Positions 1-64,000 of a stretch of 64,000 nucleotides of DNA are shown here, one piece after another. The notes beneath the pieces were generated by a model. It was not told the origin of the DNA. It did not search any database and saw only the letters and a list, made by a program, of their open reading frames with translations. A program made the position numbers and the translations under genes. How positions within the stretch are numbered: position 1 is the stretch's first letter; every line of letters begins with the position of its first letter. The DNA comes from Lucinisca nassula. Its lineage: Eukaryota > Mollusca > Bivalvia > Lucinida > Lucinidae. The DNA is taken from positions 85,523,108-85,587,107 of the forward strand of contig OY757023.1 of assembly GCA_963580285.1 (NCBI GenBank), read 5' to 3'.

Positions 1-80
1 AGTACACGTTAGAACCGCCTCATCGAGGCGATACTAGCGAGAAATTACAATCAGTATGCATAGCAGAAATAAGAAACATA
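1..80. repeat. MITE-A/B fragment cut by window edge
   Basis: The right part of the shared MITE hairpin: GTTAGAACCGCCTC and its complement, then the characteristic GCAGAAATAAGAAA. The left half lies outside the window. The hairpin is imperfect. Confidence 0.7.
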
Positions 81-269
81 TGACATAATTAAACAGATTA
101 TTGCTTATCAGGACCACAGTACCAGAATGCTTGAGACGCTGTCTCTCGGTTAGAGAAAGGAAACGTAATTGTTTTGTTGCCAATTTAAATTACTATTGTA
201 CAAATGAGACTACTATAGGATAAGGGTATGAACACATTGGTGGATCAGTTCATGATACTCCGGGCGCTT

Positions 270-700
270 ACTTGCACTAGCTGGCCAAGCATCAGCCCCA
301 TACCCTGTTTGGTCTTGTGTTCCCCAAGGTTCGGTACTTAGACCGATCCTTTTCTTCGTTTTCATTAATGATCTCCGTAATAATATCAGATCAAATGTCT
401 GTTTGTTTGCTGAGCAGTGTGTCCTGTATTATCCTTCTGACTGTCTCATTCTACCAGAAAGCCTGTATAGTCTAGCAGATTTGGGAGGGAGTTTGGCAGA
501 TGAAGTTCAATATGGCCAAATATCATTCAACGTGTCTGGCACGGCACTTTCAAGCAAATTAAACTTCACTACACCAGAAAACGCTGGACAAGATCCAGTC
601 GATCAAATATCTTGGAATCACCATCACTGACAATCTTGCTAATTGCCAGCATATTTAAGAGGTCACACCCAAACAAGCTAGGACAATAGGATTACTTGGA
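270..700 (+). pseudogene. Non-LTR retrotransposon (LINE) reverse transcriptase fragment
   Basis: Conceptual translation shows the RT signature GVPQGSVL in decayed form (VPQGSVLRPILFFVFINDL), followed by a decayed FADDCVLY-like catalytic block reading FAEQCVLYY, so the two aspartates are lost. Downstream, IKYLGITITDN-like residues appear out of frame near 595-640. The order and spacing match the palm region of CR1/Jockey-type LINE RTs. Frames shift several times and stops are frequent, so this is a dead 5'- and 3'-truncated copy. Its better preserved relative in this window is at 23.2-27.8 kb. Confidence 0.7.
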
Positions 701-783
701 ATTGTTTTTTTTTATGATTTTTTGCGGTATACCTCAAGGCCTGCAGCTATGATTTGCCCTCAGTAGTTCGAACTACACCCATC

Positions 784-1336
784 ACGGGAACACGCCTATA
801 TAATTCTGAGCCCCTTGAACCCCACTTTTATATACATTACGATAACACACCCGTGCGACAAAGTGCATTTTCACATCTCTAAATGGCTACTTTTCTGATG
901 AAAATCCGTGATATTTTTCTTATTTATACTGCTAACATAGGTTATGGGTGCCCGTTATAGCCGTCTCAATGAGGCGGTTCTAACGAGTACCCACAACCTA
1001 TGTCTTGGAGCAGAAATAAGAAATATAATGTATACCCCCATAAACCCCAGTTTTCTCTATATAAAGTGGGGGTTAAGGGGGTGTTCATTTTACGGACTTG
1101 TTAACATGATGGAAAACTGGGGCTTACAGTGGTATACCTTATTTTTCTTATTTCTGTTCTAAAATATAGATTGTGGGTACTCGTTAGAACCGCCTCGATG
1201 AGGCGGTTCTAACGACTACCCACAGTCTGTATTTTAAGCAGAAATAAGGAAAAATATCACAATTTTTCATGTTGAAATTTTCGTTTTTTCGGCGGTTAAG
1301 TTTACAATGTATTTGTATAGGCGTGTTTTCGTTATG
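784..1336. mobile_element. MITE-A interrupted by a MITE-B
   Basis: The MITE-A outer end (AACACGCCTATATAA) lies at about 788 and its complement (GGCGTGTTTTCGTTATG) ends near 1336. Its arm CCCACTTTTATATA breaks at about 837 and resumes at about 1111 with AAAACTGGGG. The central hairpin GTTAGAACCGCCTC/GAGGCGGTTCTAAC lies at 1180-1215. No coding capacity. Confidence 0.85.
838..1111. mobile_element. MITE-B nested inside MITE-A
   Basis: Starts CATTACGATAACACACCCG and ends near GTTAACATGATG. It carries its own central hairpin (945-1005) closely related to the MITE-A hairpin, with the AACCTATG flank typical of family B. It splits the host MITE-A arm, so it inserted later. Confidence 0.8.
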
Positions 1337-1550
1337 TATCTGTGACAAAGTCTCATGCACCCAAAGGCCCGTATTCGAGCTGTTGAAGCTCGGCTGTACA
1401 AAGGAGGCACCAAAATTGTATATTAAGAACAAAAACTGATATACTTTGGAAAATAAGAACACAGGGGGGGGCAATTTCGTTAGAGCATCTTTTTTATGGC
1501 ATTTGAGAACAACAAAATTGCTGACCAGACTGCGCATCTTTGCGTTTGCT
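1337..1550. other. Unassigned intergenic DNA
   Basis: No coding frame, RNA or repeat structure recognised. Confidence 0.5.
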
Positions 1551-1552
1551 GC

Positions 1553-1830
1553 TTGTACAGTACATTACCTCTAGTTACTTAGTTACTTTGTCTGAAATTC
1601 CAAAACTGGTATTAAATGTTCTGAAAAGATGTAATTCTTTGGAGGCAAGGACTATACAGTATAGAACTGAAAACTATGAAGTGTGCAAGATTTTTCCGGG
1701 CCAGACAAGCTAGTTTCGGCGAATTAGGTATCATCATTGACCGTCAAATATTACCTAAATTCCGCAGTGAAATCAATGATAAATATAAACCACACTAAGT
1801 TAAGTCTGTGTTCTTGTGCAGGCAGTTTTG
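1553..1830 (-). repeat. Degenerate single copy of the hammerhead-bearing (retrozyme-like) repeat
   Basis: Similar along its length to the 263-bp monomers at 15629-16360 (GGAGGCAAGGA..., GCTAGTTTCGGC, AATATAAACCACACTA). The ribozyme region at 1698-1743 on the minus strand is damaged: the first C of CTGATGA is A, and stem II no longer pairs fully. Confidence 0.65.
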
Positions 1831-2930
1831 TGTCTCAAGTTACCTGGCTGAAAAAAAAACTGAGAAATCCCATAGACAGTCTTACGTTATACATTTAGTA
1901 GTATTCACAGCCAATAATATATAAAAAAATAACCGTTTTTCATATAACCATAATGGCGTCTCTGAACTTTTACGACCTGCGTTGAAATGCATTTTAAACT
2001 GCGAAAATTGCGCAATCGACGTGCCATGCTTCGCGTTGGTCTGTTTCCCTAACATATAAATTATATACCGAGTACAAAATATTAACACGAAGAATTGTTA
2101 AATAATTGTATTTTTTTTCTTGTTATCAGTTTTATATTGTTTACTTAGTATGGTAGTGTAATGATTAAATGGACGATACACTTCCGCAAGAGGGTTTCCT
2201 TAGTAATTCCATAAATGTTTTCTTATGTCAAATCGTATCTCCTATATTTGAGGGTAATAATCTCACTGAGACGGTTATTCGGATATTTTGCATTCGAGTA
2301 TGTGTTTTTAGCTACATTTATCAATGCCACAAAAACTGCACCTGAAAATGCCGTCTGTTTATGTCGTCTGCTGTATCCTCCTGCAAACTTTTTAAGGATA
2401 TTCTGCATACAGGCAAACCGTGTGGACCCTGATCAGACTGCTCCTAGGAGAGCAGCAGTCTAAGGCTGGGTCCATGCTGAGTGCAACAATAACAATAACA
2501 GTAACGTGCAACAGGCATGATGTGCAATACTATTTTTTTTTTATTTATATAAAATATTGAATGATTTGCTTCTGTTCTGATTTTGAGGTTAAAGTTTCTT
2601 TCATGTCATGTTCAACTCACTCGCAAGTGTAGGCACGAAATTTGCCCTGCTCTTAGATTTTTAAAAGGGCAATTTAAAATAAACGGGTATGACAAATAAA
2701 ATTTTCTGTACATCTGAGAAAGACAGTGTCTCATTAGTTTTTGTGTTAATACAGTAAAATTTCTATATTAAGATCACCTTTGGGACTTAAGACCACTTTT
2801 GAACAGTTCCAAAGGTGGTCTCCTACTAGTCAAAGATACTGTATGTAGTATCAATTTCCTTCTGCCACAGCACCGAACCCCCTATTTTGATAACATTTAA
2901 ATAGGACTTCTTTGAACTATTGAGACAGTT
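1831..2930. other. Intergenic DNA with two small palindromic remnants
   Basis: A MITE-C-like remnant (GACCCTGATCAGACTGCTCC and partial complement) lies at about 2410-2478. A short imperfect hairpin of AAGACCACTTTTGAACAGTT type lies at about 2750-2850, with a related sequence near 59080-59130. No gene recognised; reading frames are short and open with non-ATG codons. Confidence 0.5.
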
Positions 2931-2934
2931 AGAT

Positions 2935-3142
2935 GCTATGTGCAATAGACACAACGTGCAAAATATACATGACGCGCAATAGACGCATGAAACGCGATTG
3001 ACATGGCATGCATAGACACGACGTGCCACGGATGTGGCGTGCAATAGTTATGACGTGCAACAGACGTGACGGGCAATACACATGACGTACAACATTCGTG
3101 GCGTGCAATAGATATGGCGTGCAACAGACATGATGTGCAATA
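2935..3142. repeat. Minisatellite, unit about 20 bp
   Basis: About ten diverged units built on GACGTGCAATAGACATGAC. The open minus-strand frames across it are products of the repetition. Confidence 0.85.
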
Positions 3143-3233
3143 TTATTTTTTGATTTCTTAATAAAATATAATTATTTATATTAAATGATTGGTGTTGCGG
3201 TTAAAAATACTTCCATGTCATGTTCAACTCGCC

Positions 3234-3466
3234 ATCACGAAAACACACCTATATAATGAACCCCACTTTTATATAGTGAAACTGGAGTTTACTGGGATAA
3301 ACATTATTTTTCTTATTTCCGCTGTAAAATATAGAATGTAGGTACTCGTTAGAACCACAATCTATATTTTGAGTAGAAATAAGGAAAATATCACAACTTT
3401 TCTTCCTAAAATTTAAGATTTTTCGGCGAAAAACTTACAATGTATTTTTAGGCGTGTTTTCATAAT
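3234..3466. mobile_element. MITE-A with collapsed central hairpin
   Basis: Terminal GAAAACACACCTATATAA and GGCGTGTTTTCATAATG are present. The centre is deleted so that GGTACTCGTTAGAACC joins directly to ACAATCTATATTTTGAG. Confidence 0.85.
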
Positions 3467-3763
3467 GTCCTCATAGATTTTAAAACGCCATCAGTTGTTG
3501 GCATTTTAAAATAAATGACTAGGACAAGTAACTGAGCAAGACAATGTCTCATTAGTTTGTATGTTATTATTTATGTGCAATAACTGAGTAAAGCATGAAC
3601 AAATTTTAAACATCGGGCTGTCTATGAAACACATTTATAAACATGTATGTTGTTATATTGTGCGAAATAGTATTTTATTAATAAACATTAAAACTTTATT
3701 CCATTTTCGTTGATGTTTTCATATTGCATCATTTTAACAAGCCTGTGTAATAGACACAAACCT

Positions 3764-3995
3764 TAACCCTTTTTGTACCAAATGGAATCTTCCTCCTTAC
3801 ATATATAGCACAAGTCCATTTCACAATTTAGGAGAGTCAGTTTGTGTTTTCATCAAAATTGATTTGAAAAATGACTGCTACTTTTGCAAACAGTGTATGC
3901 CCTGATCAGACGCCACATTCTGCGGCTTCTGATCTATGCCTGTACTGTTTGCCAATGACCCGTTTTTGGGTTTCTGGTACAAAATGAGTTAAAAT
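3764..3995. mobile_element. MITE-C, complete copy
   Basis: Begins TTAACCCTTTTTGTACCAAA and ends TTCTGGTACAAAATGAGTTAA, an imperfect terminal inverted repeat. The core (about 3887-3960) is a diverged palindrome of GCAAACAGTGTATGCCCTGA and its complement. Same architecture as 41568-41795. Confidence 0.8.
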
Positions 3996-4052
3996 ACCCG
4001 CTCTACATTCATGGCAACTTGGAGTATAGCCAAAACAATTGCTCAGAGGTAC

Positions 4053-4334
4053 TCACGAAAACACGCCTATACAAATGCATTGTAAACTTTAACACCTAAA
4101 AAAAAAAAAACGAGACTTTTAAGCTGAAAAAAAAAGTGATATTTTTCTTATTTCTGCTCAAAATATAGATTGTGATACTCGTTAGAATCGCCTCAACGAG
4201 GCGTTTCTAACGAGTCATCACAATCTATATTTTAGAGCAAAACAATAATAACGTTTACCCCTTTAAACCCCAGTTTTACTTTATAAAAGTGGGGTTCAAG
4301 GGATTCAAAATTATATAGGCATGTTTTCATGATG
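4053..4334. mobile_element. MITE-A, complete copy
   Basis: Ends CACGAAAACACGCCTATAC and GGCATGTTTTCATGATG, with central hairpin 4165-4215 (GTTAGAATCGCCTC / GAGGCGTTTCTAAC). Confidence 0.9.
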
Positions 4335-4708
4335 CAGATCGTCCACAGTACCTTGGTACAAGCTGTGGAGACCTGATACACCGTTGGCTCGGGCAATAGT
4401 GCTTAGGGCGACCGTAACACCCACAGCCAATAGTGTTGACAATTCTCCAAGCTGCCATAAAATAGCTGTTTTATTGTTCTTACAGTCGCTAAAGTTTCTT
4501 CGTATATGTTTCCCTTTTATTTCTGCTTTCCAAAAACATGGACTATGATAGCACGTTTTAACAGCTTTAGTGGTGGTTCTAATAAGCACCCACAATCTAT
4601 GTATATTGTCGGATGGATGGAGGTGGGGAATAACACAATTATCGTATAATTTTATTTCGGAGACATGAAATACGCCTCGATTACCTACACTAACCTACAG
4701 ACAGTTAG
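4335..4708. other. Unassigned intergenic DNA
   Basis: A minus-strand open frame of about 94 codons overlaps the MITE-A edge and matches nothing I recognise. A small GTGGTTCTAATAAGCACCCAC MITE-like scrap lies at about 4570-4595. Confidence 0.4.
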
Positions 4709-4712
4709 TGGG

Positions 4713-5011
4713 CCCCCGCCCATAGGGGCTTGAAGAAATATATGGGCTGCATGATGCTTCCACGCAGAACTGAATCCGGTCCGCACACTGGTACTAGTAA
4801 CCCGCTTAGAGTATCTAAGCCTGTCCAGGTACCGCGGTGCGAGGCGGACCGTCCATGCTAATAAACCCTATTGGTTTCATTGGACGACAGTGCTTGAGAT
4901 GTCATTTCATCTCAATGTCGGGTAAAAGTCCCACAAAATTGGAAGCAACGTCTCCAAAATGACCTCTACAGTGTTGACGGGGACGTTAAACCTCAAATCA
5001 AACAAACAATA
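4713..5011 (+). mobile_element. SINE-A, full-length-like copy
   Basis: Begins CCCCCGCCCATAGGGGCTTG and ends GACGTTAAACCTCAAATC followed by a short CAAA-rich tail. Matches at least ten other copies in the window. The head is not an obvious tRNA; short tail plus target duplications at 33755-34050 mark it as a retroposon. Confidence 0.85.
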
Positions 5012-5436
5012 CAGACATGTTAGACTTATTCTGCGTTTTGTTGATAAAACCATGTCAATGCTTTAAATATCGTAACCTTGCTTTCAATGTCAGTTCAACT
5101 ATAACATGTTACTACCCAACTTGCAATAAAAAAAACAATGAGCTATTTGTGGGTAGTGCACGGGTTTAGTGATATTCCCCTGGAACTGCAGAATAAATCT
5201 GGATATTGACCGATAATGCCTGGATTTTGGTTTCCGGATTGGAATGTGTATTACCTCCGGTGTGCTGGCGCAACGCGGCGTTTATTCGTGATGAAACGGG
5301 AAGCAGTAATTTCTGTCAGAAACAACATATAAATGACCTCTAAAAACACACAACGCAGACCCAGACCAGACCGTCTCGAAGGAGCAGACTGAACATGGTC
5401 TATGCCGTGTAACTAAACACACATTATTTAACTAAA
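5012..5436. other. Unassigned intergenic DNA
   Basis: No feature recognised on either strand. Confidence 0.5.
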
Positions 5437-6368
5437 TAGAAGTGAAGGCAATGATCAGGAATCGATACAATTAACCCACAGTTCCCATCAGAGAAAGACA
5501 CCAAAGGGAAAGAAACGCAAACATAGAACAACTAGACCCAAATGGAAACATCAATAGCGGAAAGCCAAAAGGACAGTCACTTTCCCACAAAATTGCCAAT
5601 TGACTATCCAAAACAAAATAATATAAGCAACACACACTCAAAGACAAACCATAACAATAATAAACCGCGACAGAAGAACTGCACTGGAACAGTCAGTGAA
5701 ACGAATTCCACTGTGGGGCGGCTTAAATCAATTTTACGTGACCACAGTCCTCGCCCTTACTTCCGTTGCGAAATGTTTTATTACCCAATTGGTTACGGAA
5801 AACATCAATTGATGAAACAAATAACCAAATAACAACAAAGTCGGTTTCTTTTGCTCCAGCATTTCAATGGTTTCTTGCTGTCGAGTCCTCACCCTTGTTT
5901 CATCTCTGTGGTTGTTTGATTTTTGTGTTCACGGAGATGTTGCACTGATGAATTAGGAGGCCTTCATGCGGACTGAACAAATTATTTGTCTGAATCGCGG
6001 CGGAAGTAAGGGCGAGGATGTGGCCACGTAAAATCGATTTTAGCCACCTCCCCCCCCCCCCCCCCCTGTGGAATTCGTTTCACTGACCGTTCCAAGGCGT
6101 GTTTTTTTTTTTGTTTGTTTTTTGTTTTTTTGTCGCGGTTTATTTTTGTTATGGTTTGTCTTTGAGTGTGTATATCGCTTATATTATTTTGTTTTGGATA
6201 GCCAATTGGCCATTTCCTGGGAAAGTGAATGTCCTTTTGGCTTTCCGCTATTGATGTTTCCATTAGGGTCTAGTTGTTTCATGTTTTTGTTTCATTCCCT
6301 TTCATGTCTCTGATGGGGGATGTGGGTTAAATATATTGATTCCTGATCATTGCCTTCACTTCTATTTT
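5437..6368. repeat. Dispersed repeat D, two copies in inverted arrangement
   Basis: 5441-5770 (minus sense) and 5840-6368 (plus sense) are inverted relatives: the ATGATCAGGAATCGATACAA at 5450 reappears complemented near 6337-6360. Both contain the CGTGGCCACGTAAAATCGAT-type core, and the right copy carries a long C tract (6051-6066). Open frames here are repeat translations. Confidence 0.75.
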
Positions 6369-6409
6369 TTACCAGATAGGCGAGCAGCACAGACCTAGGT
6401 TAGTCTGCA

Positions 6410-6652
6410 CAGAGAACCCCGCCAAGCGAATTTGTGTCTTCGAGCATTCCGTCATGACAAATTTTAACTGCGCATGCCAAGCCATTCAGAGGGGCCAGGG
6501 ATATGGCTTTCTGTCTGAGAGTTCCTCTTGATTCACTGCTTGTATGAGCGAGCAGCGACGGTTCTGGCGAGACTGCGCGGCTGCGCAGGCTCGCCTGAAC
6601 CTTCGCTGCTCGCATAGGCGATAAGTACCAAAATCGCTTGACGGGGCCCAGA
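6410..6652. mobile_element. Repeat E, palindromic MITE
   Basis: Bounded by ACCCCGCCAAGCGA and TCGCTTGACGGGG, an imperfect terminal inverted repeat. An internal hairpin lies around 6545-6612 (GCGAGCAGCGA ... TCGCTGCTCGC). Second copy at 29999-30243. Confidence 0.8.
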
Positions 6653-6962
6653 TGATTTGCCTCACTATAGCTGTGGCTGTTCTCAGACATGTACAGGGGA
6701 ATTTAATATTGTTGGCTGCGCACATGTGCTTGATACATGTAACTGTTAATTTGAAAAATGGCTAAGGCCATTTTTCATGCATCGGACAAACTATTTTATC
6801 TCAACTTGTCTTTTTCTACTTCCATTTCATGCTCCTCAAAAGCAAACTGTGAAAGCTTTCCTTTTCGAAGCCAAGTATGTACCGCGCAACATACGCCATG
6901 TAGATATTCTACCAAATTCTTCCAACCCTGCAGACAAGTACAAGCACATATGCCAATGTTAT

Positions 6963-7279
6963 GCCGGCCTCGGTAGTTCAGTCGGATGCGCGACTGACTG
7001 CTATTAGGAGGACGCGGATTCGATACCTGTCGGGGTCGGCAACATTCTCTCGTGGAGATTGATCATGAAAACTTTCTACGGACATTCTCTCCCTTCTGCT
7101 GATTCAAGAAGGGCAGTTGTCAGTTTCTGGCTAAAGAATGTGCACTGTACTGGATAAACGCTTACGTTTAAGCCTGCCCAAGAAAAGTATGGAGAGGTGA
7201 ACTGACCGGTTCAAAACATATATAGTGTTAATTTGGCCGTTAAACTCCAATACAAACAAAAACAAACAAACAAACAGAC
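6963..7279 (+). mobile_element. SINE-T1: tRNA-derived SINE with 11-bp target duplications
   Basis: The 5' end is tRNA-like, with an A-box-like TAGTTCAGTCGGATG and a B-box-like GGATTCGATACC. The 3' end reads CCGTTAAACTCCAATAC with an (ACAAA)n-type tail. It is flanked by identical GCCAATGTTAT at 6952-6962 and 7280-7290, marking a target-primed insertion. A minus-strand relative lies at 62955-63258. The tRNA-like part is the Pol III promoter of the SINE, not a tRNA gene. Confidence 0.92.
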
Positions 7280-7369
7280 GCCAATGTTATATGGGAGGAC
7301 AAATAACCAGGCTCGACAGAGACTCGAACTCAGGATTTCTGGCATACCGTGCAAAGTAGAAGTAAAACA

Positions 7370-7870
7370 AAGATCAGGAATAGATACAATTAACTTACTC
7401 CACCTATCAAAGACACCAAGGGGAAAGAAACACAAACATTAAGCGACCAGACCATAATGGAAACCTAAACAAAGGAAGGCCATAAGGACAGTTACTTTCC
7501 CACAAAATGGCGATATGGCCATCCAAAATAAAAAGACACAAGGGATACACACAGTAAGTAACAAACAACAACATAAATAAATCGCCACAGAAGAACCACC
7601 TTGGAACGGTCAGTGGAAAGATTTCCACTTTGGGGGGGGGGGGGGGGGGGGCTTAAATCGATTTTACGTGGCCACGATCCTCGCCCTTACTGCTGTCGCG
7701 ATTTCAACAAATAATTTGTTCAGTCCGCATGAAGACCTCCAAACTCATCAGTGCAACATCTCCGCGAACACAAATAACCAAAGAACCACAGAGGTGAGAC
7801 AACAGTGAGGACTCGACAGCAAGAAACCACTGAAATGCTGGAGCAAAAGAAAACCAACAGTTAGACTCTA
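7370..7870 (-). repeat. Dispersed repeat D copy
   Basis: Same sequence blocks as 5437-6368 in minus sense, with a G tract at 7633-7650 at the same internal position as the C tract there. Confidence 0.8.
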
Positions 7871-8149
7871 CAAACCTTCTACCAACAGAGCTACCTAGCA
7901 CGATCGAGCTAAATGAGAAGGCTGCGATACTTATTTTTCATACCCTGAGGCACGATGTTGGACCCACACTGGCCGCATAATATCAAAAGAGAGGAAGTAG
8001 AACAAAGTTCGACCGGAACTCGAACTCAAGTCCTCTAGCAAAACCTGGCAGCACAGGTATAACGGAGCTGCCGTGCTACACGATCGACTTGTAATCCCCA
8101 ATGAGTCATCTCGCCGATATCTATACTGTTTGCCAACGCGATAATATAA
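7871..8149. other. Unassigned intergenic DNA
   Basis: No recognisable feature. A tRNA-like B-box-type string (AACTCGAACTCAAG) near 8020 may be an old SINE head on the minus strand, but it is too weak to call. Confidence 0.4.
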
Positions 8150-8345
8150 TGCTATTAATCAAGTAATTTCGAACTGACCCATTTACAGGTCGAGGTCTGC
8201 TGTATTGGCCTGAGGCCGAAGGCCGAGGTCAATACAGCTGACGGAGGGCCCGTAACTTGGGCAATACGAAATAACTTGATTAATGACAATTTTATTAATT
8301 GACACCATTAAAAACATGATTATTGTTTTTTACCTCAGTGTTAAT
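8150..8345. repeat. Foldback element
   Basis: Inverted arms AATCAAGTAATTTCGAACTG (about 8157) and CGAAATAACTTGATTAATG (about 8268) enclose a GC-rich hairpin with GGCCTGAGGCCGAAGGCC at the centre. Confidence 0.7.
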
Positions 8346-8467
8346 ACGGATGACCTCCGAACAATACAGGAAAGTCTATTGATAATAGTTATTATTTAAG
8401 TTAATGGCTGTGGCGAAATTAAGAGACGGATGTGTCCACATCAGAAACTAGGGGGTGGTGATAACCA

Positions 8468-8735
8468 CTATCATAACACATCCTTGCGACATACTGCATT
8501 TTTTCACATCTACAAAATGGCTACTTTTCTGATGAAAATCCATATGTTTTCTTATTTATATTGCAAACATAGGTTGTGTGTGCTCGTTAGAACCGACTCA
8601 CTGCGGCGATTCAAACGAGTACACACAACCTATATTCTTTGAGTAGAAATAAGTAAAATAAAATTTACCCCCGTAAACCACAGTTTTTTTCATATAAACT
8701 TGGGTTTAGGGGGATAATATCAGGGACGTGTTCAC
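8468..8735. mobile_element. MITE-B copy
   Basis: TAACACATCCTTGCGACA start, hairpin 8585-8625 (TTAGAACCGACTC and degenerate complement), and GGGACGTGTTCACC end. Diverged. Confidence 0.8.
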
Positions 8736-9086
8736 CTGTTGTGTACTGCCTTTGACATTGCTAGGAACCAGGTCCGTTGGAGAGGCCCGGTCTTTGCGAA
8801 ACAAATCGGAGTATACGCCTGCTCAAATGTTTTACAAACAGAAGGGAAAAGCTCACTAAACGGCTAGCCATCTGTCACTAACTCCAGGCAAAATCATTGA
8901 TTTGCACTGTGTGATCTTTGCTATATACTTTTAGTTTGCGTGCATTTTGTGCGTCAGCTTGCATTTGAAACATTTATGTTTTGTTAAAATGTTTGTATCA
9001 TTATCGAAGATCTAATGTTTGAAGGTAATCTAATCTAATGTAATCTCTGACGAGCTATTTGTGCATTTGCGACTATAGGGATCAAC
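8736..9086. other. Unassigned intergenic DNA
   Basis: No feature recognised. Confidence 0.5.
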
Positions 9087-9602
9087 CATGGTTTTTCATG
9101 CATTAACATTTGCCGGATCCCGAGGAAGCTGTTTGAACACGAGGCCGCTAGGCCGAATGTTCAAATATCTTCCGAGGGATCCGGCAAATGTAAATGCATT
9201 GAAATAACCATGGATGGTCGTTATTCTTGCATAACTTACGAATTCGACAGGAAATTTTGACGAAAACTCCCAAAAGCGCAATATAAATTCCATATAAACT
9301 CTTCAAATGCGACAGGCAAACCAAAATGGCGGACAGTTCAGAATGTTGTTTACAATGACGTTGTCATGAAGTGACGTCATCATAGAACCCTCAAACGCTG
9401 CGTTCAGGGCGATAACGTTACGTCGCTCAACGTAACGTAAACAAAGCAAGGCCGGTCTTGTGATATCAAAAACTCAAAATCCATGTTCAAACAGCACGCG
9501 AATTTCATGATTTGAACATGTTTTTTGCTGTTTGAGCACGGCTTTAGGTAGATTTGACAATGGCTTCAAACAGCCATGCGCATAGGTATTTATGCAAGAA
9601 TA
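9087..9602. repeat. Dispersed repeat F copy 1
   Basis: Shares most of its length with 61405-61836 (AACCATGGATGGTCGTT, CAAACCAAAATGGCGG, ATGACGTTGTCATG, TTCAAACAGCACGCGAATTT). Its left part has a hairpin of CATTTGCCGGATCC and its complement near 9108-9190. Non-coding. Confidence 0.8.
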
Positions 9603-9743
9603 TGGTGATTATGCAGAGTCTCACCACAATCCCCGCAATTGGTTCTGTCGTGTTCTTGACAATTAATTTGTTCAGTTCGCATGAAGCATTTCTAACTCAT
9701 CAGTGTAACGTCTTAAAGAAAATTAAAATCAAACGACTGCAGA

Positions 9744-10134
9744 TAAAGCTGCCGCGATTAATCGAAAAATCGATTAATTGATCGATATGTTTCTCACAAA
9801 CGATTATCATTATTGATTTGTTTGTAATCGATTTTTGATAAGTACAATTTCCTACCAAAAGTTATGCCTTAAATAGCTGAATGAGTGGCAAACAGTGCAT
9901 ACCCTGATGAGACGCCGCATTATGCGGCGTCTCATCTGGGTCTACACTGTTTGCTCAGGTCTGTCTGTTCAGATAAACATATGGTAAAATGCAACATATG
10001 GTAAGAGCCATGCTCAGACAGAAAGCCAGAGAGGTAAAATTATGACAAAAACCATAGCGATTACTAATCGATTATCGATCGCAGTGACATGACTGATAAT
10101 CGATTATCTTTTCAGCTCCGATTAGCCAGCCCTA
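9744..10134. mobile_element. hAT-like MITE with 8-bp target duplication
   Basis: The ends are TAAAGCTGCCGCGATTAATC and CCGATTAGCCAGCCCTA, an imperfect terminal inverted repeat. Identical 8-bp ACTGCAGA flanks at 9736-9743 and 10135-10142 match the hAT hallmark. The interior is rich in ATCGATTA palindromes. It is itself interrupted by a MITE-C. Confidence 0.85.
9888..9962. mobile_element. MITE-C core palindrome
   Basis: GGCAAACAGTGCATACCCTG and its near-perfect complement, with GACGCCGCATTATGCGGCGTC at the centre. It lies inside the hAT-like MITE. Confidence 0.85.
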
Positions 10135-10424
10135 ACTGCAGAGATGAAACAACTGTGAAGGCTGAACAGCATTAAGTAACTAAAATGCTGGAGTAAAAGA
10201 AAACCATCAGTTAATCTCCGTAGGGCCCGACCACCGACAAAACTCAGGCGCCAACCGACAAATGTAACTTAGTATTGAGGCGGGACGTAATTGTATCGAT
10301 TATTGGTCATTGACTTCATCTCTGTTCTAAGCGGAAGCATCATGCAGTCCCAATCTATTTCTCCAAGCCCCGATGTGCGGGGCCTCTGTGTGTCTGTGAA
10401 AGAGGCTACGGTCGGGCCCATCGG

Positions 10425-11035
10425 AATCTAACTTTGGGTTTTCTTTTGCTCCAGCATTTCGGTGTTTCTTGCTGTCGAATATTCGCCGTTGTTTCGTCTC
10501 TGTGGTTGTTATATTTTTCTGTTCTCTGAGATGTTGCACTGGTGAGTTAGCAAGCCTTCATGCGGACTGGACAAATTATTTGTCTAAATTGCGACGGTAG
10601 TAAAGGCTAGGATTGCGGCCGCGTAAAATCGATTTACAATAGAAGTGGAAGCAATGATCAGGAATCGATGCAATTAATCAACAGCTCCCATCAGAGACAT
10701 CAAAGGGAAAGAAAGACAAACACGAAACAATAGACCCTAATGGAAAAATCAATAGCGAACTTTTCATTGACCGTCCAAAGGCGGTTCTTCTGTCGCGGTT
10801 TATTTTTGTTATTGTTTGTCTTTGAGTGTGTGTGTGTGTGTCGCTTGTGTCTTTTTGTTTTGGATAGTCAATTGGCTATTTTTGGAAAAATAACTGTCCT
10901 TTTCGCTTTCCGCTATTAGTGTTTTAATTAGGGTGTAGACATTTCATGTTTGTGTTGCTTCCCCTGTGAAGTCTCTGATGGGAGGTGTAGGTTAATTGTG
11001 TCGATTCCAGATCATTGCTTTCACTTCTGTTTAGT
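10425..11035 (+). repeat. Dispersed repeat D copy with an internal rearrangement
   Basis: Begins CCCATCGGAATCTAAC and ends CATTGCTTTCACTTCTG. At 10636-10760 a segment of the 3' end appears in inverted orientation before the normal order resumes. A (GT)n tract lies at about 10827-10840. Confidence 0.75.
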
Positions 11036-12232
<1,197 letters not shown>

Positions 12233-12295
12233 AGCTTGTTCTACACACTGTGAGCTGGTTTGTACTCTTCATACTTTTCAGTTCGGAGGTGTATA

Positions 12296-12570
12296 ATATG
12301 GAGGATCTTACATGAATGTTCATGTATTATTGAATTTATTAAATGAGTTGAGGAAAAGGGATAAAATGCGAGGCTTTGCCGAGCATTTTATCCCATTTCT
12401 TCAACGAGTTTAATTAATTCAATAATACATGGGTACGAATGCAAGATACTATTTATCATATGGCATTTAATCCGCGTTTTATTTAGATTGTTTAACAAAA
12501 TGTCAATATTGCGCCATTAGTAAACGCGACGTCGTTAAGGACGTCGTATATGTAACGTTACGTGGAGTAT
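12296..12570. repeat. Dispersed repeat G (foldback)
   Basis: Inverted arms GAATTTATTAAATGAGTTGA and CAACGAGTTTAATTAATTC enclose a palindrome (ATAAAATGCGAGGCTTTGCC...). It ends with the CGCGACGTCGTTAAGGACGT block seen in copies at 21598, 36000 and 40080. Confidence 0.8.
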
Positions 12571-12708
12571 CTAACTAACTAGAAAAAAAAACGCGCAAGC
12601 GCGGGTATTCTTAATGCCAAGTTTATAGCAAACAATACTTTAGTGGTTTAAAGTTGAGAGGTGGTGATATCAGGATATTCATTTTGAAGTTTTACCACGG
12701 GACATCAA

Positions 12709-12966
12709 GATAACACGCCTATGTAATGAATACTTCTGCAAACCCAACTTTAATTAGGAAAAAGTGGGGTTTGCAGGGGTATTCATTATTTCCTCATATC
12801 TGCTCTAAAACATAGATTGTGGGTATTCGTTAGAAGCGCCTCGTCGAGGCGGTTCTAACGTGTAGCCAAAATCAATGTTTTTAGCAGAAATAATAAAAAT
12901 CTCTCTTTTTTTTCCTCTGAAATTTTCATTTTTTTTTTTTTTTTTTTTTTTTTTTGCGAAAAGTTT
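12709..12966. mobile_element. MITE-A, 3'-truncated
   Basis: Left end GATAACACGCCTATGTAA, central hairpin 12828-12862. The right end stops after a T tract where the triplicated block begins. Confidence 0.85.
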
Positions 12967-14225
12967 TTGAAGCCATGTTTTCTGACCGCGTGCTTGATTT
13001 GCTTGGTTGAGTTCGACTACTTGATAAGGGTCATTCAGGAAGGAACAAAATTCCAGTCGTTTTATCACTTCTGTGATTGTGTAGCAGCAACAACAAATAA
13101 TTTACCACTTTCAGACGCGAGCACTTACCCTTGAATTCATGTTTTATACAGTTGTACCTGTTTTGTGAAGGTATCAGTAGTGTATTTGGTCCAATAATCG
13201 AAACGTACTTCAAAAAATGTCTGAAACAACCCAGTGACGAAACAACCCGACATCCCATATTAGCGCTCTAAGGCCAGTCGAAGTACCAATCGAAGTTGAC
13301 CGTTTCGTCGATTTTCTTGTAATGAAGAATTTGGCAGAAAATTAAAGAAGGAATGGGAAAAGCGCAGTCGTTTTTCACTTTGCTCGGTTATTTTTTCTCA
13401 ACTTGGGATGCATGAGCCTGTGCTCAAGAAGCCATGTTTCTGACCGTGTGCTTGATTTGCTTGGTTGAGTTCGACTACTTGATAAGGGTCATTCAGGAAG
13501 GAACAAAATTCCAGTCGTTTTATCACTTCTGTGATTGTGTAGCAGCAACAACAAATAATTTACCACTTTCAGACGCGAGCACTTACCTTTGAATTCATGT
13601 TTTGTACCTGTACCTGTTTTGTGAAGGTATCAGTAGTGTATTTGGTCCAATAATCGAAACGCACTTCACAAAATGTCAGAAACAACCTAGTGGCGAAACG
13701 ACCCGACATCCCATATTAGTGCTCTGAGACCAATCGAAGTACCAATCGAAGTCGACCGTTTCGGCGATTTTCTTGTAATGAAGAATTCGGCAGAAAATTA
13801 AAGAATGAATGGAAAAAGCGCAGTCGTTGTTCTCTTTGCTCGGTTATTTTTTCTCAACTTGGGATGCATGAACCTGTGCTCGAGAAGCCATGTTTTCTGA
13901 CCGCGTGCTTGATTTGCTTGGTTGAGTTCGACTACTTGATAAGGGTCATTCAGGAAGGAACAAAATTCCAGTCGTTTTACCACTTCTGTGATTGTGTAGC
14001 AGCAACAACAAATAATTTACCACTATCAGACGCGAGCACTTACCTTTGAATTCATGTTTTGTACCTGTACCTGTTTTGTGAATGTATCAGTAGTGTATTT
14101 GGTCCAATAATCGAAACGTACTTCACAAAATGTCAGAAACAACCCAGTGGCGAAACGACACGACATCGCATATAAGCGCTCTAAGACCAATCGAAGTACC
14201 AATTGAAGTCGCTACTATGTAAGCG
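12967..14225. repeat. Three tandem copies of a block of about 460 bp
   Basis: Copies start at about 12970, 13424 and 13888, each with GAAGCCATGTTTCTGACCG-type sequence, then GTGATTGTGTAGCAGCAACA, then a stretch ending near GAAGTACCAATCGAAGT. Copies are highly similar with scattered substitutions and small indels. The short open frames in both directions are conserved with the repeat and show no coding hallmark. Confidence 0.85.
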
Positions 14226-14439
14226 CTGGTTGACAAAAAACGACCAATCGCTGCAGGTTTATTGAGAAAATGGTTTGGAGAATTTTAAATTCGGCAATTG
14301 TCTAAAACCCAAAAATCACAAAATAAACAGAAAATCATAGAGTTCACAAATCAAAATTATAAATAAAAGCAAAATTGTGACAACTCGCTATCAAAACACT
14401 TCACCAAATGATCGGTGTTTTTGCAGTTTATTGGATAAT

Positions 14440-14930
14440 CTATTTATTTAGTAGTATAGATTTGCATATTTAATCCACTAGTGGAGTATCGAATTTATTA
14501 CACTCTCAGGCGCGACGTCATATGATAAATAAGAATCTTACATGGGTGTGAGGGTCACTGTCCGGCATCACGAGGCTTGTGATCCCGAGTGACGTTTTTT
14601 TATCCATCCCTCACACCCATGTAGGATTCTTTTCTTGCATATCTTCAATTTCTGATTGTGGTTTTTTAATACTGCAGTCACTTCGCTTGCCGACGTCCGC
14701 CATATTGTGATGATACTACAGTGATGTTTAGTGACTTCCCGTAATGTGGTTTGACGTCAATCTTAACGACGGCGCATATGAGGTCATTGTCAACCAGTGT
14801 ATTTATCAGAATATTAGATTTTGGGTAACTACGCCAGAGTTAAAACAGAATTTCTATCCCAAGCTCAAACCACGGATTTCCTTATCTTGTGTTCAAGAAT
14901 CTTTGCTTCCAAAATCAGGAAATCAGGAGT
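14440..14930. repeat. Repeat G remnant followed by repeat H
   Basis: 14460-14540 holds the AATCCACTAGTGGAGTATCG block of repeat G. 14532-14640 is a foldback (CTTACATGGGTGTGAGGG with complement near 14612), and the rest to 14930 matches 24717-25128. Confidence 0.7.
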
Positions 14931-15628
14931 AATTTGAAACAAAACGGACACTCCAGAAGAATGGCGTCCGGAATTGGTAAACGTCGATGCTTTTAATGAT
15001 GTCTTATCCACCAACGAGAACGTCATTTACATGTTGGCGTCATTGGGCGTGGTTTTTCAACGTGTAGGAAGATACTACAAGGCCTACATTATTAGCCAAT
15101 TCAAATTGCGAGAAGAGATATATTGTTATTTTACGATCAGATTTCTAACCCAGACAATGCTAGTTTTAGTAGACAGTTAAAAATTTTGGTATATAATGAA
15201 AACGTTATTGACTTGATATAGTGAACTATTCGGTTCCCGTTATCATAGCGGAGACGAACTCTCAAGCTGCCCCAACCTATAACTATTGCCCGGCGATTAT
15301 CACTTAAAATCGGAACTTCTAAACACGTGTACCAATCGAAAATAGCTCAATACTTTTTACATAGTTCGTTGGTAATAAAACGGATCTAAACGTGGATGAT
15401 AGTCGGGTATATTGGTATCGCAAAACTTTAAATACCTGGATTAATGCTGTCTGAACCAAACATGAAGTCCAAGATCACCTTCCACTCAGACACCAAGTGT
15501 TAGCTGGAAGAGTCAGTTTGCAAGAACATCTTTTCTCCGTGGTCTTCTGATACGTGAAGATTACCTATAGCCTCCGTTCAGAACCATTTTTAGATCAATC
15601 CAGAGTGGGTCGTTTGTCTCTTAAGTGA
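14931..15628. other. Unassigned intergenic DNA
   Basis: One plus-strand open frame (14974-15180, 68 codons) begins with a non-consensus context and matches no family I know. Nothing else recognised. Confidence 0.4.
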
Positions 15629-15708
15629 ATATGTTCTATAAAAGGGTTATCCCTTGGAAGCAAGAAATACACCACAGAACTGGAAAATATGAAGTGTACT
15701 TGTTTTCT

Positions 15709-15754
15709 GGGCCAGACTAGCTAGTTTCGGCCAATTAGGCCTCATCAGTGACCC
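15709..15754 (-). ncRNA. Hammerhead ribozyme, array monomer 1 (intact by inspection)
   Basis: Reading the minus strand: stem I GGGTCA pairs with TGGCCC after the cleavage site; the core CTGATGA is present; stem II is GGCC/GGCC with loop TAATT, then GAAA. Stem III is the palindrome ACTAGCTAGT with almost no loop, and the predicted cleavage triplet is GTC. The very short stem III is typical of retrozyme and Penelope-associated hammerheads, which may act as dimers. All catalytic core bases I can check are present. Confidence 0.85.
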
Positions 15755-15971
15755 TCAAGTATTTTTTAAAAATTCCACAATGTAATCAATGGTCCCAAAG
15801 GACAAGAAAATATAAACTACACTATGATATTGGGCAGGGAGACTTTTTACGGCCGCCACACATTCTCAGACACCAGCTGTAGTGACGTTAAACATGTTCT
15901 ATAGAAGATTTATCCCTTGGAAGCAAGGAATACACCACGGAACTGGAAAATATGAAGTGTACTTGTTTTCT

Positions 15972-16017
15972 GGACCAGACTAGCTTGTTTCGACCAATTA
16001 GGCCTCATCAGTGACCC
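15972..16017 (-). ncRNA. Hammerhead ribozyme, array monomer 2
   Basis: Core CTGATGA and GAAA are intact. Stem I is GGGTCA/TGGACC-type with a wobble, stem II GGCC/GGTC (wobble tolerated). Stem III reads ACAAGCTAGT, so one base pair is lost compared with monomer 1. Cleavage triplet GTC retained. Confidence 0.75.
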
Positions 16018-16234
16018 TCAAGTATTTTTTAAAAATTCCACAATGTAATCAATGGTCCCAAAGGACAAGAAAATATAAACTACACTATGATATTGGGCAG
16101 GGAGACTTTTTACGGCCGCCACACATTCTCAGACACCAGCTGTAGTGACGTTAAACATGTTCTATAGAAGAGTTATCCCTTGGAAGCAAGGAATACACCA
16201 CGGAACTGGAAAATATGAAGTGTACTTGTTTTCT

Positions 16235-16280
16235 GGACCAGACTAGCTTGTTTCGACCAATTAGGCCTCATCAATGAACC
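16235..16280 (-). ncRNA. Hammerhead ribozyme, array monomer 3 (core mutated)
   Basis: Same fold, but the invariant first base of the core is changed (TTGATGA in place of CTGATGA), and stem I carries an extra mismatch. Likely inactive. Confidence 0.7.
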
Positions 16281-16421
16281 TTAAGTATTTTTTAAAAATT
16301 CCACAATGTAATCAAAGGTTCCAAAGGACAAGAAAATATAAACTACACTATGAAAGCTGGAAAATGGGTCCTGAACGGGGACTTAGACTGTGTGGTTAGC
16401 CCTTAAATCCATGTACCCATA

Positions 16422-16467
16422 AGCAGACAATGTAGACCCTGATCAGACGCTGCGGTCTGCGATGGCC
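16422..16467. repeat. MITE-C remnant
   Basis: CAATGTAGACCCTGATCAGA followed by a short degenerate palindrome. Confidence 0.55.
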
Positions 16468-16767
16468 GGTTTGTGTCTACATGAATACCAAACCGAAAGC
16501 ATGATTTCAGACCAGGTTCTAAAGATGGTCTTTACACAACACTTACAGCGAAAAGTATGCCTATCTTCTATAAATAATCATTACCTGCATATTCTGCAAA
16601 CCAGCGGAGCCACCGGACTTCAACAACGAAACACTTTTGTGTTTAATTACCATGCGTCTATTGAGAAACAATGGACTACGTCAGCGCCACTTTCTTCATG
16701 GTAAACATTGCATCGACAGAGCATCGGGGTCAGATTTTATGCATGATAACACTAACCAAATCCATCA

Positions 16768-17017
16768 TTACGAAACACGCCCATACAAATACATTGTAAT
16801 TTTTACCTCAAAAAATAAGACGAAAAATTGTGATATTTTTCTTATTTCTGCTCAAAATATAGATTGTGGGTACACGTTAGAACCGCCTCGATGCGGCGGT
16901 TCTAACGAGTACCGACCAATCTATATTTTAGAGCAGAAATAAGACAAATAAGTTTTACCCCTGTAAACCCCAGTTTTACTATATAAAAGTGGGGATCAAG
17001 GGGTCAAAATTATATGT
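16768..17017. mobile_element. MITE-A copy
   Basis: CATTACGAAACACGCCCATAC start, hairpin 16875-16912 (TTAGAACCGCCTCGATGC and complement), and AAAATTATATGTTAGGTGG at a decayed right end. Confidence 0.85.
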
Positions 17018-17159
17018 TAGGTGGCTACACATATCTTAAAAGATCTTAAAGCAGAATACCAATCTATCGGGTTATCTTATGTCGTATATCAAATGTCTTA
17101 CTTACTTACGAAAACACATTTACTTTCAGCTTTTAGATATTATAGATCATTATCGAAAT

Positions 17160-17415
17160 AGAGGATCTTACATGAGTGTTCATGTATTATTATATTGAAT
17201 TTATTAAACGAGTTGAGGAAAGGGGATAAAAAATAGAAGTGAAGACAATGATCAGGAATCGATACAATTAACCCACAGCTCCCATCAGAGACACCAAAGG
17301 GAAAGAAAGACAAACATGAAACAACAGACCCTAATGGAAACACCAACAGCGGAGAGCCAAACGAACAGTTACTTTCCCACAAAATGGCCAATAGGCTATC
17401 CAAATCAAAATAAAG
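17160..17415. repeat. Repeat G fragment fused to repeat D fragment
   Basis: 17160-17232 matches the left arm of repeat G (GAATTTATTAAACGAGTTGA). From 17233 repeat D minus-sense sequence follows (GAAGACAATGATCAGGAATC ... CCACAAAATGGCC). Confidence 0.7.
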
Positions 17416-17491
17416 GTTCCTTTTAAAAGGAAAGGCTTGCCTGGTTTTAAGGGTACTGTTCCTGGTGTAAATGTAGCCATATTGCCGCCAC

Positions 17492-17665
17492 ATGGATGTA
17501 CGAGTTAATGTAGATGAAAGTTCTGGTGAGGAAGCAAATTGCACTGTTCGTGGTAATCGGACAAAGACTTTTGATGCAGTGTACTCAAAGGCAATATATG
17601 GTTTATCTACACATTGGAATGGACAAACCCATGAGGTGCCAATTTTCTATATGGCACTACCCTGA
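17492..17665 (+). CDS. Short open frame of unknown nature (57 codons)
   Basis: An ATG-initiated frame in good context (GCCGCCACATGG resembles the animal initiation consensus) ends at TGA. The translation MDVRVNVDESSGEEANCTVR... looks protein-like in composition, but I recognise no family. It sits directly before the large inverted repeat whose arms hold transposase-type sequence, so it may be another exon scrap of the same element. It could equally be chance. Confidence 0.2.
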   Translation: MDVRVNVDESSGEEANCTVRGNRTKTFDAVYSKAIYGLSTHWNGQTHEVPIFYMALP

Positions 17666-17818
17666 CATTTATTGGCAGAAATATTTCAATATTAAGGTAA
17701 CTGAGGCATTGACATGTGGTCCAATGATCACATTCTCACTTTGACCAACTATGATAGTAAGGGTTCATTCAGTTGACCTAATCTAGTTAACACTTCTGAC
17801 ATCAGGAATCTACCCTAT

Positions 17819-19107
17819 AAAAGGAGCAGTCTCTATAAGGCTGTTTTCATGGCCACAACCGATTTCCTTTAAACTTTGTAGCTTCAAATTGGTACATATT
17901 GACTGTCTAATGGTGAATTTTTAGACTCTTTGGTCCACTGGTTTTTGCTGTATACACTATTAAAGTGGGTGGGGTAATGTCACCCCATCAAGAGTATACC
18001 AACAAAAACGCTATTATTTTTGTTCAAAGTGCGTGACTGGAGGCGATGTTTGCAATATGCTTACAACCCTTATAGGCATAACAGCCGGTGATAACAGTCT
18101 TATAAATATCAAACAAGACAAGAGTTTATACGCGCTTGTAAGTTGTACACAAATATTAGTAATTTTTATTCCCCAAATTTACGAAAAACCACAACACCTT
18201 TATAGTTTTCAACTTATTTCAAAGATCTTTCATAAATATAATGTTGATGTAATAGTCATTCTAGGTATATGTCAGAACTATTGTTAGTACATAAAACTTA
18301 AAGAGTTACCTGCCCCTGAAATTGGATTTTACGCATTTTTTAAATCGGAGTGCATTTATCCGTTTGTAGTACTCACAACTTCATTTGAAAGTGAATAAAC
18401 TATTCCATGCAAATATTATTAAATAGATGTAGACAAGGAAGTCATTTGATTTAATAGTGCATGCTAGTATCTCCTTTTTTGGTCATTTATAAACTCTTAA
18501 TTTCCAGGTGCAAATGGAACATTTGTCAAATGTCAAACATTTTTGACCACCAAAGCAGGCTTTGCTCATGTTGCGGAACCTCATTTTAGTCTGATACTGT
18601 GCTTAAATATAAGCCCGTATGGTCTCACGACATGTTTAAGTATTTGTTAATTTACTGATCTTCCTCTGAATCGCTAGATGTACTCCATGTGTCAACAGCA
18701 GCATCATAAACAAAATCAATATGTTCCCGGCTTGGTTTTGCTTCACTATTTTCTGTTTTGTTCCGGTAATATCCCAAATACCAGAGAACAGAAGCCACAT
18801 GTGCGCAACATCCCACGGTACGAGCTCCACTTCTGCACCCACAATACCATCCAGTGAATGGGTTCAGTCCTTGTGTTTATTCAACGCACATGTTATATGT
18901 TTTATTAGACGTGTGGCGAGAACGTATCTGTGCTTTGAGAACACCATCTTCTTCTTTGTGTGCCATAATCTCATATGATCCATTTTCGTCAAAATGTTCA
19001 TCTGTGTAGGATTTGGCTTGTTTCAGCTGGTAAATACCCATTGTCAAATCTCTGAGTTCATCCTTAGTCATCTCGGGGAAATTCTCAAGTTTCTCGTCAT
19101 CGATCTT
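17819..19107. repeat. Left arm of a 1.29-kb inverted repeat
   Basis: Begins AAAGGAGCAGTCTCTATAAG, which reappears complemented at the end of the right arm (21138). Ends near TCGTCATCGATC, complemented at 19847. The arms differ by scattered substitutions and small indels only. Spacer 19108-19846. Confidence 0.92.
18652..19071 (-). pseudogene. SWIM zinc-finger protein fragment, left arm (premature stop)
   Basis: The minus-strand frame starts MTKDELRDLTMGIYQLKQAK and runs to an in-frame TAA after residue 64 (CVE-stop), where the right-arm copy has a tyrosine codon. Past this stop the frame is intact through a SWIM-type zinc finger: YCGC, then CCAH, with the residues ARTVGCCAH between the two metal pairs. 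It ends in an acidic tail and a stop at 18652. SWIM fingers with this spacing occur at the C-terminus of uncharacterised DDE-type transposase-related proteins in invertebrates; attribution to a transposon is inference. The frame continues upstream (KKIDDEKLENFPE), so this is the tail of a larger protein. Confidence 0.75.
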
Positions 19108-19147
19108 TTTCCAAATAACCCGTTTTTTCTTCAGGCCCTGACAAGTT

Positions 19148-19423
19148 TTTGTTTGTTTGATTTGAGGTTTAAAGTCCCCATCAACACTGCAAAGGTCATT
19201 TTGGAGACATTGCTTCCAATTTTGTGGGACTTTTACCTGACATTGAGATTATTATGATATCTGCAGCCCACTGAAACCAATAGGGTTTATAAGCATGGAC
19301 TCTCACCACTTTGCCTGGGCAGGCTTAGATCCTCTAAGCGGTTTACCTGTACTTGTGTTCGGTTCCGTTTCAGCTCTGCGTGGAAGCATCATACAGCCCA
19401 TCTACTTCAAGCCCCGATGGATG
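19148..19423 (-). mobile_element. SINE-A copy in the inverted-repeat spacer
   Basis: Starts TTTGTTTGTTTGATTTGAGG (complement of the 3' end) and ends near AGCCCCGATGGATGGGGCCC. It is followed immediately by a MITE-C remnant at 19430-19535. Confidence 0.85.
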
Positions 19424-19429
19424 GGGCCC

Positions 19430-19535
19430 TGATGAGACGCTGTGTTCTGCGACATCTGACCTGGGCCTGACAGGCTGTACTGTTTGGCAACTACCCGTTT
19501 TGGGGTTTCCGCTACAATATGGGTTCAAAGACCAA
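19430..19535. repeat. MITE-C remnant
   Basis: CCTGATGAGACGCTGTGTTC with partial complement, then CTGTACTGTTTGGCAACTAC and the GGGTTTCC arm. Confidence 0.7.
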
Positions 19536-19846
19536 TTTCTGTTTTTAGCTTTGAACTATACTAACCTTTTCTTTTCACACCGTACTTGTAAACCCATTTC
19601 ATCAACTCCTTCACCCTTCAACACTTGGTTTGCCGGAACCCCTCTTATGTCCTTCTCGTAGGGGTTAAGACGTATTGGAAGAAAGAAAGCACTGACTGGC
19701 TAAAAAATGACCTAAATGCAATACAACTGCTGCAATTTTTTTAACCATCGCATGCAACTCTGTGTTGGGGGGGGGGGGTGGTTAAATTAAGAAATGCAAT
19801 TTATTTTTCTGCAGTTCATGGAAGTATGAAGCAGTGGGTCACCTGC

Positions 19847-21138
19847 AAAGATCGATGATGAGAAACTTGAGAATTTCCCCGAGATGACTGAGGATGAACT
19901 CAGGGATTTGACAATGGGTATTTACCGGCTGAAACAAGCCAAATCCTACACAGATGAACATTTTGACGACAATGGATCATATGAGATTATGGCACACAAA
20001 GAAGAAGATGGTGTTCTCAAAGCACAGATACGTTCTCGCCACACGTCTAATAAAACATATAACATGTGGGTTGAATATACACAAGGACTGAACCCAATCA
20101 CTGGATGGTATTGTGGGTGCAGAAGTGAGCTCGTACCATGGGATGTTGCGCACATGTGGCTTCTTTTCTCTGGTATTTGGGATATTACCGGAACAAAACA
20201 GAAAATAGTGAAGCAAAACCAAGCCGGGAACATATTGATTTTGTTTATGATGCTGCTGTTGACACATGGAGTACATCTAGCGATTCAGAGGAAGATCAGT
20301 AAATTAACAAATACTTAAACATGCCATGAGACCATACGGGCTTATATTTAAGCACAGTATCAGTCTAAAATGAGGTTCCGCAACATGAGCAAAGCCTGCT
20401 TTGGCGGTCAAAAATGTTTGACAGTTGATAAATGTTCCATTTGCACCTGGAAATAAAGAGTTTGTAAATAACCAAAAAAAGGAGATACTAGCATGCACTA
20501 TTAAATCAAAAGACTTCCTTGTCCACATCTATTTAATAATATTTGCATGGAATCGGTTTATTCACTTTCAAATGAAGTTGTGAGTACTACAAACGGATAA
20601 ATGCACGCCGATTTAAAAAATGCGTAAAATCCAATTTCAGGGGCAGGTAACTCTTTAAGTTTTATGTACTAACAATAATTCTGACATATACCTAGAATGA
20701 CTATTACATCAACATTATATTTATGAAAGATCTTTGAAATAAGTTGAAAACTATAAAGGTGTTGTGGTTTTTCGTAAAGTTGGGGAATAAAAATTACTAA
20801 TATTTGGGTACAACTTACAAGCGCGTATAAACTCTTGTCTTGTTTGATATTTATAAGACTGTTATCACCGGCTGTTATGCCTATAAGGGTTGTAAGCATA
20901 TGGCAAACATCGCCTCCAGTCACACACTTTGAACAAAAATAATAGCGTTTTTGTTGGTATACCCTTGATGGGGTGACATTACCCCACCCACTTTAATAGT
21001 GTATACAGCAAGAACCAGTGGACCAAAGAGTCTAAAAATTCACCATTAGACAGTCAATATGTACCAATTTGAAGCTACAAAGTTTAAAGGAAATCGGCTG
21101 TGGCCATGAAAACAGCCTTATAGAGACTGCTCCTTTCA
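19847..21138. repeat. Right arm of the 1.29-kb inverted repeat
   Basis: Inverted copy of 17819-19107, ending CTTATAGAGACTGCTCCTTT. Confidence 0.92.
19884..20318 (+). pseudogene. SWIM zinc-finger protein fragment, right arm (frameshift in the finger)
   Basis: Open for 144 codons, starting MTEDELRDLTMGIYRLKQAK. It has a tyrosine where the left arm has a stop, but a 1-nt deletion just after YCGCRS (about 20123) shifts the frame. The CCAH half of the SWIM finger and the acidic C-terminus are then read in another frame, which ends at a TAA at about 20310. The apparent hydrophobic tail is thus an out-of-frame product. Each arm carries a lesion the other lacks. Confidence 0.75.
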
Positions 21139-21597
21139 ACAAAACCCATCGAGTTTTGACTTTCGGGTTAATTGTAGACTGCTACACAGATGATTTATGA
21201 ATAAAGTCAGGTAAACTGTATTGACGGTAGTGCTGAGTAGACCGTGGCCTAGTGGATAAATTCGCTTCGGTGTTTAGTTAAACTTTCGCACAGAAACGAT
21301 AGCTCTGTCACTAGACCATCTCTCACTAAACTGGTACCCTGTATTCTATTAAAATATGCGAAAATTATTGAGCTATAGGGTGAGGGAACCAGAACACCGG
21401 ATAAAGCTGACTGTATCTCTGATTTTTGTTTTTAAAAAAAAACACCTGAGGATACAAAATAACATAGAAAAGAGAAGTCTAAAACCGGAACAACTTTCCC
21501 AATCTAACTGGCTTGCAGCCGTCGCTGCAAGCCAATAATATAAGCGATACAACACTATAAGACAAAGCATAACAAAAATTAACCGCAACAGAAAATG
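21139..21597. repeat. Intergenic DNA with SINE-head-like and repeat D scraps
   Basis: GTGGCCTAGTGGATAAATTC at 21245 resembles the A-box region of SINE-T2 but no body follows. 21530-21597 has repeat D sequence (CAATAATATAAGCGATACA). Confidence 0.5.
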
Positions 21598-21860
21598 CAT
21601 TTTATCCCTTTTCCTCAACGAGTTTTATAAATTTAATAATACACGAGTACAGATGCAAGGTTCTATTTATCATATGACATTTAAAACGCATTAAATTCAC
21701 GATTTTTGTACAAAAATATCAGTATTCCGCCATTAGTAAACGAAATTGTCCATGTAACTAATTTGTAAATTTAATCCACTAGCGGATTATCTAATTTATT
21801 ACATGACGTTATTCCATTCTACGACGCGACGTGATATGATGTGATTATAATCTCGCGTTC
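21598..21860. repeat. Repeat G copy
   Basis: TTTATCCCTTTTCCTCAACG arm, then CATTAGTAAACGAAATTGTC, AATCCACTAGCGGATTATC and the GACGCGACGTGATATGATG end. Confidence 0.8.
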
Positions 21861-22713
21861 TTCAACTCTCAATTTTAAGCGCCGACCAGGCAAGAAATCA
21901 TAAGTGTCCTTTCTCCTTGCACGGCAACTATTAGTCGCTGGTATGCTTATGTGTAGTTGATAACACGAAACCATTTAAAAACACTGTTACTTAATAAAAA
22001 GGACATATGGTACCATGGCTATCATGTTTGTGCAACAATCGACAGTCTCTAAGATCGGAGAACCGCCCATATGTCATGTCCTAATGCAACAGTGCAACCA
22101 GATGCCCGGCTATGTATGTTAGAATGAGTATAGTAAGGCCTAAACAGTTGTTTTCAGCTAACCCGACCGACCCTGATTTTATTGTGCCGACCCTGCATTT
22201 TTATAGTCATCCAAACAAAACAAACAAACAAAATGATTGTCTTACCTACCGACCTTAATATTTTCTAGCACTTTTGATAAAACCTCATAAAACTGTCAAG
22301 AGAGCAAAACTAATACTTAAAATCCTGTTCTTTTGCTTCCATGATGCTATAAACCTTATTATTTGATTTTTAATTGGTACTTTCATTGGAGTTAAGCCGT
22401 TTTAAAGATTTTTGCTCTTTTCCCATCCAACAAAATGTTTACAAAATATAAAAAAGTTAATCGACCCCAATTTTTTAGGCGTGTTAGCGGAAACACAGCT
22501 ATTTTAGACCTAATATACGTCCACACAGATACTCATCATAAATTTTGGAAATCATCAGATCAAAGCGCAGTATATTAAAATGAAGGTCTCCCTGTTTCCC
22601 CATGTTTTAATTCTTTGGTTTATCCTTAGGTAAATAACTGAAAGAAAACAACCAGATAACGGGAATCAGGAGTGCAGGACGTTGTGATAAGAGTTTCTCA
22701 GTACTTGATTACC
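21861..22713. other. Unassigned intergenic DNA
   Basis: No gene or repeat recognised. Confidence 0.5.
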
Positions 22714-22993
22714 ATCACGTGAACAAGTTCGTGAAAAAAAGACCCCCCTAAACCCCACTTTATGTACAGAAAACTGGGGTTTACGGGGGTTAACATTATT
22801 TTCCTTATTTCTGCTCCAAGACATAGGTTGTGGGTACTCGTTAGAACCGCCTCAATGAGGCGGTTCTAACGAGCACCCAAAACCTATGTTTGGAGTATAA
22901 ATAAGAAAAATATCAAAATTTTTCATCAAACAAATTACCTTCTTTGAGGTTTGAAAAATGCACTATATCACAAGGATGTGTTATCGTAATGCT
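22714..22993. mobile_element. MITE-B, complete copy
   Basis: ATCACGTGAACAAGTTCGTG start, hairpin 22838-22872 with perfect GAACCGCCTCAATGAGGCGG core, and AAGGATGTGTTATCGTAATG end. Confidence 0.9.
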
Positions 22994-23672
22994 ACGAGAA
23001 AGCTTTGAAATAGAAGACATTCGGGAGGTTTACCCAAAGTCAATTCCTCAGGTGGTACAAATTTGGCTATTTTTATAATCTTGGTCGAAGACATTAAAAT
23101 TAACCTCGACACAAGGTTTTGCTGCAGACTCTACAAACAATATTACAAAATGTTTCGAGAAATAGATAGAATGTAAGGACTGTAACAAATATTCTAATGC
23201 TACATGTTCTGAATTGGATAGCAGTCCGAATTTAGAGTTTGATCTAGAGCTGGCAAATGGTATTACAAAATTGCAAAGCGGACTGTGGTCTTTGCAGTGG
23301 TGCCGTCCTTAATGGCCACAAGTGAGTGCAATGTGATCAGTATGAAATGATAATAAACACTGAATGTTCTTTCATCTCAGATGCTGAGCATGGCATTTTG
23401 ATTCCCTCAAATTATTCACGGTTTTGCCAAAATGGTAAGGTTTGCAACTTTTATTTCTTCAATGTCTGTATAGAACTGAGCAAGCGAAACAAATCTGAAC
23501 CTCTGTCAAAGGATAAGAGAGATAAACCTCCGACTACTGACACAGCTAAGCCGAAGTTTGTAAAAGGCTCAACATTTTGCAGTAGAAACATCAGTGCTAT
23601 AAGAGGCAAAATACTTGAACTTAATACTCACCAACCACATATTCAGGCTATTTAGGAAACAAATAAAAATCA

Positions 23673-24044
23673 AAAATGAGTTCCTTTAAGAGCAATGAAA
23701 ACATTCATAAGAAAGAAGATGGGTCATACTACGTAGTTTCGGCTAATAAAGCCTCATCAGTAACCCTGTAATGATCCGGCAACGAAAGCCAGAGAGGAAC
23801 ATACTGCAATTTTGCGAATTTCGAATAGGCAGTCGATTCAAAGACTGATATAAATCAAAATGGGGTACCAAATAATTAAAAACCTGTCTAGAATATGAGT
23901 CTAAACCAATAATTTATTTCTGATTTCTCACAATATTTACGCTGATCTCAAAGAACCAAAAGTAAAATATAAACTGCACTATGGTTGATGTACGGGGAGA
24001 CGTTTTACGGCCGCCACACGGCACAACACCAGCTGCAGTGAAGG
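23673..24044 (-). mobile_element. Hammerhead-bearing short retroelement with 13-bp target duplications
   Basis: It is flanked by identical CAAATAAAAATCA at 23660-23672 and 24045-24057, inside the LINE. It shares TTTACGGCCGCCACAC and AAATATAAACTGCACTATG with the 15.6-kb array, but is a single unit of 372 bp with an extra interior (AAGCCAGAGAGGAACATACT). No coding frame. Confidence 0.85.
23721..23766 (-). ncRNA. Hammerhead ribozyme, intact by inspection
   Basis: Minus strand: stem I GGGTTA with TGACCC; core CTGATGA; stem II GGCT/AGCC with loop TTATT; GAAA; stem III is the palindrome ACTACGTAGT; cleavage triplet GTA. Compared with 15709-15754, stems II and III differ at several positions, yet pairing is kept, which supports real selection for the fold. 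Confidence 0.85.
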
Positions 24045-24716
24045 CAAATAAAAATCAGTTCAGTTACCACTTCTGAGCCTTTTCCTTTAAGCTTGTCAGT
24101 ATAGTGTCCATAGAAAAGACAGAAATCCCCAAGGCAGTGGCATGATATTGCTCAGACAGACATCACTGGCATGCCATTCATGGAACTGGAAAACGATTCA
24201 GAATCGGCCTGGCTTAAGGTTTTGCAAACAAAATTTATTTCTTACTTCGTAGCAAGTTGGTATCGACCAGCAAATGACGTGATCGAAAATTTTGAGCTCG
24301 ATCGCATTACGTCTCAGCATAAGGTTAAAAGCTTCCGGCAGTACATGATCTAGGTGTCCCAACTTCAGAGAAATAGTTTGGCCTGACATGTTCAGGAAAC
24401 AAGGCACAGTACCGAATCAAAGGAAAAATATTAATTGACATTTGAACGACCATGACTAAGATTAAAACGATAATTTCCCCACTCGTGATAAGAACAATTT
24501 GGGTTTGATTCTTACAACTTTACCAGGACAATTTGAAAATTTTCGGACTCCAGATAATCTATTCGATTATGATATTGCTTCCGGATTTTTTAAAAGTCTT
24601 CCACCTATAACGAAACCTCGTAGAAAGGTGTACTCATATCGAAGGTATACGCATATCAAACACGTGGCTATGAAACTATCAGGAAGAATGCGCTAAGATT
24701 TGCAAATGAGAATATA

Positions 24717-25128
24717 AGAATCTTATATGGGTGTGAAGGGTGGATTGAAAAATCCGTCCCGAGGGACACTGTCCGGCACCACGAGGCTTGCCGAGTGATT
24801 CCGGACACTGATCCCGAGGGACGGATTTTATCTATCCACCCCTCACACCAATTTTGGATTCTTTTTCTTGCATACCTTCCATTTCTATTGCGAATTTTTA
24901 ATGCTGCTGTCACTTCGGTTGCCGACGTCCGCCATTTTGTGATGACACAACAGGAATGTTTAGTGACGTCACGCATGACGACGCCGCACATGAGGTTGTA
25001 ATCAACCAGTGCATTTATCAAACACGCGATTATATTCGATTTGGGGTCGGAACATCAGGGTCAGAACATAAATTTCTATCCCAGGGTAAAATCACGGATT
25101 TCCTTGTCTGGTGTGCAAGAAATAATTA
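24717..25128. mobile_element. Repeat H insertion in the LINE
   Basis: The foldback head (TATGGGTGTGAAGGGTGGAT with complement near 24830) and the following GCCGACGTCCGCCATTTTG block match 14532-14930. LINE coding sequence resumes at the right edge. Confidence 0.75.
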
Positions 25129-25594
25129 AGGGTCATTCAGATACTCGGTCTGTCCAGGAGAACTTTGATTTGATAACTTCTTTTCATTCAACCCACGGCC
25201 GAAAAGCATATCCCCTCAAACACTAGCAGGGCTGTATCTTCGATTCCTTGACTTGCACCAGAGATAAGAAGAAAGATTCGCAGATGGAATAAGATTCATG
25301 CTAAGGCAAAAAACAAAAATGGGAAGAGGTAAACTCTTGGCAAAATCTGAGAACTTGAGATGAGATATTGATATTGACATCAAATAGAACCAGCATGACT
25401 GGCATGTAAATTACTTTGCAGGTAATGTTAAGAAAAATCGCAGGAACTTCTACATGTATATGAATAGCCAGCAGAAAGACAGGCAAGGTATTCCGACTCT
25501 AAATAAAAAAGGAAGGAATGGAGTTGCTAAGTCAGACTCTGAAAGGGCAGAGGAACTAGAGCTGTCAGTGAAATTGACTAGGGCCCCGGCAGCG

Positions 25595-26508
25595 CTATCA
25601 GAGGAGTAGGAAAATGTTGATGTTAAAAAAGACGTTTTTTTTCCTTTCACCTCTAAGTATGACCTTGACCTTTGAGGTACGGACCTGGGTCTTGCGCGTG
25701 ACACACTGTCACATTATGGTTAATATTTCTGCTAAGTAATATTTAAATCCATCCAGGTATAAGAAAGTTATAGATTGGACACAATGAAAAAGACGCTTTT
25801 TTGACCTTTTATCTCTAAGTATGACCTTAACCTTTGAGGTACGGCTGTGGGTCTTGCGTGCGACACTTCGTCACATTATGGTTAACATTTCTGCCAAGTA
25901 ATATTTAAATCCATCTAGGAATAATAACAAAGTTATTAATTGGACACAGGAAAGACCCTTTTTTTACCTTTAACCTCTAAGTATGACCTTGACCTTTGAG
26001 GTACGGACCTGAGTCTTGCGCGCAACACTCCATCACATTATGGTTAACATTTCTGCCAAGTAATATTTAAATCCATCCAGGAATAAGAAAGTTATGGAGG
26101 ATAAAAAAATTTGTGGACGGACAGACGGACAGACGGACAGACAGACAGACAGACAGATGGACGGACAGAATGATGCCAAGTAATATTTAAATCCATCCAG
26201 GAATAATAAAAAGTTATTTAGGATAAAAAAATTTGTGGACGGACAGACGGACGGACGGACGGACGTTCTAACAAATCCGGTTTATGGGCTTTTCCCATTA
26301 TAAACTCCCATAGAGAAATTAAGCTCCTAAGCCGAAAAATAGCCCCTAAGCAGTAAGGTTTATGAGTTTATAGTGTTAACTTAACGGAATAAACCCATAA
26401 GGTTGGACAAAATATAACCCCTAACACTTATATGTTTGTCCGGACAGACAGACAGACGGACGGACAGAGTGATTACTATAGGGCACCCACACTTTCAGTG
26501 CGGGGCCC
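25595..26508. repeat. Insertion of tandem repeats in the LINE
   Basis: Three units of about 160 bp (each with CTCTAAGTATGACCTTGACC, at about 25650, 25812 and 25971), then GGACGGACAGACGGACAGAC simple repeats (26110-26165, 26235-26265, 26440-26465). LINE sequence continues from about 26509. Confidence 0.8.
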
Positions 26509-27830
26509 TAACTAGTTGGACAATTCAACAATGCGTACAATACAACTGAGTTCAAGGAGTTTCCATTAATTGGCCGATCGGCCCCTTTCATGGATAGTAT
26601 TGTTGTGTCATCGGGACTGATCAAGTTACTTACTTAAAGGCTTGAATCCATCTAAAGCTTTAGGACCTGGTGAGCTTCATTCTAGAGTCCTTGGGGAACT
26701 ACAAAACGAGCGAGCTAGATCCAGTTATTGCACATCTGTTCCAACAGTATCTTGATACGGGTGAAATCCAGAAAGAAGGGCTTCTAGCAAACATTTGTCT
26801 ACTATTTACAAACAGATATAGGGCTCCTGCTGGTAATTATTGCCCTGTACGTATCCCTGCCTGGTGTTCCCTGCTTGAGCATAAAGTCACACCAAACATC
26901 ATGGCTTACTTGGATGAACACAAACTTTTGATATACAGACAACATGCATTTAGGAAAAAGCATAGTTGTGAAACTCAGTTGAGTACTTTTACAAATGACT
27001 GGGTAGAAATCTTGGACAAAGGGGGATAGGTGGACACATTTATTTTGAACTTGAGAAGACTTTTGATACCGTTTCACAGCCTACTGAAATCCGGCATCGC
27101 GAGGAGGATCTCAAATAGATCGAGTCCTTTCTTTGCTAAAGAAAACAGCGGGTTGTTGTTAATGATAAACCTTCGGAGTGGGCTCCATCATTATTATTTC
27201 TACTAAAATTAGATAAAAAATAAGACTGTTCTCAGCTGACTGTATTTGCTACCAGGAAATTAGAAATACAGAGAAACCGCTGAGGCTTCAGAAGGATATA
27301 GATAGATTAGGATGTTGAACACGAAAATGGGGCATGCGATTTTAGCCCGTTTAATGCAATATTATGCAGACCACTAGGAAAAGAACGAATAAAACTGAGG
27401 TTTCTTACACCTTAGAGGGAACGGTCCTCGTGAATGTAAATTCCATAACATACCTTAGTGTGCAAATCACATAGTATTTGTGGTGGAATAAACACATAAG
27501 CAACATGTGTAACAAGGCAAACAGAAAGTTTGGTTTCTTGAGACGAAATCTTCATCAGTGTCCTCAGGATGAAACAAAGGCAGCATATAAATGACTTAAT
27601 CGCCCTATCTTAAAATATGGTAGTTGTAGAAGTGGTCTTTCATGAAGAAATTGAAAACAGTTCAGAAAGAAGCTGCTTGATTTGTAACAAGCGATTACTG
27701 CTTTAAAACTGGGAGTATGACTGGAATACTACTATCAATAGATCATGCCATTTGTTATGCTCTTAAGAACTGTTTGTTTTCGAGTTTAAGGGTCCCGTCT
27801 ACAATATTTAGGTTAAATTGAGCAGTTCAG

Positions 27831-28220
27831 ATTACATATCCACACTTACAGGCTAACCTGTACAGTGCACATTCTTTCACCAGAATGATCATAAGTATTA
27901 AAATACAAACACATCAATCAATTTTCTTGCTTAAATCAGCAAAGATCGTTTGCCTTGTTAATACATTTTTAAATGTCAACATTTTTGGAATTTGAAAATT
28001 TATGAACAGCGCCAATTTCATGCTCAGCTGTGATGAGCATTAAAAAAGATTTATAACCTCGGACCAGGTCAGGCTTATTTGCGAAGTATATTGCCCCGGT
28101 CTCGAAACGTAATGTATCAGTGAGGCGGTGCTAACGATCACAAACAGTCTGCATGTAAAGCCTAGGTACGAAACATATCCCAGTTTAACAGACATAAAAC
28201 TTAGCTAAGTCTCACATCAT
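27831..28220. other. Unassigned intergenic DNA
   Basis: No feature recognised beyond a scrap of a MITE hairpin (GTGAGGCGGTGCTAACGA) near 28120. Confidence 0.45.
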
Positions 28221-28221
28221 T

Positions 28222-28491
28222 ACGAAAACACGCCTATACAAATACATAGTAAACCTCACCGCTAAAAAAAACGAAAATTTTTTAGATGAAAGCCTGTGAT
28301 ATTTTTCTTATTTCTACTCAAAATATAGATTGTGGGTACACGTTAGAACCGCCGCGGTTCTAACGAGTACCCACACTCTTTATTTTAGAGCAGAAATAAG
28401 AAAAATAAGGTTTACCCATGTAAACCCCAGCTTTTCTATATAAAAGTGGGGTTCAAGGTGGTAAAAATTATACAGGCGTGTTTACGTGATG
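28222..28491. mobile_element. MITE-A copy with shortened hairpin
   Basis: CATTACGAAAACACGCCTAT start, GTTAGAACCGCCGCGGTTCT centre, and AGGCGTGTTTACGTGATG end. Confidence 0.88.
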
Positions 28492-28594
28492 TGATGGTAT
28501 GTCATTTTATGGATCCAGTAGCGCAAAACGTTTGAAGTTTCAGTAATGCATGTATATGGGGATGGTGAAGTTAGCATATACCGGATCATCACCA

Positions 28595-28650
28595 CTCCCC
28601 CCCCCCCCTCCCCAACCCCCCCCCCCCCACCCCACACACACACACACCCT
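28595..28650. repeat. C-rich and CA simple repeat
   Basis: Runs of C with interspersed T or A, followed by a (CA)n tract. Confidence 0.9.
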
Positions 28651-28899
28651 CAGCATGCATAAAAGCCAATCAACAAGGGCATACTATTAGAATTGTGTCA
28701 GTAATGCGTTCATAAACACTGGATATATCCTGCTACAGATCAACTGGTCCATATTAAGCTGCGTTTACACTACGGGCCAGATTTAATTATTTGTGTGAAT
28801 GCAGCTGCAACCAGATGTGTGAAGGTGATTCTTATGTAGTCGCTTGTGTCATGTAGCACCACCATTCTAATACCGTCTTACGATTTTATGTTGTTCAAA

Positions 28900-29128
28900 C
28901 GGGCCTCCGTGGCCTAGTGGATAAGAGCGCTGACTCTTAGTCATTAGGTCTCTCACCACCGTGGGTTCGAGCCTCGCTCGGGCCACGTGTGAGACGCCAA
29001 GTTCTGCAACGGAAGGTCAGGTGGTTTTTCTCCGGGTACTCCGGTTTTCGCCCACCTTGGATTAACGATCGGCTCGATATGAGTGAAATAATTTTGAAAT
29101 GGCCGTAAAACCCAAACCAAAAAAAAAA
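28900..29128 (+). mobile_element. SINE-T2: tRNA-derived SINE with short target duplication
   Basis: The tRNA-like head has GTGGCCTAGTGGATAAGAG (A box) and GGGTTCGAGCC (B box), followed by a body GACGCCAAGTTCTGCAACGG and an A-rich tail. TGTTCAAA flanks both sides (28892-28899 and 29129-29136). A headless relative lies at 54455-54545. Confidence 0.88.
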
Positions 29129-29353
29129 TGTTCAAAATAGCCCGTTTCAAAAACATATTTTACTGACCTTGAGCATATACGAATTCTTTGAAAATGATTC
29201 ACTGATTAGTTAGTGGAAAAATATAGAAGCCACTTCAAAAGATAATTATGCAATTCAAAAGTGCATATTATATCTTTGTACCTGATAATCCCAAACCTGC
29301 GTGAACAGCCATATGATACCCCATGTGCGTGTATGAATAGTACATTTACTCGG

Positions 29354-29580
29354 TATTTAACCCATATATGACAATGAAATCTCCCACCTAATAAGTTTGC
29401 AGTAGTCCATTTCCAATTATAGTGGTGCCAGGTTTGTTTTGTTATCAGTAAGTTTTGCAAAAATGTATGTACTTTTAGCAAACAGTGCAGACCCAGATCA
29501 GATGCCGCATGCGGCATCTGATCTGGATCTGCACTGTTTGCCAATGTCCCACAAAAGGGCCGCTAGGCATATATGGGTTA
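29354..29580. mobile_element. MITE-C, complete copy
   Basis: TTAACCCATATATGACAATG start, core palindrome 29480-29552 (GCAAACAGTGCAGACCCAGA and complement around GCCGCATGCGGC), and GGCATATATGGGTTAA end. Confidence 0.88.
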
Positions 29581-29593
29581 AAGATTCGAGATA

Positions 29594-29890
29594 TTTGATA
29601 GTGTGTGGTGGTGAGCAAGGGTTTCAAACCCTTACAACGAATCTTCTCATGACGCCGCTGTTCTGGTGCACATCGGGCAATTGTTTTCGCCATTGTTCAA
29701 AGGCCGACAAGTTTCGGGACAGCCTGTCTGCTTTTCTATAAACTCTGTCCAACGGAAAAAGGGTCTTCTCTATGAAATTGCTACTCAGGACAAAATGTTT
29801 TCCTTTAAGAGTCCACCCCTTTTGACATATGGGAGACAAAGTATCTTTGAAGGATTTGCCTCACTGGAAGTCTATCCATTTCCCTAAAAT
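29594..29890. repeat. Repeat I copy
   Basis: Shares blocks (ACTCAGGACAAAATGTTTTC, AAGAGTCCACCCCTTTT, ATATGGGAGACAAAGTAT) with the inverted relative at 52085-52330. Non-coding as far as I can see. Confidence 0.55.
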
Positions 29891-29998
29891 ACAAGGTTAC
29901 TAACTCAGCCCCGTCAAAAGAAAACGTCTTAGGGGTTGGGAGCAGATAAGACACTAACCGGTCTGCTATGCTACAGTGACTTTAAATAGTCTTGAAAC

Positions 29999-30243
29999 AT
30001 ATGGGCCCCGTCAAGCGATTTTGGTACTTATCGCCTTTGCGAGCAGCGAAGGTTCAGGCGAGCCTGCGCATCCGCGCAGTCTCGCCAGAACCTTCGCTGC
30101 TCGCTCATAAAAGCAGTGAATCAAGAGGAACCTTCAGACAGAAAGCCATATCCCTGGCCCTTCCGAATGGCTGGGCATGCGCAGTTAAAACTGGTCATGA
30201 CGGAATGCTCGAAGACAAAAATTCGCTTGGCGGGGCTCATATA
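29999..30243. mobile_element. Repeat E, palindromic MITE, second copy
   Basis: ATATGGGCCCCGTCAAGCGA start and TTCGCTTGGCGGGGCTCATA end form an imperfect terminal inverted repeat, with the GCGAGCAGCGAAGGTTC hairpin inside. Confidence 0.82.
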
Positions 30244-30452
30244 GCTATTGTTTTATCCATTCCGACAACATAAAGGTACTGATCAGCCTGCGTGGATGCG
30301 CAATCTGATCTTATCCTTTGTTGTTCGCATATGCCGAAAAACAGGTTTTCTAATGATGCAACTTATCTATTTTTGAAAGAATACATAACTTCGAAAACTT
30401 TTGTAAGGTTAGTCATTCACAGTCCCTGAATTTAGGGAAAGGTTTTATACCA

Positions 30453-30525
30453 ATGTCTACCATCAGGATGACTTCTGGAGCAATGCTTGCTAGTATGATA
30501 ATGGTTATCATTTTCAACTTTAGTG
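30453..30525 (+). CDS. Possible first coding exon encoding a signal peptide
   Basis: ATG at 30453 opens a 24-codon frame, MSTIRMTSGAMLASMIMVII followed by FNFS, which has a short polar start and a hydrophobic core like a secretory signal. The frame meets a strong splice donor (G|GTAAGCC) at 30525/30526 in phase 1, the usual phase after signal-peptide exons in animal secreted-protein genes. No downstream exon was recognised in the next 2.5 kb, so host-gene status is tentative and chance is possible. Confidence 0.35.
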
Positions 30526-31695
30526 GTAAGCCATTTCATTTTATTCCTTTCTGGTATCCAACATTGATCGACCATTGTGTTCAATACCAGCGGCCAAATT
30601 TAAAGAAATTAATAGGGACACTTTAGTTTCAGTTTCGATAAAAATCGGCTATTTTTGTTGGTTTTTTGAAAGTTGATTTATAAAATCAAGTTTCTTTGTC
30701 ATCACATTTCTACTTCCGGTACTGGACCGCGTTAATCCACTTCCGCTATTCGTTCGCTGCATAAAATAGTCCAAATGAACTCTTGAAAACTAATTTTGCA
30801 GGCATGGAACGTCTTTCAAAATACAATGTATTTCATTTTTTCGAGACTTTATACGGATTGAATATAAATTGGCACAAAACGACATATTCTGAACAGAAAA
30901 CAATACTCTAGGACTATTTTCCTACGCGCTTTCCGATGATATTTATGTTTTACTCTTTCATCCCTGAGTTTCTGACAGGACTCTTCTCGCTTCAAGTATA
31001 TTCTTATAGAAAGGGATTTCTGATTAGTTCACTGACATGATGGCATTAAACAGTGTACATGTAGATTCTGGCGAGACGTGCTAGCCACGTACCGTCTTAT
31101 CAGAATCTACAAGTTTTGCAGAGATACAGTGTATTTCTACCTCGGCGTCTGCACCGGTCTACAGGGTTAAAAGGGTTAGCTCGCTTCTCTGTGATTATCA
31201 GTGACCGACTTAACAACCCATTACTGACCGACATCAAACATCAAACACAGTTATTCACCTGCTTTCGAGAGCTCTAATTAATTACAAAACATGTGCTGTA
31301 AGCTGTGAGTTTTACATCAAGTTCCGTACATTTAGCAAATAGTGAAGAGACCGATCAGACGCTACATTCTGTGGTCTCTAATCTGTCATAACTGTTTCCG
31401 AATGTCCCAGTATTGAAACAATTGGCATTTATGGGCTAATGTTTTTATTGGGAATAAGCGTTGGGTAGTCAAAGTTCGCTAAGCGCGGCGTCTGATCAGG
31501 GTTATAATATCTGAATCAAATGGTTTAGCCAAAAATGATTGTTTTCGTCCAAGTTATTCCGACGCCCGAAGGAACATAGCTCCAAGCGGCTGCATAACGT
31601 ATGTGCATCGTCGTATCAACGCAACGTTGATGCGACGTTGCTAAGACGTCATGTGCCCGTTAGGAAAACTTGTCTGTAAGATAATTAGCAGATAC
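30526..31695. other. Intergenic or intronic DNA
   Basis: A MITE-C remnant lies at about 31329-31400 (GCAAATAGTGAAGAGACCGA) with its right-hand counterpart GGCGTCTGATCAGGGTTATA near 31488. Otherwise no feature recognised. If 30453-30525 is a real exon this is its intron. Confidence 0.45.
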
Positions 31696-32003
31696 CGCCC
31701 CCGCCAATAGGGGCTTGAAGAAATATATGGGCTGCATGATGCTTCCACGCAGAGCTGAATCTGGCCCGCACACTAGTACTGGTAAACCGCTTAGAGGATC
31801 TAAGCCTGTCCAGGAACCGCGGTGCGAGGCGGACCGTCCATGCTAATAAACCCTATTGGTTTCATTGGGCGACAGGGCTTGAGATGTCATTTCATCTCAA
31901 TGTCGGGTAAAAGTCCCACAAAATTGGAAGCAACGTCTCCAAAATGACCTTTACAGTGTTGACGGGGACGCTAAACATCAAATCAAACAATCAAACAAAA
32001 TAA
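31696..32003 (+). mobile_element. SINE-A copy
   Basis: CCCCCGCCAATAGGGGCTTG start, GACGCTAAACATCAAATC end and a CAAA tail. The direct repeats AAGATAATTAGCAGAT (31677) and AAATAATTAGCAGATG (31998) bracket it and look like its target duplication. Confidence 0.9.
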
Positions 32004-32910
32004 TTAGCAGATGGGACAAGCACAAAATGTACTGAGCTAATTTAGAAACCATGAAGAAATTAGCAGACACGTTTATCTTTCTTTCTTTTTTCCTTTTTTT
32101 TCTTCGCGGGGTTAGTTGGGGGGAGGCACAGATATGTATATTGTGTCACTGGGGAATCCAGCTGATACTGACTTCATTTGGGCAACGCCTGCTGTCCTTG
32201 CAGCAGGTAACCGTAGATGGAGAGGGTTGATATTCACTCTGCCCCTCACTCTCACTCCTCTGCTATCACTTCTATCTCTTTCCCCCCTTCCTCTTGGAGA
32301 AGACAAAATGATCCACAAGGGTTGACCTGTCGTTAAACTCAGAACAATCGATGAATCATTTTTATTTTCTTCGTTGAATTTTTAACCCTCACAAAATGTC
32401 TATATAACTGCTTGATCTACGACTGGCATTGTTACCATAAAAAATATTCCACATAAATCAACTTTCCTCAGTACTTTCAGTACTTTGATTTATTCATATT
32501 TCTAGGACAAAATATATTATAAATTTTGCCGATTCTTTTATGACCTTGTTCAACTAATTTAAATATATAGCAAGATGTATATGTCATTTCCGTGGCGTTT
32601 GAAAAAAGTTTAAAATAAGCTATTTAAATAGCTTATCTTTGCTTGGGGCAAATTGTAGTGATGAAAATGACAAATAATTTAGTTTTTATTTCATGGAAAT
32701 AAAATTAAAACTTTTTGTCATTTCGGCATATCTTAAATGGTGGTATTGCATTTTTCCCCGAAATTCGGATTTGAAATTATTGTATTATGTTTCTTGATCA
32801 GCTGGGAAGTGCAAAGTTCCATATAAATTAGACAGGTGACCCGGAGATTTTTTTTGCTCTCATCCCTCAATATTTTATGATTTATATTTCTTGATCGGCT
32901 CGGAATTCCA
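32004..32910. other. Unassigned AT-rich DNA
   Basis: A GC-richer stretch 32100-32330 is open in both directions but shows no protein family. The remainder is AT-rich without features. Confidence 0.45.
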
Positions 32911-32911
32911 C

Positions 32912-33189
32912 ATTACGAAAACACGCCTATATAAATACATTGTAACCTTCATCGCAGAAAAAATGAAAATTTTAAGATGAAGATTTGTGATATTTTTCTT
33001 ATTTCTGCTCAAAATATAGATTTTTGGTACTCATTAGAAGCGCCTCATTGAGGCGGTTCTAACGGGTACCCACAATCTATATTTTAGAGCAGAAATAAGA
33101 AAAATAATGTTTACCCCTGTAAACCCCAGTTTTTCTATATAAAAGTGGAGTTGGAGGGAGTCAAAATTATATAGGTGTGTTTTTGTGAT
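32912..33189. mobile_element. MITE-A, complete copy
   Basis: CATTACGAAAACACGCCTAT start, hairpin 33030-33066 and GTGTGTTTTTGTGATG end. Confidence 0.92.
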
Positions 33190-33393
33190 GAAATCCCATA
33201 TATTTGTCATTAAAATGTCACAAATTAATGCATTTTACAGCTTTGAATTTATCCGCCTGATGTACATCCCTATTTTTGGAAAAGTTGTTTTTGCTTTTTT
33301 CACCTCCGGCGTATCCGCGAATACGTACAAAGAAATACACGAGCCGCATTGTAACAAAATGAACAGCTGGGCATATGCCAACAATGGTTATGC

Positions 33394-33502
33394 ATCACGA
33401 AAACACGCCTATATAATTTTGACCCCCTTAAACCCCATTTTTATATAGTAAAACTGGAGTTTACAGAGATATACCATATTTTTTTTGTCATTTCTGCTTT
33501 AT
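33394..33502. mobile_element. MITE-A left half
   Basis: GCATCACGAAAACACGCCTA through TCATTTCTGCTTTATG; the hairpin and right half are missing and Penelope-like sequence follows at once. Confidence 0.8.
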
Positions 33503-33509
33503 GGTCATG

Positions 33510-34750
33510 CCAGAAATTGTGTGAAAAAATAGAAGTAAAGCCCTCAGCTTTCTACTTCTACCTTTTGAAAATTGACAATATTTACATAATGTTTGGTACT
33601 AAGTTATTTAGACAAGTCGTGGGTATTCCGATGGGTACAAATTGCGCACCCCTTGTGGCTGATCTGTTTTTGTTTTGTTATGAGAGAGACTTCATGCTGT
33701 CCCTTTCTGCTGAAAACCAATCTGATATCATTGAAGCTTTTAGCTCGACTTCTAAGCCCCCGCCCAAAGGGGCTTGAAGAAATATATGGGCTGCATGATG
33801 CTTCCACGCAGAGCTGAATCCGGCACGCACACTAGTACTGGTAAACCGCTTAGAGGATCTAAGCCTGTCCAGGAACCGCGGTGCGAGACGGACCGTCCAT
33901 GCTAATAAACCCTATTGGTTTCATTGGGCGTCAGGGCTTGAGATGTCATTTCATCTCAATGTCGGGTAAAAGTCCCACAAAATTGGAAGCAACGTCTCCA
34001 AAATGACCTTTACAGTGTTGACGGGGACGTTAAACCTCAAATCAAGCAAATTTAGCTCGACTTCTAGATATGTGGATGATTTATTAAATATTGACAATAC
34101 CTATTTCGATGGCTTGATCGGTCAAATCTACCCCCAGCACTTCAGTTAAATAAAGCAAATTCTTCTGATACCGAGGCTTCTTTTTCGGATTTACATCTAC
34201 CTATTGTAGATGGGTTTGTTTGTTGCAAAATTTATGATAAACGCGATGATTTTGATTTTGAGATTGTAAATTTTCCTTGTTTTGGATGGTGATGTTCCTC
34301 GTGCGCCATCCTATGGCGTTTATATTTCCCAATTAATTCGATTTGCCAGAGTGGGTAGTCATGTAACTGACTTCAACACTCGTAATAAGTTGTTACCTGC
34401 TATACTTTTTAATCAGGTTTATCAAAATTTTATCGACGTCATTCTGATTTAATTTCAAAATTCAATATTGGACTTAAATCTTTTCTGCAACAAGGTCTAT
34501 CGGAACCCGAATTTTATGGAGACTTAGAAAATAAATACAGAAAAATGTATAACCGCAATGACTTCAGCACCCAATTTCGTAAAATCATTCTTCGATATTG
34601 AAAGATTGGGTACAACATAAATGTTATCTGACCGACTGCATGCATGGTAGTTAATCCAGTCACGGTTGAAAACTTTGCTTCCCTCTTTAATTGCACGTCG
34701 GTGGGTCAGGCCTCAGATTCTATGACGGTTCCAGCGTAAAGGCTTACTGA
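33510..34750 (+). pseudogene. Penelope-like element reverse transcriptase, split by a SINE
   Basis: Frames show the Penelope-type RT order: QVVGIPMGTNCAPLVADLFL (33615-33675), then after the SINE the catalytic YVDDLL at about 34070, a damaged linker (IYPQHFS then stops), GDVPRAPSYGVYISQLIRFA (34285-34350), and ending residues typical of this family near 34700. Several frameshifts and stops follow the catalytic block. The GIPMGTNCAPL string and the YGVYISQLIR thumb motif are diagnostic of PLE-type RTs as I know them. No GIY-YIG endonuclease is visible. Confidence 0.85.
33755..34050 (+). mobile_element. SINE-A inserted in a Penelope remnant, 16-bp target duplication
   Basis: The host sequence TTTAGCTCGACTTCTA is present at 33739-33754 and again at 34051-34066, giving exact element limits (296 bp). 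Confidence 0.95.
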
Positions 34751-34799
34751 GAATTAGAGAGATCTAATTCAATGTAATATTGGTTGGTGCCTGATGCTC

Positions 34800-35325
34800 T
34801 GTCTCTGGTTTGGCCCATCGGAGTCTAACTGTTGGCTTTCTTTTGCTCCGGCATTTCAGTGGTTTCTTACTGTCGCGTCCTCGCCGTTTTTTCATCTCTG
34901 TGAATGTTTGATTTTTTGTGTTCACGGAGTTAGGAGGCCTTCATGCCGACTGAACAAATTATTGTCTAAATTGCGACGGAATCAAGGGCGAGGATTGTGG
35001 CCACGTAAAATCGATTTAAGCCAACCCCCCCCCCCCCCCTACCCCCCAGTAGAATTCGTGTCACTGACAGTTCCTAGGCGGGTCTTCTGTCGCGGTTTAT
35101 TTTTTGTTATGGTTTGTCTTTGAGTGCTTGTATCGCTTATAAATCGTATTATTTTATTTTGAATAGCCAATTGGTCATTTTGTGGGAAAAGAACTGCCCT
35201 TTTGGCTTTCCGCTATTGATGTTTCCATTAGTGTTTGTTATTTAATGTTTGTGTTTCGTTCCCTTTGGTGTCTCTGATGGGAGATGTGGGTTGATTGTAT
35301 CGATTCCTGATCATTGCTTTCACAA
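34800..35325 (+). repeat. Dispersed repeat D, full-length-like copy
   Basis: Runs from GGCCCATCGGAGTCTAAC through the C tract at 35025-35038 to GATCATTGCTTTCAC. This copy defines the plus-sense order of the family. Confidence 0.82.
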
Positions 35326-35502
35326 ATATAGATTGTGGGTACTCGTTAGAACCGCCTCAATGAGGCGGTTTTAACGAGTACTCACAATCTATATTTTGAA
35401 CAGGAATAAGAAAAATATTACAATATTTCATCTTAATATTTTTTTTTTTTTTTTTTTTGCGGTGAAGTTTACAATGAATTTGTATAGGCGTGTTTTCGTA
35501 AC
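35322..35502. mobile_element. MITE-A right half
   Basis: Starts at the hairpin (AATATAGATTGTGGGTACTC) and ends GGCGTGTTTTCGTAACG. The left half is replaced by repeat D. Confidence 0.88.
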
Positions 35503-35999
35503 GGAAGGCCCAGATGAGGTGTTAAAGCATTTCATCTCAGCGATTTTCTATTGACACAGACTCAGTGGAGAAGCTTGCTGTCAATAGACAAGTGTATATT
35601 TATCATATGGCGTTGCGATGTAATATATCTGACAATTCCCTAGTGAATTAAATATGCAAATTACAGTAGAATATCAATGGCGCGAACTCCGATGGCTCGT
35701 TTACCATGGATGAGTCGAACCCGTTCTTGAGTCCGCAGGGAGTTCCTCCAAATCCGATATAAGGGTAATTTAGGAAGATTTTCTCCATGTATCTTGCAAA
35801 TGTATGCTGTGTGGTCAATGAGGCGATTCTAATGAGTACACACAACATACATTTGTAATACGGAACACCGAAAAGATATCCCACAATTATCTCCATTATG
35901 CCTCCTGGTATGGCCCTAATAGTAACCCTCTGTGGCTCGAGCTACCGCTGTCTCGAACAAATTTTCATGGTCCCAAAGGGGTTCGAGCCATCGAAGTTC
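35503..35999. other. Intergenic DNA with a variant MITE hairpin
   Basis: At 35797-35860, AATGTATGCTGTGTGG...GAGGCGATTCTAATGAG with complement ACACACAACATACATT forms a variant hairpin; a half copy is at 42376-42420. Otherwise unassigned. Confidence 0.5.
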
Positions 36000-36270
36000 G
36001 ACTGTAGTTAGATACGCACCGTAACGTTGCATGTACGCCGTCCTTAATGACGTCGCGTTTACTAATGGCGGAATATTTACATTTTTGTAAAACAGTCGTG
36101 AATAAAATGCCTTTTAAATGTCATCTGGCATTCGTGTACGTGTATATGTATAATTGAATTATTAAACTCGTATAGGAAAAGGCATAACATGCTCGCTTCG
36201 CATTTTACTCCTTTTGCTCAGCTCGTTTAATAAATTCAATAATACATGAGCAGTCATGTAAGTTCCCCTA
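36000..36270. repeat. Repeat G copy
   Basis: GTTAGATACGCACCGTAACG, GACGTCGCGTTTACTAATGG and the GCATTTTACTCCTTTTGC arm, in opposite orientation to 12296. Confidence 0.8.
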
Positions 36271-36567
36271 TATAGCGACGCAGCGAGAACTCTTATCAGA
36301 CCAAGCTGATGCGCAGGTTGGCCTGAGTCTTTGTCAGTCGTACATGCTCAAAGATTCCGTTTAATTGGCGCGATCAATCCTCTCCGTCTTGTGGCTGGCA
36401 TTATTTTGAAAGTTATGGATTTGAATATGGACCAATTCTCGAATAATAGCGCAAAAAGGTGTTCACAATGAAAATTAATTTAAAGTATCAGTCACATGTT
36501 TGTTCTTCTTTAAGAACCACAAGTACATTACATTTACAATGAATGAATACCAGTTGTTTGTTATTAG

Positions 36568-37875
36568 CTCGTCTGTTTTTTGAAAAAAAAAAAAAAAAAA
36601 CTTTCGAACTATTGTCATCACTCCGGCGTCTGCGTTGTCGTCGTCTGGCGTCGTCGTTCCAAAAAAACTTAACCTTGGCTATAACTTAAAAAGTATTAGA
36701 CCTAGCCTCATGAAACTTCATACACACACTCATCATCACAAGAGCTACATTTTGACCAAGGACCATAACAACATTGTTGATTTTGGCTGAATTATCTCCC
36801 CTTTTCCAATTTTTTTCTGAAACACATTTTTTGCTCTCATTTAATACTATTCACAACAGAGCCTTCAAACCTCACATGAATGTTCCTTGGGACAAGACCT
36901 TTTCAGTGATACCACACTTTTTGATCTGTGACCTTGACCTTTGAACTTTGACCTATTTTTCGAAAATTTAACCGAAAACCTTAACCTTGACCATATTTCC
37001 AAAAGTGTTTGGCCTACCTTCATGAAACTTCATACACATACTCACCATCACAAGAGCTACATTCCCTACAAGTTTTATAACTCCATCTTGCAATTTGATT
37101 GAATTATCTCCCCTTTTCTCTCCGTTTTTTTAAATTGTTTTTGTCTCTTATTTCAATACTATTCACAACAGAGCCTTCCAACTTCACATGAATGTTCCTT
37201 GGGACCAGACCTTTTCAGTCATACCACGCTTTTTGACCTGTGACCTTGACCTTTGAACTTTGACCTATTTTTCGAAAAATTAACCAAAAAAACTTAACCC
37301 TGACCATATTTCCAGAAGTATTTGGCCTGCCTTCATGAAACTTCATACTCACACTCACCCATCATCACAAGAGCTACATTTTGACCAAGGGTCATAAATA
37401 TATTATTGATTTTGGCTGCATTATCTCCCCTTTTCCAATTTCTTTCTCAAACACATATTTTGCTCTCATTTCAGTACTGTTTGAAACAGAGCCTTCAAAC
37501 TTCACACGGATGTTCCTTAGGACAAGCCCTTTTCAGTGATACCACACTTTTTGGCCTGTGACCTTGACCTTTTCACTTTGACCTATTTTTTAAAAAAATT
37601 AACCAAAAACCTGAACCTTGACCATATTTCAAAATGTATTTGGCCTACCTTCACGAAACTTCATACACATACTCACCATCACAGGAGCTACATTCTTTCC
37701 AAAAACTTTAACTTTGACCATATGGCTCAGCCTCATGGAACTTGACACATCTGTATTATCAAAAAGGCTATATTTTGTATAAGTTCAATAACTCTATGAT
37801 GCAATTTCACTGATTTGTCTATGTGACATGGAAAAACAGACGAGCATGGCGCCGCTTGCGGTGCTCTTGTTTTTT
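36568..37875. mobile_element. Non-autonomous DNA element with internal tandem repeats
   Basis: CTCGTCTGTTTTTTG at the left and AAAAACAGACGAGCATGG near the right end form short terminal inverted repeats. The interior is four diverged tandem units of about 310-320 bp, each with CATACACACTCATCATCACA-type sequence and CTTGACCTTTGAACTTTGAC. Confidence 0.75.
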
Positions 37876-37949
37876 AATACAATCGGTATTTCTCATTGCG
37901 AAATATTTTCAGCAGGTCTTGCAGCAAGTCGTGCAAACTAATCGCATGT

Positions 37950-38161
37950 TAACCCTTATCTTGCTGTTCACGACAACCCCTATCTTTGCAAACAGTGTAA
38001 ATCCAGATCAGATGGCTTCTGAAGAAGCCATCTGATCAGGATCTACATTGTTTGGCATTCAGTTTATGAATTTATAGCAACAAATTACATCACATAATTT
38101 GATTGGTTGATAGACAGAAATGGGTGTGGATTAAATGAATATTCAGCAAGATAAGGGTTAA
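37950..38161. mobile_element. MITE-C subfamily copy
   Basis: TTAACCCTTATCTTGCTG start and CAGCAAGATAAGGGTTAA end are a perfect 18-bp terminal inverted repeat. The core palindrome is at 37983-38055 (GCAAACAGTGTAAATCCAGA). Confidence 0.9.
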
Positions 38162-38639
38162 AATCAAGACTAACGACCACTACCGTGTACTGAGTAAGCC
38201 TAAAATGAACTGACACTTTCCTATATCGCTATTTTAAACGTACAGTTCATTTAGTAAATGAGATTTCTAAACAACAAGTGGAAAACTGAAATTTTTAAAC
38301 GACACGAAATTGGGCTTTAATGACAACAGCTATCGGGAGGGCAATATTTCTGAAATGCAAGATTTTGTTATTTTCTGGGTTCTGAAATGTCGAAAATGTT
38401 AAACTAGATTTCATGGCACCAGGAAAAATGGCAACTATAAACATAAATTACGCACTTTTAAAAGAACCAGTACTAGGCTGAAGTAACTGTTCATAATATT
38501 ATTTAATCATGAATGCCACTCAATGCTTGCAATTTTTAAGTTCATTACCCATTTCTGTATTACGTAACCTGGAAATCCAAGGGGAATAAATTCTACGATT
38601 GTTCTAATCAGCTGTATGATGCACTTCTTTTAGATGGTT
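38162..38639. other. Unassigned intergenic DNA
   Basis: No feature recognised. Confidence 0.5.
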
Positions 38640-39012
38640 ACACAGATACTTGGGGCCTGGACTCAGCTGAGTGATCATGGGCCGAACTGACCTCTTGAGG
38701 TTCGATTTTTGCACAGTTTTTCCATAGTTAAACAACTAGCCTAACCTGTTCAAAAAGCTGAATCATGTCTAGAAAGCTTACAAATAAAAGTAGATGTGAT
38801 AGCTATATAGCCCCTCCATAAAGGGGCTATATAGCCATTACAACTACTTTCATTTATAAGCTTTCTACGACATGAGTAAGCTATTTAACCAGGTTATTCT
38901 AGTAATCAGTCATGTTTAACTATGGAAAAAACTGTGCAAAAATCGAACTTCAAGAGGTCAGTTCGGCCTATGATCACTCACCTGAGTCCGGGCCCCAAGT
39001 ATCTGTGGATGG
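38640..39012. mobile_element. Foldback element with arms of about 170 bp
   Basis: ACAGATACTTGGGGCCTGGA at the left is complemented by the right end near 39005. The arms keep pairing through GAACTGACCTCTTGAGGTTC and the centre is GGGGCTATATAGCC. Confidence 0.88.
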
Positions 39013-39089
39013 TAATACTCAGCATGCTCATCGACCCTTCATTAATTTTGGAATTAATCACACACGGCATTACACCAAAATACCTTTCA

Positions 39090-39352
39090 TCATTACGCAA
39101 ACACGCCTATACAAATACATTGCCACCTTTATCGCCGAAAAAAAAAATGAAAATTTTAAGATGAAAAATTTTGATATTTTTCTTATTCCTGCTCAAAATA
39201 TAGATTGTGGACACTCGTTAGAACCGCAACCCACATCTATATTTTAGAGCAGAAATAAGATTAATAAGGTTTACCCCTGTAAACCCCAGTTTTATTATAT
39301 AAAAGTGGGGCTCAAGGGGGCCAGAATTATATAGGCGTGTTTTCCTGATGTA
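39090..39352. mobile_element. MITE-A with deleted hairpin centre
   Basis: CATTACGCAAACACGCCTAT start, CTCGTTAGAACCGCAACCC collapsed centre and GGCGTGTTTTCCTGATG end. Confidence 0.88.
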
Positions 39353-40079
39353 ATGAGGGGTTGGATTTTATAGAGTTGCCTAGTATCTTCCGGGACATTT
39401 CGGTGATTTCATCCAGGCCATCTGAGTTTAAAAATACTGAAACACCCATAGTGTGCTATAAATACACCAAACCTGTTAGATCTATCATTTTTAATTTTAA
39501 TAAAATTTGTTTCTGATCTTGATATTGATACTAACACTCCTGATACCTGAGATTGTAAAATCTCAGTGAATTGCTATCCTGCAGCTGGTCATATTATTAC
39601 TGGCAATTTAAAAATCAAATCACTGAGAGTGCTCATGGGACGATAGCTTGTGATCAATGGATAGGGTCGGGCAATTTTAGCGCCTGGTTGGTATTTGAAA
39701 TCAGGCCCATAAAGAATATAGTTTTGATTAGAATCCAAGGAACATAGCAGTTTGAAGCTATTCTGGGCCAGAGGTCGTGTTAAAGCAACAAAACCCATGT
39801 TGAAATTCTGTTTGAACATGATCTTCTGATATCAAAAATGGACTTTGTTTTGTTTATGTTAAACGTTGGAGCGACGAATACAGTACCAGTGAATATAGCA
39901 TTTTTAAGTATTGCAGAACAGGCGTAAAATAAACAAATACTAACATAAATATTAATTACATTGAAAAATATATTTTTGAAAGTAGACGCATTTGATACTT
40001 ATTGCAGAGAACCAGAGTTTTCTGGCATGAATTAATTTTTATTATCAATGTCTTATTGTTTTCGTTTACTTTCATGTTT
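39353..40079. other. Unassigned intergenic DNA
   Basis: No gene recognised. One minus-strand frame (39589-39819) has no family match I can support. Confidence 0.45.
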
Positions 40080-40445
40080 TATCATATGATGTCGCGTCTG
40101 AGAGTGTAATAACGCCATGTAATAAATTCGATAATCCACTAGTGGATTAAATATGCAAATTAGTTAGATACGCCCCGTAACGTTACATGTATGACGTCCT
40201 AAACAACGTCGCGTTTACTAGTGGAGGAATATTGACAAGTTTGTGAAACAATCGTTTATAAAATGCGTTTTAAATGTAATATGATAAATACATGTAGAAT
40301 CTTGCATTCGTGCTCATGTATTATTGAATTTATTAAACTCGTTGAAGAAAAGGAATAAAATGCTCGGCAAAGCCTCGCATTCTATTCCTTTTCCTCAACT
40401 CGTTTAATAAATTCAATATTACATGAGCAATAATGTAAGATCCTC
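40080..40445. repeat. Repeat G, most complete copy
   Basis: Covers GATGTCGCGTCTGAGAGTG, AATCCACTAGTGGATTAA and the palindromic end with GAATTTATTAAACTCGTTGA and its complement near 40400-40420. Confidence 0.85.
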
Positions 40446-40449
40446 TAAG

Positions 40450-40838
40450 TCCCTTTCTTTTGAAACGCGATCTGAAATTTCTATAGCTTTTAGCTTGATG
40501 TCTAGATAGTTGGATTGACAAACCTATTTTGATGGTTTGATCTGTCGAATTTACCCTCCAGAACTTTAGTTAAATAAAACAAATTCTTCTGATACCAAGT
40601 CCGCGCTTTTGGATTTACATCTGTCTTTTGTAAATGGGCTAGTTTTGATAAATTTGTGACAAACTCGATGATTTTGATTTTCATATTGTATTTTTTCTTT
40701 TTCTTTGGTGGTGATGCTCCCCGTGCAGCATTCTACGGTGTATATATATCGCAATTAATTCGATTTGCTAGAGTTTCTAGTCATGTGACTGACTTCACAA
40801 CTCGTAATAAATTATTAACTGCTAAACTTCTTAATCAG
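40450..40838 (+). pseudogene. Penelope-like reverse transcriptase fragment
   Basis: Carries the later part of the RT: a decayed linker around 40540-40680, then GDAPRAAFYGVYISQLIRFA at 40705-40770 and VTDFTTRNKLLTAKLLNQ up to about 40838, where a SINE-A starts. Stops and frameshifts precede it. Closely related to 34280-34400. Confidence 0.82.
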
Positions 40839-40839
40839 A

Positions 40840-41014
40840 GACGTTGCTTTAAATTTTGTGGGACTTTTACTCGACAATGAGATGAAATGACATCTCAATC
40901 CCTGCTGTCTAGTGAAACCAGTTGGGTTTCTATGCCGACTCGCACCACTTTGCCTTGGCAGTCTTATACCTTCTATGGTTTACCAGTACTTTCAGCTCTG
41001 TGTAGAAGCATCAT
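40840..41014 (-). mobile_element. SINE-A, truncated copy
   Basis: ACGTTGCTTTAAATTTTGTG through AGCTCTGTGTAGAAGCATC. The 3' tail and the 5' end are both missing. Confidence 0.8.
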
Positions 41015-41310
41015 GGGTGGATGCAATGAAGTTCTATAGTGTTTCGCTAGGAAAACTCTAATGTTTGGTCTGATATAGACATGACTAACTGAAGGCAGTT
41101 TGATATGATAACATACACCCATGTAAAGCCCACCTTAAATTGCGACGATTGGGATTTACAGGGAAATGCACTATTTTTCTGCCCCAAGACAAAGCTCAAC
41201 GGGGCGGTTTTCTATCATTTGCACACAAAAAAGGAAAATATCATATATCTGGATAAATTGTTAACTGATAAGTACAGGACTGTTCTCACCTCCACTAGCC
41301 TCTTGCCGCT

Positions 41311-41311
<1 letters not shown>
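41015..41311. other. Unassigned intergenic DNA
   Basis: A plus-strand frame (41105-41500) runs from here through the CT tract. Its ATG-side half matches nothing I know. Confidence 0.4.

Positions 41312-41391
<80 letters not shown>
41312..41391. repeat. CT dinucleotide microsatellite
   Basis: About 40 uninterrupted CT units. Confidence 0.97.
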
Positions 41392-41393
<2 letters not shown>

Positions 41394-41567
41394 GTGGCGA
41401 GGCCGAGATGAATAGTATATGGGGCCGAGATAACTTGGGGACGAGATGTTTAGGGGACGCCTTTTCAGTTATTTATTCTCAGCGTCGCCGAGGTGCCTAG
41501 GGGACCAGGTGGTTTGGGGTCGAAATGTCTTTTAATGTTACTGTTCTCATCTGACACCTCTGAGCTA

Positions 41568-41795
41568 TTAACCCTTTTGTATCAAATGGAATCTTCCTCC
41601 TTATATATAGCAGGAGTTCATTTCAAAATTTAGGGGTGTCAGGTTGTGTTTTCTTCAAAATTTAATAGGAAAATGGCTGAACTTTTTGCAAACAGTGGAG
41701 GCCCTGATCAGACGCCGCATTCTGCGGCGTCTGATCTGGGCCTGCACTGTTTGCCAGGGTACCCGTTTTGGGGTATCTGGTACTAAATGGGTTAA
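41568..41795. mobile_element. MITE-C, complete copy with near-perfect core
   Basis: TTAACCCTTTTGTATCAAAT start and GGTACTAAATGGGTTAA end. The core at 41684-41756 has GACGCCGCATTCTGCGGCGTC at its centre. Confidence 0.9.
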
Positions 41796-42629
41796 TTATT
41801 CTCTTCGTAACTTTTGAGAAATGCAGACAACAAAAAAAGCCAAAATAAGTGCTATTTTTACTTGAAATCTTTCTTCATTAAAACACGTTACATTTTGTAA
41901 AATGGTGCTTACCGGAGAAAGGGACTTTGCTTATGTACTGGAAACCGCGTCTGATCAGGTTCTACACTGTTGGCTTAAAGTGCAGCTAACAATCAAAACC
42001 CCCGTTCATTGCAATTTTGCCAACCACCACCCAGACACAATCGGTCCACCAGTACTGTCGGTACTTTGATTTTCAAAAGGTCATGTACACCCGCGTGATA
42101 GTGATGCGGTTCCAACTTAAGTTAAAACTAGGGATCCAAGTTGGCCCTAGTTTGAAAGCAACTGAATCTGCAGCATGTTGGTTCGTAGTGAGCATGCAAA
42201 TTGATCCGAAAAAAGTCGCCAAAATGAATCTCTTTATGTTATTCAAATACGGCGAAACTTCGATTGCCGAATACCTTTAGAAACTCCCAAATTACATGTA
42301 GTTCCAGACATGGGTAATTCGAGTCACTTACGGTTATTCAGAGAGTCATGCCAGCAGGCATAAAACTTATTAAACTAAATGTATGCTGTGTGTACTCATT
42401 AGAATCGCCTCAACGAGGCCCCGTTTTGGGACATTTCCAAACAGTGCAAAGACAAAGCAGATCTAAGTCTGCACTGTTTGCTTATAGATCGTACATTTTT
42501 GTAAAACTTACAACAAACAAAACTAACCTGGCATCCCTATAATTGGAAATGCATCACTCTTAACTCATAAGGTGAACTATTCCATTGTCATATACTGTTT
42601 AATAATGAAATGCCTTCCTTAATTAGGTA
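41796..42629. other. Intergenic DNA with MITE scraps
   Basis: MITE-C pieces lie at 41945-41985 and 42418-42490, and a variant MITE hairpin half at 42376-42420. The open frame 42017-42280 has no recognised family. Confidence 0.45.
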
Positions 42630-43232
42630 ACCGGTAGTAGTAAGGGCCCCACTTTAGCCCCACGAACTGCGCATGCGCAGCATTTGTATAACTTCCGGTG
42701 AAACGTAAGCGAAACGATTAGATGACGAAACTACCCTAAATATCGGACGTGTGTTCGAATGACGTAACTCGCGGTAATTACGCCGTAAGTATCCTAAATG
42801 TTGAGGCGAAAGATGTTCCCGCGGATTGGCGAAGTTCGCCGTGCCCGATTTGGTCGGGGTAATCGGGGTCTACCCCGTTCGCTCGAGCGATCCTATCCCA
42901 ATATTTAGGGAGATACTACCCGGTATAGTAGTGATGAAATTAAGTCTCTCACCCGCAAACCAATTATCGCCTCGAAAACCGGGAAAACAATGGAAGGTGT
43001 TGGAAGAGCTCGACTCGATGCGAGAAACTAGTAATGGACCGCGTCCCGGAAAAAAAAAAGTTTGGTTCGTTCGATTTGAGGTTTCACGTCCCCGTCAACG
43101 CCGTATAGGTCATTTTGGGGGGCGTTGCTCCCAGTCGCGCGAGACCTTTTCCGGACATATCTACGACATTTGTATCTCGGAGAATCTTTCTCGGCTACGG
43201 AATTTATACGGATATCAGGGGGGCGTAGCCAG
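42630..43232 (+). repeat. Left terminal inverted repeat (about 600 bp)
   Basis: Opens ACCGGTAGTAGTA. After a 35-bp diverged patch, it is almost base-for-base complementary to 49256-49857 from GCGCATGCGCAGCATTTG to GGGCGTAGCCAG. The long open frame through it is also present in the right copy because the sequences are the same; it shows no protein family. Confidence 0.93.
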
Positions 43233-43284
43233 TATGCATTATGAGAGTGGAGCGTAAAATGAGAAGCAAATGATGATAGGATTT

Positions 43285-43833
43285 TTGATCAGCTGTAATT
43301 ACCCTAAAAATTGGGGCACCTGAAGGGAGGTCACCGTAAATATCCTAAAGTTTGATCTCAAGCGATGTAGCAAACGTGTTCTGGTGGAATAGTGGAATGA
43401 CAAACAGTGCAGACCCTGGTCAGGGTGATCGGGATCTACACCGTTTTTTTCTGTCCCAATATTTAGGGTAATACTACCCGGTGCAGTCCTGCGATATTGA
43501 CAAATCGATTGTCTCCGACACTCAGTGCGAAACGCTTATCGCCTTTAAACTAGAAAACAATGAAACTCGCTGGAAGATAGCGTTTAGAAGGCTGATGTTG
43601 TCGTTTAAATTTCTAAACACGCTCGCTTCTGAATGGGCTGCGTCCCGGGAAAAGAAAGTTTTGTTCGTTCGATTTGAGGTTTCACGTCCCCGTCAACGCC
43701 GTATAGATCATTTTGGGGACGTTGCTTCCAGTCGCACGAGACCTTTACCGGACATATCTACGACATTTGTATCTCGGAGAATCTTTCTCGGCTACGGAAT
43801 TTATACGGATATCAGGGGGGCGTAGCCAGAGCA
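43285..43833 (+). repeat. Degenerate partial duplicate of the TIR inside the element
   Basis: TAATTACCCTAAAAATTGGG, AATATTTAGGGTAATACTAC and, from 43640 to 43833, close copies of the inner TIR third (TACGACATTTGTATCTCGG, GGGCGTAGCCAGAGCAAAAA). A MITE-C scrap sits at about 43400-43441. The extra copy is directly oriented to the left TIR. Confidence 0.85.
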
Positions 43834-43910
43834 AAAATACTTTAACACGAAACTCTCGATACGGAAAGAATTTGCTCCGCTTCTATCGCTACTATAAAAT
43901 TCGTAAAATC

Positions 43911-44240
43911 ATCGCGAAAACACGCCTATATAATTTTGACTCCCTTAAACCCAACTTTTAAACCGTAAACTTTGAGTATGCAGGCGGTAAACCTTATTTT
44001 CCTTATTACTGCTCCAAGACATAGGTTGTGGGTACTCGTTAGAACCGCCTCATCGAGGCGATTCTAACATATTTAAACCCAACTTTTATACAGTAAAATT
44101 TGGCTTTGCAGGGGTAAACCTTATTTTCCTTTTTAAGACATAGGTTGTGGGTACTCGTGAGAACCGCCTCGGCGAGGCGATTCTAACGTATATCTATAAC
44201 ATTTGTATCTCGGAGAATTTTTCTCGGCTATGGAATTTAT
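43911..44240. mobile_element. MITE-A left half, partly duplicated, plus a TIR scrap
   Basis: ATCGCGAAAACACGCCTATA begins a MITE-A. The segment from AACCCAACTTTTA through the hairpin is repeated (43950-44070 and 44070-44190). A short TIR-like piece (ACATTTGTATCTCGGAGAAT) follows at 44200-44235. At 44300-44345, CGTTATAACGAGTTTGTCG relates to the TIR element at 53055. Confidence 0.75.
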
Positions 44241-44423
44241 ACACTCATTTCCTATCAAGCTGATCAGATCGATGCTTAGTTTTGAGGATTCGTACCGTTT
44301 AAATTATCGTTATAACGAGTTTGTCGTTATAACGAATGTCGGTATAAAGAGGGTTGACTGAGGGCATAGCGGAAATAGATGCGCTCGATCGGGGTTAGCT
44401 CCGTTTGGTCAGGGGCGGTCAGT

Positions 44424-44735
44424 CCGTTTGTTTGTTTGTTTGTTTGATTTTGAGGTTTAACGTCCCCGTCAACGTTGTATAGGTCATTTCGGAGACGTTG
44501 CTTCCAATTTTGTGGGACTTTGACCCGACATTGAGATGAAATGACATCTCAAGCCCTGTCGTCCAATGAAACCAATAGGGTTTATAAGCATGGACGGTCC
44601 GACTAGCACCGCTTTGCCTGGGCAGGCTTAGATCCTCTAAGCGGTTTACCAGTACTCGTGTGGGGTCAGACTCAGCTCTGCGTGGAAGCATCACGCAGCC
44701 CATCATTTTCTTCAAGCCCCGATAGGCGGAATTTA
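44424..44735 (-). mobile_element. SINE-A copy inside the 7.2-kb element
   Basis: GTTTGTTTGTTTGTTTGATT tail through GAGGTTTAACGTCCCCGTCA to CAAGCCCCGATAGGCGG. Confidence 0.9.
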
Positions 44736-44744
44736 TACAGATAT

Positions 44745-44925
44745 CATAAACACACACACACACACACGCAAGAACACACGCACAAACACATACATACACA
44801 CACGCACATACATACACACACGCACATACATACACACACGCACATACATACACACACGCAAGAACACACACACACACACACACTTGCACACATACATACA
44901 TACATACATGCATACATGCATGCAT

Positions 44926-45007
<82 letters not shown>

Positions 45008-45140
45008 ACATACATACATACATACATACATACATGACTCACACTCATGTACATACATACATACATACATTCATACATAAACACACACACACACACACAC
45101 ACATGTACATACGCACATACATACATACACACACTCATGC
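44745..45140. repeat. CA/CATA/CACG simple-repeat tract
   Basis: Mixed (CA)n, (CATA)n and (CGCA)n tracts. All long frames across it on both strands are repeat translations. Confidence 0.95.
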
Positions 45141-45277
45141 ACAACGCAAACAAACTGCTTCAAACCCTAATAAAAAGCTTAAAACGACATACCCGATCAA
45201 AGCTCTACGCCATTCTAACAGACAATAACTTCTAATGGCTAAAGGCCTATGTTTTAATATGGCTACGACATATTTTG

Positions 45278-45307
45278 ATTGGTTGCTATTAATAACCGAC
45301 TTATAAT
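45278..45307 (+). promoter_or_regulatory. Possible promoter of the viral-type gene cluster
   Basis: An ATTGG (inverted CCAAT box) at 45278-45282 and TATAAT at 45302-45307 precede the first ATG of the cluster by about 70 bp. Position is suggestive only. Confidence 0.2.
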
Positions 45308-45377
45308 ACTTATGCTGTAAACAGTCAGTAGGGGTCTTTGAGATGGAGGTGGAGCTTTGAATGCGTAAAACGACAAA

Positions 45378-45569
45378 ATGAACAATGCATTATGTAGCTG
45401 TTGCGAAAATATGCCTCACAGATACGTATATGAATGTCCTATATGTCATAGAAAGAATGTGTTGTATATCGTTTCTCATTTGAGAAAAGTACACCGTGTG
45501 ACTGTAGAAGACTGGTTGGAGAAAGTAAAAAGAAAACGTGTAATTATTGTAGGTAGTGTTAATAGTTGA
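45378..45569 (+). CDS. Small C2H2-like zinc-finger protein
   Basis: A 63-residue ATG-initiated frame (AAAATGA context). Residues C20-x2-C23-x10-H34-x4-H39 form a C2H2-like finger with the run SHLRKVH. Its spacing and pattern (CPIC...SHL..VH) are identical to those of the finger at the N-terminus of the ATPase protein 1 kb downstream, so the two are probably related. Three more cysteines (C6, C8, C9) precede it, and the C-terminus is basic (KVKRKR). First gene of the cluster, 34 bp before the next open frame region. A nucleic-acid-binding or regulatory role is inferred from the finger only. Confidence 0.65.
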   Translation: MNNALCSCCENMPHRYVYECPICHRKNVLYIVSHLRKVHRVTVEDWLEKVKRKRVIIVGSVNS

Positions 45570-45690
45570 CCTTTCCAATAGAACGTATAATCTATAATCA
45601 AACGTGACTTTCAAAAGCTATTTGAGTTCTAAAATAAAAACCAATCAAAAAGAAGTATGGGACGTAAGAAGACGAGTTGACGTTTTCATT

Positions 45691-45852
45691 ATGATTCTGA
45701 CTTTGTTGTGCCTCTGTCACGAATACATAGCCAAACCTCTGATACCCAATTACAAGTTGCGATTCGAAGCTAGAGAAGGCGCAAACTGGTTTATCTACTG
45801 TTGGAAAGAGGAACTTGACGAGCATGACGAGCAATCAAAAACAAACTTATAA
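45691..45852 (+). CDS. Possible small protein with hydrophobic N-terminus
   Basis: 53 codons from the first ATG (MILTLLCLCHEYIAKPLIPN...), in a frame open since about 45598 but without an earlier ATG. The start is short and hydrophobic, then charged with a tryptophan-rich middle. It overlaps the next gene by 29 bp, as in compact viral genomes. No family recognised. It could be noise between two real genes. Confidence 0.35.
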   Translation: MILTLLCLCHEYIAKPLIPNYKLRFEAREGANWFIYCWKEELDEHDEQSKTNL

Positions 45853-46240
45853 AGTCCAACAAGAACAGCTGTGGCGTCCTATAAGAACCGTCAAATGGAT
45901 AAGCGTTATTGGTATTATCGTTATCACGCTTTCCTCTCCTATATTTGTCTTGGCTAGTATCGACTGGAGTCAAGACCCTCCCTTGGATTACCATGTCAAA
46001 GTGGAAGCTAACCAGACGGCTTGCTCGTATTTGGAACAATTTTATCTAACGGACAATGTAATAATCTCGGTGTGCAACAGAGACGACGACATCGTTCTCG
46101 ACATTCGTCTCTTCTTAAACCGAACGGCTACCATTTGCGGTATTCCTTTGAACTTGAGACAGTGGAGGACTCTAGAGAAAATCTTGCCCGGCGTGAATCG
46201 AGCTATCGAAAAAGCAAGTCGAGATGCGAATGACAGGTAG
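45824..46240 (+). CDS. Membrane-anchored protein with PC4-like domain
   Basis: 138 residues from the first ATG (45824). Residues about 25-46 are a hydrophobic span (WISVIGIIVITLSSPIFVLA), suggesting one membrane anchor. Residues about 79-130 resemble the C-terminal domain of transcriptional coactivator PC4/p15: VLDIRLFL for the VDIREF strand, GIPLNLRQWRTL for the GISL..EQW..L turn and helix, then LPGVNRAIEK. PC4 domains bind single-stranded DNA. The membrane span on such a domain is unusual; two possible N-glycosylation sites (N63, N99) fit an outward-facing domain better. The PC4 match is motif recognition by eye. Confidence 0.6.
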   Translation: MTSNQKQTYKVQQEQLWRPIRTVKWISVIGIIVITLSSPIFVLASIDWSQDPPLDYHVKVEANQTACSYLEQFYLTDNVIISVCNRDDDIVLDIRLFLNRTATICGIPLNLRQWRTLEKILPGVNRAIEKASRDANDR

Positions 46241-46395
46241 CGGGGAAAAGAATGGATTAATTTTAGAAAGATTCACCCAAGAAGCGAATTCGGACATGTC
46301 ATTAACCCATTTTTTTATCATCGACCTATTCGGCTAACGAATTTTTGATTCAGTGGTTGTTAATATATCAACTAAGCAGCCATTCAAGTCCATTC

Positions 46396-46555
46396 GAAAA
46401 AATACCTGACTGTATCCTGACTGTATCTCCTTTGTATCCTGACTGTATCCTGACTATACCCCCACTGTATCCTGACTGTATCCTGACTGTATCCCCATTG
46501 TATCCTGACTGTACCCCCCGCTGTATCCTCACTGTATCCCACTATACCCTGACTT
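46396..46555. repeat. Minisatellite built on TGTATCCTGAC
   Basis: About a dozen 11-bp-type units with variants (TGTATCCCCAT, TATACCCCCAC), between the PC4-like gene and the ATPase gene. The frame open through it (46345-46560) has no ATG. Confidence 0.9.
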
Positions 46556-46585
46556 ATTGAATGCTCAGAGACCAAGGACGTAAGA

Positions 46586-47908
46586 ATGGAACGAGTGAAT
46601 AAAAAGTTAATCATGCCGTACAAATATACACGCGTGTGTCCAGTGTGTCAAAGGCCAGGTGTTATTAATTTAAGCAGTCATCTGCAAATGGTACATCAGC
46701 TCAACGATGCGAGAGAACGCGCTGATTATCTCAAGTGTGCAGTATTATGTCCTCCCGCTCCTACGCTACAAACAAGGTTGCCAAGCTTAGCAGTAAAAAA
46801 CAAAGCGAACAAAATCAGGCGTAAGCATGACCGTCAGATACTAGAACAATCTCACAAGTCCACAGAGAGAAGACTCGACATTTTACCAGAGCCATACCCG
46901 ATGTTTCGATTCCGTCACAAATTCTCTCTTATGGTGGTGGGGCCAAGTATGTCGGGAAAAAGCTATTTCGTCAAACAACTTCTAGAAAGGGATTATATTG
47001 AATACGAAGTGGGCAACAAACCTCGTAAAATACAGTGGTTTTATGGTCAGTATCAAGATATGTTCAAAGAAATGAAACGAACATTGAAACAGGAAATTAC
47101 CTTTCGAGAAGGCCTTCCAGAATTTCAAAACAACCTGAGTGATTTAGACACGAGATATAATAACATCGTTGTCTTGGACGACTTAATGGATCTCGCCGTA
47201 GACAGTCCGATCATTTCCAAATTATTTACTCAAGGCAGACATAGGAACGCCAGCGTTATCTTGTTGTTACAAAACGCTTTCCCTAAGGGTAAACATAACA
47301 CTAGTATCAGTAGAAATGCCCAGTATATGGTTTTATATCGAAGTCCAGCCGACAGACGACAGATAGGAATAATGGCGGACAGGATATTTGATAAAAGCAA
47401 ACCCACGTTCATGAAGATTTACAATGACATTACGTCAAAACCGTATTCGTACGTCCTAGTCGACAACAAAGCCGATACCTTGTCAGACAGACAAGTCGTC
47501 AGTGATGTGTTTGGCGTTTGTGTCTCGTACGCTCTTTCAGGAACAAAACATCGGATAGCAGGTGATCGTATTTCAATAGAGCCTCGGACCAGTGGCCCAT
47601 GTTCTTCGGATCAAGACATTGAAAGTGATTTGGACGCTAGTGTACTCCAGAATGATCAAAGGAAAGGTCCAATCGTCGTTTATCTAAGCAATAGTCAATG
47701 GGCGAAAGTGGACCACTTGTTTCGAGAAACGGAAACCGTTGGAAACCTACCATTTGGATGGAATGTATGGAGGATATATAAAATGGACACGGACGCCTAC
47801 TATCTTCCCGTTCTTTTAAAGGATTCCAGTGCACAAATGACAAAGATGTATCGTGTATATAAAGACTGGTTAACATATACATTCCCGATGCTGAAAGATC
47901 AGTTGTAA
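46586..47908 (+). CDS. A32/FtsK-HerA-like DNA-packaging ATPase with N-terminal zinc finger
   Basis: 440 residues, intact, ATG in good context (AAGAATGG). Residues 18-37 form a C2H2-like finger (C18, C21, H32, H37), then a basic linker (KIRRKHDR). The ATPase core follows: Walker A GPSMSGKS at 119-126, Walker B IVVLDDL at 194-200, then the family-typical FTQGRHRNASVILLLQN (214-230), with Q229 at the sensor position, and YRSPADRRQI (251-260). This order matches the packaging ATPases of Polintons, adintoviruses and relatives that pump DNA into capsids. Residues about 330-440 are a C-terminal extension (GPIVVYLSNSQW ...) that I do not recognise. Unbroken frame in a repeat-riddled region implies recent activity or function. 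A P-loop ATPase of this family is near certain; the exact lineage is not. Confidence 0.9.
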   Translation: MERVNKKLIMPYKYTRVCPVCQRPGVINLSSHLQMVHQLNDARERADYLKCAVLCPPAPTLQTRLPSLAVKNKANKIRRKHDRQILEQSHKSTERRLDILPEPYPMFRFRHKFSLMVVGPSMSGKSYFVKQLLERDYIEYEVGNKPRKIQWFYGQYQDMFKEMKRTLKQEITFREGLPEFQNNLSDLDTRYNNIVVLDDLMDLAVDSPIISKLFTQGRHRNASVILLLQNAFPKGKHNTSISRNAQYMVLYRSPADRRQIGIMADRIFDKSKPTFMKIYNDITSKPYSYVLVDNKADTLSDRQVVSDVFGVCVSYALSGTKHRIAGDRISIEPRTSGPCSSDQDIESDLDASVLQNDQRKGPIVVYLSNSQWAKVDHLFRETETVGNLPFGWNVWRIYKMDTDAYYLPVLLKDSSAQMTKMYRVYKDWLTYTFPMLKDQL

Positions 47909-47932
47909 TTACATTGCGATCGTAAAAAGTCA

Positions 47933-47934
<2 letters not shown>

Positions 47935-48026
<92 letters not shown>
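47935..48026. repeat. TA dinucleotide tract
   Basis: About 45 TA units, starting 26 bp after the ATPase stop codon. Confidence 0.97.
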
Positions 48027-48029
<3 letters not shown>

Positions 48030-48168
48030 ATGGCGATGTAGATGTGATAAATGGATTTAAAGTATGAAAAAAGCATATATTTGCCTCATCTAACACGTAT
48101 GTATCACTGTATTGCACTGTCGCGTTCTCTTGTATTCTTTTTATGTACTTATGCATGCCTTGCGGTTC

Positions 48169-48174
48169 AATAAA
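48169..48174 (+). terminator. Possible polyadenylation signal for the gene cluster
   Basis: AATAAA about 260 bp after the ATPase stop, with a T/G-rich stretch downstream. Plausible 3' end of the transcript. Confidence 0.4.
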
Positions 48175-48246
48175 CATGTAAACTTATGCGTTTTCTGGCT
48201 CCTTGTTTAATTCCCGTAATTTTAAAACGCCTGCTGTTTATGTGAG

Positions 48247-48354
48247 TCATGTATGTATGTATGTATGTATGTATGTATGTATGTATGTGCGTGTGCGTGT
48301 GTTCTTGCGTGTGTGTGTGTGTTTATTATGTATGTGTGTGTGTGTGTGTGTTCT

Positions 48355-48400
<46 letters not shown>

Positions 48401-48412
48401 AGTGTGCGTGTG
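48247..48412. repeat. GTAT and GT simple repeats
   Basis: (TATG)n then (GT)n with interruptions. Long frames across it are repeat translations. Confidence 0.96.
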
Positions 48413-48435
48413 TGATGCTGATTCATTTTTCGCAA

Positions 48436-48652
48436 TACGATAACATACCCGTGCGACATTTTTCACATCTCCAAATATGGCGACATATTTATGAAAATCC
48501 ATGATATTTTTCTTTTTTATACTGCAAACATAGGTTGTGGGTACTCGTTAGAACCGCCTCTTTGTGGTCTTGGAGCAGAAATAAGAAAAATAATGTACAC
48601 CCAGATTTCTCCGTAAAAAGTGGGGTTTAGTGGGGGTGTTCACGTGATGCGA
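48436..48652. mobile_element. MITE-B, internally deleted
   Basis: ACGATAACATACCCGTGCGA start, half hairpin GTTAGAACCGCCTC at 48548, missing complement, and GGGTGTTCACGTGATG end. Confidence 0.85.
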
Positions 48653-48699
48653 TCTTTGAGTTCATCACCAATACTTAGTATACCTTTCAATTTCGAGCC

Positions 48700-49072
48700 A
48701 TTCTATAGGGAGTTAAAAGCGATTTCCCGCATTTTGGCCACGGTTTGATGATTTCATCTCCTTAAGACGATTCGTTTGATACCCAGATCACCCAAATCGG
48801 TTCAGGCATAAGGGAAATAGAGCCATTTAAAGGTTACCCAAAGGGAGATAATTTGAACCGTCAAGGAAGATAATTACGCCAAGGTCCGATGATTGCGTCG
48901 CGTAGGTCTCCTTTAGACAATTCGTTTGATACCCAGATCACCCAAATCGGTTCAGTCATAAGGGAAATAGAGCCATTTAAAGATTACCCAAAGGGAGATC
49001 ATTTGAACCACGAAGGGAGGTAATTAGGCCACAGTTGAATGTTTTCATCGTGTAGGTCTCCTTTAGACGAGT
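48700..49072. repeat. Tandem duplication, unit about 140 bp
   Basis: TTCGTTTGATACCCAGATCA at about 48774 and 48922, with the following AAGGGAAATAGAGCCATTTA in both. A third partial unit starts near 49020. Confidence 0.85.
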
Positions 49073-49255
49073 CCAAACACGATCCCCTTCGGATAAAAAC
49101 TAAGACCGTTTGGTTTCGCAAACATTGTAGATCCGGATCAGACGCCACACAACATCTGATCAATGTGTAAACTATTCGCTTACAGTGCAGGGTATAGTCT
49201 TCCCTAACTTGATTTATGTCGCTCTGTATTGATCAATATTTTTTTTTTTTTTGCT

Positions 49256-49857
49256 CTGGCTACGCCCCCACGATATCCGTATAAATTCCGTAGCCGAGAA
49301 AGATTCTCCGAGATACAAATGTCGTAGATATGTCCGGAAAAGGTCTCGCGCGACTGGGAGCAACGCCCCCCAAAATGACCTATACGGCGTTGACGGGGAC
49401 GTGAAACCTCAAATCGAACGAACCAAACTTTTTTTTTCCGGGACGCGGTCCATTACTAGTTTCTCGCATCGAGTCGAGCTCTTCCAACACCTTCCATTGT
49501 TTTCCCGGTTTTCGAGGCGATAATTGGTTTGCGGGTGAGAGACTTAATTTCATCGCTACTATACCGGGTAGTATCTCCCTAAATATTGGGATAGGATCGC
49601 TCGAGCGAACGGGGTAGACCCCGATTACCCCGACCAAATCGGGGACGGCGAACTTCGCCAATCCGCGGGAACATCTTTCGCCTCAACATTTAGGATACTT
49701 ACGGCGTAATTACCGCGAGTTACGTCATTCGAACACACGTCCGATATTTAGGGTAGTTTCGTCATCTAATCGTTTCGCTTACGTTTCACCGGAAGTTATA
49801 CAAATGCTGCGCATGCGCAGTCCATGATGCCCAAGTGATGCCCATACTACTACCGGT
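49256..49857 (-). repeat. Right terminal inverted repeat (about 600 bp)
   Basis: Complement of 42630-43232. Its inner edge abuts a T tract; its outer edge ACTACTACCGGT meets a minisatellite directly. Confidence 0.93.
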
Positions 49858-50096
49858 CATTTCGTACCCAAGTCATTTCGTACCCTAGTCATTTCGTACC
49901 ATTTTGGTCATTTCGTACCCGTCTTTTGGTCATTTCGTACCCACTAACAACCATTTCGTACCCAAGTCGTAACCGTTTTGGTCATTTCGTACCTGGGTAC
50001 AAATTGACCAAAAGGTACGAATTTACCAAAACGGTTACGAAATGACTTTAAAATAGTCAATGCGTACCCAAGTCATTTGGTCATTTCGTATCTGGG
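49857..50096. repeat. Minisatellite of GGTCATTTCGTACCC units
   Basis: About a dozen variant units abutting the right TIR. The order inverts within the block (GGTACGAAATGACC appears after about 50000). Confidence 0.9.
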
Positions 50097-50317
50097 AAGG
50101 ATAGTAGTTTAGGTCGTAGTACCAAAGCGTTAATCCAAAATCATTAGTCCATAGACAAAATGGCAAATATCAATGTTCAGATCAACAGACATGGACTCTA
50201 GAAGAGTGTAATCAGGCGTCCGCGGATATTAGAAATTACTTGGTAAGCAAGCTTCGCCCACCATGCCCATCGACCCGAACGAAGGTATGTCCGAGATTTT
50301 GGAAGTCTTCCTATGGC

Positions 50318-51085
50318 TTTCCATTGGCAAACATATCAGAAATAATTCTGGAAATGGCCACATTGTACGGATCAACAAGATCATGGTGCCTCCCATAGAA
50401 CTTCTTTAGTGTTGATACCAGTTTGGTTTTTTGATACCCCTGGCATAACAACCTGGTAGTAAGCACCTTCCTACGTTCCATAAATTTTGATACTTGGAAC
50501 AGGCTCTAGCATAACGGATTAACTGTGAAACGTAAAAACTCCATATGCTGGTGCAGACGGGATATTACGGCTCAGGAAGGGAAAGTTAACAATGGGAAAA
50601 TTGAAGTCATCTCGTTTATCGTACAGCCTAGTAGTAAGCTTCCCGTTGTCAATATAGAGATAACAATCCAAGTATGAGGAGGAGGTTGCAGTCTCTGTTG
50701 TTTCCTTAATTTCAAGTTTACGTGGATAGATGAATTCCAAGTACTCTACAAATTTAGCATTTTTCAGAGACAGTAAATCATCTATATATCTGTAGGTGAA
50801 ATTGAATTGTTGTGCAAGGCGTTTCTTGCCTGCTTTGAGGAGACCTTGTACAAACTCCGCCTCATACGAGTACAAGAACAAGTCGGCAAGCTCTGGTGCA
50901 CAATAATACCCATTGGTATGCCAATTGTTTGCTGAAATAATAGGCCACTGAACTGCACGAAAATATTGTCAATTAGGTATTCCAGCATCCTAATGACATC
51001 TGCATCAGTGTACTTTTGTGGTGCATCAGAGTGATCTCGAACGAAATATGTGTCTTTGTAGCCAAGGACAACATACTGGTACCGA
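50318..51085 (-). pseudogene. Penelope-like reverse transcriptase fragment
   Basis: Minus-strand translation runs YQYVVLGYKDTYF, LLFQQTIGIPMG, then after a frameshift near 50900 ADLFLYSYEAEFVQGLL, catalytic YIDDLLSL, EIKETTETATSSSYLD, YDKRDDFNFPIVNFPFLS and NIPSAPAYGVF. A second frameshift or stop near 50520 follows, with thumb pieces (LIRYARACSKY, KKFYGRHHDLVDPY) to about 50320. More complete in the palm than the other two copies and from a different PLE subfamily. No endonuclease domain seen. Confidence 0.88.
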
Positions 51086-51728
51086 CAGACTATTTATTTT
51101 ATTTATTTATTTATTTATTATATCTTATTCTTTCTTTCTTTCCTTCTTTACTTATTTATTAAAGAGAATTTTCCGATAAAAACTTGTGATATTTTTCATA
51201 TTTCTGCTCCAAGCAAAGATTGTTGAAATTCGTTAAAGCCGCCTCGACATCAATTACCTGGGCCTTCTGGTTTCAGAGATGAAGATTTTTAAAGGTTTTC
51301 CATGTATAAGCCTATGTAAAACAGCTGGGCCACGGGGCGGGCCATTTTTTGCCCCATGGCTCTAATTTTAACAATCTTGGTAATGTCCACTAGATGAAGC
51401 GTCATACCAAATATCAAAGACATTGGACTTCTGGTTTAAAGACAAGAAGATTTTTTTAAAGTTTTTCTAGTTTTCCCCTTTTTTGTTGCCATGGCAACCA
51501 GGGTTTTGCATGGAATGGAATTCTTTGAACATCTTTTAGAGAGGTCCATCCACAGATCATTTTGCCAAGTTTCGTCAAAATCTCTTCAGTGGTTGAGAAG
51601 ATGTCATTTAAAGAAATTGTGAAAGGACATACGGACGGACGACCACGACGGACGGTGACCAATCACAACAGTTCCCCATGAACATTCGGCTCAGGTGACC
51701 TACAGAAAAGCTTTAATACAATTCATAT
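51086..51728. other. Intergenic DNA with simple repeat, MITE scrap and a low-copy repeat
   Basis: (TTTA)n/(TTTC)n at 51100-51160, and a MITE-A/B hairpin scrap at 51180-51248 (GTGATATTTTTCATATTTCT). 51250-51700 ends in GGACATACGGACGGACGACC, resembling the end of the 26.1-kb tandem insertion. Confidence 0.5.
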
Positions 51729-52012
51729 CATACCAAAGTCATTTGGTACGTACGTTTGAAAAATTGGGTACGAAATAACCAAAATCGTTTCCCATAAAAA
51801 TTAAAAGTTGGTACGAAATGACTAAAGAGGGTTCGAAATAACCAAAAACCTTTCCCAGAAAAAAATTAATAGTGGGTACGAAATGACCAAATAGGGTACG
51901 AAATGACCAAAGTGGGTACGAAATGACCAAATTGCAAAATAAAACGGGTACGAAATGACCAAAATGGTACGAAATGACTAGGGTACGAAATGACTTGGGT
52001 ACGAAATGACTG
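51729..52012. repeat. Minisatellite of GGTACGAAATGACC units (inverse of 49857-50096)
   Basis: About a dozen units, opposite in orientation to the block beside the right TIR, so the two blocks bracket the Penelope remnant. Confidence 0.9.
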
Positions 52013-52029
52013 GAAACCCTTAATTATAC

Positions 52030-52335
52030 CTATGTCTAATCGGGACCTACGGAATGCATTTCTTCGGAACTAAAGGGGACTGGGAACACCTTCATGGGAG
52101 GCAACTCTTGCAAAAGTATTTTGTCTCCCATATCAATAGGGATCAACTCTTAAAGGAAGGATTTGCTCCTGAGGAGCAAATTCTTTCTTTTAAGAGTAGG
52201 CCCCTTTTTCAGTGGGGCAGGGCTTATTAAAAAAGCGAACAGGAAGACTCGAAAGTTGTCTCCCTTTGAAAAACGGCGGAAAAATCTGCTAGGTGTTCCC
52301 ATGTCCCTTAAGAATAAGTTCGAATTAGCCATGGT
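52030..52335. repeat. Repeat I copy
   Basis: Contains AAAAGTATTTTGTCTCCCAT, GCTCCTGAGGAGCAAATTC and AGTAGGCCCCTTTTTCAGTG, related to 29594-29890. The centre is a short palindrome (TTTGCTCCTGAGGAGCAAA). Confidence 0.55.
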
Positions 52336-52608
52336 AAACGATTCATCGTTGTTCTGGCCAAAGAAGTTAAAATGTACGATCCTGTTTCAATTTTCTATTT
52401 TAAGACTTCGTTTGAATTTAGTTAAGATTAACTTCCTTTCGAGGAAATACTATTGACTTTATTTCAAGACGGTAATTTGATACGTATTCACAACCAACCG
52501 CTGCACCTACATAAAGAATGTATTTATTTCAAGGGTACTCATTTGTCATGAATGCAAGCATGAACATATTTACCTTTGTCTTCTTGGCGGAGTAGTGCAT
52601 ATCCTTGA

Positions 52609-52912
52609 AGTTTGTTTGTTTGTTTGATTTGAGGTTTAACGTCTACGTCAACACTGTTTAGGTCAGTTTGGAGACGTTGCTTCCAATTTTGTGGGACTTT
52701 TACCCGACATTGAGATGGAATGACAACTCAAGCCCTGTCGCCCAATGAAACCAATAGGCTTTATAAACATGGACGGTCCGACTCGCACCGCTTTGCCTGG
52801 GCAGGCTTAGATCCTCTAAGCGGATTACCAGTACTCGTGTGCGGTCGGTTTCAGCTCTGCGTGGAAGCATCATGCAGCCCATCTATTTCTTCAAGCTCCG
52901 ATGGGCGGTGGC
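52609..52912 (-). mobile_element. SINE-A copy
   Basis: TTTGTTTGTTTGTTTGATTT tail through GCTTTGCCTGGGCAGGCTTA to TTCAAGCTCCGATGGGCGG. Confidence 0.9.
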
Positions 52913-53054
52913 GAATATCCTGGAAGTCTGAACAGCTGTGTTTGATGTTTTTGTCTTTATCTAAATTCTCAAGAGTTTCGCAAGTCTGTGTTGCTGAACA
53001 GGCCAGATTGCGTCTTATCTGCAAAATAGACAAGAAATCGATACAAATACAGAG

Positions 53055-53445
53055 GACCCGTGTTATAACGGCAGTATTTGTTCCCAATTATTGTGCCGTT
53101 ATAATCAATTTGCCGTTATAAAGAATCCCAGTTAGGATAAGGACAGGTTATAAAAGACCTTTTCCACATAATTACTCCAAGAAAGAAATGTTATAGACAT
53201 TTGTTAGAATCGCCTCGATTAGGCGATTCTAACACATGTCTATAACATTTCTTTCTTGGAGTATTAAATTACAAGAATCTTTCATGACTAATGGATTCGA
53301 TTTTGGCATTTCCAACCCGAGGGAAGCCCAAGCCGCTCGGGATCGAGGCCAAACCATGAGCTAAGAATTCATTCCATTGCAATTGTCGTTATAACGAGTT
53401 TTGCCGTTATAACGAATTTGGTTATAACGTGGGTCCTCTGTACCT
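53055..53445. mobile_element. TIR element with its own MITE-type hairpin
   Basis: AGAGGACCCGTGTTATAAC at the left is complemented by GTTATAACGTGGGTCCTCT at the right. CGTTATAA motifs repeat inside. The centre at 53175-53265 is a long near-perfect hairpin (CTCCAAGAAAGAAATGTTAT and complement) with GTTAGAATCGCCTCGATTAG at its tip. Confidence 0.85.
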
Positions 53446-53459
53446 CACACCTCTTATCC

Positions 53460-54145
53460 TAGACACCAAAGATACACGAACATAAACAACTTTACCATAA
53501 CAGAAAGCCACAAAGACAGTAACTTTCCAACAAAATGGCCAAGCGGCTGTCCAAAACTATGCAACCCGAAGGACTTATATATCAGTTAGTCACCCATATA
53601 TATTGTGTGCAGCAGGTTACCTCAAGCAGCCCTGTGTTCGTTCCAAGGCGGTTGTGTCGCGATTTATTTTTGTTATGGTTTGTCTTTAATTGTGTGTATC
53701 GCTTATATTATTTTGTTTTGGATAGCCAATTGGCCATTTTGTGGGAAAGTAACTGTCCTTTTGGCTTTCTGCTGTTGGTGTTTCCATTGGGGTCTAGTTG
53801 TTTCATGTTTGTGCTTCTTTCCCTTTGGTCTCTCTGATGGTAGCTGTTGGTTAATTGTATCGATTTCTGGGGCCAGTTGTTCAAAACTAACGACGTCGTT
53901 AGTTAACGTATCGTTAAAACTTTGATCATTAAATATGGCAAATATACTGAAATTTTTGCTGAAAAAATGTGAGCAGCTTTTGCTGACGCAAAAGCTGCTC
54001 ACATTTTTCCAGCAAAAATACCAAAATTTACGATATTGTACTTGCTAGAAGAGTTAACAATATGACCACTAACGAGCTCGTTAAGCTAACGATGCTTTGA
54101 ACAACTGGCCCCTGATCATTGCCTTCACTTCTACCTTTAGTGGTA
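53460..54145 (+). repeat. Dispersed repeat D copy split by a MITE
   Basis: D blocks TTGGATAGCCAATTGGCC and TCTCTGATGGTAGCTGTTGG up to TTAATTGTATCGATTTCT. The D 3' end TGATCATTGCCTTCACTTCT resumes at about 54112. Confidence 0.8.
53869..54113. mobile_element. MITE with GGGGCCAGTTGTTCAAA ends, inside repeat D
   Basis: GGGGCCAGTTGTTCAAA start and TTTGAACAACTGGCCCC end are perfect inverted repeats. The centre holds a hairpin of TGTGAGCAGCTTTTGCTGAC and its complement. Confidence 0.9.
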
Positions 54146-55189
54146 TTTTAATGCTACACACGACTCCTGCAGTTTTCTCCTTCGTTGACGGTCCAAACAG
54201 ACATAACGACTAAACACGGCTTTAAACATAAGAAATGGTTATTGGAATGTCCTCAAAAAAGTATAAATCACCATTACATTGCAAAACTGACTGTATACAA
54301 CTGCGTTTCACAGCCGGCTAGGTTCTTGCCTTTTGCGCACTTATTAACTGGAAGCGCATTAATGACATGAAAAATCAAAGCGCCAAAGGCACTGAAATGA
54401 CAAATTCTTTGAGAAATTCATGACAATTTTTAAACTTACATAGGTAACATACGAGACGCCAAGTTCTGCAACGGTGGGTCAGGTGGTTTTTCTCCTGGTA
54501 CTCCTGTTTTTGCCCGCCTCCGATTAACTATCGTTTAGAGTGAAATTAAGATTAAGATTTAAGATTTACTCAGGAAATAAGATCAGGTATACATGCAATA
54601 TTTAAAATGATCTTGAAAGCGCGGTGCAACCATATCACCCCCCCCCCCCCCCCAAAAAAAAAAAATAAAATAAAATAAAATAAAAATACATAAAGCCATT
54701 TTGAAAAGGTTTCAAATGTCAAAAAGCAGTTCTGCATTTAATCATGAAAGGTTTGCGGATGTCTGTACACCGTTGGTATTATTAATTTTGATTTTCAAAA
54801 GCAAAATGTTTACGTTTTCAGAATCAAGCATTAGTAAACTCCCCAAAATTGGAAGTTTAAAAAAAGAAATATGTAACGTAAGAAATCTATCAAAATGTAT
54901 AATTTTGCATAAATATGCATTTATTAATATATTGGGTGAACATCGTGCGAAAGTTTCAGTTTCCTTGCAGCGAAAGGTTTATACATGTAGTTTCCGAGAT
55001 AAATGACGTGCCACGCAAAAAAAATTCTATGGTTTGTCGTTGTGTTTTATTTCAGTGATTCGTTCATGAAATAATGATGCATTCCTCTGAAAATAAGCGA
55101 GTTCGATCTCAGAACTACGGTCATTATAGTTCGTCTAGGATTAGATCTTTCGTCTAGGGTTTCATTGACGGTATTCGACTGGTAGTTTT
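54146..55189. other. Intergenic DNA with a SINE-T2 body scrap
   Basis: 54452-54545 matches the SINE-T2 body (GACGCCAAGTTCTGCAACGG) without the tRNA-like head. C, A and TAAAA simple repeats lie at 54638-54690. The open frame from 54701 starts on TTG and has no recognised family. Confidence 0.55.
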
Positions 55190-55445
55190 CGTGAAATTTC
55201 CGTGAAATTCCACGTAGGAGTGTGGTGCCTAGATGTAAAAGCTGGTCACATGGTCCAATCAAATATTTTATTTGTGTATAGCTCATAAGCGACCGTGGTG
55301 CACGAAAGGTTCGACTTTTCCTTCGAATAGAATCGTGTTCCACGATCGCTTATGTATTTGAAAAATAACCCATATTTGATGGGACCATGTGATCGGCTAT
55401 TACAAGAAGACACCACACTCCTGCGTGGAATTTCACGGATAGGAT
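55190..55445. mobile_element. Foldback element
   Basis: GTGAAATTCCACGTAGGAGT near 55200 is complemented by ACTCCTGCGTGGAATTTCAC near 55435. The arms continue to pair through TGGTCACATGGTCC and the centre. Confidence 0.88.
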
Positions 55446-55886
55446 GGTCCGACTATGGCTGACTGGTTTCCAGTTTCCCCTGAAGCACAGCAGAATACCA
55501 GAACCAGTAGTCTGTTGTTTGTCTTACATGGGCGTAAGTGTACAATAAAAGTAACACAGACCATAGTTCGCCTAAAGTAAATCGAACTGCCTCTTATCGA
55601 CGTGAATGCGCGGACCAGTCTACAACCTATCTTATGTCATGTGCTTCTATCAAGGAAAACTCACTTTTCCACAAAGTTTGAAGTTTTGCGGCGTATAACT
55701 AATTTATTATCACAACTGAGCTAACAAATATTATTCAGAATCTACAATAAATATGGAAAGAAATAACTGGGTTAAACAATATTATTGCTTGCTTGCCACC
55801 GTACGATTACACTTTCTTGTGTCGCGCCTGAAGTCATCATTACCCTTTCAGTCCTGTTGCACCATCACGAAAACGAGGGTTTCTTT
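55446..55886. other. Unassigned intergenic DNA
   Basis: No feature recognised. Confidence 0.5.
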
Positions 55887-55888
55887 TT

Positions 55889-56122
55889 GTCGAGTATCAA
55901 GTATCGAGTTGTAAAAGTCGAGTATCGAGTCAAAATTGTCGAGTATCGAGTTAAAAATGTCGAGTATCGAGTTGAAATTGTCGAGTATCGAGTCAAAAAA
56001 GTCGAGTATCGAGTAAAAATTGTCGAGTATCGAGTCAAAAAAGTCGAGTATCGAGTCAAAATTGTCGAGTATCGAGTTAAAAACGTCGAGTATCGAGTTA
56101 AAATTGTCGAGTATCGAGTTAA
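55889..56122. repeat. 21-bp minisatellite (GTCGAGTATCGAG-type)
   Basis: About eleven units with variable AAAATT/AAAAAG linkers. Because 21 is divisible by 3 the array is open in several frames on both strands (VEYRVKI-type products), which is not coding evidence. Inverse copy at 61975-62165. Confidence 0.93.
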
Positions 56123-56125
56123 CAT

Positions 56126-56455
56126 TAACATAATTCTGCAGCATGACTTTGCAGGTATGTGAGTCGTCTTATTTGAACAAGCAATAACTCAAAAATAATG
56201 ACTTGTGTTTGTTTGTTTTATCCTGAAATATGTCATCATTTTAACAAGCTAATTTTGCTGATCTATGGCAACAGTGGTCCTAAAGTGGTCTAATATACCA
56301 AATATTTATAAATTTAGTATGCAACATATCTACACTGACATTTTTTATTTTTCCTCTTTTTTATTGTTCATTTTAACCTATTTGTACAGGAAACACCAAA
56401 ACAGTAATTAGTAAGCAAACAGTGCAGGCCCAGATCAGAAGACGCAGAACGACCT
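56126..56455. other. Unassigned AT-rich DNA with a MITE-C scrap
   Basis: GCAAACAGTGCAGGCCCAGA at about 56414 is a MITE-C arm. Otherwise nothing recognised. Confidence 0.5.
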
Positions 56456-56458
56456 TCA

Positions 56459-56747
56459 CTCATCAAGAAAACACACCTATATAAATTTGACCCCCTTAAA
56501 CCCCAGTTTTATATAGTAAAACTGGGGTTTGCAGGGGTATAAACTATTTTTTTTTCTTATTTCTGCTCAAAAACATAGATTGTGGGTACTCGTTAGAACC
56601 TCCTCGTCGGGGCGGTTCAAACGAGTATCCCCAATATATGTTTTGAGCAGAAATAAGAAAAATATCGAAATTTTTCATCTGAAAATTATCATTTTTTGGT
56701 GGTAAGAATTATAATGTATTTGTATAGGCGTGTTTTCGTAATGATTT
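56459..56747. mobile_element. MITE-A, complete copy
   Basis: CATCAAGAAAACACACCTAT start, hairpin 56590-56622 and GGCGTGTTTTCGTAATG end. Confidence 0.92.
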
Positions 56748-57544
56748 GCAAAACTTCCAGCAAATTTTAAAGTAGTTTTTGAAGAAAACACAACATGACA
56801 CCCCTAAATTTTGAAATGGACTTATTCTGTATATGGTGGGAGATTCCTTTTGGTACAAAATGTGCAAAGCAACAGTTTTCCCCTTACAAATAAACAATAT
56901 TTGAGTGTCTTGAAACATTAAATCTTGTAATTCCCAACTGATGTGCCTAGCATCAAAATGCACCTATTAAAATAAACTAAAACAAACACTGGATACCAAA
57001 GCTGATATTAATGGACATTATACATGCTGCCCTAACAAATGCAGCCCATTTACTGGATAATTAATAGCTTTTACACCAAAACAATGATGAGTTTCTGATG
57101 GCCCAAATGGCTACCTGTAAAACCTGGGCTGGGCTCATGGGCTGGGTCTGGGCTCGAATTTTTGGGCTCGAATGAAAACGAGTTTGACTAAGGACATAGG
57201 TGAAACAGGGTCAGTTATTGACCTTTCAACTTTGTTTGTTGTCTGGTTGGTGGAAATGTTAAAGAGAATTGCTCCCATGGGCCCCAGTCAAGATTATAAT
57301 TACCAAGTTTGTTTTCCTGCTTGATTTGAGTTGCAACAAGCAAAAACCTGGATTACTAAAATCTGGATTACAACATCAAAACACTGGATTCATTCTTTTT
57401 AATTGAGCCAGAAGATCCAAGAGTTCCAATAAGTCCTATGTGACCAGCAAAAGCTCAGAACAGGCTCTGCAGATATGCAGACTGATCCGAGCTTTCAGTG
57501 GTCGTGTATGGGTCCTTGCAGGTAAGCTTCAAAATGGGACACTA

Positions 57545-58865
57545 ACAAACAGTGTAGGCCCAGATCAGATGCTACATGTCTGAGTTTCAAGGTGAGATAC
57601 TGATAACAGTGAAGACACAGATCAGAGGCAACCTGTCAGGGGTTCAAAAGTGCGATACTGAAAACAGTGAAGAGCCAGATCAGATGCAACAAATCTAGGG
57701 TTCTAAAATGGACTCCTGACAAACACTGAAGACCCAGATCAGAGGCCACATGTCTAGGGTTCTGAAATGGGATACTGACAAACAATGAAGACCCAGATCA
57801 GAGGCATCATATCTAGGATTCTAAAATGGGACTCTGATAAATAGTGAAGAACCAGATCAGAGGTCACATGTCTCGGGTTCTAAAATGGGAAACTGATAAA
57901 CAAAGACGACCCAGATCAGAGGCCATATGTCTAGGATTACAAAATGGGATACCTACAAACAGTGAAAACACAGATCAGAGGTCACCTGTCTAGGGCTGCA
58001 AAATGGGATTCTGGTTAACATTGAAGATCCAGATCAGAGGCCACTTCTCTAGGGTTCCAAAATGGGACACCGACAAGCAGTTAAGTTCCAGATCAGAGGC
58101 CACGTGTCTAGAGTTCCGAAATCGGATACCGACAAACAGTTAAGATCCAGACCAGAGGCCACGTGTCTAGGGTTCCAAAATGGGATACAGACAAACAGTT
58201 AAGATCCAGAATAGAGGCCACGTGCCTAGGGTTCCGAAATGGGGCACTGACAAACAGTTAAGACCCAGATCAGAGGCCACGTCTAGAGGTCCAAATGGGG
58301 CACTGACAAACAGTTAAGACCCAGATCAGAAGCCACGTCTAAAGTTCTAAACGGGATACTGACAAACAGTAACGACCCAGATTAGAGGCAATATGTCTAG
58401 GGTTCCAAAATGGGATATTGACCATGTAGACACAGATCAGAGACAACGTGTCTTGGGTTCCAAAATGGGATACTGACAAACAGTGAAGACTTACATCAAA
58501 GGCCACATGTCTAAGGTTCCAAAAATGGAATACTGGCAGTGTAGACACAGAGCAGAGGCCGCCTGTCTAGGGTTCCAAACTCTAACACTGACAAATAGTG
58601 TAGATCCAGATCAGGTGCCACATGCCTATGGTTCTAGGATAACACAATCTCAGACAAACAGTGGAGACTCCGATCAGAGACCACACGTCTCGAGCCAAAA
58701 TGGAAAACTGACAGTGTAGATTCAGATCAGAGGCCACATGTTTTGGGTTCCAAAATGGTATACGGACAGTGTAGACCCGATCCACTGCCAGGGTCTCAAA
58801 ATGAGAAACTAGCAGTGTAGATCCTGATCAGACGTCACAGAATACGGCGTGTGAACAGGATCTTA
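57545..58865. repeat. Minisatellite of about 20 units, 60-63 bp, related to MITE-C
   Basis: Each unit has ACAAACAGTGAAGACCCAGA, TCAGAGGCCACATGTCTAGG and GTTCTAAAATGGGATACTG in varying forms. The first third of the unit is recognisably the MITE-C arm. Frames open across it are repeat products. Confidence 0.92.
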
Positions 58866-59417
58866 AACTACAGGAACTAAAGAACAAAAGAAAACAGTCT
58901 AAGTCCAGACTCTAGACCTCTTTAGAGAAAAGCGACCCTCTAGTGGGACAGTGTACACCCTTACCAGATACCACAATGGGTATCTGAACTGAGTCTACAC
59001 TATTTGCTTATAAAACTACAGGAATTATCCTCCAATTCTTTTAGTGCTATTGTAAAATTCCTTTATTGAGACCATCTTAATACTTTTCAAAAGTGGCCTT
59101 TTAAAAGCCACTTTTGAACAGTCCCAAATGCGGTTACTTGGTTTAGAACATACCATGAAAGATAATGGAAATCTCTGGAATTTTTTTTTAAAATCAGATT
59201 TAGTCTTTATTTGAGCGGGTCTTAATATTAATATTAAGCGGAACTCCACTGTATATGAGTCTTTCAGACAAACAAACATTAAACAGCAAGCCCTGGAGAA
59301 AAAACTCTTTCCATAGCAGGTTGGATTCCACAGGGATACATATAAGTCACAGAGTTCGACACTTCATGATTGGGTAAATCTACAAACTGTTGCAAATTTT
59401 CATACAGAATAGTACGG
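58866..59417. other. Unassigned intergenic DNA
   Basis: A MITE-like scrap of GCCACTTTTGAACAGTCCC type lies at about 59080-59140 (related to 2780-2820). Otherwise no feature recognised. Confidence 0.45.
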
Positions 59418-59708
59418 CCCCCGCCCATAGGGGCTTGAAGAAATATATGGGCCGCATGATGCTTCCACGCAGAGCTGAATCTGGCCTACACACTAGCACT
59501 GGTAAACCGCTTAGAGGATCTAAGCCTGTCCAGGAACCAAGGTGAGAGGCGGACCGTCCATGCTAACAAACCCTATTGGTTTCATTGGGCGACAGGGCTT
59601 GAGATGTCATTTCATCTCAATGTCGGGTAAAAGTCCCACAAAATTGGAAGCAATGTCACTAAAATGACCTTTACCGTGTTGACGGGGACGTTAAACCTCA
59701 AACAAAAT
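59418..59708 (+). mobile_element. SINE-A copy
   Basis: CCCCCGCCCATAGGGGCTTG start, GACGTTAAACCTCAAAC end. Confidence 0.9.
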
Positions 59709-59984
59709 CATAAAGAACAGGCTGTTTCAGTTTATTTCAAATTTAATGGATTGACGCCAGTCTATTGCCTGCTGAGTTATAAATTGCTGGTCACATAGAT
59801 CTTGGGTGTCTTGATAAAAGTATCTCAAAGATTTACCAAGACAGATTAAATCATGTAATGGTACCACTAGTTGCAGCATATAGCATTCACATAGTCTGTA
59901 CACCGCTGCCTCCATTCACTTAGTCTGTACACCGCTGCCTCCCAGCCCCGCCCATCAGGGCTTGAAGAAATAGATTGGGCTTTT

Positions 59985-60290
59985 GTTTGATTGATTTGGG
60001 GTTTACCGTCCCCGTCAACACTGTAAAGGTCATTTTGGAGACGTTGCTTCCAATTTTATGGGACTTTTACCCGACACTGAGATGAAATGACATCTCAAGC
60101 CCTGTCGCCCAATGAAACCAATCACTGAGGCTTTATAAGCATGGACGGTCCGACGCTCAGACCGCTTTTCCTGGGCAGGCTTAGATCCTCTAAGCGGTTT
60201 ACCAGTACTCGTGTGTGGGTCGGATTCAGCTCTGCGTGGAAGCATCGTGCAGCCCATATATTTCTTCAAACCCCGATGAGCGGGGGCCAT
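59985..60290 (-). mobile_element. SINE-A copy
   Basis: TGATTTGGGGTTTACCGTCC through CAAACCCCGATGAGCGGGG. Preceded by a short SINE-A 5' scrap at 59945-59980. Confidence 0.88.
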
Positions 60291-60291
60291 A

Positions 60292-60572
60292 AATAGATTG
60301 GGCTGCATGGTGCTTCCACACAGAGCTGAAACCTACCGCACTTTAGCACTGGTAGACCGCTTAGGGGTTCTAAGCCTGCCCAGGAAAAGTGTTGCGTGTT
60401 TGACCGTCCATACACATAAAGCATATTGGTTTCATTAGACGGGAGGGCTTGAGATGCAATTTCATCTCGATTTCGGGTAAAAGTCCCACAAAATTGGAAG
60501 CAAGGTCTTCAAAATACCTATACAGTGTTGACAGGGACGTTAAACCTATAATCAAACAAACAATCTTCGTGA
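60292..60572 (+). mobile_element. SINE-A copy, diverged, tail to head with the previous one
   Basis: TAGATTGGGCTGCATGGTGC through GACGTTAAACCTATAATC. Head-to-head with 59985-60290, so the pair forms an imperfect inverted repeat. Confidence 0.85.
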
Positions 60573-60866
60573 CAGATGCACAGACCACACCTCGTCCAAA
60601 TAGCAGTTAGTAAAGCCTCTGGTTAGAAGGTGAAGAAACACAATTATCTTTTCAAATAACCTTAACCCCACATTTTGCAGAATTTTCCTGCACTGCAGTG
60701 CAATTAAATAGCCAACTGATTCTGACACAGCATCTCAAGGGACATCTGGCAAGGATGTAATAGCCTTCACCTCAAAGGTAAACATTGTGAGCGCAGACTA
60801 ACCTGATATTACCCACACTAGAGAGTTAAAATTGACCTTATAATGTTTTTCACCTCAGATAAACCT
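60573..60866. other. Unassigned intergenic DNA
   Basis: No feature recognised. Confidence 0.5.
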
Positions 60867-61053
60867 ATTTCCATTCGAGCCCAAAAATTCGAGCCCAGGC
60901 CCAGCCCATGAGCCCGGCCCAGGTTTTACAGGTAACCGGCCCAAATGGAGTGCTGGAACCACAAGATGACCAGAGGATCAGTTGAGAGAAGATTTCTCAT
61001 CTTGGAAGTGCTACTGAGGTTAATAAAATGGATTCAGAAAAAGTGTTATTATG

Positions 61054-61356
61054 GTTTTGTTTGTTTGATTGGAGGTTTAACGTCCCTGTCAACACTGTAT
61101 AGGTCATTTTGGAGACGTTGCTTCCAATTTTGTGGGACTTTTACCCGACATTGAGATGAAATGGCATCTCAAGTCCTGCCGTCCAATGAAACCAATAGTG
61201 TTTATAAGCATGGACGGGCCGACTCGCACTGCTTTGCCTGGGCAGGCTTAGATCCTCTAAGCTGTTTACCAGTACTCGCGTGCGGGTCGGTTTCAGCTCT
61301 GCGTGGAAGTATCATGCAGCCCATCTATTTCTTCAAGCCCCGATGAGCGGGGCCAT
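61054..61356 (-). mobile_element. SINE-A copy
   Basis: GTTTGTTTGATTGGAGGTTT tail through AGCCCCGATGAGCGGGGCC. Confidence 0.9.
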
Positions 61357-61404
61357 TTTATTATGGTCAGTTTTCATTTTATATGATTGTATGCTAATGT
61401 ACAG

Positions 61405-61836
61405 CTAGGCCGCATGTTCAAATGTTAATGCAATGAAATAACCATGGATGATCGTTTTTCTTGCATAACTAACGAATCCGACAGCAAATTTTGACGAAAA
61501 CGCCCAAAAGCTCCATATAAATTTCATATAAACTCTTCAAATGCGACAGGCAAACCAAAATGGCGGCCAGTTCAGAATGATGTTTACAATGACGTTGTCA
61601 TGCAGTGATGTCATCATAGAACCCTAAAACGCTACGTTCAGGGCGATGACGTTACGTCGCTCAATGTAACGTAAATAAAGCAAGGCCCATCTTGTGATAT
61701 CAGAAGCTCAAAATCCATGTTCAAACAGCACGCGAATTTCATGATTTGAACATGGTTTTTGCTGTTTGACCACGGCTTTCGGTCCATTTGACAATGGCTT
61801 CAAACAGCCATGCACATAGGTTTTTATGCAAGAATA
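61405..61836. repeat. Dispersed repeat F copy 2
   Basis: Matches 9150-9602 with a shortened left hairpin; the AATGACGTTGTCATGCAGTG and CAAACAGCACGCGAATTTC blocks are shared. Confidence 0.85.
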
Positions 61837-61974
61837 TACCTTTACCTTTGATGTGTCAAAGTTCAATAAAAAAATGAAAGTGCTGATTGCGCGGGTGGGT
61901 CGATTGTCTTTGAGTGAAAGTTAGGAAAATGGTCCTGAATGGGGACTTAAGACTAGTTTTTTTTTGTTAAACCT

Positions 61975-62165
61975 TTTAACTCGATACTCGACAACTTTGA
62001 CTCGATACTCGACTTTTTTGACTCGATACTCGACAATTTCAACTCGATACTCGACTTTTTTAACTCGATACTCGACAATTTTGACTCGATACTCGACAAT
62101 TATGACTCGATACTCGACAATTTCAACTCGATACTCGACATTTTTGACTCGATACTCGACACTTT
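61975..62165. repeat. 21-bp minisatellite (CTCGATACTCGAC-type)
   Basis: About nine units, the reverse complement of the unit at 55889-56122. Confidence 0.93.
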
Positions 62166-62179
62166 ACAAACCGTGAAAC

Positions 62180-62464
62180 TCCACGAAAACACGCCTATAT
62201 AATTTTGACCCCCTTGAACCCCACTTTTATATTGTAAAACTGGGGTTTAGAAGGGTAAACCTTATTTATTTTTTTTATTTCTGCTCTAAACTATAGATTG
62301 TTGGTACTCGTTAGAACCGCCTCATCGAGGCGGTTCTAAGGAGTACCCACAGTCTTTATTTTGAGCAGAAAACAAAAAAATATCACAATTTTTCGTCTTA
62401 AAATCTGCATTTTTTTTCGGCGGTAAAATTTACAATGTATTGGTATAGGAGTGTTTTCGTAACG
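62180..62464. mobile_element. MITE-A, complete copy
   Basis: TCCACGAAAACACGCCTATA start, hairpin 62305-62340, and GGAGTGTTTTCGTAACG end. Confidence 0.92.
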
Positions 62465-62573
62465 CGGTTCAGATACCTATGTAAACAGTGTAGATCTTGA
62501 TGAGACGGCCCAAAATGAACATTCTCACTCGGGTGTACACGGCTTGCGATTGCGTTGACTATTTTTGGCTAGA

Positions 62574-62858
62574 CATTACGCAAACACGCCTATACAAATG
62601 CATTGCCACCTTTATCGCCGAAAAATGAAAATTTTATGATGAAAACTTGTGATATTTTTCTTATTTCTGCTCAAAATATAGATTGTGGGCGCATTCCGGC
62701 GTTAGAACCGCTTCATTGAGGCGGTTCTAACGAGTACCCACAATCTATACTTTAGAGCAGAAATAAGAAAAATAAGGTATACCCCCGGAAACCCCAGATT
62801 TACTATATAAAAGTGGGATTTACGGGGGTCAAAATTATGTAGGCGGATTTTCGTGATG
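62574..62858. mobile_element. MITE-A, complete copy
   Basis: CATTACGCAAACACGCCTAT start, hairpin 62700-62735, and GGCGGATTTTCGTGATG end. The flanking AATGAACATTCTCACTCGGG sequence occurs on both sides (62513 and 62870), a direct duplication of about 60 bp around the element. Confidence 0.92.
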
Positions 62859-62954
62859 GTCGGCTCATAATGAACATTCTCACTCGGGTGTACAAGGCTT
62901 GCAATTGCGTTGACGATTATTGGCTAGACACCCTATTTACAATAAGTAGAATGG

Positions 62955-63258
62955 TTTTGTTTGTTTGTATTGGAGTTTAACGGCCCAGTCAACACTATTT
63001 TAGGTTATTTTTGAGCCGGTCAGTTTACCTATCCACACTTTTTCTGGGTAGGCTTATACGAAAGCTGTTAACCAGTACAGTGTACATTATTTCGCCAGAA
63101 ACTGACAACTGCCCTTCTTGAATCAGCGGAAGGGAGAGTATAACCGTAGAAAAGATTTCATGATCAATCTCCAGGAAAGAATGTTGCCGACCCCGGCAGG
63201 TATCGAACTTGCGTCCTCCTGATCAGACGCGCATCAGACTGAGCTACCGAGGCCGGGC
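62955..63258 (-). mobile_element. SINE-T1 with 13-bp target duplications
   Basis: Complement of 6963-7279: tail TTTGTTTGTTTGTATTGGAG at the left, tRNA-like head at the right (GGTATCGAACTTGCGTCC as B box). ATAAGTAGAATGG flanks it at 62942-62954 and 63259-63271. Confidence 0.93.
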
Positions 63259-63396
63259 ATAAGTAGAATGGACGTGTACCAATTCAATAATGGAAGAGTT
63301 CACTCCAGACGCTCGGGGTTGAAAGGGTTAAATCTTGACCTGGCTATTTTTTTATTTTTACTGTAGCAGACTTCATTTTCATTTGTTTTCTCATAC

Positions 63397-63676
63397 ATCA
63401 CGTGAACAGGTCCGTGAAATGAACACCCCCTTAAACCCCACTTTATATAGAGAAAACTGGGGTTTACTGGGGTATTGAATATTTTTCTTATTTCTGTTCC
63501 AAGACATAGGTTGTGGGTACTTGTTAGAACCGCCTCAATGAGGCGGTTCTAACGAGCACTCACAACCTATGTTTGCAGTACAAATAAGAAAAATATCATG
63601 GATTTTCATCAGAAAAGTAGCCATTTTGGAGATGTGAGAAATGCACTATGCCGTACGGGTGTGTTATCGTAATGTT
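63397..63676. mobile_element. MITE-B, complete copy
   Basis: ATCACGTGAACAGGTCCGTG start, perfect hairpin 63520-63555, and CGGGTGTGTTATCGTAATG end. Confidence 0.93.
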
Positions 63677-63876
63677 TCGTCACATCTGCAGGGAGCTGAT
63701 TCATATGAAAGGCTGAATCTGATCCCCGAAAAAAAAAAACAAAAAAAACAAAAACAAAAAAAAAAAAAACAGGAAAATTGCAAAGTCGTCTGCTTCAAAA
63801 CTTTTTATGGCGATTTAAAGACAAAAATAACTCGTTTTTTTTTTAAATTAAAAAGAGAAACGACCAGAAACTGATA

Positions 63877-64000
63877 CACATTACGATAACACACCCGTGC
63901 GTCATAATGCACTTTTTTACATCTCCAAAACGGTCAATTTTCTGAAGAAAATTTGTGATATTATTCTTATTTATACTCAAAACATAGATTGTGGGTGCTC
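63877..64000. mobile_element. MITE-B cut by window edge
   Basis: CATTACGATAACACACCCGT through CATAGATTGTGGGTGCTC; hairpin lies beyond the window. Confidence 0.88.

What the first reader, a model, noticed from the sequence alone, without database searches (positions are those of the whole stretch)
42630..49857. Compact 7.2-kb virus-like element: long inverted termini around a packaging ATPase
The sequence shows near-identical 600-bp inverted termini and an intact intronless gene cluster between them. The largest gene has Walker A, Walker B and the downstream motifs of A32-type packaging ATPases. Established knowledge links this combination to Polintons and adintoviruses, but those carry polymerase, integrase, protease and capsid genes that I cannot find here, and are at least twice as long. 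It may be a non-autonomous derivative moved by a full-length helper, or a separate small lineage with its own logic. TIR identity suggests recent activity.
Basis: partly seen in the sequence, partly recalled or inferred. Interest (0 to 1): 0.9.

Follow-up and report, generated by a model that had tools for sequence, protein, structure and literature searches.

The report
Satellite of a viral jumping element
A 7.2-kb mobile element in an animal genome wears the ends of a much larger virus-like element (a Polinton) living in the same genome and probably borrows its copying and insertion machinery, yet carries its own, only distantly related DNA-packaging motor, much as some bacterial satellites parasitise their helper viruses.

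Summary
The element is 42636-49851 (7,216 bp) with 596-bp TIRs and AGTAGT...ACTACT ends; the outermost shared ACCGGT is a palindromic 6-bp target-site duplication, i.e. the Polinton/Maverick signature. In the host genome (2.93 Gb, unnamed) the TIRs recur; 17 of 18 end pairs checked have perfect 6-bp TSDs. Elements with these TIRs include full-length Polintons (two, 22 and 28 kb, with both ends seen) with PolB, chromodomain integrase, adenain-like protease, TBP and their own 219-aa ATPase; type-1 small elements like the window's; type-2 small elements with another zinc-finger ATPase, a protease and a BIR gene; and short copies without a long ORF. The window element lacks PolB, integrase and protease. 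Its 440-aa zinc-finger/A32 ATPase is only 28% identical to the helper's, has at least 41 near-identical copies (39 without a stop) and belongs to a family with sea-anemone members. So it is not a deletion remnant of this helper but a Polinton satellite: helper-type ends around a foreign cassette. Mobilisation by the helper is strongly supported though not observed; that the ATPase packages satellite DNA into helper particles is inference. No description of such satellites turned up in the library searched.

The parts
42630..42635 (.). left target-site duplication ACCGGT (6 bp, palindromic)
   Evidence: Sequence; end motif and 6-bp TSD rule from PMC8097293 passage; 34 of 40 full-length TIR hits align from query base 6-7 = 42635/42636; 17 of 18 pairs with perfect 6-bp TSD (window)
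42636..43232 (+). left TIR, begins AGTAGTA; part of its inner 200 bp resembles a dispersed repeat (SINE-like, label mine)
42667..42680 (.). palindrome CTGCGCATGCGCAG, 31 bp inside the left end (NRF-1-like motif, name recalled); also 49807-49820; only these two in the window
43268..44424 (+). left subterminal arm shared with the full-length Polinton (43268-43739 98.7%, 44118-44424 89.6%); contains a diverged second TIR-like copy (about 43300-43837)
44434..44740 (.). dispersed repeat (SINE-like, label mine) nested in the element
   Evidence: matches of 270-300 bp at 82-92% elsewhere in the window
45378..45569 (+). ORF A, 63 aa free-standing C2H2-like finger (family-like start MPHRY at 45411), paralogue of the finger at the N-terminus of ORF D
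   Evidence: blastp E 4e-11 in a 237-protein set, 0 of 300 shuffles; type-2 elements carry an 87-89% identical copy
45691..45852 (+). ORF B, 53 aa from first ATG, hydrophobic stretch; doubtful gene
   Evidence: no homologue found; 98.8-100% identical in two sister copies
45824..46240 (+). ORF C, 138 aa: one hydrophobic (TM-like) helix plus C-terminal domain resembling PC4/PUR ssDNA-binding folds
   Evidence: 116 homologues; (each weak)
46405..46554 (.). 11-bp minisatellite upstream of ORF D; 46427-46584 also present in two ORF-less copies (97-98%)
46586..47908 (+). ORF D, 440 aa: C2H2 finger + A32-type P-loop ATPase + conserved C-terminal domain; family start at 46613
48946..49249 (.). right subterminal arm; 99.3% identical to a stretch of the C6_129 locus (type-2 genes, but next to the end whose TSD does not match); no match in the full-length pieces searched
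49256..49851 (-). right TIR, ends TACTACT
49852..49857 (.). right target-site duplication ACCGGT

Best explanation
It is a satellite of a resident Polinton. Shown: it has Polinton ends, TIRs shared with full-length Polintons of the same genome, 6-bp target-site duplications, and many recent copies, yet no polymerase, integrase, protease or recognisable capsid gene. Inferred, likely: full-length Polintons supply the protein-primed polymerase (copying from the AGTAGT ends, which keeps both TIRs of a copy alike) and the chromodomain integrase (6-bp TSD) in trans. Inferred, moderately likely: the cassette is the satellite's own contribution, in which the zinc-finger A32-type ATPase pumps or escorts satellite DNA into particles built from helper capsid proteins, with the finger and the TM/PC4-like protein as DNA- or membrane-side adaptors.
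For: Ends and TSD: left ACCGGT|AGTAGTA, right TACTACT|ACCGGT, matching the (AGT)2//(ACT)2 ends and 6-bp TSD of vertebrate Mavericks (PMC8097293 passage). Perfect 6-bp TSDs: 9 of 9 pairs, 2 of 3 further pairs, 5 of 5 pairs found from ATPase copies, plus the window = 17 of 18; random 6-mers agree 85 times in 200,000. Helper: L029/L030 ORFs hit DNA_pol_B_2 (E 6.9e-49), rve (3.2e-12) + Chromo (3.1e-7), TBP (2.8e-30), and, below the curated cut-offs, Peptidase_C5 (0.0022) and Pox_A32 (0.00036); 58 PolB matches of >=94% and 15 of 79-81% among 73 scored in the genome. Left TIR of type-1 copy C5_108 differs from that of helper C4_117 by 0.2%. ATPase: 41 near-full copies >=96%, 39 without a stop in the matched part; 0 of 41 lies within 30 kb of a listed PolB (37 share a contig with one). 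ATPase not the helper's: 28% identity, separate clade. A, C and D stay together in C17_54, C5_108, C20_80, C22_61.
Against: No particle, packaged DNA, transcript or mobilisation was observed. The helper's capsid genes are not identified: its 432-aa ORF had no significant PDB or Pfam match. Differences among recent copies are few and not depleted in amino-acid changes (ORF D, 10 other copies against the window: 6 nonsynonymous and 3 synonymous distinct differences; ORF C, 5 copies: no synonymous difference, dN 0.0043), as expected for neutral passengers after insertion, so selection on the cassette is unproven. Two type-1 copies have a frame break in ORF D (C5_108, C22_61). ORF B may not be a gene. 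1 of 18 end pairs (C6_129) lacks matching TSDs.
Confidence: 0.66

Rival explanations
1. Deletion derivative of a different autonomous Polinton lineage: the zinc-finger ATPase and ORF C are its leftover morphogenesis genes, after which the ends were exchanged with the present helper. No new logic, only decay and hitch-hiking.
For: The ATPase family is wide (534 hits at E<=0.001, 120 listed, the two rows with species names from sea anemones) and its autonomous home is unknown. Type-2 elements carry ATPase, 153-aa and protease genes homologous to helper genes (37-67% identity), which looks like part of another Polinton's virion module. The left arm is helper-like while the right arm is not and the window's two outer ends are different variants, so ends seem to recombine.
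Against: 0 of 41 ATPase copies lie within 30 kb of any of 73 listed PolB matches (this PolB query would miss distant lineages). Decayed relatives of the ATPase at 45-90% identity in the same genome and 39 of 41 open recent copies suggest a lineage that persisted, though the genes around the relics were not examined.
Confidence: 0.22
2. Passenger cassette: any DNA between Polinton ends is copied and inserted by the helper; the ATPase and ORF C are captured cargo with no role in movement.
For: Two elements of 5.3 and 6.4 kb with the same TIRs and TSDs have no ORF >=130 aa (low-complexity ones left out), so the ends may suffice for movement. Recent copies show no depletion of amino-acid changes.
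Against: Two differently built small-element types both carry a zinc-finger packaging-type ATPase (40% identical to each other) and the small finger A/A', which is not what random capture predicts; ORF D has full-length homologues in distant animals and ORF C has 116 homologues.
Confidence: 0.2
3. Mutator-like (MULE) element with long TIRs and captured genes.
For: A 9-bp word CCTTAATTA occurs exactly twice in the window, at 42617 and at 52018 beyond a second nested TIR element (0.2% of random pairs share >=9 bp); MULEs have long TIRs, 8-10 bp TSDs and sometimes tandem TIRs (PMC5225508 passages; PMC3310237 abstract).
Against: 17 of 18 end pairs have 6-bp TSDs directly at AGTAGT ends; same TIRs on PolB/integrase elements.
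Confidence: 0.01

Closest known systems
Polintons / Mavericks (Polintoviricetes)
   Same: Ends (AGT)2//(ACT)2, 6-bp TSD, long TIRs shared with resident full-length Polintons, A32/FtsK-type packaging ATPase
   Different: 7.2 kb instead of 15-20 kb (size from PMC4028283 passage); no PolB, integrase, protease or recognised capsid; ATPase of another subfamily with an N-terminal zinc finger and a C-terminal domain
Adintoviruses
   Same: Animal Polinton-class gene pool (recalled); FtsK/HerA-type (PacK) ATPases are named in PMC11071296 passages
   Different: Lacks polymerase, integrase and recognised virion genes
Phage satellites (PICI/P4-like; recalled, and a passage on PICIs in PMC6431247)
   Same: Small element, seems to share a mobilisation route with a larger helper and carries a packaging-type gene of its own
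   Different: Eukaryotic, Polinton-type ends and insertion; piracy of particles not shown; no homology claimed
Transpovirons (passage in PMC11071308)
   Same: Small relatives of the Polinton world without a structural module
   Different: They keep pPolB; this element keeps an ATPase and no PolB

Membership tests
Polinton/Maverick | 6-bp target-site duplication | tested here: met
   window plus 16 of 17 other end pairs
Polinton/Maverick | (AGT)2//(ACT)2 or (AG)3//(CT)3 end motif | tested here: met
   AGTAGTA...TACTACT; motif as reported for vertebrate Mavericks in PMC8097293 passage
Polinton/Maverick | long TIRs of the same family as full-length elements | tested here: met
Polinton/Maverick | protein-primed family B polymerase | tested here: not met
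   largest ORF is the ATPase; helper PolB has no tblastn hit (E<=1e-5) in type-1 interiors L034, L035, L060, L061; L034 matches window 43280-49222 at 98%
Polinton/Maverick | RVE integrase | tested here: not met
   helper INT has no hit in the same four type-1 interiors; no rve match in 4 + 10 ORFs scanned
Polinton/Maverick | adenain-like protease | tested here: not met
   weak but present in helper and type 2; neither copy has a hit in the four type-1 interiors
[quoted passage not shown]
   no capsid family among Pfam matches of 14 ORFs; helper ORFs of 432, 186, 137 aa have no hit in type-1 interiors, but capsid genes were not identified even in the helper
Polinton/Maverick | A32/FtsK-type packaging ATPase | tested here: met
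   but 28% identical to the helper's own
Mutator-like elements | 8-10 bp TSD | tested here: not met
   6-bp TSDs in 17 of 18 pairs
PC4/Sub1-like ssDNA-binding proteins (ORF C) | PC4 profile or fold match | tested here: inconclusive
Helper-dependent satellite | replication/transfer depends on a helper in trans | not testable with these tools
   shared ends and missing enzymes shown; dependence itself needs experiment

The most novel reading that the evidence does not exclude
Animal genomes harbour packaging-pirate satellites of Polintons: at least two lineages (type 1 in the window; type 2 with protease and BIR genes) have put helper-type ends around cassettes centred on their own zinc-finger A32 ATPase, which redirects helper-made particles to satellite DNA. 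This would be a eukaryotic counterpart of phage satellites and indirect evidence that animal Polintons still make particles.
Probability: 0.3. Interest if true: 0.92.

Novelty: new variant of a known kind. Interest (0 to 1): 0.74.

Why it matters
Whether Polintons form virus particles in animals is open (the abstract of PMC8097293, seen in the listing, says Maverick particles have not been observed). A recent, high-copy element whose largest gene is a packaging motor would make sense if there were particles to be packed into, and gives small, countable markers (satellite versus helper DNA in nuclease-protected fractions) with which to test it. It also shows a helper/satellite pair with TSD-backed copies in one animal genome, and terminal sequences that are alike within copies but vary between copies, a possible footprint of how these elements replicate.

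Tried and rejected

Literature: searches (listings). The six phrases for non-autonomous/mini/satellite Polintons or Mavericks had 0 papers; of nine papers, passages of two were seen. Also seen: passages of PMC11071296, PMC11071308, PMC5225508, PMC8097293 and the abstract of PMC3310237. Most subscription journals and Repbase are outside that library, so 'not described' means not found there.
Full report
What is there. The outermost 13 shared bases are ACCGGT + AGTAGTA. ACCGGT is its own reverse complement, so a direct 6-bp duplication of it looks like part of the inverted repeat. Vertebrate Mavericks end in (AGT)2//(ACT)2 or (AG)3//(CT)3 and make perfect 6-bp TSDs (PMC8097293, passages). The element proper is thus 42636-49851 with 596/597-bp TIRs. 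Its left interior carries dispersed (SINE-like, label mine) repeats, CA/TA microsatellites and a diverged second TIR-like copy.

Copies. The window lies at G000:C17:85523108-85587107 of a 2.93-Gb genome. With the left TIR as probe the tool scored 40 of 1,674 candidates; the 40 full-length hits are 96-100% identical and 34 of them begin at query base 6 or 7, i.e. at AGTAGT (4 begin at base 4; the window's own two at base 1). They represent 30 elements: 10 with both ends among the hits (the window's included) and 20 with one. I checked end pairs in 18 elements: the window, 9 of 9, 2 of 3 (C6_129 fails), and 5 of 5; 17 of 18 have identical 6-bp flanks. Random 6-mers of the window agree 85 times in 200,000.

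Classes among the 30. The nine paired copies and four others were classed from their interiors or 8.8-9.3 kb pieces, the other 16 from 2 kb inside one TIR, so some calls are provisional: type 1 like the window 8; full-length Polintons 7 (two with both ends seen, others by helper genes or by similarity of the end region, several with a PolB match nearby); type 2 7 (four by their gene set, three by subterminal similarity and gene fragments); elements resembling the two paired copies (5.3 and 6.4 kb) that have no ORF of 130 aa 5; ambiguous 3.

The helper. The 21.9-kb copy on C4 (pieces L029, L030) encodes a 1,425-aa PolB (PF03175, E 6.9e-49), an integrase (PF00665, 3.2e-12) with chromodomain, a TBP-like protein (PF00352, 2.8e-30), an adenain-like protease (PF00770, 0.0022, below cut-off), a 219-aa ATPase (Pox_A32 0.00036, below cut-off) and unassigned ORFs, among them 432, 186, 137 and 139 aa. 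There are 73 scored matches to 600 residues of this PolB: 58 at 94% or more, 15 at 79-81%. Copies of the helper's 432-aa, ATPase and TBP genes show fewer amino-acid than silent changes per site (dN/dS about 0.21, 0.05 and 0.14; 3 copies each); INT (3 copies), PolB (2) and the type-2 ATPase (4) do not clearly (0.8, 0.4, 0.9). I did not identify the helper's capsid genes.

The window element's genes. ORF D: an N-terminal CxxC..H..H finger, a P-loop ATPase of the Pox_A32 family (21 of 21 aligned members hit PF04665), and a C-terminal domain conserved among relatives. The predicted structure (mean pLDDT 75) matches giant-virus packaging ATPases in the viral library (6 of 12 matches at E<=0.001 so named). 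Of 120 listed homologues 104 keep a Walker A and 112 a Walker B pattern (patterns written by me). ORF C: a hydrophobic helix followed by a four-strand/two-helix domain resembling PC4/PUR folds, each line of evidence weak. ORF A: a lone finger homologous to that of ORF D. ORF B: doubtful. An ORF C hit (P0132) and an ORF D hit (P0008) lie on contigs of the same length, 1,046,685, a hint, no more, that the genes travel together in another genome.

Not a remnant of this helper. Over 215 columns ORF D is 28% identical to the helper ATPase and 40% to the type-2 ATPase, but 54-82% to 15 members of the animal ZnF-A32 family; helper and type-2 ATPases group apart from that family with support 1.0. None of the helper's other tested genes has a tblastn match at E<=1e-5 in the interiors of four other type-1 copies. 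Yet the left TIRs of C5_108 and C4_117 differ by 0.2% and 43268-43739 is 98.7% identical to the helper's subterminal region. So helper-type ends surround a foreign cassette. The right arm (48946-49249) has no match in the four full-length pieces compared; its best match outside type 1 is in the C6_129 locus (99.3%), which has type-2 genes but whose end on that side fails the TSD test, so its origin is unclear.

Activity and age. The genome holds 41 near-full copies of ORF D at 96% or more, 39 without a stop in the matched part, and decayed or partial relatives at 45-99%. Nine distinct differences separate 10 other sampled copies from the window copy (0-3 each in 1,293 bp; the call's 12 rows include the window itself once and C17_54 twice), 6 nonsynonymous and 3 synonymous; ORF C differs only at nonsynonymous sites among 5 copies. 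This points to a very recent burst, without sign of selection among recent copies. Of 10 copies taken from the ORF D list (10 of 41, all on the plus strand), 10 have TIR sequence nearby, 9 with a complete outer end, 5 with both ends; one (C2_82) shows only partial TIR matches. 0 of 41 lies within 30 kb of a listed PolB.

A possible footprint of replication. In 9 of 9 other paired copies the outermost 35 bp of the two ends agree (0-1 mismatches), although this stretch differs between copies; the window copy alone has two different variants (9 mismatches). Homogenisation of both ends within a copy is what protein-primed, end-to-end replication or end repair from the partner would give (inference).

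Mechanism and verdict. Most likely a helper-dependent satellite of Polintons: copied and inserted by helper PolB and integrase (strong inference from ends, TSDs and missing genes), with an ATPase that may load its DNA into helper particles (open). Rivals: leftover of another Polinton lineage, or inert passenger. I rate it a new variant of a known kind; no description was found in the library searched.

Noticed in passing
49857-52009: A second TIR element (about 2.15 kb, arms 49853-49925 / 51941-52013 97% complementary, TCATTTCGTACCC tandem units) abuts the right end exactly; its flanks CCGG/CTGG may be a 4-bp TSD with one change. It explains why the right flank looks like satellite DNA.
   Followed up: partly
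42617-42625 and 52018-52026: CCTTAATTA occurs exactly twice in the window, on either side of both elements; unexplained, possibly chance (0.2% of random pairs).
   Followed up: partly
L030:4701-5237 (minus): Full-length Polinton encodes a TATA-binding-protein homologue (PF00352, E 2.8e-30), 99% identical in L032 and L062.
   Followed up: no
L036:4397-4831 (minus): Type-2 small elements encode a BIR/IAP domain protein (PF00653, E 2.4e-23), with an adenain-like protease (below cut-off) and a C2H2-ATPase that also hits Adeno_IVa2.
   Followed up: partly
42636-42670 and 49817-49851: Outermost 35 bp of the window element carry two different end variants, unlike 9 of 9 other paired copies; the copy may be a recombinant.
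   Followed up: partly
43060-43232: Inner part of the TIR resembles a dispersed repeat with many copies in the window, so a retroposon may have become part of the TIR.
   Followed up: no
G000:C20:42095316 and 14 other PolB rows: A second PolB lineage (15 of 73 matches, 79-81% identity) coexists in the genome; its ends and genes were not examined.
   Followed up: no
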